A stretch of 38,201 nucleotides of DNA from NCBI GenBank assembly GCA_902562135.1, contig CACESE010000010.1:1-38201 (forward strand), given 5' to 3'. Source of the stretch: an uncultured SAR86 cluster bacterium. Lineage in GTDB: Bacteria; Pseudomonadota; Gammaproteobacteria; Magnimaribacterales; AG-339-G14. Shown one piece after another: positions 1-38,201 of this stretch (the first letter of the stretch is position 1; each line of letters opens with the position of its first letter). Position numbers and translations under genes: made by a program. The notes under the pieces were generated by a model. That model ran no database searches, had not been told where the DNA came from, and saw only the letters and a list, made by a program, of their open reading frames with translations.

Positions 1-449
1 ATATGGATGCAGTCAGTATTTTAAAATCTGCTGAAGTTTCAGAAGAATTCATTTCAAATTCAATTCCTGAATTCGTTTTATTCTGGCGAGAGAAAAAATT
101 TAAGTCTGACGTATGGAATACTCTATTTATAAATCATGTAAGAAAAGAATGGGCAAAATTTACTAATAAAATAAATGATAAAAATAAACCAAAAAAAATG
201 ACTAAAAATTGGGAGCCCGATCCGAGTTGTTATGATGTATTGAAGATGACAAAGATAAATAGAAAATTTGCAGAACAACAGCTTGCAGAATTTAGAATTT
301 TTTGGATTGATTCAAATGAGATAATGACGTCCTGGAATTCAAAATTCATACAACATGTGAAATATAAATGGTTCAAAAAAAATCCTAAAGCCTCTGGTAT
401 CATATCTAGATTAAACGATAGAGAATGGGCAGTAGATGTCGAGTATTAA
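1..449 (+). CDS. DnaT-like protein with two tandem DnaT domains (5' partial)
   Basis: The protein resembles the DnaT-type single-stranded-DNA-binding domain used in primosome assembly and helicase loading. Two copies are visible. The second (about residues 69-125 counted from the ATG at position 3) starts with the typical W-x-P motif (NWEPDP) and ends SWNSKFIQHVKYKW. The first ends VWNTLFINHVRKEW but lacks its W-x-P start, so the real N-terminus very probably lies left of the window; the frame is open to the edge. The last 14 bases overlap the lambda P-like loader gene, which suggests translational coupling and a joint role at the replication fork. A charged, Lys/Asn-rich linker separates the repeats. 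The domain call is fairly firm; the exact role (restart or initiation) is inferred. Confidence 0.7.
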   Translation, partial: MDAVSILKSAEVSEEFISNSIPEFVLFWREKKFKSDVWNTLFINHVRKEWAKFTNKINDKNKPKKMTKNWEPDPSCYDVLKMTKINRKFAEQQLAEFRIFWIDSNEIMTSWNSKFIQHVKYKWFKKNPKASGIISRLNDREWAVDVEY

Positions 450-1020
450 AGTACCAAATAATAAAGTAGAGCTTATAAATCTAATTTTTACTCAGCTTGA
501 AGTTACTTACCATAATCAATTTCATAAGGCTTACCCTGATAAGAATAGTTTAAATTTAGCTAAACAACTTTGGCTGAGTCAGTTACAAAAATTTGAAGAA
601 AAAATAATTTTCGATAGCGTTAATTTTTTGATGACGTCATCTGAATTCCTTCCGAGCTTATCTAAATTAATGATCACGTGCAAAGAATCAAAAATTAAGC
701 TATGCGGAATTCCAAATGTTACTCAGGCTTATAGAGAAGCATGCAATGCCAAGAATAATTTTGAAAAATTTACTTGGTCGCATCCTATTGTTTTTTACAT
801 TGGTTCTGAGACGGGTTGGGATTTTCTTTGGACTCAGCCAGAAAAAGAATCTTATAAAGAATTTATGTCAAATTATAATGTCTTTGTAGAAGACTTTATA
901 AATGGAAAAGTTTTTAATAATCCCAATTTTCCCGAACTCCCTAAAGATATAAAAATTAAACCAAATAAGACTGCACAACTTACTCAAATTCAAAAATTAA
1001 AGAATAAGCTTATTAATTAA
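436..1020 (+). CDS. Phage lambda P-like replicative helicase loader
   Basis: This 194-residue protein resembles the replication protein P family, which recruits and opens the DnaB helicase. Family features seen are the N-terminal helical segment with a conserved LW..QL stretch, the SSEFLPSLSKL segment, the VTQAYREACNA helix, and the G-(S/T)-E-TGWDFLW-like region around residue 130, followed by a basic C-terminal tail. Lambda P-type proteins lack a P-loop, and none is seen here, which argues against a DnaC-type AAA+ loader. The ATG lies inside the 3' end of the DnaT-domain gene (14-base overlap). No other phage genes (integrase, O protein, structural genes) are visible, so this looks like a domesticated chromosomal loader rather than prophage. 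The family call is moderately confident. Confidence 0.65.
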   Translation: MSSIKVPNNKVELINLIFTQLEVTYHNQFHKAYPDKNSLNLAKQLWLSQLQKFEEKIIFDSVNFLMTSSEFLPSLSKLMITCKESKIKLCGIPNVTQAYREACNAKNNFEKFTWSHPIVFYIGSETGWDFLWTQPEKESYKEFMSNYNVFVEDFINGKVFNNPNFPELPKDIKIKPNKTAQLTQIQKLKNKLIN

Positions 1021-1063
1021 TTCCTTAATTCCTTGAGATAAAAATTTTTACACTTATAGTAAT

Positions 1064-1099
1064 GTTAGCGCTGTTAACTTATATGTTGACAGTGTAAAC
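1064..1099. promoter_or_regulatory. Two 15-bp palindromic operator-like boxes before the RND pump
   Basis: GTTGACAGTGTAAAC (1085-1099) is a palindrome with arms GTTgACA and GTTtACA around a central G. GTTAGCGCTGTTAAC (1064-1078) is a weaker copy matching it at 10 of 15 positions. Their centres (1071 and 1092) are 21 bases apart, two helical turns. A further half-site, TTTACACT, lies at 1047-1054. The downstream box covers the -35 hexamer, as expected for a TetR-type repressor controlling an efflux operon. The regulator is not in this window; SlmA has a different known site. Confidence 0.5.
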
Positions 1100-1113
1100 T
1101 TAAAATATATTAT
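1086..1113 (+). promoter_or_regulatory. Sigma-70-like promoter of the RND pump operon
   Basis: A consensus -35 TTGACA (1086-1091) and a -10 TATTAT (1108-1113) are separated by 16 bases. Transcription would begin near 1120, only a few bases before the ATG at 1124, so the message would be almost leaderless. The -35 is inside the palindromic box at 1085-1099. Confidence 0.5.
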
Positions 1114-1123
1114 ACGCTTTGCA

Positions 1124-2191
1124 ATGACTAAATTATTGGCTTTTAAAAACTATCTTACTACTCGATCTAATATTGAGTGGTCCATCATGTTCATATCTTT
1201 TGCAATGATTTGGATGATATCTGGCTATTTCTATCAACCCGAAATTCAGACTCAAGAAGTTGTAAAAGACGATATTACCGTCAGGGTCATTAATCAAAAC
1301 TCTATTCCCTATCAAGAAGAAATTTTAATCAAAGGATTTGCCGAGGCTGATAAGAAAGTTGAATTAAAATCTGAAACTTCTGGAAAAGTGACTGCCCTAC
1401 CCATTCAACAAGGCTCTTTCGTAAGAGAAGGAGATGTAATTTGTTCTTTATTCGTTGCAGAAAAGGAATCTTTTTTTAAAAAAGCAGAATTAGAATTTAA
1501 ATCCGCCAAAAAATTATTTGATGAAGGCTTATATTCGTCTAACCAACTCCAGAATATTAAATCTAATTTTGAAAGAGCAAAACTAGAATTGGATAACGCT
1601 TCAATTAAAGCTCCCTTTGATGGCATAGTTGACAGAATTGCAATTGATGAAGGAGATTTTTTAACTCGAGGCAGTACTTGTGCCACTTTACTTGACCTAG
1701 ACCCTATGATTCTTGCTGGTGAGATTTCTGAATCTGATCTTATGAATATTTCAAAAGGTTCGCCTGCGCTGATTGAAACAATAGATGGAAATAAGTTTAA
1801 TGGAAAAATTTCTTATATTGCTTCATCTGCTAACCCCGTAACTCATACATTTAGAATTGAGGTTGAAGTAGAGAATAAACAAAATCTTATAAAAGATGGA
1901 GCTTCTGCAAAGATTTTCATTTCAGGTAAAGAACAGTTAGCTAATTTAGTCCCTCTTTCTATTTTAAGACTTGATGATCAAGGAAATTTGGGCGTGAGGT
2001 TAATTTCTAGTCAAGGCACAGTAGAATTTAAAAAAATTGATTTGATTCAGGATACAAAAAATGGAGTATGGGTTTCAGGATTGCCTTCTTCATCTAAAAT
2101 TATCACAGTAGGTCAAGATTATGTAAACGACGGAGAAAAAGTAAACTTCGCTTTGGATCAAAGATTAAATCCTAATGAAAAGCTTAATTAA
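1124..2191 (+). CDS. RND efflux periplasmic adaptor subunit (HlyD/MFP family)
   Basis: This 355-residue membrane-fusion protein links an inner-membrane RND pump to an outer-membrane channel. One N-terminal hydrophobic segment (about residues 20-36) anchors it in the inner membrane. A biotinyl-lipoyl hairpin follows: the first half near ETSGKVTALPIQQGSFVREG and the second near IKAPFDGIVDRIAIDEGDFL, split by a short coiled-coil hairpin (about 115-160). Beta-barrel and membrane-proximal domains follow. The last 17 bases overlap the permease gene. The ATG at 1124 sits just after the predicted transcription start; an alternative ATG at residue 22 would still leave a membrane segment but a shortened one. 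No TolC-like gene is present in the window, so the outer channel is probably encoded elsewhere. Substrate unknown. Confidence 0.85.
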   Translation: MTKLLAFKNYLTTRSNIEWSIMFISFAMIWMISGYFYQPEIQTQEVVKDDITVRVINQNSIPYQEEILIKGFAEADKKVELKSETSGKVTALPIQQGSFVREGDVICSLFVAEKESFFKKAELEFKSAKKLFDEGLYSSNQLQNIKSNFERAKLELDNASIKAPFDGIVDRIAIDEGDFLTRGSTCATLLDLDPMILAGEISESDLMNISKGSPALIETIDGNKFNGKISYIASSANPVTHTFRIEVEVENKQNLIKDGASAKIFISGKEQLANLVPLSILRLDDQGNLGVRLISSQGTVEFKKIDLIQDTKNGVWVSGLPSSSKIITVGQDYVNDGEKVNFALDQRLNPNEKLN

Positions 2192-5100
2192 CTTTTTTAT
2201 AGAAAGGTACAGATCTACCTTCACTATTCTATCTTTCATCATAGCTAGTGGTTTTGCTTCCTTATCTCAAATTCCCGCTTCAGCTTATGCCGACATAAAT
2301 ATTCCTTATGTTTTCGTTAGTACTTTTTATGACGGTGTTTCTCCTGAGGATGCAGAGAGATTAATAGCTAAACCTCTTGAGAATAAGTTAAAAACCGTAG
2401 ATGAACTTGTAAAAATAGAGTCCTACAGCAGGGAAAGCATGTCTTACATCATATTAGAATTCCCTACCTCATATCCAGTTGAAAAATCAGTCCAAGATGT
2501 CAAAGACGCTGTAGATGAAGTAATTCCAGAATTACCACAGGATGCGGAACAACCTCAAGTAATAGAATTTACACTGGATGAATTTCCTGTGATGAATATA
2601 AATATTGCGTCGCAAAATGCAACAGACAGAGAATTACTCAACTTAGCAAAATCCTTACAAGATGAAATAGAAAAGCTTCCTGGCATTCTAGAGGCAAATA
2701 TTAATGGAATTCCAGATGAAGTGCTTGAAGCCGAGATAAATAAAACAAAATTAGATAGTTATCGAGTATCTCCCTACGTTTTATACAATGCAATCTCACA
2801 GAACAATAAAGCTATTCCCGCAGGAAAAATAGTTTCTAGCACAGGAGAATTTTACGTTTCAGTTCCTTCAGTTTTTGAAACCTTAGAAGATGTTGGAAAT
2901 ATACCCATACTAGAAGACAACAATGCAGTAGTCACTTTAGATGACTTAGTAAAGCTCAAAAGAACTTTCAAAGATAAAGACTCAATTGCAAATGTTAATG
3001 GAGAAAGAGCTGTTGCTGTCACTATTTTTAAAAAAAGTGATGCCAGAGAAGTTGTAGTTGCTCGACAAGTTAATAACATTGTTGATGAAGCAAAAAAATT
3101 CTTACCAGAAGGTATGGAAATCATAATAACTGAAGACCGAACCGACATGTCTGTTGAATTAGTCTCAGAATTAATGGGAAATATCATGACTGCGCTAGTA
3201 TTAGTTATGACTCTGGTAGTTGCTGCTATGGGCATAAGATCATCTTTACTTGTGGGTTTATCAATACCAACTTGTATTTTATTTGCTTGTCTTTTCTTAT
3301 CTCCCATTGGCTACACTTTCAATTTTATGGTCTGCTTTGGAATCTTAATTTCATTAGGTATGTTAATAGATGGAGCGGTTGTGGTTGTTGAATACGCTGA
3401 TAGAAAAATGAGCGAAGGATATGATAAAAAAGAAGCTTACAGGATTGCAGGAACTAGAATGTTTTGGCCCGTTGTTGTTTCCATTTTGACTACATTAGCA
3501 ATCTTTTTCCCATTTATTTTTTGGGAAGGCATGTCAGGTCAGTTTATGAGGCCAATGATTGTCACTCTTGTAGCCGTTTTAAGTGGCTCCATACTTTACG
3601 CATTAATATTTACTCCTGCTATAGGATCTATTTTTGGTAACCTCGGAAATAGAAACGATAAATCTTTAGAAAATTCTTTGGTCTTAGAATCTGGAGATCC
3701 AAAATCTCTTGGAGGTTTCACTGGAAGGTATGCGAGATTTTTAGATAAAGTTTTAGAATATCCTTTCAAAGTAATTACTTTTATTTTTCTCATTGTCATC
3801 AGTATTTATGTTGTATTTTTTCAACATGGTCCTGGTGGAAACTTTTTCGTAGAAGAAGATCCAGACACAATTATTGTTGAAGTAGAGGGTAGAGGTAATT
3901 TAAATACAGAGGAAAAGTTTAGCTTCTTACAGGAAGTTCAAGAAGTTGTAATGACCGTGCCTGGTCCAGAAACAATAAGCATGCAACAGGCAGGAACAGA
4001 CGATCCTAGGGAAAGAGGCAACTCAGACAGACTGGGCGCAATTTTTATCGAAATGCCATTTGATAAAGATGTTCATGTTCAATCTGGAGCAGACGTATTA
4101 TTAGAATTACAAGATAAATTAAAGGATACTCCCGGTTTAAATGTCACCATCAGAGAGAGAAACAACGGGCCTCCAGTTGGTTCTCCGATTGAAATAGATG
4201 TCTTTGGCAGTGATTACGACATGGTTTATGAAGCTACTGAAGCTTTGGCCAACTACATGAAAAATAGTATTCCTGGTGTTATGAACACTTACACTACTAT
4301 TCCTACCAAGCAATTAAAATGGAAGATTAAAATCGATAAAGAAAAAGCTTCTCAGTATGGTGTGGAAACTGCTGATATTGGCGCAGCAATTCAATTCATG
4401 ACAAATGGTGTAAAAGTTGGAGAATATAGACCAGACGACGTAGACGAAGAATTGGACATTAGAATTAGATTTCCTAAAGAAGAAAGAAGATTGGACATGT
4501 TTGAGAATCTAAACGTGCTTACTAATTTTGGTTCGGTACCACTGAGCAGTTTTGTATCATACGAACCAGAATATGAAGCTCCTTACATAAGAAGAGTTTC
4601 TGGGGAAAGAGCTTTCACAATAGCTGCAGATTATGCTCCTGGAGCATTAACTCAAGACGTTATTCCCCTTCTTAATCAATGGATTGCAGATGCTCAGGAA
4701 TATAATGACTTAGAATTTATTTTTGGCGGAGAACAAGAAGAAACTGACAAAAATGCAGCTTTTATGAGAGGCGCCGCTGCAATTGGCGTTTTTCTAATGG
4801 CTATACTTTTAACAATTCAACTCAACAGTTTTTTTCAAGTGTGGATTGTAATTTCAGCAATTTTCCTTTCAACAGCTGGAGTTTACCTTGGGCTAACCAT
4901 AACTCAAACTCCAATGAGCTTTCTTTTCACAAATCTTGGAATAATAGCGCTTGCTGGAATTGTGGTTAACAATAATATTGTTTTGGTAGACACTTTTAAT
5001 ATTTTAAGACGGGAAAACAAAAATACTCCTTTGAAGGAAATAATAATTAGAACTGCGTCTCAAAGACTTCGACCGATAATTCTTACAACCGCAACAACTG

Positions 5101-5342
5101 TTATTGGCTTGCTACCCTTGGCTTCAGGCTTTGGGGTAGACTTATTAGCTCGAGATGTTGAGATTGGAGGCAGAGTCGCAGAATGGTGGAGTCCAATGTC
5201 TTTTGCCGTTGTCTGGGGTCTAACCTTTTCAGCTTTTTTAACATTGATATTAACACCTTGTTGGTTAATGCTTCCTGAAAAAATAAAACATTTCTTTGTA
5301 CAAACTAAATCTGTAAAATCAGACTCTTTGATAAATGAGTAA
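2175..5342 (+). CDS. RND efflux transporter permease (HAE1/AcrB-like)
   Basis: This 1055-residue inner-membrane antiporter is of full RND length. TM1 is near residues 13-33, followed by the first large periplasmic loop, TM2-6 (about 330-480), TM7 near 535, a second large loop, and TM8-12 at about 865-1035. In TM4 the motif reads [17 protein letters not shown]399 occupies the place of AcrB D407, but the next residue is Gly instead of the second Asp. In TM10 the usual K-N pair reads N932-N933. It therefore belongs to RND branches with a different proton relay from AcrB. It overlaps the adaptor gene by 17 bases and xseB by 8, so it is probably co-transcribed with both. The substrate cannot be read from the sequence. 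Confidence 0.88.
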
Positions 5343-5571
5343 ACAAGAAAATAACAAAGATTTTGAAACTTCTTTGAAAAAATTAGAACAGATTGTCTCG
5401 GATCTAGAAAACGGTGACCTCCCATTGGAAGAATCGATTAAAACATTTGAAGAAGGAGTAAAGCTAACAAAGCATTGTCAAAATCTACTATCAAAAGCTG
5501 AATTAAAAATTCAAAAACTTGTCGAGAGTAAAGATGGGTCTATAGACTTAGAAGCTTTCGAAGATGAATAA
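5335..5571 (+). CDS. xseB: Exodeoxyribonuclease VII small subunit
   Basis: XseB binds along the helical arms of XseA to form the single-strand-specific exonuclease VII. The 78-residue protein has the family's signature: [32 protein letters not shown] in two amphipathic helices, then LTKHCQNLL, with an acidic tail. The length is normal. The ATG overlaps the permease stop by 8 bases and the end overlaps ispA by 8, giving xseB-ispA-dxs in the classical gammaproteobacterial order. The large subunit gene xseA is not in the window. Cytoplasmic. Confidence 0.93.
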
Positions 5572-6457
5572 AAAAGTCGATTATCTGGAAAAAAACCTTT
5601 CTAGAATTAATAAAGCTCTAATCGATTCACTTCCCAAAAAAAATTTTTCTGAGATTACTGAAGCAATTCATTATTCTGTGATGAATGGTGGCAAAAGAAT
5701 GCGACCACAATTGATGCTACTCATGGCAGAATCTTTAAAAGTAGAAGTAAAAAACAAGACAATAGACCTAATGGCTGCAGCTGGAGAATTAATTCATTGC
5801 TATTCGCTCATTCATGACGACTTGCCTGCTATGGATGATGATGATTTTAGACGAGGTAAACCTAGCTGTCATAAGAAATTTAGTGAAGCAGTAGCTATTT
5901 TAGCTGGCGATGCAATACAGCCATTATCCTTAGAAATACTAACTTCAATAAAAGATGAAAACTTATCTGCCTCCTCAAAGTGCGAAATAATAAATATTTT
6001 TGCAAGAGCTTGCGGCCCTAAGGGAATGGTTGAAGGACAAAACTTAGATATCCAAGCCGAAGGTAAAAAGTTAAGCGAAAAAGACCTAGATAAACTTCAT
6101 TACCTAAAAACCGGAAAGCTAATTGAGGCTTGTGTGTTATCAGTTTGCAATTTAAAAAAAGGCATTAAACCTGATGAAGTAAAAAAATTAATAATTTTTG
6201 CTAAAAAATTTGGGTTAGCGTTTCAAATAAGAGACGACATTTTAGACGTGATTGGAAAAGAGAAAGAAATTGGAAAGCCTGTTGGATCAGATCAAATTAA
6301 AAATAAATCTACATATGCCTCTACTTTAGGAATAGAAAAATCCCAAAATAAAGCTGATAACCTTTCTAAAGAAGCTGTAAAAATCCTCTCGTCTTTACCA
6401 TATGATACTGAAAAACTTGAAAACTTGTGTCATCTAATAGTTCAAAGGCAGTCATAA
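5564..6457 (+). CDS. ispA: Farnesyl diphosphate synthase (short-chain polyprenyl synthase)
   Basis: IspA condenses IPP with DMAPP and then GPP to make farnesyl diphosphate, the precursor of undecaprenyl and quinone side chains. The 297-residue protein shows GGKRMRP near the N-terminus, the first Asp-rich motif DDLPAMD with the bacterial two-residue insertion, then [13 protein letters not shown], a KTG motif near 185, and the second Asp-rich motif QIRDDILD. All catalytic aspartates are present. Its ATG overlaps xseB by 8 bases, and dxs starts on the very next base after its stop. Placement beside dxs joins the first and a late step of isoprenoid synthesis in one operon. Confidence 0.94.
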
Positions 6458-8332
6458 ATGAAAAGTTTCAGTGAAATACCAACTGACTCCCCTACAACAC
6501 CTTTGTTGGATAAGTTAAATTTACCTGATGACATAGGAGAACTCACAAAAAAAGAACTCTATGAGCTTGCTGATGAAGTAAGAGAATTTTTACTTTATTC
6601 TGTTGGTCAATCTGGTGGTCATTTCGGAGCTGGCTTAGGAGTAGTAGAGTTGTCTGTTGCTTTACATCATGTTTTTGATTCACCCTCAGATAAAATAATT
6701 TGGGACGTTGGTCATCAAGCTTATCCTCATAAAATTCTTACAGGACGAAAAGAAAGTTTAAATACAATTCGTAAGAAAAACGGATTGCATCCTTTTCCTT
6801 CTCGGGATGAAAGCGTGCATGATGCTTTTGGTGTAGGTCACTCCAGCACTTCTATAAGCGCTGCCTTAGGGATGTCTCGTGCTGAAAATTCAAACATTCA
6901 TAAACAGATTGCTGTTATCGGTGACGGGGCTATTACTGGCGGAATGGCATTTGAAGCTTTAGCGCACGCAGGTTCTCTTGAAGACGATGATCTTTTAATA
7001 ATTTTGAATGATAACAACATGTCTATTTCCAATAATATTGGAGGTATTTCAAATTATTTAAACAAAATTTGGTCAAGTAAATGGTATACACAAATTAGAG
7101 AAGGAGGAAAAAAGGCTTTGAGATTTATTCCATCAGCTAAAAGGTTTGCAAGTAAAGCTGAAATTCATTTCAAAGGAATGTTTACACCTGGAGCAATTTT
7201 TGAGGAGTTGGGCTTCCATTACATTGGACCTATTGATGGACATGACTTAAATTTTTTAATTGAAACTCTAAATAATCTAAAAACTTTAAAAGGCCCTAAA
7301 TTTCTTCATATTATTACAACTAAGGGTAAAGGCTATCTCCCTGCTGAAGAAGATCCTATTGGTTACCATGCGATTTCAAAAATGCCGTCTCCTAATGAAA
7401 AAATTATCAATACAAAGACAAAATATTCAGACATCTTTGGCGAGTGGGCCTGTAACACTGCACAAGAAGACAAAAATTTTATTGCCATAACGCCGGCCAT
7501 GACAGAAGGCTCGGGACTGGTAAATTTTTCACAAACTTTCCCAGATCAATTCTATGATGTTGCTATTGCAGAACAACACAGTATGACTTTTGCAGCTGGC
7601 TTAGCATGTGCTGGAAAAAAACCGGTTTTAGCTATTTATTCAACTTTTTTACAAAGAGCCTATGACCAATTAATTCACGACGTAGCTATTCAAAATTTAG
7701 ACGTTTTAATGGCTATTGATAGAGCTGGTTTTGTTGGTGAAGATGGAGCTACACATGCCGGAATTTTTGATCTTACCTTTCTAAGGTGTATTCCCAACTT
7801 AACAGTTATGACTCCAGCAAACGAAGATGAATTATGGAAAATGCTCAATACGGGTTATTTATTGAAAGGTCCGGTTGCAGTTAGGTACCCCAGAGGTTCC
7901 GGGCCTGGTGAAAAAATAGAAAATACTAATGCAACTATAGAAATTGGAAAAGCTAGAATAATCAAGGAAACAGAAAATGATATCGCCCTGCTCTCATTTG
8001 GTTCTCTTTTAGATTTAGCTAGCGAAATATCTAATGAATTAAATTCAAGTTTAATAGATATGCGTTTTGTAAAACCCTTAGACGAAAGCTTAATCTTATC
8101 CCTAGCTCAAAAGCATAAACTTCTCGTTACTTTAGAAGAAAACGTAGTGGCAGGAGGCGCTGGATCTGCAGTCAATGAAATTCTGAATAAAAATTTATTA
8201 ACTTGCGAGATCTTAAATATTGGAATACCAGATCATTTTCCTTCGATTGGCACTCCATCAGATCAGAAAATAGAAGCAGGCCTTGATAAAGAAAGAATTC
8301 TTAAAACAATAGATAAAAAATTAAACTCGTAA
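6458..8332 (+). CDS. dxs: 1-deoxy-D-xylulose-5-phosphate synthase
   Basis: Dxs condenses pyruvate and glyceraldehyde 3-phosphate with thiamine diphosphate, the first step of the MEP isoprenoid pathway. At 624 residues it has normal length. Visible motifs are the WDVGHQAYPHKILTGR segment, the ThDP-binding GDGAITGG ... NDNNMSIS motif, the DGHD segment near residue 260, the catalytic-Glu motif AEQHSMTFAAGLA in the pyrimidine domain, and the transketolase C-terminal domain. ATG directly follows the ispA stop without a gap. Its 3' end overlaps the convergent pgpA gene by 32 bases. Its cofactor-related neighbour thiL makes ThDP, the cofactor of this enzyme, though on the opposite strand. Confidence 0.96.
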   Translation: MKSFSEIPTDSPTTPLLDKLNLPDDIGELTKKELYELADEVREFLLYSVGQSGGHFGAGLGVVELSVALHHVFDSPSDKIIWDVGHQAYPHKILTGRKESLNTIRKKNGLHPFPSRDESVHDAFGVGHSSTSISAALGMSRAENSNIHKQIAVIGDGAITGGMAFEALAHAGSLEDDDLLIILNDNNMSISNNIGGISNYLNKIWSSKWYTQIREGGKKALRFIPSAKRFASKAEIHFKGMFTPGAIFEELGFHYIGPIDGHDLNFLIETLNNLKTLKGPKFLHIITTKGKGYLPAEEDPIGYHAISKMPSPNEKIINTKTKYSDIFGEWACNTAQEDKNFIAITPAMTEGSGLVNFSQTFPDQFYDVAIAEQHSMTFAAGLACAGKKPVLAIYSTFLQRAYDQLIHDVAIQNLDVLMAIDRAGFVGEDGATHAGIFDLTFLRCIPNLTVMTPANEDELWKMLNTGYLLKGPVAVRYPRGSGPGEKIENTNATIEIGKARIIKETENDIALLSFGSLLDLASEISNELNSSLIDMRFVKPLDESLILSLAQKHKLLVTLEENVVAGGAGSAVNEILNKNLLTCEILNIGIPDHFPSIGTPSDQKIEAGLDKERILKTIDKKLNS

Positions 8333-8807
8333 CAATTGCAGAATAAACTCCAGCAATCAAATCATCAGCAACTATACCAAATCCATTTTTGAAGTTTTTA
8401 TCAATAAGATTTATAGGTATAGGCTTCCAAATGTCAAATATTCGAAAGAATATAAAAGCTAATAAAGAAAATAATAGAAGCTCCTTCACCATTAAGATGC
8501 CAGCAGCAGGAAGACAAGCAACCCAAAGTCCTGCAAATTCATCAAGAACAATACTCTTCTGATCTTTTTCACTTTGAGGTAAGGAAAGAGTAGCTTTTTC
8601 ACAAATCCAAATTGAAAAAAAAATAATTAAACCCGTAACTAATATTACAATCTGCAAATTCCAAGCAAAATAAATTACTAAAAAAATATATGAGCAAAGA
8701 GCAACTAACGATCCCCAAGTTCCTGGCGCAATTGGTAAATGACCAATCCCGAATAAAGTCGCAATAAAGGAAAAGGGAGATGAAAAGACCGAAAAACTTT
8801 TACTCAT
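8301..8807 (-). CDS. pgpA: Phosphatidylglycerophosphatase A
   Basis: PgpA removes the phosphate from phosphatidylglycerophosphate to give phosphatidylglycerol at the inner membrane. The 168-residue protein has four hydrophobic segments and the family motifs APGTWGSLVAL near residue 27, DEFAGLWVA near 88 and FRIFDIWKPIPI near 120. The ATG overlaps the thiL stop by 8 bases; the thiL-pgpA pair is conserved in gammaproteobacteria, normally behind nusB, whereas here nusB is 10 kb away. Its last 32 bases are antisense to the dxs 3' end. Confidence 0.92.
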   Translation of the reverse strand: MSKSFSVFSSPFSFIATLFGIGHLPIAPGTWGSLVALCSYIFLVIYFAWNLQIVILVTGLIIFFSIWICEKATLSLPQSEKDQKSIVLDEFAGLWVACLPAAGILMVKELLLFSLLAFIFFRIFDIWKPIPINLIDKNFKNGFGIVADDLIAGVYSAIVTSLIFYLLF

Positions 8808-9744
8808 CGAAATGATTGTAGCCGCTTTTACTAAAACTTACTAAACGACTATTATGTAAAATCTCTAATTCTAATTTTTCTGTAATTTCTCCTACTTGAC
8901 TAACTTGAACACCGCATTCTTTAGCAGCATTAAACACATCAGATTGAGCCTTGGAAGGTGCAGTAAAGCATAATTCATAATCATCCCCCCATGTGAGAGC
9001 GTCTTCTAATTCTCCATATATAGGGATCAAATCAGAATCAATTGAAGCGCCTACTCTACTAGCCTGACAAATATGTCCTAAATCTGAAATAAAACCATCC
9101 GATACGTCAATGCAAGAAGTTGCGTATGAAGAAATTGCCTGGCCAAATTTAAAATTAAGATTTGGATTAATAAATTTACTAACATACTTCGAAGACAAAT
9201 CTATTTCTTTTGAATTTGATTTTAAAATAGTTAATCCTTGTTTTGCTAAACCTAATGTTCCGGTGACAAAGACTTGATCACCAATCTTTGCACCATCACG
9301 AGACATAAAATTCTCTTGGTCGATGGCACCACATACAGTCACTGCTACATTTTGTTGTTTGCCTTTACTTAAATCTCCTCCCAAAACTGGGCAAGCATAA
9401 TCGTCCGAAAACTTTTTTAATCCTTTTACAAAATTGCGCATCCAAGCTAAATCAGAATTTTCTATAGTCAAAGCAACTAAGATCCATTTTAAAATACCCC
9501 CACACGCTACAATATCGCTTGCCGCGGTAGAGACTGACCTATAAGCAATATGCTCTGGAGGTAAATTTTCTGGAAAATGGACACCGGCAACTGAGGTGTC
9601 TACAGAATAAATCGTCTCTTGAGTATTTTTTACTAATCCAGCATCATCGCCTGGACCAACGATAATCCCCGAGGAATCAAAATATTGATTCCCCAAAGAT
9701 TTAAAAGTTTCTTTTAAAAAACTAAATTCATCCGTATCTTTCAT
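8800..9744 (-). CDS. thiL: Thiamine-monophosphate kinase
   Basis: ThiL phosphorylates thiamine monophosphate to thiamine diphosphate, the cofactor of Dxs and other enzymes. The 314-residue protein belongs to the AIR-synthase/PurM-like ATP-binding fold. Motifs seen are VGPGDDAG near residue 30, SVDTSVAGVHFP near 48, the ASDIVACGG segment, VLGGDLSKG near 120, a GLAKQGL segment, and CIDVSDGFISDLGHI near 210. It ends in an 8-base overlap with pgpA. The gene starts 24 bases downstream of the thiolase stop and may be read from the same message. Cytoplasmic. Confidence 0.94.
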   Translation of the reverse strand: MKDTDEFSFLKETFKSLGNQYFDSSGIIVGPGDDAGLVKNTQETIYSVDTSVAGVHFPENLPPEHIAYRSVSTAASDIVACGGILKWILVALTIENSDLAWMRNFVKGLKKFSDDYACPVLGGDLSKGKQQNVAVTVCGAIDQENFMSRDGAKIGDQVFVTGTLGLAKQGLTILKSNSKEIDLSSKYVSKFINPNLNFKFGQAISSYATSCIDVSDGFISDLGHICQASRVGASIDSDLIPIYGELEDALTWGDDYELCFTAPSKAQSDVFNAAKECGVQVSQVGEITEKLELEILHNSRLVSFSKSGYNHFDE

Positions 9745-9768
9745 AAAAAGGTACGGAAAAATTCTAAG

Positions 9769-10962
9769 TTAGGACTTGTAAGCCTCAAAAAGACCAGTGG
9801 CTCCCATGCCGCCACCAACACACATAGTTACGATACCGTACTTGCCGTCTCTGCGGTTAAGTTCACGAGCCATATGACCAACTTGTCTTGAACCAGTCAT
9901 TCCAAAAGGATGTCCTATAGATATCGATCCACCATTCACATTTAATTTTTCTGTAGGCAAGCCTAAAGTGTCCCTAATGTAAACAACTTGAGAAGCAAAC
10001 GCTTCATTTAGCTCCCAAAGATCAATGTCCTCAAGTTTTAGATCTGCTGACTTAAGTAATTTTGGAATCGAATAAACCGGCCCTATGCCCATTTCATCTG
10101 GCTGGCAACCAACTACGGTAAATCCTCTAAAATAAAGCTTTGGCTTTAAACCCATTTCTAAAGCTTTTTCTTCGCTCATGACTAATGTGACAGATGCACC
10201 ATCGGATAACTGAGAAGAATTTCCAGCAGTAACCGAACCTCCTTCTGGATCGAACACTGGTTTTAGAGATGATAAACCTTCAAGAGTGGTGTCGGGACGA
10301 TTGCAATCATCACGATCTACGGTAACTTCCACATCTTTTTCAGCTCCTGTTTCTTTATTCACTAATTTCATGACTGTATCCATAGGAATAATTTCATCAT
10401 CGTATAAACCAGCTTCTTGAGCAGCTGCCGTTCTTTCTTGACTAGAAAGAGCGTATTCATCTTGAGCTTCTCTAGTCACGTTGTAACGTTTAGCCACACA
10501 CTCAGCAGTTTGGCCCATAGCATGATAAATTCCTGGCACGTCAGCGGCAAGTTTGTCATTCACGTACATGTGCATATTTGTATTGCCTTGTGTTGTAGAT
10601 ATGGATTCTACTCCTCCAGCAATAATACAGTCACTGAAACCACTCTGAACCTGAGTGGCTGCCATAGCTACAGTCTGCAGACCTGAAGAACAATATCTGT
10701 TCACAGTCGTGCCTCCTACTTCTATAGGTAATTTAGATAAAACTGCAACATTTCTTGCAATATTGTGGCCTTGCGCTCCCTCAGGTGCGCCACAGCCTAA
10801 AATCATATCTTCCACAGCCGCTGGATCTAATCCAGAATTTCTTTCCAAAAGAGCATCAACTAAATGAGCAGTCATGTTGTCTGCACGGGTTTGGTTAAAT
10901 CCCCCTCTAAATGATTTTGCTAGCCCAGTTCTAACACTGTCTACAATCACTACATTTCTCAT
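9769..10962 (-). CDS. Acetyl-CoA C-acyltransferase (thiolase)
   Basis: Thiolases cleave 3-ketoacyl-CoA or condense acetyl-CoA units. The 397-residue protein carries all three catalytic elements: the acyl-accepting C91 in NRYCSSGLQ, H351 in the GHPFGMTG segment, and C381 in the TMCVGGGMGATG C-terminal motif; ELNEAFA near 318 is also present. Length is typical. No FadB-like partner is adjacent, so degradative (beta-oxidation) against biosynthetic use cannot be settled; overall resemblance favours a fatty-acid-oxidation thiolase. The ATG is preceded by an AGGAGA ribosome site at a good distance. Codon use and strong initiation suggest good expression. Confidence 0.9.
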   Translation of the reverse strand: MRNVVIVDSVRTGLAKSFRGGFNQTRADNMTAHLVDALLERNSGLDPAAVEDMILGCGAPEGAQGHNIARNVAVLSKLPIEVGGTTVNRYCSSGLQTVAMAATQVQSGFSDCIIAGGVESISTTQGNTNMHMYVNDKLAADVPGIYHAMGQTAECVAKRYNVTREAQDEYALSSQERTAAAQEAGLYDDEIIPMDTVMKLVNKETGAEKDVEVTVDRDDCNRPDTTLEGLSSLKPVFDPEGGSVTAGNSSQLSDGASVTLVMSEEKALEMGLKPKLYFRGFTVVGCQPDEMGIGPVYSIPKLLKSADLKLEDIDLWELNEAFASQVVYIRDTLGLPTEKLNVNGGSISIGHPFGMTGSRQVGHMARELNRRDGKYGIVTMCVGGGMGATGLFEAYKS

Positions 10963-10966
10963 AATT

Positions 10967-10972
10967 TCTCCT
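10967..10972 (-). promoter_or_regulatory. Ribosome binding site of the thiolase gene
   Basis: On the minus strand AGGAGA lies four bases before the ATG, supporting this start. Such clear Shine-Dalgarno sites are uncommon in this window, where most starts overlap upstream genes. Confidence 0.7.
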
Positions 10973-11006
10973 AAAATTAATTTGCTCAGCTTTATGCTGA
11001 AGATTG

Positions 11007-11035
11007 ATTATAAATAATTTAATTTAGTTATTCTA
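11007..11035 (-). promoter_or_regulatory. Possible promoter of the thiolase gene
   Basis: On the minus strand a perfect -10 TATAAT (11007-11012) has a weak -35 candidate TAGAAT (11030-11035) 17 bases upstream. A small hairpin, TCAGC/GCTGA with a five-base loop (10986-11000), would lie in the leader. The -35 is poor, so this is a modest call. Confidence 0.4.
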
Positions 11036-11044
11036 TTCTCATTT

Positions 11045-11078
11045 AAAAAAAAGCCCCGCGAACGCAGGGCTTTTTTTT
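11045..11078. terminator. Bidirectional intrinsic terminator
   Basis: An A8-GCCCCGC arm and a GCAGGGC-T8 arm form a 15-pair stem with one C-A mismatch and a GAAC loop. Runs of eight A/T on both sides give a U-tract in either direction. It lies just after the TonB-dependent receptor stop on the minus strand, so it should end that message and shield the thiolase gene downstream. It is the only convincing intrinsic terminator I see in the window. Confidence 0.9.
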
Positions 11079-11089
11079 ACATTTAGATT

Positions 11090-13990
11090 TTAGAAATTGT
11101 AACCAAAATCTAATCCTACTTTCATACCTTGTGCAAAAGTAACGAAAGGGTTTGCTCCTTGCAAGTTACTAGTTCTTTGAACAGAACTGATGTATCTCTT
11201 GTCAGTTAGGTTTCTAGCCCACAAGTTGACATACCAGTCCGCGTTGTCAGGTTCGTAAGTTGCGTTGAAATTGAAGTATTCCATGTCAGGTGTTCTAAAC
11301 CTGTCATTATTGAAGATATCACCTTCAACTTCATCTTTGTAATGATAAGACAAGTTAACTGTTCCAGATCCACCCATGGCTTGATAAAGCTGAGTTAGTT
11401 GAACAGTAGTTTCTAGATCAGCAGCACCAGGAACTTTATTCCCACCAATTTCTGTAAACACTCTTTGTGCGGCAGCACCAGTTGCAGTGTTAATCATTGG
11501 CAGAACAAGTCCAGTAGGGTTGATAAACCAATTTGCGTTGTTATCAACTGCGTAACCAACTGTCGAACAGAAGTTTGCAATAGCAGCAACTCCTCCACAA
11601 GCAGTGTCAATTGCAGTTTTCACACCAGCTAGAGCGCCAACCATTTCAGCTTGAGTATAAGTGGTGAAAGAAGTGGCTTGAGTTGGGTTATGCGGGTCTA
11701 CAGACTGAGAACCCTGATAATAAGTGTATCCAAGAGCAACCGAAGAAACTCCAGTTCCAGTTTGAGTATCAAAAGAACTGTCCGTTGTTAAAGCATTCAC
11801 TGTCAAAATAGTCGAAGGAGTTACAAATGCTTGTAAGTTAACTTGAAAACCCTCGTGAGTCATATCATGCAATTCAGTATAAGCTGAGTTACCTCTAATG
11901 ATAGACCATTGAGCGTCTTCAACTTCTTGAGAGAACATTGTTGCGTTCAAACGCATCGCACCGCCAAGCAGTACGTTTCTTGTTCCAATCTCGATTTGAG
12001 TTGATTCAGACTCTCCAAAAGTAGTAGCGTCTGGATTTGAACCTCCCATACGGTTACCAGTTTTGTAAGTGACATAAACCATACCGGCATCGTAGTCATA
12101 TTGAGCACCCACTAAATAAGTAAAGGTTTCATTTTTATCGCTCGATACAGTTGAGGATCCTTGCCAACAAGCTTCATAGTCTGTTGTGTTACAAGCTGCA
12201 ACAATTGTATTTAAATTACCTGAATAAGCACCATCTGAAAGACCGTTTCTTGATCTAGTAATAAACCTGTCATCCATGTATCTTCCACCTAAAGTGAATT
12301 TCAAGTTGTCAGTAGGAGTGAAGTAGTACTCACCGTATATTGCAGTAGAGTTAGTGCCAGTTCTTTGGTCGTTAATTAATCCACCAGCTTCTGCAGGCAT
12401 GTCCTTAATACATGTACCATTAGTAGACGTATTCGCCGCTGTAGCTGCAGCACATGCTGCGGCAACACCTGGGCCCACTGTACCGGTTAGAAGAGTTGCT
12501 AATGCAGCAGTTCCATTACCCGCTGCTGTTGCAATTGCAGCTGCGTTAGTTTGAAAAGCTCCAGCTAATACTGCATAGAAAGTTTGACCAGCATGGTTGT
12601 CAAGAGTTCCGCCAAATAAAGCTGAATAAGGATGTTGATCAAAATCATTCATCAATAAGTAAGCTGTGGTTTGAATGGTGTACCTGTTATCAGCTTCACT
12701 TTGGAAATCATAAGCACCTAAAGTAAAGTTATGCATTCCATCAAAGTCTGAGACAATATTTATTTCATATTGTTCAGTGAAACTTGAAGCGTCAGAACAT
12801 TCAGATGCTCTATCAGTAGTAACATTTGTTAAAGTGCCGAGACACTTAGTTCTAAGCGATGCGATTGTCATTGGACCAAAAGGACCATTCAATGGAATCG
12901 TTGCGTTACTGTGATCATTATCATCTAAATGATAGTAGTCTGAGTCAATGTAAGTTGCTTGCAACTTAATTGTCATGTTGTCCAATTCAGTGACGTTGAA
13001 TAACTGAGCCATTTCAAAAGTATCTTGTCTTGAAGGGTCAATATCCTTGTTAATAGTGTCAATATCGTTTGTTCTAGCTGCAACAGTGTTAGCGAAAAGG
13101 TCAGCACCTGAGGCATTAATTAATGTAATAGTATTAAAAGTGTTAGACACACTTCCTCCAGTGTTCACAGGACTGTTTATGAAAGGAGACAGATTAGTTG
13201 TAATTGGAGAACATCCAAAGAATGCATTTCTGTTACAAGCAGAAGTACCTAAGTTTTGCCTAGAATCATTAATCTTAGCTCTTTCATATTTAAAAGTAAG
13301 TTCGTTTTGATCGTCCATTTGTACGACAAGCGTAGATCTTAATCCCCAAGAATCTTGATCATCAACATCATTTTGAGTACCTGCGTTAAATATTACACCG
13401 TCACGATCCATTTTTGTTCCGGCTATTCTCAATACAGCTGTATCTGAAATATCATAGTCCATTCCAAATGAGAATCTACTCAAGCCATCTTGACCGGCAC
13501 CAACAGTAAGATATTGATCAGCACCAGGCTTAGCAGAAATAAAGTTAACTAAACCAGTAGTTGAGTTTCTTCCGTAAAGCGTTCCTTGTGGTCCTTCAAG
13601 CACCTCAATTCGCTCTGCATCATAAAAACCAAGTGTTCCGAAAGCACGGTTAAAGATTTGGTGACCGTCTTGAGCGGTAATAGCAGGTTGTGTTTGACCA
13701 GCACCAATTGTTTCAAAGGTTAATCCTCTAATCTTCACTCCAACACCAGAACCAATGGCTTGTGCAAAGCCGAAGCCAGGAATTGTAGTAGCAAGATCAT
13801 CACCTGTTTCAATATGCTGAGTCGCTAAATCTTCAGACGAAATCGCCTGCACAGAAATTGCAACGTCCTGAACGGACTGCTCTTTCCTTGCCGCAGTTAC
13901 AGTCACTTCTTCAACGGTTTGGGCAAACGCAAAAGTGTTAAGCAACATTAAGGCGGCACTTATTGTTATATATTTAATAAATGTTTTCAA
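11090..13990 (-). CDS. TonB-dependent outer-membrane receptor
   Basis: This 966-residue protein is a gated outer-membrane beta-barrel for high-affinity import. A signal peptide ends AFAFA-Q-like at residues 21-24 (AFA before Q24), followed by a TonB-box-like EEVTVTAARK stretch and a plug domain with RGLTFE, ERIEVLEGPQGTLYGRN and NFISAKPG motifs. The barrel ends in the aromatic-terminated signature VGLDFGYNF. Ten cysteines occur as five closely spaced pairs in predicted surface loops. An Ala-rich stretch (12415-12560) is unusual. The start is TTG, preceded by a very strong GGGAGGAG ribosome site; the next ATG (residue 15) would destroy the signal peptide. It is monocistronic, bounded by its own promoter and terminator. 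Its G+C is visibly higher than its neighbours, which fits high expression. The substrate is not evident. Confidence 0.93.
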   Translation of the reverse strand: MKTFIKYITISAALMLLNTFAFAQTVEEVTVTAARKEQSVQDVAISVQAISSEDLATQHIETGDDLATTIPGFGFAQAIGSGVGVKIRGLTFETIGAGQTQPAITAQDGHQIFNRAFGTLGFYDAERIEVLEGPQGTLYGRNSTTGLVNFISAKPGADQYLTVGAGQDGLSRFSFGMDYDISDTAVLRIAGTKMDRDGVIFNAGTQNDVDDQDSWGLRSTLVVQMDDQNELTFKYERAKINDSRQNLGTSACNRNAFFGCSPITTNLSPFINSPVNTGGSVSNTFNTITLINASGADLFANTVAARTNDIDTINKDIDPSRQDTFEMAQLFNVTELDNMTIKLQATYIDSDYYHLDDNDHSNATIPLNGPFGPMTIASLRTKCLGTLTNVTTDRASECSDASSFTEQYEINIVSDFDGMHNFTLGAYDFQSEADNRYTIQTTAYLLMNDFDQHPYSALFGGTLDNHAGQTFYAVLAGAFQTNAAAIATAAGNGTAALATLLTGTVGPGVAAACAAATAANTSTNGTCIKDMPAEAGGLINDQRTGTNSTAIYGEYYFTPTDNLKFTLGGRYMDDRFITRSRNGLSDGAYSGNLNTIVAACNTTDYEACWQGSSTVSSDKNETFTYLVGAQYDYDAGMVYVTYKTGNRMGGSNPDATTFGESESTQIEIGTRNVLLGGAMRLNATMFSQEVEDAQWSIIRGNSAYTELHDMTHEGFQVNLQAFVTPSTILTVNALTTDSSFDTQTGTGVSSVALGYTYYQGSQSVDPHNPTQATSFTTYTQAEMVGALAGVKTAIDTACGGVAAIANFCSTVGYAVDNNANWFINPTGLVLPMINTATGAAAQRVFTEIGGNKVPGAADLETTVQLTQLYQAMGGSGTVNLSYHYKDEVEGDIFNNDRFRTPDMEYFNFNATYEPDNADWYVNLWARNLTDKRYISSVQRTSNLQGANPFVTFAQGMKVGLDFGYNF

Positions 13991-13992
13991 AA

Positions 13993-14000
13993 CTCCTCCC
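13993..14000 (-). promoter_or_regulatory. Strong Shine-Dalgarno site deciding the TTG start of the receptor
   Basis: On the minus strand GGGAGGAG ends two bases before the TTG start. It is embedded in TGAGGGAGGAGTTTTGAA, nearly the same as the glnK start region. Confidence 0.75.
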
Positions 14001-14072
14001 TCATGAGTTAAGTTAAAAAAAATTTTGAAGAAATGACTAAAATATTTGCGATTTCTCCCCTAATTAAGGTTG

Positions 14073-14101
14073 ATAATACCCTAGCTAATATGTGAAGACA
14101 A
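14073..14101 (-). promoter_or_regulatory. Promoter of the TonB-dependent receptor
   Basis: On the minus strand a -35 TTGTCT (14096-14101) and a -10 TATTAT (14073-14078) are separated by 17 bases. Transcription would start near 14066 and leave a leader of about 75 bases. No obvious Fur-type 19-bp palindrome or TPP box was seen in that leader. Confidence 0.5.
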
Positions 14102-14104
14102 GCT

Positions 14105-14131
14105 TTGAAAATTAGATAAACTGATCATAAT
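14105..14131 (+). promoter_or_regulatory. Possible promoter of nth
   Basis: TTGAAA (14105-14110) and CATAAT (14126-14131) are separated by 15 bases, shorter than ideal. It would back onto the receptor promoter in this divergent 197-base intergenic region. AAAAAAAAGG at 14169-14178 may act as ribosome site for the nth ATG. Confidence 0.35.
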
Positions 14132-14187
14132 TTAAAACTCAATTTTTTAGAATTTAATAAAATTTACAAAAAAAAGGTACGTTTTTC

Positions 14188-14841
14188 ATGACAAAACAGG
14201 AAAAAGCAAATTTTATAAGAAAAAAATTAGCAAAACTTTATCCTAACCCGACTCCCCCTCTAAACTTTTCAAACCCTTTTACGTTGCTTATTGCAGTATT
14301 GCTCAGTGCTCAGTGCACTGATGAAAGAGTAAACATAGTGACAAAAGACCTTTTCAAACAAGCTAAGACTCCAAAAAAAATGCTTTCCTTAGGGGAAAAA
14401 AAGGTGCTCGAAATTATCAAGTCGTGCGGTCTGGCTCCAAAAAAGTCAAAAGCGATTATCCAAACCTCAAAAATACTTATTGAACAACATAAGTCGAAAG
14501 TTCCTGACAATTTTACCGATCTTGAAAAACTGCCCGGGGTTGGTCATAAAACAGCTAGCGTAGTCCTAAATCAGGCCTTTGGTTATCCAGCTTTCGCAGT
14601 TGATACACATATTCATCGGCTCGCTCAAAGATGGGGCTTGTCTAATGGGAAATCTGTTGAGCAAACCGAGAGAGATCTAAAATTTCTCTTTCCAAAAAAA
14701 GATTGGGGTAACTTACACTTGCAAATAATTTTTTATGGCCGAGAGTATTGTGCGGCTAAAGATTGTTATGGTTTAAAGTGCAAAATTTGTAAGGCCTTAT
14801 ACCCGAAAAGAAGAAGTAAGGTTATAACTAATAAGGCATAG
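14188..14841 (+). CDS. nth: Endonuclease III (DNA glycosylase/AP lyase)
   Basis: Nth removes oxidised pyrimidines and cleaves at abasic sites. The 217-residue protein contains the helix-hairpin-helix [13 protein letters not shown] with catalytic K121, and the GPD region [11 protein letters not shown] with D139. The N-terminal [10 protein letters not shown] segment is typical. The C-terminal iron-sulfur motif is atypical: four cysteines occur as C188-x4-C193-x4-C198-x2-C201 rather than the usual C-x6-C-x2-C-x5-C, and the position of the usual last cysteine is Tyr or Lys. The cluster may be bound differently or be lost. The gene is followed at once by a hairpin and glyA. Confidence 0.93.
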
Positions 14842-14843
14842 AA

Positions 14844-14863
14844 ATACCTTTGCTTAAAGGTAT
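14844..14863 (+). promoter_or_regulatory. Perfect hairpin between nth and glyA
   Basis: ATACCTTT-GCTT-AAAGGTAT is a perfect 8-bp stem with a four-base loop, starting three bases after the nth stop and ending ten bases before the glyA ATG. The 3' arm contains AAAGG, the only Shine-Dalgarno-like sequence for glyA, so folding could limit glyA translation; alternatively it protects or weakly terminates the nth message (a short AATTTT follows). Confidence 0.5.
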
Positions 14864-14873
14864 AATTTTGAAT

Positions 14874-16127
14874 ATGTATGGTAACAATTTCACAATTGAG
14901 AGTTTTGATTCAGAGCTTTGGGAGGCATTTGAAGGCGAAAAGAAGCGTCAAGAAGAGCACATTGAGCTTATTGCTTCAGAAAATTATGCTTCGCCAAGAA
15001 TCTTAGAAGCTCAAGGTTCAATTTTGACAAACAAGTATGCAGAAGGTTATCCAGGAAAAAGATATTACGGCGGATGTGAATTCGTAGATGTAGCTGAGCA
15101 ACTTGCCATTGATCGTGCCAAACAACTGTTTAAAGCAGACTTTGCTAACGTTCAGCCTCATTCTGGTGCTAGTGCGAATGCTGCGGTTTTCTTAGCTTTA
15201 CTAAATGCAGGCGATAAAATTCTTGGAATGAGTTTAGATCATGGTGGGCATTTAACTCATGGTTCAAAGGTAAACTTTTCAGGAAAAATTTATGAATCTT
15301 ATAGTTATGGCATAGATGAGACTGGCGATATAGATTATGAAGAAGTTCAAAGACTAGCTAATGAACATAAACCGAAGCTCATCATTTGTGGTTTCTCAGC
15401 ATTTTCAGGCGTATTAGATTTTCCAAAATTTAGAGAGATAGCTGATTCTGTGGGGGCATACCTTCTTGCAGACATTTCTCACGTATCCGGTTTGGTAGCT
15501 GCAGGGCTTTACCCAAGTCCAGTACCCTACGCAGACGTGGTGACTACCACAACTCATAAAACTTTAATTGGTCCCAGAGGTGGTCTGATTTTAGCTCGTG
15601 AAAATGAAGAACTTCACAAAAAACTCAACTCTGCCCTATTTCCAGGTTCTCAAGGCGGTCCTTTAATGCATATTATTGCGGCTAAAGCGGTGTGCTTTAA
15701 AGAAGCAATGGAACCCGAATTTATAGACTATCAAAAACAGATTCTTGCCAATGCAAAGAAATTAAGTAGCGCGCTTATGGATAATGATATAGACATTGTT
15801 TCTAATGGAACTGCAAATCACATGTTCTTAGTTAACTTAGTTAAAAATAATTTAACTGGAAAAGTTTTAGATGCAGCTTTAGGCGATGCTCATATCACAG
15901 TGAATAAAAACTCAGTGCCAAACGATCCACAGTCTCCCTTCGTGACTTCTGGAATAAGAATAGGTACTCCAGCTGTTACAAGAAGAGGGTTTAAAGAAAA
16001 CGAAATGAACATGATTGCTAAGTGGATCACTGATATCATTCATGATGTAGATAACATTAAACTCATAGAAAATACCAAAAATGAGGTTCGAGATCTCTGC
16101 TTACAGTTTCCAGTCTATTCACGCTAA
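14874..16127 (+). CDS. glyA: Serine hydroxymethyltransferase
   Basis: GlyA interconverts serine and glycine with tetrahydrofolate, feeding one-carbon metabolism. From the chosen ATG the protein is 417 residues, the usual length, and the PLP-binding lysine in [14 protein letters not shown] is K229, exactly as in E. coli. Motifs [13 protein letters not shown] and [10 protein letters not shown] are intact. A longer reading from a TTG at 14850 is possible but would lie inside the hairpin and add eight residues without family support. nrdR follows after three bases, so the two are likely co-transcribed. Confidence 0.96.
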
Positions 16128-16130
16128 ATC

Positions 16131-16583
16131 ATGCATTGCCCGTTTTGCACCTTTGAAGAAAGTAAGGTAATCGATTCTCGCCTAGTAGCAGATGGAAATG
16201 AAATCCGTCGTAGAAGAGAATGTCTAAGATGTCAGGAGCGATGGACTACCTATGAATTGTCTGAATTGGTAATGCCAAAGATTATCAAACAAGACAAGTC
16301 AAGAGTGCCTTTTGATGAAACTAAACTGAAAGAGGGAATAGCAAGGTCTTTAGAAAAAAGACCAGTGAGCCAAGAAGATTTCCTCAAATTAATTGAAGAT
16401 ATAAAAAAAGAAATCAGATCTCTAGGCGAAAGAGAAATACCTTCAAAACAAATAGGAGAAACGGTAATGAAGTTCCTAAGAAAAGTTGATGAAGTAGCTT
16501 TTGTTAGATTTGCGTCAGTTTATAGAAGTTTTCAAGACCCATTAGAATTTAGCGAAGAAGTAAAACGACTCTCTGATGACTAA
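16131..16583 (+). CDS. nrdR: Transcriptional repressor NrdR
   Basis: NrdR represses ribonucleotide reductase genes by sensing (d)ATP. The 150-residue protein has the N-terminal zinc ribbon with CPFC near residue 3 and CLRC near 31, the [17 protein letters not shown] segment, and the ATP-cone domain (about 49-139). It starts three bases after glyA and overlaps ribD by 8 bases, the usual nrdR-rib arrangement. No ribonucleotide reductase gene is in the window. Confidence 0.96.
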
Positions 16584-17685
16584 AAAAAAATTTATGACTC
16601 TGGCCTATGAATCAGCAAAACTTGGCCAATATTCAACTAGCCCTGGAGTTAGTGTCGGCTGCGTAATCGAAAAAGAAAATAAGATTCTAAGCAAAGGCTG
16701 GTATGAAAAATACGGCGCTTCTCACGCTGAAATCAACGCAATAAATAATCTGAAAAGAAAATACCCCAAATCTTACGAAGAGAAAATAAACCAAAGCTCC
16801 ATCTATATTTCGTTAGAGCCCTGTAATACAACTGGCAAAACTCCACCATGTGTTGATGAACTTAAAAAATATAATTTTAAAGAAATAATTATTGGTCACG
16901 AGGATAGGTCTCAACAAGGTGCAAAGGAATTAAAGAAATTCGGGTTCAAAGTCAGTCACTTGAAACAAAGAGCTTTTGACATCAACCAAGGATTTTTTAA
17001 AAGAATTAATTCCAATAGGCCTTACATCAGAGCAAAAATAGCTATGTCAAAAGATGGTAAAACCTCGTTTAAGAATAAAAGGAACAAATGGATAACCTCT
17101 ACAGCCTCAAGAAATGATGCACAACACTATAGAGCCATTTCGGATTTAATTATTACCGGCAGTGGAACTTTAATGCATGATAATCCAAGCTTAAATGTAA
17201 GAAATAATAAAATAATCAAGATCAAAGGATTTAACCAACCCCATAAAGCTGTCTTGATCAACTCCAGTAATGATTTGACACGAATGAAGTTTTTCCAAGA
17301 CAAAACGAAAAAGATTATTTTCACCACCCAAGGAAAGAAATTCGATGGTCTAAAAAAAATGTCCAATACCGAAATATCTTTTCTAAAAGAGAAAGGATCA
17401 AAGATTGATTTAAAAGATTTAGCTTCTCATTTAAATAAATCAAATTATCAAGACATCTTAATCGAGGCAGGCCCTAATCTTCTTTCTTCTTTTATAAAAG
17501 CTAATTTAATTGATGAGTTTATTATTTACATCTCTCCAAAGATGCTATCAAATACCGCAGATTATTTCTTTAACGGGATAAATTCGATGAATCCTTTGTT
17601 ATCAAATAAATATGAAAAAATAGAATCGACAAAAATTGGCGTGGATAAAAAAATTATTTTAAGAAAAAGACAAAAATGGGATTAA
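16576..17685 (+). CDS. ribD: Bifunctional riboflavin deaminase/reductase RibD
   Basis: RibD deaminates the GTP-derived pyrimidine and reduces its ribosyl side chain. The 369-residue protein has an N-terminal deaminase (about 1-145) with zinc ligands H50, C83 and C92 and the proton-shuttling E52 ([14 protein letters not shown]), and a C-terminal reductase (about 148-369) with [15 protein letters not shown], a GSGT segment and [11 protein letters not shown]. Several usual deaminase substrate residues differ: the PNPxVG motif reads PGVSVG, the SHHG of the second zinc loop reads NTTG, and DPNP-x-V reads EDRSQQ. The zinc site is complete, so it may still be active. It overlaps nrdR by 8 and ribB by 10 bases. 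Confidence 0.9.
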
Positions 17686-18764
17686 ATAAAACAGAAGAAC
17701 TTATCAGTGACATCAAAAAAGGAAAAATGGTCCTCTTAATGGATGATGAAGATCGAGAAAATGAGGGAGACATCATTTTAGCTGGAGAAAAAGTTACCTC
17801 AGAAAAAATAAATTTTATGGCTAAGAATGCTAGAGGATTAATTTGCTTGGCTCTTAGCGAGGAAAAATGTAAAAAGTTGAACCTCAATCAAATGGTAACT
17901 GAAAACAAAAGCGGTCACGGCACTGGTTTTACTGTTTCCATCGAAGCGGCATCAGGCATAAGTACTGGAATCTCTGCTGCAGACAGAGCTAGAACTATAA
18001 AAGTTGCGTCAAAAGCAAATGCAAAAGCCAGTGAGATTGTCTCTCCGGGTCATGTTTTTCCTGTCAAAGCAATTAATGGGGGTGTATTGTCTAGAGCCGG
18101 TCATACTGAAGGCAGCACGGATTTATGTCGATTAGCTGGATTGAATCCTGCCGCAGTCATAGTAGAAGTAATGAATGAAGACGGAACGATGGCAAGAAAA
18201 AAAGACTTAATAGAATTTAGTAAAAAGCATGATTTAAAAATTGGCACGATAGCCGACTTGATTAATTACAGAATTATTAACGAAAGAACGGTTGAGAAAG
18301 TTAATCAAAAATTGGTAAACACCAAGCATGGTAAATTTACAATTATTTCTTACAAAGATGGAATCACCGGAGAAACTCACGTTGTTTTAAAAAAAGGTAA
18401 AATTTCAAAAACCAAACCTACTTATGTGAGGGTTCAGCAGACTAATTTCCTCCACGACATGTTACAGATAGAAGAATACGGCTCTAGATGGTCTTTAGAT
18501 GAAGCTATGAAAAAAATCAGCAAAAATGGTTCCGGATTAATCATTTTAATTGATGGCGGAAAAAATAAAGAAGAAGAAATTCAAGACTTAAAAAAATCTT
18601 ATAAACAATCTATCCCTGGAGGAATTGACGTCAGAAGAATTGGAGCAGGCTCACAAATTTTGAGAGATTTGGGAGTGCATAAAATAGCCTTGCTTGGTTC
18701 AAAAACAAGGTATCCATCGATCTCAGGTTTTGGGCTAGAAGTAGTTAAATATATAGAAAAATGA
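17676..18764 (+). CDS. ribB: DHBP synthase with degenerate GTP cyclohydrolase II domain (RibBX type)
   Basis: The N-terminal half (about 1-200) is 3,4-dihydroxy-2-butanone 4-phosphate synthase, which makes the four-carbon unit of riboflavin from ribulose 5-phosphate. [16 protein letters not shown] and [17 protein letters not shown] are intact. The C-terminal half (about 205-362) aligns with GTP cyclohydrolase II, but the zinc and catalytic segment (normally SECLTGD...GSLRCDCG) reads [19 protein letters not shown], with no cysteine. It should therefore not open GTP. This matches the RibBX hybrid known from proteobacteria. A true ribA must lie elsewhere. It overlaps ribD and ribH. Confidence 0.93.
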
Positions 18765-19204
18765 AAAAAAATATAAATCTAGATTTACAAAAAAAAGACT
18801 ACTCAGAGTCAAAAGTTTTAATTATCAGTACTAAATGGAATGAAGAAGTAATTCAATCGATGCTTGATGATTGCAAAGAAACTTTAAAAATTTTGAAAGT
18901 GAATACTTCAGAAGTAACCGTTCCTGGAGCTTTTGAAATTCCTTTTATGGTGAATAGTCAAGCTAAATCATATGATGCGATTATTACTATCGGAGCAATC
19001 ATCAAAGGAGAAACTCCACATTTCGACATCATCGCAAAATCCATTAGTGATCAAATAATTTCTTTAGGAATTGAATTAAATAAACCTGTTATTTTTGGAG
19101 TTCTTACTACAAATAATATTGAACAAGCTTCAGAAAGATCAAAAACTAAAGGAAAAGAGTTAGCTTTAAGCGCTCTTTATCTATTAGATAAATTGGATGG
19201 TTAA
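18761..19204 (+). CDS. ribH: 6,7-dimethyl-8-ribityllumazine synthase
   Basis: RibH joins the ribityl-pyrimidine with DHBP to form lumazine, the direct riboflavin precursor. The 147-residue protein has the motifs STKWNEE (substrate loop), VPGAFEIPF, GAIIKGETPHFD with the catalytic His, and FGVLTTNNIEQASERS. Its ATG shares ATGA with the ribB stop, and its end overlaps nusB by 8 bases, so translation is coupled along the operon. Riboflavin synthase (ribE/ribC), which usually follows ribD in related operons, is absent here. Confidence 0.95.
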   Translation: MKKNINLDLQKKDYSESKVLIISTKWNEEVIQSMLDDCKETLKILKVNTSEVTVPGAFEIPFMVNSQAKSYDAIITIGAIIKGETPHFDIIAKSISDQIISLGIELNKPVIFGVLTTNNIEQASERSKTKGKELALSALYLLDKLDG

Positions 19205-19598
19205 GCAAAAAGATATTCCTTCGCCGGCAAAGAAAAGAGAACTACTATTGCAAGCGTTGTATCAAAAAGAAATAAGCGGTGTTTCAAATACTGAAGTGTT
19301 GAAACAACTCAAGGAAAGAAACAAAAAATATGATTTATCCGATCTCAATTTAATTTTGAAGGGAATTAAACAAAATAAGCAAACAATTGATAAGATGATA
19401 GAACAAAACTCAAAACTTGAACTAAAAGATATTGGAGAAATTGAACTATCAATTTTGAGATCCATGCTTTTTGAAATGCAGCAAAAAACTGTTGATCGAT
19501 CAATCTCTCTTAGTGAAGCGATTCGCCTAGCTAAAAAATATGGTCAGGATTCAAGTTACAAATTTATCAATGCTATTTTAGATAAATTCGAGAATTAA
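19197..19598 (+). CDS. nusB: Transcription antitermination factor NusB
   Basis: NusB binds boxA RNA with S10 (NusE) during rRNA antitermination. The 133-residue helical protein shows the family N-terminus (KKRELLLQALYQKEI), ELKDIGEIELSILRSMLFEM, and the C-terminal SEAIRLAKKYG...SYKFINAILDK signature. The position at the end of the rib operon is conserved in gammaproteobacteria, but thiL-pgpA, which normally follow, are elsewhere. Its stop overlaps the convergent purA stop by 4 bases. Confidence 0.93.
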   Translation: MVKQKDIPSPAKKRELLLQALYQKEISGVSNTEVLKQLKERNKKYDLSDLNLILKGIKQNKQTIDKMIEQNSKLELKDIGEIELSILRSMLFEMQQKTVDRSISLSEAIRLAKKYGQDSSYKFINAILDKFEN

Positions 19599-20878
19599 AT
19601 TTCTTCATTTAGAACGATCGTGCCATGATCATCTGGACCAGTAGAAATAACATCGACAGGTAACTCGCACACCTCTTCTATTTTTTTCACAAAAGCTTTT
19701 GCTTCTGGAGGAAGTAAGTCAAATTCATTGATTCCTTTTAATGAAGTTTGCCACCCCTTACACTCGATATACTTCGGCTCGACATCTACCAAATCCATAC
19801 ATTCAGCATAATCTCCAGAACCGTTTTTAAAATCGTAGCCAACACAAATTTTAATAGTGTCCAAAAAATCAAGAACGTCAATCTTTGTTAAGCACAAAGC
19901 AGAAACACTATTTGATTTAATAATTCGTTTGACCGTAACTGCGTCGAACCATCCACATCTTCTTGGCCTGCCAGTCGTAGCGCCTACCTCGCCACCTTTA
20001 GTTGCGATTTCAGCGCCAATAGAATCATGAATTTCAGTTGGCATGGGTCCTTCTCCGACCCTAGTGACATAAGCTTTTACTACACCAAGAATATATCCAA
20101 CATCTAAGGGACCTATACCAGCTCCTGAGGCAATGCCTGCAGGAGAGCAATTACTGGAAGTAACAAATGGATAAGTTCCTTGGTCTACGTCGAGCAAAGC
20201 CCCCTGGGCACCTTCAAACAAAACTCTTTTCCCTTGATCATTTAATCCATTTATTAACGAGGATACATCAGCAAGAAGTGGAGTTAATTTTTCTCCATAA
20301 TGTAAATTTTCATCTTTAATTTTTTGAAAATCTAATTTCGTATGTCCAAAATAATTTTCTAACCAAAAATTGTAATAAGAAATATTTTCTTTCAATTTAT
20401 CTTCAAGTTTTGATTCAGATAATGTGTCTATAATGCGTATAGCACGTCTTGCTACTTTATCTTCATACGCTGGACCTATTCCTCTTAAAGTTGTACCAAT
20501 GGTATTAAAGCTATTTGATTTTTCTTTTAGCTGATCTACTAAAATATGATAAGGCTGGATCAAAGAACATGCGGGACTTATCTTCAGTCGTTCATGAATA
20601 TTTTTTGCAATTGGTTCTATTTTTTCGATTTCCTCAAACAAAGCATCACAAGAAATTACAACTCCTTTGCCAATTAAAGATAGTGCTTTTTCATGGCAGA
20701 TCGACGAAGGTAGTAAATGCAAAACTATTTTCTCTCCATTAATTATTAAGGTATGACCTGCATTATGCCCACCTTGATATCTGCAAGCTGCATTAGCTCT
20801 ATCTGATAAAAAATTAACTATCTTTCCTTTGCCCTCATCGCCCCACTGCAGCCCTAACACAGCAAAATTATTCGTCAT
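19595..20878 (-). CDS. purA: Adenylosuccinate synthetase
   Basis: PurA uses GTP to join aspartate to IMP, the first committed step to AMP. The 427-residue protein has the P-loop-like GLQWGDEGKGK at the N-terminus, the GGHNAGHT segment, the RGIGPAYEDKVARRA region, the FEGAQGALLDVDQGTYPFVTSSN motif, and GEVGATTGRPRRCGWFD. The length is normal. ATG overlaps the hisZ stop as ATGA. It is the last gene of the waaA-to-purA minus-strand run; hflC-hisZ-purA order is widely conserved. Confidence 0.97.
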   Translation of the reverse strand: MTNNFAVLGLQWGDEGKGKIVNFLSDRANAACRYQGGHNAGHTLIINGEKIVLHLLPSSICHEKALSLIGKGVVISCDALFEEIEKIEPIAKNIHERLKISPACSLIQPYHILVDQLKEKSNSFNTIGTTLRGIGPAYEDKVARRAIRIIDTLSESKLEDKLKENISYYNFWLENYFGHTKLDFQKIKDENLHYGEKLTPLLADVSSLINGLNDQGKRVLFEGAQGALLDVDQGTYPFVTSSNCSPAGIASGAGIGPLDVGYILGVVKAYVTRVGEGPMPTEIHDSIGAEIATKGGEVGATTGRPRRCGWFDAVTVKRIIKSNSVSALCLTKIDVLDFLDTIKICVGYDFKNGSGDYAECMDLVDVEPKYIECKGWQTSLKGINEFDLLPPEAKAFVKKIEEVCELPVDVISTGPDDHGTIVLNEEI

Positions 20879-21834
20879 TTTTTGACCTTTAATTTTGTCA
20901 TCGCGATGATGTCTTGGTCGAAACCTATGGCGGATCTAGTTGAACCAGATGCCGTTTGAGAAAAATAATTTCCACCATTGGCAATTGAAAATCCTAAGTC
21001 AGCTGAATGAGCGGAAAATACAAGCCCTTTATGATAATTGAAGCCAGGAAAATCTGTTACATCTATGTGCGGTTTAAAAGAAGTTTCATTATCAATAAAA
21101 TTCCATATTTCTTCTAATTCGTTAATAATTTTTTCATCTATTTTAATTTTCTTCAAAGTTGAAATTACAGATAAATCCCCATTGCAATCTATTAAAGTCA
21201 GCAGTTTATCAACAACAGTTCTGTCAATTTTGAATTCGTCTAAGCAAATTAATAAGTCTGTCTTTGATTTGAAAGAGATTATTTTATTAAGAGAATAATT
21301 TTCTTCTTGACTTAAATTTAGAGGCTCCAAGATACTATCAAGAATTTCTGTTTTTCCAAATGAAAGAGTTAAGTCTTTTAAATTTCCAATAACCATACTC
21401 TCAGACAATAATTTTAATATCTCAAACTTATTATCGCCTCCTCCGAAAATTTCTATGCCGGCTTTCACTGTAATCCTAGATCTACTAAATGAGTCTTTTC
21501 TTTTTTTTAAAACTTCTCCAACATAACAATATCTTTTTTCTCCATCAGAAGCTTCGGCCTGATCAATTCTTGCAATTTGTTGAGAAATATCTGGTCGGAT
21601 AATTAATTCTTTGGTTGAAAGATCGTCAGAAAATGTAAAAGCTGAATCTTTCAAAGATTCATTTTGAACTCCACCGATAGCATCCGCGAATTCAATCAAA
21701 GAAGGATAGGTTAACTGAAAGTTTTTAGATTGATAAAAATCTAAAAGAGATCTTTTCAACTTCTCTAACTCTATCGCTTCAGAAGAAGTTATATCTTCTA
21801 CTCCATCTGGAAGATTAGAAGATTTTGAAGGCAT
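20875..21834 (-). CDS. hisZ: ATP phosphoribosyltransferase regulatory subunit
   Basis: HisZ is a catalytically inactive histidyl-tRNA-synthetase paralogue that activates the short form of HisG, the first enzyme of histidine synthesis. Class II synthetase-like motifs are seen: LPDGVEDI at the start, FTFSDDLSTKELIIRPDISQQIAR (motif 2 region), and GFDQDI near the C-terminus. At 319 residues it is shorter than most HisZ proteins and lacks the tRNA-binding domain. The position between hflC and purA strongly supports HisZ over HisS. It implies a short HisG elsewhere in the genome. Two bases separate it from hflC. Confidence 0.9.
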   Translation of the reverse strand: MPSKSSNLPDGVEDITSSEAIELEKLKRSLLDFYQSKNFQLTYPSLIEFADAIGGVQNESLKDSAFTFSDDLSTKELIIRPDISQQIARIDQAEASDGEKRYCYVGEVLKKRKDSFSRSRITVKAGIEIFGGGDNKFEILKLLSESMVIGNLKDLTLSFGKTEILDSILEPLNLSQEENYSLNKIISFKSKTDLLICLDEFKIDRTVVDKLLTLIDCNGDLSVISTLKKIKIDEKIINELEEIWNFIDNETSFKPHIDVTDFPGFNYHKGLVFSAHSADLGFSIANGGNYFSQTASGSTRSAIGFDQDIIAMTKLKVKK

Positions 21835-21836
21835 TT

Positions 21837-22724
21837 TTATTGTTGATCTTGCGATCCAGTTGAACTATCTAAATATTTGAAAAAATCACTTTCAGGATCA
21901 ATCAATAAAACATCTGATTTATTCTTAAAAGTAGATTGATAAGCATTTAAGCTCCTAGTAAATTCATAGAATTCTGGATCTTTATCGAAAGCTTTAGCAT
22001 AGATTGCAGTAGCTTGAGCATCGCCCTCTCCCTTGAGAATCTCAGCTAATTTATAAGCCTCTGCTAAAATTACTGTTCTTTCCTTATCTGCATTTGCTCT
22101 AATTTCTTCCGCTATTTCATTTCCTTCCGCTCTTAATTCTTGAGCTAATCTTTCTCTTTCGGTTCTCATTCTATTGTAGACAGAATCGTTTACTTCATTA
22201 GGGAGTTCTATTTTCTTTACTCTAACGTCAATTACTTCAATTCCTAGTTCTTGGTTTGCAACTATATTTAAATCTTGAGTTAATGCGCTCATCAACTGAT
22301 CTCTTTCACCAGATATTACATCTTGGACTGTTCGAACACCAAATTGGTTCCTTAAGCCTTCATCAACCCTTTGGGTAAGCAATGTTCTCATAGCCCCGAG
22401 CTGTCCACCTGATGAGGTGATATAAAACTGTTCATTATCCGTTATGCGCCATTTGACGAAAGCATCGACGATCAGACGTTTTTTTTCTGCAGTGAAATAA
22501 GGCTGCGGGATGGCGTCTAAAGTCAAAACACGAGAATCGAATTTCCTCACAGTATGCAAAATTGGAACTTTGAAATGTAAACCCGATTCAATTTTAGGGT
22601 TAACGATTTCTCCAAACCTCAGAAGAATAGCGGTCTGTTTATCTGTAACTATATATACGCTGTTTGCAATGACAATGATCAGCAGTAAAGCTATTCCTAT
22701 CAGTGCAAGTCTCATCGTGCCCAT
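21837..22724 (-). CDS. hflC: FtsH protease modulator HflC
   Basis: HflC pairs with HflK in a large inner-membrane SPFH complex that surrounds and regulates the FtsH protease. The 295-residue protein has one N-terminal membrane segment (about 4-24), the VYIVTDKQTAILLRFGEI signature, the SPFH/band-7 domain, and a long charged helical region. The ATG used here lies after an AAGGAGG site inside the hflK end; an ATG three codons on is the alternative. One base separates the two genes. Confidence 0.94.
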   Translation of the reverse strand: MGTMRLALIGIALLLIIVIANSVYIVTDKQTAILLRFGEIVNPKIESGLHFKVPILHTVRKFDSRVLTLDAIPQPYFTAEKKRLIVDAFVKWRITDNEQFYITSSGGQLGAMRTLLTQRVDEGLRNQFGVRTVQDVISGERDQLMSALTQDLNIVANQELGIEVIDVRVKKIELPNEVNDSVYNRMRTERERLAQELRAEGNEIAEEIRANADKERTVILAEAYKLAEILKGEGDAQATAIYAKAFDKDPEFYEFTRSLNAYQSTFKNKSDVLLIDPESDFFKYLDSSTGSQDQQ

Positions 22725-22725
22725 G

Positions 22726-23865
22726 TCATCGCCCTCCTTGTCTTTTTCTGATTTCCTCTATAACTGCGTCTGTCAAATCTTCGATTGCATTAGGATTCAA
22801 ACCATTAGTTGTAGAGTTATTATTTTGATCTTCTGAAGGTCTTAAAGAAGAAGCAGCTGCTATCTGATCTAGAGGTAAGTACATAATATTGTTACCATTT
22901 TTTACGTCAATCATTACCTTTGTACTGTTTGACATTACTGATTGCACCGCGTCTAAATAAAGTCTCTCTCTTGTCACATCTGGCGACTTTTTGTACTCAG
23001 CTAAAAGCTGATCAAATCTTGTAGCTTCTCCTGATGCTTCAGCAATAACTTTAGCTTTGTAACCTTCTGCATCTTGTATTGCTCTTTTCGCAGCACCCCT
23101 AGCAATTGGAACTATCTCATTAGCATAAGTTTCAGCTTGGTTTTTGAGAGTCACTTCGTCTTCTCTTGCTTTTACTACGTCGTCAAATGCTGCTCTAACT
23201 GCTTCTGGAGGTCTAGACTCTCGAATGGTTACCGTTACAACCTCTATACCTGTGAGATAAGTATTCAGTCGTTCCTGTAAGCGACTTCTAACATCAATAG
23301 CAATTTGCTCTCTTCCAGTAGTTAAGACACTATCCATAGAGTTGCTGCCTACCACATGCCTGAGTGCTGATTCTGCGGCTTGCGACAAACTGTCTTCAGG
23401 AGCTGAAGCTTCTAACAGGAAAAAAACAGGATTAGACCTCTTGTACTGCACTGCTACTTCTACATTTACAATATTCTCATCTTTGGTCAGCATTGATGAG
23501 TTGGTAGTGTGAGTGAATAATTTTTCTGTATTTACAATAGATCTGGTATCAATTAGTGGGGGATTCCAATGAATCCCAGGACCTTTAGTTGTTGTGTACT
23601 CTCCAAATCTTAAAATAACTGCTTCTTCTTGTGCATCTACTGTATAGATTCCAGCAGCGCCATAAAGAACTATCAAGGCGATAAAAAAGTAAGAAATATA
23701 TTTTGACGAGCTCATTTTCTTGCCGCCTCCGCCTCCAGAGCCTCCTCCAAAGATGGGACCAAAAATTGCTTTGAATCTTTTTATGGCTTCATCAATGTCT
23801 GGGGCATCATTTTTATTTCCCCAGGGATCTCTTGAGCCGTTATTATTTTGATCATTCCAAGACAT
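22726..23865 (-). CDS. hflK: FtsH protease modulator HflK
   Basis: HflK forms the alternating HflK-HflC membrane cage around FtsH. The 379-residue protein begins MSWNDQNNNGSRDPWG, has a glycine-rich cytoplasmic stretch before a single membrane helix (about 55-75), then VDAQEEAVILRFGEY and the SPFH domain, with an Asn-rich C-terminal tail. Length and architecture are normal. It follows miaA in the same direction with a 39-base gap; hfq and hflX, which lie between miaA and hflK in E. coli and pseudomonads, are absent. Confidence 0.95.
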   Translation of the reverse strand: MSWNDQNNNGSRDPWGNKNDAPDIDEAIKRFKAIFGPIFGGGSGGGGGKKMSSSKYISYFFIALIVLYGAAGIYTVDAQEEAVILRFGEYTTTKGPGIHWNPPLIDTRSIVNTEKLFTHTTNSSMLTKDENIVNVEVAVQYKRSNPVFFLLEASAPEDSLSQAAESALRHVVGSNSMDSVLTTGREQIAIDVRSRLQERLNTYLTGIEVVTVTIRESRPPEAVRAAFDDVVKAREDEVTLKNQAETYANEIVPIARGAAKRAIQDAEGYKAKVIAEASGEATRFDQLLAEYKKSPDVTRERLYLDAVQSVMSNSTKVMIDVKNGNNIMYLPLDQIAAASSLRPSEDQNNNSTTNGLNPNAIEDLTDAVIEEIRKRQGGR

Positions 23866-23904
23866 AGATGCGTATTTTATGTGCTGAATCAGAATAAAGA
23901 AACA

Positions 23905-24819
23905 CTAGATTTGTAAAAAAGATTCAATCTTTATAACTTTATTCATTTCATCCTTTTCAAAGATTCTTGTTGTTGACAGTTTATTTAACCAAGTTATTTG
24001 TCTCTTTGCTAATTGATAACTTGCGTTAACGCTTTTTGTAATAAATTCTTCTTCAGATAAATTTCCATCTATAAATTCTAAACATTGTTTATATCCAACA
24101 GCGTTAAGTGCCGATATGTTTTTAGAAAATCTTTCAATGATACTTTTTACCTCATCGACAAGTCCTCTTTTCAGCATAGACTCGAATCTAATTTTTAGCT
24201 CGTTCTTATACTTAGCTCTATTATCTGGGACGATGGCGAAAGATAAAATCTTATGATCAAGTAAATTTTTTTTATGAGTCTTTTTAATAATCTCGCTAAA
24301 TTTATTATTAGTAATTATGCAAACTTCTAACGCTCTTAGTATCCTCTGAGTGTCATGATGATGAATTTTTAAGGCAGCCTCTGGATCAATTTTCTCAAGT
24401 CTTTGAAATAAAGATGAAAGACCAAAAGTTTCTAAATCACAATTTAACTCTGCTCTAATTAAATCATCTCGTGGCGGTAAATCTGCAAGCCCCTCGAATA
24501 AACTATAAAAATACATCATCGTTCCTCCGACAAAGATGGGGATTTTTGAATCTTCATCCGCCTTTTGAATTATCTCTAAACTTCTTTTTTTAAAATCACT
24601 CACAGAAAAATCTTCGTTGGGTTCCAAGATATCTATAAGGTGATGAGGGAATTTTTTTATTTCCTCTGGACTAGGCTTATTGCTACCAATATCAAAGTTC
24701 TTATAAATTTGTACTGAATCAACGCTTATTAATTCAGAGGGGAACTTGGTATACAGTGCATTCGCTAAATCTGTTTTACCAGTATGTGTAGGACCATAAA
24801 TGGCAATTATCGGTTTCAC
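23905..24819 (-). CDS. miaA: tRNA dimethylallyltransferase
   Basis: MiaA attaches a dimethylallyl group to A37 of tRNAs reading UNN codons. The 304-residue protein starts with the P-loop GPTHTGKTDLA, then DSVQIYKNFDIGSNKPS, HHLIDI, GGTMMYFYSL and HHHDTQRILRALEV motifs, all typical. The start codon is GTG; it gives the expected N-terminus directly before the P-loop. Its substrate DMAPP comes from the MEP pathway whose first enzyme is also in the window. The gene lies between glnK and hflK on the same strand. Confidence 0.95.
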   Translation of the reverse strand: MKPIIAIYGPTHTGKTDLANALYTKFPSELISVDSVQIYKNFDIGSNKPSPEEIKKFPHHLIDILEPNEDFSVSDFKKRSLEIIQKADEDSKIPIFVGGTMMYFYSLFEGLADLPPRDDLIRAELNCDLETFGLSSLFQRLEKIDPEAALKIHHHDTQRILRALEVCIITNNKFSEIIKKTHKKNLLDHKILSFAIVPDNRAKYKNELKIRFESMLKRGLVDEVKSIIERFSKNISALNAVGYKQCLEFIDGNLSEEEFITKSVNASYQLAKRQITWLNKLSTTRIFEKDEMNKVIKIESFLQI

Positions 24820-24859
24820 TTGTTTTTATTTGAAAAAAGGGAGTTTAAATGAGTTGGAA

Positions 24860-25198
24860 TCAAATAGCTTCTTCGTCAATCTCTCCAGTCCTGATCCGAG
24901 TTACTTTCTCTAAATCATAAACGAATATTTTTCCATCCCCAATCTTCCCAGTGTTAGCAACTTCCGAAATTGCATCAATTACGTCATTAACTTGAGAATC
25001 TTTTAAAGCAACTTCAATCTTTAACTTTGGCAGAAAATCAGTTTTATATTCGTGACCCCTATATAATTCAGTTGTCCCTTTTTGTCTTCCAAAACCTTTA
25101 ACGTCTGAAACAGTAAGACCTGTTATATTTAATTTGTCGAGCGCGCACCTAACTTCATCCAGCTTTAATGGTTTTATAACTGCGGTAACAAACTTCAA
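24860..25198 (-). CDS. glnK: Nitrogen regulatory PII protein
   Basis: PII proteins sense 2-oxoglutarate, ATP/ADP and, through uridylylation, glutamine. From the TTG start chosen here the protein is 112 residues, the canonical PII length, beginning (M)KFVTAVIKPLKLDEVRCAL. The T-loop is intact, with Y51 in RGHEYKTDFLPK as uridylylation site, and Y46. The C-terminal signature GKIGDGKIFV is present. A TTG further upstream at 25211 is open, but the GGAGG site at 25204-25208 lies ideally before the 25196-25198 start. amtB, the usual partner of glnK, is absent; glnB is an equally valid name. Confidence 0.92.
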   Translation of the reverse strand: MKFVTAVIKPLKLDEVRCALDKLNITGLTVSDVKGFGRQKGTTELYRGHEYKTDFLPKLKIEVALKDSQVNDVIDAISEVANTGKIGDGKIFVYDLEKVTRIRTGEIDEEAI

Positions 25199-25201
25199 AA
25201 T

Positions 25202-25210
25202 GTCCTCCCT
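25202..25210 (-). promoter_or_regulatory. Shine-Dalgarno site that sets the glnK TTG start
   Basis: Minus-strand AGGGAGGAC places GGAGG five bases before the TTG start. The surrounding TGAGGGAGGACATTTTGAA is nearly the same as the receptor start region at 13987-14004. Confidence 0.7.
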
Positions 25211-25223
25211 CAAATATAAGCAA

Positions 25224-26456
25224 CTAAACTTTTAAAAAAGTGGTCAGTTTTTCAACTGATCTTTCGACCGCTCCCTGTCTAGATAAAAGATAATTATGAC
25301 TTAGCTCCTTGATTTGCGAATTGTTTGAAAATTCCTCCCATTTCAGCGCTAAATCTTCTATAGATTCTATGATATTTAAAATTCGAAGGCTTTGCAAATC
25401 TTCAGAAATTTCCTCAAAATTGTAAGTACTTGATCCAGAATAAATTGGCAATCCGAATTTAACTGCCTCGAGAAAATTTTGCCCACCATGAGGTATCAGA
25501 GTACCGCCGACAAATGCAATGTCCCCGACACTAAAAAAAGTTTCAACAAATCCCATTCTATCCACTAGCGTGACTTCAACATCTAAATTTAAGCTACCAG
25601 TAAATATTTCATAATTTACTTTTTTATTAGATAAAATTTCAGAAATCTCGGACGACCGATGAGTGTGTCTTGGTATCAGAACCATATGAAACTTCTTTGA
25701 ATCTAATTTTAAAAAAGTTTCTACTAAAAAAGCTTCTTCTGTAGGATGTGTACTTGCACATACGATAACCTTTTTTTCAAATCTACTTGGTAATATTTCT
25801 ATTGTCTCAATATGATTTTCATTTTGGAAATTAGAGAATTTCAAAGAATAATCTACTGATATTGAATTGGGTTTTACGCCAAGCTTCTTAAAGTTTTCTA
25901 AATCCTTCTGGCTTTGAGAGATAACGAGATCTAGTTTAGAAAATATTTTTTTAAAAAAGTTTTTCAATTTTTCATATTTATGCAACGACCTATCTGACAT
26001 TCGCCCGTTTAAAAGAAAAATGGGGATACGATTTTTGAAGCAATTATTTATTAAATTTGGCCAAATTTCTGTTTCCACCAAAATCAAACATTTTGGATTA
26101 ATTTTATCGACAAATTTCTTTGTAAATCCATTAATATCAAAAGGAAGGTATTGGTGTGCAACATCAGGCCCAAAGAGTTTATTAAACTCTCTTGAACCTG
26201 CCACAGTTGTTGTAGTGACCAAAAAATTTAAACCACTGGCATTACTTTTTAATTCTTTGATAAGAAGTGCGGCTACTTTAACCTCTCCAACTGAAACAGC
26301 ATGAATCCAAATGGGTTGTATACAATTTTTTAAATCTTTAGGGCCAAACCTTTCTTTAATTCTCTTTAACTCAGCCGTATTGAATTCTTTTTTTGAAAAC
26401 AAGCGCAAAAGCGCAAAAGGAAAAAGACAATATAAAAGAAGATTATAGAAGATCAT
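25224..26456 (-). CDS. waaA: 3-deoxy-D-manno-octulosonic acid (Kdo) transferase
   Basis: WaaA adds Kdo from CMP-Kdo to lipid IVA, building the inner core of LPS on the cytoplasmic face of the inner membrane. The 410-residue protein has an N-terminal membrane anchor (about 3-20), the WIHAVSVGEVK motif, TTTTVAG, LVETEIWPNLI, NGRMSDRS, and the C-terminal VGGTLIPHGGQNFLEAV donor-site motif (the common GGHN reads GGQN). GT-B fold, family GT30. It heads the long minus-strand run with glnK 25 bases behind, and is divergent from an LpxL-type gene of the same pathway. Confidence 0.93.
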   Translation of the reverse strand: MIFYNLLLYCLFPFALLRLFSKKEFNTAELKRIKERFGPKDLKNCIQPIWIHAVSVGEVKVAALLIKELKSNASGLNFLVTTTTVAGSREFNKLFGPDVAHQYLPFDINGFTKKFVDKINPKCLILVETEIWPNLINNCFKNRIPIFLLNGRMSDRSLHKYEKLKNFFKKIFSKLDLVISQSQKDLENFKKLGVKPNSISVDYSLKFSNFQNENHIETIEILPSRFEKKVIVCASTHPTEEAFLVETFLKLDSKKFHMVLIPRHTHRSSEISEILSNKKVNYEIFTGSLNLDVEVTLVDRMGFVETFFSVGDIAFVGGTLIPHGGQNFLEAVKFGLPIYSGSSTYNFEEISEDLQSLRILNIIESIEDLALKWEEFSNNSQIKELSHNYLLSRQGAVERSVEKLTTFLKV

Positions 26457-26529
26457 CTGGGATTAATTTTATCAGACACAATAAAACAAAATACTAATTT
26501 AATGCTATTGGGTACGATAAAATAAAATA

Positions 26530-27423
26530 ATGAAAATATTGGAATATTTTATTTATCTAATATTAAAATTTTTGAATATTCTTCCTCAAAATATTCAAAA
26601 TTTAATAGGAAAGGCTTTGGGCAAGATTTTCTATAAGAAATTAGACGAAAGACGAGAAATAGCGAGATGGAATCTTAAAAAATGTTTTCCTGAGAAAACA
26701 GATGAAGAAATAAGTACAATTCTTAAACTAAGCTTTATTAGATTAGGAGAATCTCTTTTTGAATTTTTAAATGCTTTCTGGGCTTCAGATAAAAAGCTTA
26801 AGAAATTAATAATTAACTTTGATGAAATAAAAAACATTACAGAAGATTTAGATAAATCAAAAGGAAAGTTATTGCTATTTATGCACACTCCAAATTTAGA
26901 CTTAGTTGTGAGAGTTGCTTCTTTATTTATGCCTGTTTCAGGTATGGCACGAACACAAAGCAATAAAATTGTTGATAATTTATTTAAAGCAAGCCGAAAA
27001 AAATTTACAGAAAGAATTTTTGAGCCAAACGAAATTCTTGAACTTTTGAATTTTTTAAAAAACGGAAAGGCTTGTCTCTATGCTCCTGATCAAGATTATG
27101 GTTACAAAGGCTCAATCTTTGTAGATTTTTTTGGCAACAAAGCCTTAACGGTAAAATTTCCTTTCCTTGCAGCTAAAAGAGCAAATTGTGACGTTTATTT
27201 ATTTTCTACAAGAAAAAAGGGATTTCGTTACCATGTTGCTTTAGAAAAATTACTCTTGAAAAAAGAAAATGTGAAAGAGGATTTAAAAATAATTAATTCA
27301 AAAATTGAAGAATACATTCTTTCAAACCCAGAAAACTATTTATGGTTTCATAGAAGGTTTAAAAATAGACCAGAGAGCGAAGCGCCTTTCTATCCATCTG
27401 ACCTTTTAAGAAAAAGAACTTAA
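26530..27423 (+). CDS. lpxL: Lipid A late acyltransferase (LpxL/HtrB family)
   Basis: This family transfers a secondary acyl chain to Kdo2-lipid IVA at the inner membrane. The 297-residue protein has an N-terminal hydrophobic segment, the catalytic H-x4-D pair (H119, D124 in MHTPNLD), the APDQDYG region, and the C-terminal WFHRRFKNRPE motif. Divergent waaA, 73 bases away, makes its acceptor. LpxM or LpxP specificity cannot be excluded. Its 3' end overlaps convergent panC by 18 bases. Confidence 0.87.
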   Translation: MKILEYFIYLILKFLNILPQNIQNLIGKALGKIFYKKLDERREIARWNLKKCFPEKTDEEISTILKLSFIRLGESLFEFLNAFWASDKKLKKLIINFDEIKNITEDLDKSKGKLLLFMHTPNLDLVVRVASLFMPVSGMARTQSNKIVDNLFKASRKKFTERIFEPNEILELLNFLKNGKACLYAPDQDYGYKGSIFVDFFGNKALTVKFPFLAAKRANCDVYLFSTRKKGFRYHVALEKLLLKKENVKEDLKIINSKIEEYILSNPENYLWFHRRFKNRPESEAPFYPSDLLRKRT

Positions 27424-28260
27424 ATCTACAACAAGATTATCTATTAACCTTACTTGTTTATAAAAAACTGCAATTGCTATTAAGATTTTTGTGGAGTTAT
27501 TTTGACAGATTTCTAATGTTTTAGAATCTAAGATTTCTAAGTAATCTATTTTAAATCCTTTGTTTTCAATTATTTGAACATAATTGTCTTTTATCGTATC
27601 TAAATCTATAGGCAGTGTCTTTTTTTGTTTTTTAAACGATAGTTTAATTTCTTCTTGAATCTCAGAAAGAAATGTAAAAACTTTAGAAGCCTCTGTTCTT
27701 TGTTTGCTTGTAAGGTAGTTATTTCGAGAAGATAAAGCCAAACCATTTGTGTCTCTTACAACAGGTGCGCTTAAAAACTGTATCTCATATTGCTTAGTTT
27801 TTATTAAATGTTGAATGATTAGTTGTTGTTGAAAGTCTTTCATTCCAAAAACGCATGCCTGTGGATTTGTGACTTCAAAAAGCTTATTGACGATCGTTAT
27901 GACACCATTGAAATGCCCAGGCCTAGATTTAGCACAAAGTTTATCTGCAAAGGGAGCTTCAAGAGGCTCAATGTTTTTTAAAATTTCGTTTTCTTGAGGA
28001 ATAAAAACGCCGTGGCAATTATTTTTTTCTAAAATTTCTAAATCATTATCCAAAGTCCTAGGATATTTATCTAGATCTTCATTCGGACCGAATTGAAGTG
28101 GATTTACGAAAATTGATACTACAGGAAGAAAATTTTTTTCTCTGGCGATTTCAAGAAGATTAATATGCCCTTCATGAAGATTTCCCATAGTGGGCACTAA
28201 AGCAAATGGTGACGTGAAGGGATTGTTTGAAAGTTCTTCTAAAGATTTAACGACAATCAC
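27406..28260 (-). CDS. panC: Pantothenate synthetase
   Basis: PanC joins pantoate and beta-alanine with ATP to make pantothenate for CoA. The 284-residue protein has the HIGH-type nucleotide motif PTMGNLHEGHINLL, FVNPLQFGPNEDLDKYPR, GVFIPQ, the PGHFNGVITIVNKLF segment, FGMKDFQQ, and the SSRNNYL motif. The start is GTG, sharing one base with the panB stop (TAGTG), so the two are coupled. The N-terminus before the HIGH motif is slightly shorter than usual. Confidence 0.95.
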   Translation of the reverse strand: MIVVKSLEELSNNPFTSPFALVPTMGNLHEGHINLLEIAREKNFLPVVSIFVNPLQFGPNEDLDKYPRTLDNDLEILEKNNCHGVFIPQENEILKNIEPLEAPFADKLCAKSRPGHFNGVITIVNKLFEVTNPQACVFGMKDFQQQLIIQHLIKTKQYEIQFLSAPVVRDTNGLALSSRNNYLTSKQRTEASKVFTFLSEIQEEIKLSFKKQKKTLPIDLDTIKDNYVQIIENKGFKIDYLEILDSKTLEICQNNSTKILIAIAVFYKQVRLIDNLVVDLSSFS

Positions 28261-29072
28261 TATTCAAAACAATGTTCTGGCGAAGGGTAAGCCATGCTTT
28301 TAACGTCTCTTACATAGTTTAGCAAAGCACTTTGTATCGTTTCCCCTCCTTCTAAAAAGTTTTTTATAAATTTAGGCGGTTTTTCTAAGCAGGTTATCCC
28401 AAGCAAATCATGAACTACCATTATTTGTCCATCAGTAGCTGGTCCAGCCCCGATACCAATTGTTGGAATCGAAACTGCATCAACAATTTTTTTTGTCAAA
28501 CCGATTGGAATACATTCCAAGAGTAGAAGTTCTGCCCCTGCATTTTCTAAGTCTTTTGCCTCGGTAATAAATTTATCATGAGAAGAAGGATCTCTACCTT
28601 GAACGAAATATCCTCCAATCCTATTGATTGACTGTGGTGTCAAACCCATATGTGCGCATACCGGAATACCTTTGCTAGCCAGGAGTTCGGTGATTTTTAA
28701 GATTACTTCTCCTCCTTCAACTTTGACGCTATTTGCTCCGCCTTGCATTAATCTTGTTGCATTTGTGTAAGCAAGCTGCTCAGTTGCATAACTCATAAAT
28801 GGCATATCTGCCATAATGTGAGCATTGGTGTTTCCATTCTTCACGCATCTTAAATGGTAAAGAATATCTTCCATAGATACAGGGACAGTTGAATCATGTC
28901 CTTGAATGACCATTCCGAGACTATCGCCCACTAAAATCAATTCGACCCCTGCATCACACATCATGGAAGTCATAGTTGATTCGTAAGAAGTTAAAGCCGC
29001 AAACTTTTTTCCATCTTTTTTTAAGTCTCTCAAAGTTTGCAGAGAAATAGGTTTTTTAGATTCTACAGACAT
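28260..29072 (-). CDS. panB: 3-methyl-2-oxobutanoate hydroxymethyltransferase
   Basis: PanB adds a hydroxymethyl group from methylene-THF to ketoisovalerate, giving ketopantoate. The 270-residue TIM-barrel protein shows LTSYES near the start, LVGDSLGMVIQGHDSTVPVS (split metal/substrate site), GGANSVKVEGG, HMGLTPQS, and IGIGAGPATDGQIMVVHDLLG. Length is normal. ilvE, which equilibrates its substrate with valine, lies 5 kb away. It sits four bases after the glycosyltransferase-like gene in the same direction. Confidence 0.96.
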   Translation of the reverse strand: MSVESKKPISLQTLRDLKKDGKKFAALTSYESTMTSMMCDAGVELILVGDSLGMVIQGHDSTVPVSMEDILYHLRCVKNGNTNAHIMADMPFMSYATEQLAYTNATRLMQGGANSVKVEGGEVILKITELLASKGIPVCAHMGLTPQSINRIGGYFVQGRDPSSHDKFITEAKDLENAGAELLLLECIPIGLTKKIVDAVSIPTIGIGAGPATDGQIMVVHDLLGITCLEKPPKFIKNFLEGGETIQSALLNYVRDVKSMAYPSPEHCFE

Positions 29073-29076
29073 CTAG

Positions 29077-29802
29077 TTATCTCCAATGTTCCGCAACCCA
29101 AGGTGTGGGTAAAACCCTTCTATACCATTTTCCACTTTTACCTTCGATAGCCTCGGGAGGATTAGGTTTTCCATGAAAAATTATTATTTTAGCTTTTTTT
29201 GGCAAATGTGGAGTTAGAAAAAACTGCTTCAAGCCTTTTTGCACACAATTTTTTTTAAAACTTTGACACCATTCTACAGGCCAATACTCAAGGGAATGAT
29301 TATTTTTCATGTAATCAGATAAATATTCTTGCTCATTTCTATATTTTGCTCTTATTTTTTCAAAATTTTTTTCAAAATTATCTAAAACATCAGAAAATTT
29401 TCCAATTTCAAATCTATAAACTGAACTATTACCAGTGGCATCTTTCTTTACAAAATCCTTAATAATGAAAAAATCCCCCGATAAGTCAAATAATTGATCG
29501 ATGCTATCAACAACTATTAAGTCTAAGTCTAAAAAAAGACATTGTCCTTTGATATCGAAAATATTTTTTGAAAATGTGACTAATTTTGTCCAACCTCTTT
29601 CAGGTATTCCTTTTGGTAAATTTAATTTTGGGATGTCAAAAGCTTCTATAGCAGATGAGAGTCCAGAATTATCATCTGTTAAACAAATGAATCTGAATTC
29701 TCTTGCCAAATTCCTTGAAACCATGTTGTATAGCTTGTTCACATAGGACGCATCATATTTGTCTCCCCATTTCATACAAATTACATTTACTGGATTAGAC
29801 AT
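29077..29802 (-). CDS. Putative GT-A-type glycosyltransferase with DxD motif
   Basis: I do not recognise a characterised homologue. The 241-residue soluble protein has an N-terminal segment VNVICMKWGDKYDASYVNKLY, resembling the start of nucleotide-sugar-binding GT-A domains, and LFLDLDLIVVDS with a DxD at D92-D94 that could bind metal and nucleotide sugar. A PEAIEGKSGKW stretch and FHGKPNP near the C-terminus could complete the donor site, as the late His does in GT8-like enzymes. No signal peptide or membrane helix. It overlaps the alpha/beta hydrolase gene by 8 bases and precedes panB by 4. It may add a sugar to LPS core or to the glycan proposed for the neighbouring cassette; this is inference. 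Confidence 0.6.
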   Translation of the reverse strand: MSNPVNVICMKWGDKYDASYVNKLYNMVSRNLAREFRFICLTDDNSGLSSAIEAFDIPKLNLPKGIPERGWTKLVTFSKNIFDIKGQCLFLDLDLIVVDSIDQLFDLSGDFFIIKDFVKKDATGNSSVYRFEIGKFSDVLDNFEKNFEKIRAKYRNEQEYLSDYMKNNHSLEYWPVEWCQSFKKNCVQKGLKQFFLTPHLPKKAKIIIFHGKPNPPEAIEGKSGKWYRRVLPTPWVAEHWR

Positions 29803-30697
29803 GATTGGAAGATATAAATTTTTGAATTAAATTTTTCGTATCCTCTGTATTTTCAATCGGAAAAAAATGTGAACCTTCAACTTCTGAGACGCTAAAATTT
29901 TGTTTTTTATTTAGATAGTTTACTCCCTTAGATGAAAAGGTTGAAAAATGTTTAGCACGTAAAATTAAAATTGGTAAGTTTAATGCATTCAAAGTTCTAT
30001 AAGTTTTAAATGAAACCGTTTCAAAAGTTTTTGCTTCCCAAACAGGATTGCAACTAAGTTTTAAAATTGGGCCTTCCTCTTCAAGCCCTCCGCTTAAATA
30101 ATGTTCAAGCGAGATCGAAGGCCAAGTCTTAAACATACTTCTGCCCTCATAATGACTCATTGCCTGACTAAAACTATCAAATTTATCTCTCCTCTTTGCA
30201 GCACCTAAGACCTTAGTATTTGATCTGAGAGTTATAAATTTATTTTTGAGCTCTGAAAAAAGCGAAGTGTACGGATCATAAAAAAGCACAGGATCGAGCA
30301 TTATTAAATTTGAAATTTTGAATTTGTTACGCTTTGCAACTTCTGCCGCAACTATTGAACCCATAGAGTGACCAAAAAAAATAGCTGACGAAATATTTAT
30401 TTTTTCTAAAAATACCTCTGCGTCATCGGCATATTGATCCCACGATGTTAATTTTTTTGGGTCAGCTTGTAAGTTAGTTATTCCATGCCCCCTTTGATCA
30501 AAAGCAATAATAGTTTTCTTTCCGTCTAGCTTTAAATGAATCTTTTCAAGAAGATTCAAATAAGTTTCAGCGTTTAAACCAGTTGCATGAAAGAATATTA
30601 ACGGCTCGCTTTTGTCAGCACCTTCCAATTCAAAATAAGAAAAGTATCCCTCTTCATTTTCTACATATGCTTTTTTTCTTTGAACTTTTGAAAACAT
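29795..30697 (-). CDS. Alpha/beta hydrolase
   Basis: A serine hydrolase of the alpha/beta fold. The oxyanion segment FFHATGLNAETY, the FDQRGHGITN motif, the nucleophile elbow GHSMGS, a late acid near LPILILRAKHF, and a final His in EGSHFFPIEN are all present, so it should be active. There is no signal peptide. The substrate is unknown; esterase or acyl-hydrolase activity is likely. The frame continues upstream to an ATG at 30727, which would overlap the divergent methyltransferase start by seven bases; I prefer the ATG at 30697 (MFSKVQRK), which leaves a 23-base gap. It overlaps the DxD glycosyltransferase-like gene by 8 bases, so the two are translationally coupled. Confidence 0.8.
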   Translation of the reverse strand: MFSKVQRKKAYVENEEGYFSYFELEGADKSEPLIFFHATGLNAETYLNLLEKIHLKLDGKKTIIAFDQRGHGITNLQADPKKLTSWDQYADDAEVFLEKINISSAIFFGHSMGSIVAAEVAKRNKFKISNLIMLDPVLFYDPYTSLFSELKNKFITLRSNTKVLGAAKRRDKFDSFSQAMSHYEGRSMFKTWPSISLEHYLSGGLEEEGPILKLSCNPVWEAKTFETVSFKTYRTLNALNLPILILRAKHFSTFSSKGVNYLNKKQNFSVSEVEGSHFFPIENTEDTKNLIQKFISSNHV

Positions 30698-30720
30698 TTT
30701 TAATGATTTATTATAAAAAA

Positions 30721-31326
30721 ATGACATTAAACACTGTTAAAGGTTTTCTTGACAATATTGAAGGCGAAGAATTAGTAAAAATTGTTAAAAAATGCTCTAA
30801 CTTAGGCCCTTGTTTAGAAATCGGAACTTATTGCGGTAAATCGGCTTTGCTTTTGGGAAACGCCTGCAAAGACACAAATAATTTAGTCTTTACGATAGAT
30901 CATCACACGGGCTCTGAGGAGCATCAAATGGGGGAGGAATACCATGACAGAGAGCTCTATGATAAAAATATTTCTAGTTTTAATACACTTCCTGAATTTT
31001 TAAACAACTTAAGAAGTTCAAATTTGCAAAATTATATTTTGCCGATTGTTGGAAACTCAAAAGAAATATCAAAGCGATGGGAATTCCCGTTAGGAATGGT
31101 TTTTATTGATGGAGGACATAGCAGAAAAGCTGCATTTGACGACTATGAAAGTTGGCATCCTCACATTCTTATGGGCGGTTATTTATTGATTCATGATGTT
31201 TTTCCAAATCCAAATGATGGCGGCAGGCCCCCTTATGAAGTTTTTTGTGAGGCAAAAAAATCAAAAAATTTTGAAGAAATTAAATTGGTTAAAAGCTTGG
31301 CAATTTTAAAAAAAGTTAGCATTTGA
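30721..31326 (+). CDS. Methyltransf_24-type SAM methyltransferase, MeT1-like
   Basis: The 201-residue protein has a class I SAM-binding motif LEIGTYCGKSALLLG (residues 32-46), IDHHTGSEEHQ (59-69), FIDGGHS (128-134), and IHDVFPNPNDGGRPPYEV (157 on). The last block, with the first two, matches what I remember of actinobacterial proteins that include MeT1, the 1-O-methyltransferase that caps the first sugar in methylmannose polysaccharide synthesis. D130, H133, H158 and D159 are candidate metal or catalytic residues. It lies alone on the plus strand, convergent with the toroid gene (21-base overlap). The frame is open upstream to 30583, but homology begins at the ATG at 30721. Methyltransferase: confident; MeT1 role: inferred. 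Confidence 0.75.
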   Translation: MTLNTVKGFLDNIEGEELVKIVKKCSNLGPCLEIGTYCGKSALLLGNACKDTNNLVFTIDHHTGSEEHQMGEEYHDRELYDKNISSFNTLPEFLNNLRSSNLQNYILPIVGNSKEISKRWEFPLGMVFIDGGHSRKAAFDDYESWHPHILMGGYLLIHDVFPNPNDGGRPPYEVFCEAKKSKNFEEIKLVKSLAILKKVSI

Positions 31327-32295
31327 ATTTATTTTGAAAATTGAGTTTGCCGCTAAAATCACTGCAGCAGCAGTCCAGCTAGGCTTTTCAACTGGCCAGT
31401 ACTTTTTGTCTTTATAAACGAAACCAGTCCAAAATAAACTATCTTCTTCATCAACTAACTTTAAAATATCTTTATAAATCCCCTTTGCGAGTTTTAACTC
31501 CCCAATTTTATTTAATGCCATTATTAATTCACATGATTCAGCTATCGTTACCCAAGGTTCTTCTTCTACGCACTTACACCCAAGTCCTGGAACAACAAAA
31601 TTTTTCCATTTTCTTTTAATGATCTCTTTAGATTCCTCTTTATTATAAATATCGCATAGTATTGGATAATACCAATCCATACTATATCTAGATTTACTTT
31701 TCCATGATCTATCAAATCTTTGCGGCTTATTTCTTAAAGCATCTTTAAGCGAATTAAGTTCATGATTGAGCCGATAATTTTTTTTTCCTAGAATTTCAGC
31801 TATAACTGTAAAATCTCTCAAACTTTTATAAATTGATGAACATCCAGTGATGAGAGAATCATCCATCCAAATGTCGTTTTTATCCTTAGCCCAAAGAATG
31901 TCTCCTTCAGGAGTTTGGCCAGAAAGAACGAAGTCGGTAGACTTTTCTAAAAAGGGCCATATTTCCTCTAAAAAAGCATTATCTTCGAAGTGTAAAAAAT
32001 GATGCAGAGCACCAGAAGATATGTAAGCCGTGAAATTGGTTTCTTTATTGAAGTTTACAACTTCATTTTCTCTATATTCTGAATACCATGAGCCATCAGG
32101 CAGCTGAGAAGATTTAAGCCAATCAAATCCAGCTTTTGCTTCAACTTCCATGCCGAGCACATTTAGACCCATTATTGATTCTGTGTGATCCCATGGATCT
32201 ATTTTTCCGTCCGGCTCCCAAGCAATTGCTCCGGCAGAGTTTTGACATTTAACAATGTAATTTCCCAGTGGTAAAAGAGAGGCCTTATCTTTCAA
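31306..32295 (-). CDS. Alpha/alpha-toroid protein, MmpH-like putative glycoside hydrolase ('prenyltransferase' annotation)
   Basis: The 329-residue protein consists of helical repeats with Q/S-x-D-GSW type turns (SSQLPDGSWYSEYR near 66), as in terpenoid-cyclase/prenyltransferase and six-hairpin glycosidase toroids. The N-terminal block AGAIAWEPDGKIDPWDHTES (21-40) is the hallmark of an actinobacterial family annotated prenyltransferase; I believe MmpH, the endo-mannosidase of the methylmannose polysaccharide pathway, belongs to it. There are several candidate acids (D33, D36, E39). No signal peptide, so it acts in the cytoplasm. The start is TTG, behind GAGGG inside the upstream gene (11-base overlap); the next ATG is residue 42 and would cut the conserved block. 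Prenyltransferase activity is not supported by any motif I see. Confidence 0.7.
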   Translation of the reverse strand: MKDKASLLPLGNYIVKCQNSAGAIAWEPDGKIDPWDHTESIMGLNVLGMEVEAKAGFDWLKSSQLPDGSWYSEYRENEVVNFNKETNFTAYISSGALHHFLHFEDNAFLEEIWPFLEKSTDFVLSGQTPEGDILWAKDKNDIWMDDSLITGCSSIYKSLRDFTVIAEILGKKNYRLNHELNSLKDALRNKPQRFDRSWKSKSRYSMDWYYPILCDIYNKEESKEIIKRKWKNFVVPGLGCKCVEEEPWVTIAESCELIMALNKIGELKLAKGIYKDILKLVDEEDSLFWTGFVYKDKKYWPVEKPSWTAAAVILAANSIFKINSNANFF

Positions 32296-33007
32296 TATCG
32301 CCCTCTAAATTTTTAAAATACATAACAACGCTTTTGCCTATAATTGGTTGCAATAAAAATTCCAACAGTCTAGTAATGATAGGATTTTTAGTCATGTCCC
32401 AAACCAGAAAAGAATGATACGTGCTAATTAATTTCGATTGCTTTTTAGTCTCCCAAAAATAACATTGCATCCACCAATAAGGAGAATGCAAAGCATGAGC
32501 CCAATGCCTTTTATTGAATTTGAAGCCCAAGGAAATAACAGAATTTTTTAATTCTCTGTATTTGAAAATTCTTACGTGACCGCCAGGCTCGTTTTGATAA
32601 TCTTTACTTAATTTCCAGCACACCCATTCAGGGAAAAACTTTGGAACACTCAAAGCAAAAGTCCCATTGGGTTTAAGCACTCTCTTAATTTCTTTTAGAG
32701 CAGATTCATAATCAATTATGTGCTCCAGAACTTCAGAACAAACGACATGATCAAATGAATTATCTTCAAAAGGCAAAGTTTTTGCATTGCCAACCATAAA
32801 ATTGCAACTTTTTTTATCTAATCTTTCGTTAAATTGATCGAAATTATCATAGGCTTTTTTTACATCGTCAAAGCCCATATCAATACCATAGACATCTAAA
32901 TCTGCATGCATGTATGCTCCGAAACAATGTCTTCCTTGTCCACAGCCAATATCTAATATTTTTTGATTTGAATAAAAATCAAAATTTTTAAATCTAATCG
33001 TTTGCAT
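32285..33007 (-). CDS. Methyltransf_11-type SAM methyltransferase, MeT2-like
   Basis: The 240-residue protein has the SAM motif I ILDIGCGQGRHCFGAY (residues 18-33), an acidic post-I GIDMG, AKTLPFEDNSFDHVVCSEVLEHI, and VLKPNGTFALSVP. The C-terminal part (about 150-240), rich in aromatic residues (HSPYWWMQCYFWE), is not typical of ubiquinone-type methyltransferases and may bind a glycan. It sits between the GT4 gene (one-base overlap, TAATG) and the toroid gene (11-base overlap), an arrangement of strict co-expression. By gene set, the best match I know is the 3-O-methyltransferase of methylmannose polysaccharide synthesis. A role in lipid or LPS methylation is possible. Confidence 0.72.
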   Translation of the reverse strand: MQTIRFKNFDFYSNQKILDIGCGQGRHCFGAYMHADLDVYGIDMGFDDVKKAYDNFDQFNERLDKKSCNFMVGNAKTLPFEDNSFDHVVCSEVLEHIIDYESALKEIKRVLKPNGTFALSVPKFFPEWVCWKLSKDYQNEPGGHVRIFKYRELKNSVISLGFKFNKRHWAHALHSPYWWMQCYFWETKKQSKLISTYHSFLVWDMTKNPIITRLLEFLLQPIIGKSVVMYFKNLEGDIER

Positions 33008-34242
33008 TATTTTTGAAAATCTTTAATTGTATTTTCATAAGTTTCTGTAACCGATTCTGCTGCTCTTCTCCAATTTAATGCTTCAAGCACGCGTTGATAG
33101 CCCTTTTCGGCCATTTCTGCTTTTAAGCTTTCATTATTTATTAACTTCAAAATACCAATTCTTAGTTCATCTGAGTTTCCAGCTTCAACAACTATTCCAC
33201 AATCACTAATTACTTCCGGAATTGCACCTCCATCAGTTGTAACCACTGGTTTTTTACAGGCCATCGCTTCGCCTACCGCAAATCCAAATCCTTCATATAG
33301 AGAAGGTATAACTACTATATCAGCAGAACAATAAATTTCTCTTACTTGATTAAAATTAAGATCGTTTTTAAATGTAACTTTTTTTTCAATATTTAAGTAT
33401 TTTATTTTTCTCTCGGTGTGCCCTCCTTCATTAAAAGATCCAATTACGAAAAGCTCAAGGCTTGGATCATGCTTTAGAAGATTAGCAAAAGCATCCAACA
33501 AATAATCTAAACCTTTCAAAGGAACATCTGCGCTCGCTACAGTAACAATTCTTTTAGAAACTGTTTTGCTTTGATCGGGATAGAAAATCTCAGTGTCAAT
33601 TCCATTAAGAATAACTGATATATTTTTCTCGGATACTTTGAAATCTTCTTGAATATTTTTTTTTGATGAAACAGATACAGTGATAATTTTATTTAAACGT
33701 TTCGCAACATACGTTTGCATTCTTAAAAATGAATGCCATCTAATTTTTAAAATTTTCAAAAATATTGAACTTATACTTTGCAGCTCATATTTTAAGTCTT
33801 TGGAAATGGGATGATGAATTGTTGTGACTAGAGGTATTTTTTTTTGCAAATATAATAATTCATAACACAGACTTTGATTGTCATGAATTACATCATATTC
33901 ATGTAATCTATTTTTAAGAAGTTTTTTTAGTCTTTTCCCAAAAGTATAAGGTTCTGCAAATCCGCCTGAGTTAATGCTGAGCCATTCAAATAAATTTAAT
34001 GGGTTGATTAATTCTTTAAACGAGACATCTGAAAATTTATTATTTCTTGAATACAGATCTAAACTAGGGATTGTTACCAAATTTACTCTAGCATCTAAAT
34101 TTGGATAAGGCGGCCCCGAGAAAACTGTTACTTCGTGGCCAAGATTAATCAAGGCTTTACTTAAATGAGAAATGTAAATTCCTTGACCACCTGAGTACTG
34201 GTTACTCCTGTAACTCAATAAAGCTACTTTTAACTTTCTCAT
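33007..34242 (-). CDS. GT4 glycosyltransferase, ManT-like
   Basis: This 411-residue GT-B enzyme has an N-terminal acceptor domain beginning KVALLSYRSNQYSGGQGIYI with a GGQG donor loop, the FSGPPYPNLD block, and a C-terminal donor domain with VASADVPLKGLDYLLDAF and the E-x7-E signature in SLYEGFGFAVGEAMACKKPVV. The first blocks closely resemble actinobacterial GT4 proteins that sit with the two methyltransferases and the toroid; ManT, the alpha-1,4-mannosyltransferase of methylmannose polysaccharides, is the candidate equivalent. It is the first gene of the GT4-methyltransferase-toroid run, starting 15 bases after ilvE on the same strand. An LPS-core transferase is the main alternative. Confidence 0.75.
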   Translation of the reverse strand: MRKLKVALLSYRSNQYSGGQGIYISHLSKALINLGHEVTVFSGPPYPNLDARVNLVTIPSLDLYSRNNKFSDVSFKELINPLNLFEWLSINSGGFAEPYTFGKRLKKLLKNRLHEYDVIHDNQSLCYELLYLQKKIPLVTTIHHPISKDLKYELQSISSIFLKILKIRWHSFLRMQTYVAKRLNKIITVSVSSKKNIQEDFKVSEKNISVILNGIDTEIFYPDQSKTVSKRIVTVASADVPLKGLDYLLDAFANLLKHDPSLELFVIGSFNEGGHTERKIKYLNIEKKVTFKNDLNFNQVREIYCSADIVVIPSLYEGFGFAVGEAMACKKPVVTTDGGAIPEVISDCGIVVEAGNSDELRIGILKLINNESLKAEMAEKGYQRVLEALNWRRAAESVTETYENTIKDFQK

Positions 34243-34257
34243 GATTTTTAATTTTAT

Positions 34258-35181
34258 TTAATCGATAGGCGTCAGCCATTCCGAAAAGGAATCTCTTTTA
34301 CCGCGAACTTGATCAAAATATTTTTGTTGAAGAATGGTGGTAATTTTTCCTCTATTTCCATCTGCGATTGTGTTTTGATCAACTTTTTTGATTGGGACAA
34401 CTTCTGCAGCTGTACCAGTAAAAAAAAGTTCATCTGCCTCAAGGATTTCGTTTAAATTAATTTTTTTTACTACAACTTTAATTTCGTCTTCTTCGGCCAA
34501 ACTAATGATACTTTTACGGGTAATCCCATTCAAAGATGCAGCCAAATCTGGGGTATAGAGCGTCTCGTCTTTCACAAGAAATAAATTTTCGCCTGACCCT
34601 TCAGATATATTATTCTCATCATCGAGCAAAAGCGCTTCATCATATCCTTCCTGCATTGCTTCTTGAAGAGCCATAATAGAAGTAACATAATTTCCATTCA
34701 CTTTTGATCTTGAAACCAAGTTATTGGTTTGTCTTTTATAAGATGAAATTTTAATTTTTATACCGTCCTCAAATGCTTCAGGTGACATATAACTAGGCCA
34801 TTCCCAGGCAGCAACGATGCAATGAGTTTTTAAGTTATCTGCCCTCAGTCCCATTCCTTGAGCACCATAAAAACACATTGGACGAATATACCCCTCATCA
34901 AGATTATTAACCTTAAAGATTTCTTTTTGCACTTCATTTAACTTTTGACGAGAAAATGGAATACTCATATTTACTGCTTCAGCTGATTCAAACAATCGAT
35001 TCGTATGATCTTCTAATCTAAAAATCTTAGTTCCCGAATCTGTTAAATAAGCTCGAACCCCTTCAAATACACCAAGCCCATAATGTAAAGTATGGGTTAA
35101 AACATGAACTTTAGCTTGTGACCACTCAACAAATTCACCGTCCATCCAAATGAACCCATCTTTTTCTTCAAAATTTGTCAT
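34258..35181 (-). CDS. ilvE: Branched-chain amino acid aminotransferase
   Basis: IlvE transaminates valine, leucine and isoleucine with 2-oxoglutarate using PLP. The 307-residue fold-type IV protein has MDGEFVEWSQAKVHVLTHTLHYG, GVFEGVRAY, the PLP lysine K160 in SRSKVNGNY, EGYDEALLLD, ISEGSGENLF, and FFTGTAAEVVPI, all typical of IlvE rather than D-amino acid transaminase. Length is normal. Its promoter lies in the 42-base gap shared with algC. The GT4 run follows in the same direction, so the glycan genes may be read from the ilvE promoter. Confidence 0.95.
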   Translation of the reverse strand: MTNFEEKDGFIWMDGEFVEWSQAKVHVLTHTLHYGLGVFEGVRAYLTDSGTKIFRLEDHTNRLFESAEAVNMSIPFSRQKLNEVQKEIFKVNNLDEGYIRPMCFYGAQGMGLRADNLKTHCIVAAWEWPSYMSPEAFEDGIKIKISSYKRQTNNLVSRSKVNGNYVTSIMALQEAMQEGYDEALLLDDENNISEGSGENLFLVKDETLYTPDLAASLNGITRKSIISLAEEDEIKVVVKKINLNEILEADELFFTGTAAEVVPIKKVDQNTIADGNRGKITTILQQKYFDQVRGKRDSFSEWLTPID

Positions 35182-35201
35182 ATTTATTTTTTAAGAGAAT
35201 C

Positions 35202-35207
35202 ATTATA
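35202..35207 (-). promoter_or_regulatory. -10 element of the ilvE promoter
   Basis: A perfect minus-strand TATAAT would give a start near 35195 and a leader of about 14 bases. The -35 would lie inside the algC 5' end and is weak (CTTTCA at 17 bases). This short divergent region must hold both the ilvE and algC promoters. Confidence 0.5.
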
Positions 35208-35223
35208 AGCGGGAGAATCTTTT

Positions 35224-36597
35224 ATGAAAGTTAATTCTGAAATTTTTAGAGCTTATGACATAAGAGGCACTTATAAAGACCAATTATCGCCAGAGCTGAT
35301 TTTAAAAATCGGTCAAGCAATCGGTTCGAAGGTATTATTAGCAAATTCAAATAAAATTTATGTCGGAAGAGATGGAAGAAATTCTGGAGAAGAAATATCT
35401 AATTTATTCATCAAAGGAGTATTGTCTACCGGGTGTGACGTAATCTATATTGGGCTAGTTCATACGCCGTTACTATATTTCGCAACTTTTGAAGGAGAGA
35501 CCAAAAACGGAGTAATGGTTACAGGTAGTCATAATCCAAAGGAATACAACGGTTTTAAAATCGTTTTAAATAATATTTCTCTTAAAGCAGAAGAAATACA
35601 GGACATTAAATTAAAAATAGAGGAAGAAAATTTTATAACTGGTAATGGCAACCTTTCTGAAAAAAGCTTCGATAAGGCATATGAGGATGCTATAGCGTCA
35701 AAAATTGAAATAAAAAATAAAATTAAAGTGGTATTAGATTGCGGCAATGGTTCTGGGAGTGTGTTGGGTCCAAAAGTGCTTAAAACTTATTCATCTGAGC
35801 TAACTGAACTATTTTGTGAAGTTGATGGTGATTTTCCAAATCATCATCCTGACCCTAGTGAGCCATCAAACTTAACTCATTTGATCAAAGCTGTTAAAGA
35901 TAAAAATGCAGATATTGGTATTGCCTTAGATGGAGACGGAGATAGATTAGGAGTAGTAGATAGTGAAGGAAAAATTATTTTTCCAGATAGATACCTAGCT
36001 TTAATGGCGAGTGAAATATTAAGAAAGAATAAATCAAGAAAAATTGTGTATGACATAAAATGTTCCAACCAACTTGGACAAGTGATAAAAGAAAATAATG
36101 GCATTCCAATTATGACTAAAACTGGACATTCATATATAAAATCGGAAATCTCTAAGTCTAATGCAATTTTAGGTGGTGAGATGAGCGGCCATATTTTTTA
36201 CAATGATAATTGGTATGGATTTGATGATGGCATATTTGCTGCCCTTAAATTATTAGAAATTTTATCTGCTAAAGAGTCTACAACCCATGAAGTATTTAAT
36301 AAATTTACTCAATTATTTAATACACCGGAAATCAAAATTACGGTTGAAGATGATGAAAAATTTGAAATAGTTGAACAATTGAAAGTTAAATTAAAACCTG
36401 AAGGTTATAATAGAATTTTGATTGACGGTTTAAGACTTGAAAATAAAGATTGTTGGGGTCTGGTGAGAGCCTCAAACACTACCCCCTCGTTGATTTTAAG
36501 ATTTGAAGCTAATACTGAACAAAAGCTTATGGAGATTCAGGAACTTTTTCAAAAAACTTTGCTCGAAATAAGTAAAAATTTAAAATTTTTGAATTAA
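35224..36597 (+). CDS. algC: Phosphomannomutase/phosphoglucomutase
   Basis: This alpha-D-phosphohexomutase interconverts 6- and 1-phosphates of mannose and glucose, supplying precursors of GDP-mannose and UDP-glucose for LPS and glycans. The 457-residue protein has FRAYDIRGTY at the start, the phosphoserine S102 in VTGSHNPKEYNG, the Mg site D236-G-D238-G-D240-R, the sugar-specificity loop GGEMSGHIFY (typical of PMM/PGM rather than GlmM), and the C-terminal phosphate-binding RASNTTPSLILRFE. algC-argB neighbourhood is conserved in pseudomonads. It is the natural source of mannose 1-phosphate for the GT4 cassette on the other side of ilvE. Confidence 0.92.
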   Translation: MKVNSEIFRAYDIRGTYKDQLSPELILKIGQAIGSKVLLANSNKIYVGRDGRNSGEEISNLFIKGVLSTGCDVIYIGLVHTPLLYFATFEGETKNGVMVTGSHNPKEYNGFKIVLNNISLKAEEIQDIKLKIEEENFITGNGNLSEKSFDKAYEDAIASKIEIKNKIKVVLDCGNGSGSVLGPKVLKTYSSELTELFCEVDGDFPNHHPDPSEPSNLTHLIKAVKDKNADIGIALDGDGDRLGVVDSEGKIIFPDRYLALMASEILRKNKSRKIVYDIKCSNQLGQVIKENNGIPIMTKTGHSYIKSEISKSNAILGGEMSGHIFYNDNWYGFDDGIFAALKLLEILSAKESTTHEVFNKFTQLFNTPEIKITVEDDEKFEIVEQLKVKLKPEGYNRILIDGLRLENKDCWGLVRASNTTPSLILRFEANTEQKLMEIQELFQKTLLEISKNLKFLN

Positions 36598-36602
36598 TTT
36601 CT

Positions 36603-37463
36603 ATGAGTATTTCAAAAAATTCAGCCACAAACATCTCTAAAGTTTTAACTGAGGCTCTGCCCTTCATACAAAAGTTTTCAGGAAAAAATATTGTTATTAA
36701 GTATGGAGGAAGTGCAATGCAAGAAAACTTCCTCAGAAAAAACTTTGCTCGAGATGTAGTTCTAATGAAAACAGTAGGAATTAATCCTGTGATTGTTCAT
36801 GGCGGAGGACCTCAAATAGGGAAAGAATTGGATAAACTTAAACTTGAATTTTCTTTCAAGAATGGAATAAGGGTGACTACTCCCGAAATGATAAAAGTTA
36901 TTCAAAAAGTGCTTGATGGAGATATAAATAGGGACATAAAGAATTTAATAGATTCTTGGGGCGGACAAGGTGAATCTATTTCAGGAAAAAAAATAAATTT
37001 TATTAAAGCCACAAAATCAAAAAATAAGTCTTTAGGTGAGGTGGGAAAAATATCTAGTATAGACAAAGCTAAATTACTGAAGTTTTTGTCTGCTGATAAA
37101 ATTCCCATAATATCTCCAATCGGTTGGACTAATAAAAAAATACCACTCAATATAAATGCTGATGAGGCAGCATGTTTTATAGCGGGAGCTATAAAAGCTG
37201 AAAAAATAATTCTTTTGACCGATGTCCATGGAATAAAAGATCTAAATGGAAAGAAAATTTCCGAAATGAGTTTAAAAGAATCCAAAAAGTTACTGAAAGA
37301 TAAACAAGTGATTAAAGGTGGAATGTTGCCAAAGCTCAAAGCAGCTATTGATGCTCTTAATAAAGGTGTTAATTATGCTCACATAGTTGATGGAAGAGTT
37401 CCTCATGCTGTATTGTTAGAAATTCTTACTCAAAAAGGCGTAGGTACTTTGATTAATAGATAA
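36603..37463 (+). CDS. argB: Acetylglutamate kinase
   Basis: ArgB phosphorylates N-acetylglutamate, the second step of arginine synthesis. The 286-residue amino-acid-kinase-fold protein has IVIKYGGSAM, VIVHGGGPQIG, the INADEAACFIAGAIKAEKIILLTDVHGI region, and KGGMLPKLKAA. The N-terminal extension before the KYGGSAM motif is the usual length for ArgB types with an N-terminal helix, which is linked in the family to arginine-sensitive forms; regulation here is inferred. It starts five bases after algC and ends directly before the slmA ATG. Confidence 0.95.
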   Translation: MSISKNSATNISKVLTEALPFIQKFSGKNIVIKYGGSAMQENFLRKNFARDVVLMKTVGINPVIVHGGGPQIGKELDKLKLEFSFKNGIRVTTPEMIKVIQKVLDGDINRDIKNLIDSWGGQGESISGKKINFIKATKSKNKSLGEVGKISSIDKAKLLKFLSADKIPIISPIGWTNKKIPLNINADEAACFIAGAIKAEKIILLTDVHGIKDLNGKKISEMSLKESKKLLKDKQVIKGGMLPKLKAAIDALNKGVNYAHIVDGRVPHAVLLEILTQKGVGTLINR

Positions 37464-38048
37464 ATGAAGGAAAATAAAGTATCAAGAAAAATTCAAATCA
37501 TGCAGACTCTAGCCGAGATGCTTGAAGAAAAAGAGCCAGTAAAAATTACTACTGCAGAATTAGCAAGAAGGACAAACATCACAGAAGCCGCCATATACCG
37601 ACACTTCCCAAGTAAAAGAAAAATTTATGAGGAAATGGTGATTTTTTTTGAATCTAGTATTTTTCCCAGAATTGAATCTATGAGACAAAATCATGCTAAT
37701 GACGAAATTCCAGGATTGATCGTAACTTTAATCTTAACTTTTTTAGAGACCAATAAAGGTTTCGCAAAAATAATTAATAAGCAAGCTCTAACTGCTGCAG
37801 AAGCGAAAATTGACGATAAGATTTCTTTAATTTTAGAAAAGTTAAATGTAGAAATTAAACAGTCTTTCCAAAGTTATGAAAGAGAGACTAAGAAAAAGTT
37901 AGCGCTAAGCTCTACAAATAGTTCTGACTTATTAATGGCCTGTATGGAAGGACAAATACAGGCTTTTATCAGAAGCAACTTCAAAAAAAATCCTGTGTCT
38001 TCCTGGCAAGAACACTGGCAACTTTTAAGAAAAATTATTTTCGTCTAA
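37464..38048 (+). CDS. slmA: Nucleoid occlusion factor SlmA (TetR family)
   Basis: SlmA binds specific palindromes across the chromosome and blocks FtsZ assembly over the nucleoid. The 194-residue protein has a TetR helix-turn-helix, ITTAELARRTNITEAAIYRHFPSKRKIYEEM (about 26-56), and the SlmA-type C-terminal part (LETNKGFAKIINKQAL; MEGQIQAFIRSNFKKNP). The length and the TTAxLAxxxxxxEAAxYRHFPSK pattern match SlmA better than efflux regulators. Position after algC-argB, near the dut-coaBC-pyrE region in relatives, supports this. ATG follows the argB stop with no gap. Its end overlaps the convergent PBP1A gene by four bases. Confidence 0.88.
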   Translation: MKENKVSRKIQIMQTLAEMLEEKEPVKITTAELARRTNITEAAIYRHFPSKRKIYEEMVIFFESSIFPRIESMRQNHANDEIPGLIVTLILTFLETNKGFAKIINKQALTAAEAKIDDKISLILEKLNVEIKQSFQSYERETKKKLALSSTNSSDLLMACMEGQIQAFIRSNFKKNPVSSWQEHWQLLRKIIFV

Positions 38049-38201
38049 TCAAAAAAATATTCGAATCTCGTGTTCTGATCCTCTGGATTAGCTTCAAGCC
38101 CATTCGATAAATTAATTTTTTTAGCTATTAAATTTGCTGGAATCTTCGGCGGAGAATATTCCACTGTAGAGATTATATCTTCCATATAATCCAACCAAAT
38201 T
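38045..38201 (-). CDS. mrcA: Penicillin-binding protein 1A, C-terminal fragment (cut by window edge)
   Basis: The last 51 codons of a minus-strand gene are present; the rest lies right of the window. The visible part, with WLDYMEDIIS, PPKIPANLIAKKINLSNGLEA and the terminal FEYFFD, matches the end of class A PBPs such as PBP1A, where the transpeptidase domain is followed by a (W/F)xDFM-like helix, a PPxGI-like strand, a D-x-x-(T/N)G-L segment and an E-(Y/F)-F end. Such enzymes polymerise and crosslink peptidoglycan in the periplasm. Without the catalytic motifs the call rests on this tail alone. The stop overlaps the slmA stop. Confidence 0.7.
   Translation of the reverse strand, partial: IWLDYMEDIISTVEYSPPKIPANLIAKKINLSNGLEANPEDQNTRFEYFFD

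Follow-up and report, generated by a model that had tools for sequence, protein, structure and literature searches.

SAR86 is an abundant marine lineage. Two overlapping genes at the start of the window, by which we mean the whole stretch of DNA analyzed (38,201 bases), probably encode its version of DopC/DopE, a chromosomal loader of the replicative helicase that replaces DciA and that appears to have been shortened to one protein in two SAR86 families (f3 and f4). SAR86 very probably uses the pair as its chromosomal loader, and if this is right, an essential replication step in this lineage relies on phage-derived parts. A domesticated pair is already known, and the SAR86 genes fit it (DopC/DopE; Brezellec 2017); what is new, as far as we have seen, is its fate inside SAR86. 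On balance, we favor the view that the two families independently made a one-protein loader, in which the P-type C-terminal docking helix was grafted onto the DnaT-array protein and the remaining DopE was lost.

In the proposed mechanism, the winged helix and the DnaT domains of DopC would bind DNA and hold it as (ss)DNA at the opened origin. The lambda P-like DopE, whose role in binding and loading DnaB we infer from this homology, would bind the helicase at its subunit interfaces, with its C-terminal helix docking on it. DnaB would thereby be brought to, and opened on, the DNA held by DopC. Because no dopE was found in f3 and f4, and their DopC carries a DopE-like helix, one protein would do both jobs there: the tail would bind DnaB, and the single protein would load it.

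Genes at the contig edge

The source genome is 76% complete, with 989 kb in 26 contigs, and the window is one entire contig, so that its first base marks an assembly edge, and this edge truncates the DnaT open reading frame (3–449). This frame is the 3′ part of a dopC-like gene (3..449, forward strand), and it encodes two DnaT domains and the C-terminal end of the protein, according to Pfam PF17948 and an alignment with full-length relatives. The Pfam match comprised two stretches (E 1e-36, 124.9 bits; curated cut-off 25), and the second DnaT domain had its best stretch at residues 65–127 (195..383, forward strand). Full-length DopC proteins of the same family have 303–332 aa, with an additional N-terminal half, and the alignment with them showed that about 170 N-terminal residues are absent from the window. 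The preliminary description had spoken of a protein with two DnaT domains; this is actually the C-terminal part of a longer protein with a winged helix and DnaT domains.

The dopE-like gene (436..1020, forward strand) overlaps the end of dopC by 14 bases and encodes a predicted lambda-P-type helicase loader of 194 aa, identified by PF06992, phrog_109, hhalign, and AlphaFold2. It matched Phage_lambda_P (PF06992) with an E of 1.1e-9 and 38.7 bits (curated cut-off 26), and phrog_109, "P-like helicase loader," with an E of 6.3e-22. The overlap of a lambda P-like protein with a protein carrying two DnaT domains, as first described, was thus borne out by the Pfam and phrog matches, and the profile searches that had been suggested for the two families both gave scores above the curated cut-offs.

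DopE is related to lambda P

The comparison of the DopE and lambda P profiles (hhalign) aligned 176 columns, corresponding to lambda P 38–231, with an E of 9e-8. The AlphaFold2 model of the window DopE had a mean pLDDT of 93.3, and its top PDB match in Foldseek was the DnaB-bound lambda P of 9oa1 (E 2e-5). Structure alignment with 9oa1 gave a Z of 10.8 over 177 residues with an rmsd of 6.2; for helical bundles, a Z below about 13 can reflect a common arrangement, and the top four structure rows were nonetheless all helicase loaders.

The model has three parts. The N-terminal helical bundle (residues 10–89; 463..702, forward strand) is like SPP1 G39P (1no1) in sequence (E 0.012) and in the model (Z 8.6, rmsd 1.9, 67 residues). 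The second helical bundle of the model (residues 95–155; 718..900, forward strand) was aligned to lambda P about 119–192 (8v9s; Z 6.9, 66 residues). The C-terminal helix (residues 178–193; 967..1014, forward strand) corresponds, judging from the model and the alignments, to the C-terminal segment of lambda P. DopE is homologous to lambda P over most of its length, including this segment, and its predicted fold matches that of lambda P in complex with DnaB, whereas it differs from it in being chromosomal, in its order-wide conservation, and in having a partner with DnaT domains. With SPP1 G39P it shares the N-terminal bundle, but the second bundle is added in DopE. Work on lambda P and DnaB shows that DnaB is bound by lambda P residues 103–233, with the site completed by the C-terminal segment, and crosslinking puts K229 close to the DnaB CTD; the sequence assignment is termed tentative by its authors (PMC6391071).

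Shortened forms of DopE also occur. In the f2 genus g6 (L061–L063), DopE has 147 aa and lacks the second helical bundle, with the C-terminal tail clearly kept; in the layout of its bundles, it is nearer to G39P. The DopE of genome G205 has 169 aa and retains the N-terminal bundle and a tail-like stretch, which is followed by further residues. Since both shortened proteins retain the N-terminal bundle and the tail or a similar stretch, the tail is the constant element.

Architecture of DopC

All 22 DopC proteins of alignment A3 had a match to DnaT (PF17948). One protein was scanned per group: there were three DnaT stretches in the DopC of f3, G205, G243, and Thalassolituus, and two in that of f1 (window genus), f2, and f4. 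The PDB sequence matches of DopC were DnaT entries, the best of them being 4ou7 (E 0.014). In the model of an f3 DopC (mean pLDDT 78, pTM 0.34), the N-terminal part resembles a winged helix and is followed by three helical units like those of DnaT, by a stretch of low confidence (314–331), and by a C-terminal helix (333–346). The duplicated DnaT domains may, as first proposed, bind two stretches of DNA. Foldseek with this model gave zero matches at E ≤0.001; the confident short ones were winged helices, and the search was uninformative on the tail. DopC thus has in common with E. coli DnaT the DnaT DNA-binding domain (PF17948), but carries it in two or three copies after a winged helix, and its gene lies beside that of a P-type loader. 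For the structure alignments, the window DopE was joined by 40 of its 43 eligible relatives (A5), and 35 of the 58 eligible DopC proteins were used (A6).

Locus, distribution, and selection in SAR86

The genes at the locus are scpA, scpB, and rluB-like, and then DAHP synthase, dopC, dopE, MFP, RND, xseB, polyprenyl synthetase, and dxs (Pfam names from L051). In the locus counts, where some loci stem from the same genome, dopE came directly after dopC in 33/33 f1 and 29/29 f2 loci, and DAHP synthase was immediately upstream of dopC in 32/33 f1, 26/29 f2, 37/40 f3, and 16/16 f4 loci. In the distant genome G243, too, DAHP synthase lies ahead of dopC. The preliminary description had noted that there were no phage genes nearby. 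This agrees with the relatives, as none was seen by eye in eight longer loci and DAHP synthase lies at the left in nearly all f1 loci, but in the window itself the contig edge stands at that side. A prophage origin of the locus was considered and rejected because of synteny and distribution.

The 203 genomes of the order comprised 40 from f1, 107 from f2, 35 from f3, and 21 from f4 (families in listing order), and 40 of the 203 were good genomes (≥90% complete and ≤5% contaminated). DopC profile matches occurred in 173 of the 203, in 39 of the 40 good ones, and in all 22 genera; counted from the listings, 36 were in f1, 89 in f2, 32 in f3, and 16 in f4. The corresponding counts for DopE were 36, 90, 0, and 0. 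A protein search found DopE in 36/40 f1 genomes, including 13/13 good ones, in a single copy each. The 77 DopE-negative genomes consisted of the 56 from f3 and f4 and of 21 from f1 and f2, the latter mostly incomplete drafts. One of the 40 good genomes was without a DopC match and, going by the listings, apparently without DopE too. The dN/dS values were 0.04–0.18 in 12/20 pairs with estimable dS, dS often being saturated, and the DopC/DopE pair of SAR86 is under purifying selection.

Other helicase loaders

The DciA profile gave no match in the 203 genomes of the order, the 40 good ones among them, with controls in which it matched 7 of 14 named control genomes and 8 of another 12 from the class. 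It also gave none in 32 genomes with DopC (29 non-SAR86 and 3 SAR86; completeness not given). For DnaC/IstB-type loaders (PF01695), 20 genomes were scanned, and the 10 SAR86 genomes among them had no full-length match (up to about 135 of 238 positions and ≤35.7 bits). The search for dciA and dnaC that had been called for at the outset thus turned up neither a DciA match nor, in these 10 genomes, a full-length DnaC-type one. The partial match in L224 was to a DnaA-like frame followed by a DnaN-like frame (by eye), and the sole DnaC-sized frame (230 aa, G092) covered 31 positions of PF01695 (E 8.8e-4). The three genomes with strong matches (G243, G571, and G584) were all outside SAR86, and two of these matches (L221 and L223) adjoin transposase-like frames (by eye). 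As PF01695 matched 13 of 14 controls, the profile is not specific.

Brezellec et al. reportedly described in 2017 a domesticated lambda-P-type gene and its partner that replace the loader in genomes without DciA and DnaC/I. The name DopC is said to come from that work, in which DopC was reportedly derived from lambda O. The SAR86 pair is like it in consisting of a domesticated lambda-P-type gene and a partner, with DciA and DnaC/I lacking. The lambda-P-type gene is chromosomal, its partner is conserved, and the searches for DciA and, in 10 SAR86 genomes, for DnaC/DnaI agree with this. The families f3 and f4 differ, as a separate DopE was not found in them and their DopC has a DopE-like C-terminal helix. 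The proposal of a third, domesticated combination for helicase loading therefore stands as regards a chromosomal lambda-P-type loader with a DnaT partner and no DciA match, but the combination is not new, as it fits DopC/DopE. One study, citing Brezellec 2017, states that DciA or DopE generally serves in bacteria that lack AAA+ loaders (PMC13326638).

A DopE-like tail on DopC in f3 and f4

The DopE profile gave no match in the 56 f3 and f4 genomes, and DopE may have diverged beyond recognition elsewhere in them. At the position where dopE would be expected, the MFP gene was found ≤400 bases from the dopC stop in 39/40 f3 and 15/16 f4 loci, against 0/33 f1 and 1/29 f2 loci. All complete DopC proteins of f3 (40/40 loci) and f4 (16/16 loci) end in a tail motif or a close variant of it; L125, which has no complete DopC, was excluded from this final count. 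These ends (e.g., LQRLREKHQI and LTNLREKYKI) resemble those of f2 DopE (LFESLRKKHNV).

A scoring matrix trained solely on 26 f2 DopE ends gave median scores of 19.0 for f4 DopC (n = 16) and 13.4 for f3 DopC (n = 30), whereas the highest score of 501 other proteins from the SAR86 loci and the window was 0.0; 0 of 9,200 shuffles attained the f3 and f4 medians. The DopC proteins of f1, f2, and other bacteria, where a separate DopE is present, had medians of −17.8, −15.9, and −14.6, respectively. True DopE ends scored slightly above the controls (median −7.7 in f1 and −3.0 in other Pseudomonadales), and lambda P itself scored −19.9, below most controls. The matrix is therefore not general, and the link between the tail and lambda P, like that among the DopE ends, rests on the alignments. 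Identity was 73% (f3) and 71% (f4) in the last eight residues, and 19% and 39% at positions 15–28 from the end.

We consider it well supported by these comparisons that a DopE-like tail sits on DopC in f3 and f4. That the LxxLRxKHxI-type end is instead a chance or low-complexity likeness in AT-rich, lysine-rich proteins is improbable: the motif is short, the matrix fails on lambda P, and the lowest single tail (−3.6) was attained by 7 of the 501 controls (3 for the lowest f3 tail and 7 for that of f4), but none of the 501 attained either median, DopC proteins with a separate DopE score far lower, and the conserved tail comes after a variable linker, with MFP where dopE would be expected. A more serious question is whether the tail was transferred once, in an ancestor that f3 shared with f4. 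The ends of the two families are alike in kind, and dopE was found in neither, but the DAHP synthase tree made f4 the sister (99/98) of f2, which retains dopE, and the DopC tree likewise put f4 with f2 (94/88; this tree carries a long-branch warning for f2 and f4). These trees were built from chosen subsets of 60 and 43 rows; the DAHP synthase tree had five f1 rows, of which one was half filled, and excluded five others cut by locus ends. A single f3 + f4 clade was rejected (p-AU 0.012; one gene, with the group named after the trees were inspected). The junctions differ as well, in that most f3 tails retain, ahead of the extension, the SW motif that belongs to the original DopC end and f4 tails lack it, and the scanned f3 protein has three DnaT stretches, compared with two in f4. 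Taken together, the trees, the differing junctions, and the differing DnaT numbers favor two independent transfers, and a single one is unlikely.

If two families did graft the helix onto DopC, the docking helix alone would suffice to couple DnaB to DNA-bound DopC, and a DciA-like design would have re-evolved from phage parts. DciA has predicted C-terminal helices after an unstructured linker, according to one study (PMC9825169). The DopC of f3 and f4 is like DciA in its layout of a DNA-binding part, an unstructured linker, and a C-terminal helix, but the two are unrelated in sequence as far as searched, which would be a possible convergence in layout and not membership. In the literature covered, which did not include the original 2017 DopC/DopE paper, no work was evidently on a DopE tail carried by DopC, and we make no claim that it is absent from print. 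If our reading is right, the SAR86 families form a natural deletion series, with the full DopE, the 147-aa DopE of g6 without the second bundle, and the C-terminal helix alone on the DopC of f3 and f4, which makes the irreducible DnaB contact of a P-type loader directly testable.

Carriers outside SAR86 and viral relatives

The profile search of genome contigs revealed 508 DopC-relative stretches, of which 79 loci were kept. By their record titles, the non-SAR86 loci belong to Thalassolituus, Gilvimarinus, Simiduia, Teredinibacter, Porticoccus, Parahaliea, and others. DopE was beside DopC in 47 of 49 of these loci, and the two exceptions (L162 and L188) are contig ends. In an even sample of the class, 16 of 370 genomes had a DopE match (4 SAR86 and 12 outside), and none of the 12 outside matches was as strong as the Cellvibrionales-type DopE; families of this type were either undrawn or missed by the loose first pass, and a comparable miss could affect other whole-genome absences. 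DciA was present in 8 of these 12 genomes; the four DciA-negative ones were G205 and G243, with DopC, and G345 and G480, without it.

Among viral contigs, the DopC query led to 11 loci and the DopE query to no confirmed locus. In three contigs (L235, L237, and L238), the gene for a protein with a single DnaT domain comes directly before a P-like gene; these P-like genes were found with profile A5 (E 1e-7 and 2e-6) and were below the Pfam cut-off. Proteins with HTH_36 and one DnaT are encoded in L235, where the gene adjoins the P-like one, and in L236. Judging from these three contigs, the pair looks more like the phage O–P arrangement than like a mixture of E. coli DnaT and a phage loader, the DopC profile itself having a probability of 0.2% in the comparison with lambda O. 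Among phage records, there were 18 matches with the DopE query and 4 with the f1 DopC query, and the Thalassolituus DopC query matched 4 phage records and 1 plasmid record, each over a single DnaT-sized stretch. From the few contigs available, it is plausible that the ancestor of DopC/DopE resembled the viral pair of a single-DnaT protein and a P-like protein, and the DnaT domains would have multiplied afterwards, on the chromosome. The IMG/VR contigs L230–L234 encode proteins of about 170–215 aa with a strong DopC-profile match, two DnaT units by eye, and no P-like neighbor.

The distribution bears on two other explanations of the pair. It might be a prophage remnant or mobile element without a role in chromosome replication, with an unrecognised other loader serving the chromosome. 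The nearest named relatives of DopE among phages are indeed phage P proteins, and the 8 of 12 P-like-positive genomes outside the order that have DciA may carry P genes of mobile elements; the single conserved locus in SAR86 with one copy per genome, the presence of DopC in every genus at a dN/dS of about 0.1, and the lack of a DciA match in any tested DopC genome make this highly improbable. It is also rather improbable that the pair acts in replication restart, like E. coli PriA–PriB–DnaT, and that something else loads the helicase at the origin. The restart protein DnaT of E. coli has such a domain, and DnaT entries are what DopC matched in the PDB, but no other known loader was found in these genomes, the P-like partner is the origin loader in phage lambda, and the viral arrangement is O–P-like. 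As a chromosomal loader, the pair may take part in both origin loading and restart.

L130, titled Rhodobiaceae, and L150, titled Verrucomicrobiaceae, carry SAR86-like and Pseudomonadales-like DopC, respectively, and these titles may be wrong. G480 (L077, L088, and L119), a genome of 3.9 Mb without a DciA or DopC match, has two P-like genes at separate sites. G345, also without a DciA match, encodes a protein of 385 aa (L118:4871–6028/L080) with a P-like stretch behind an N-terminal region (PF06992 0.0048, below the cut-off) and no DnaT match; from its sequence, this protein is possibly another one-protein version of the loader.
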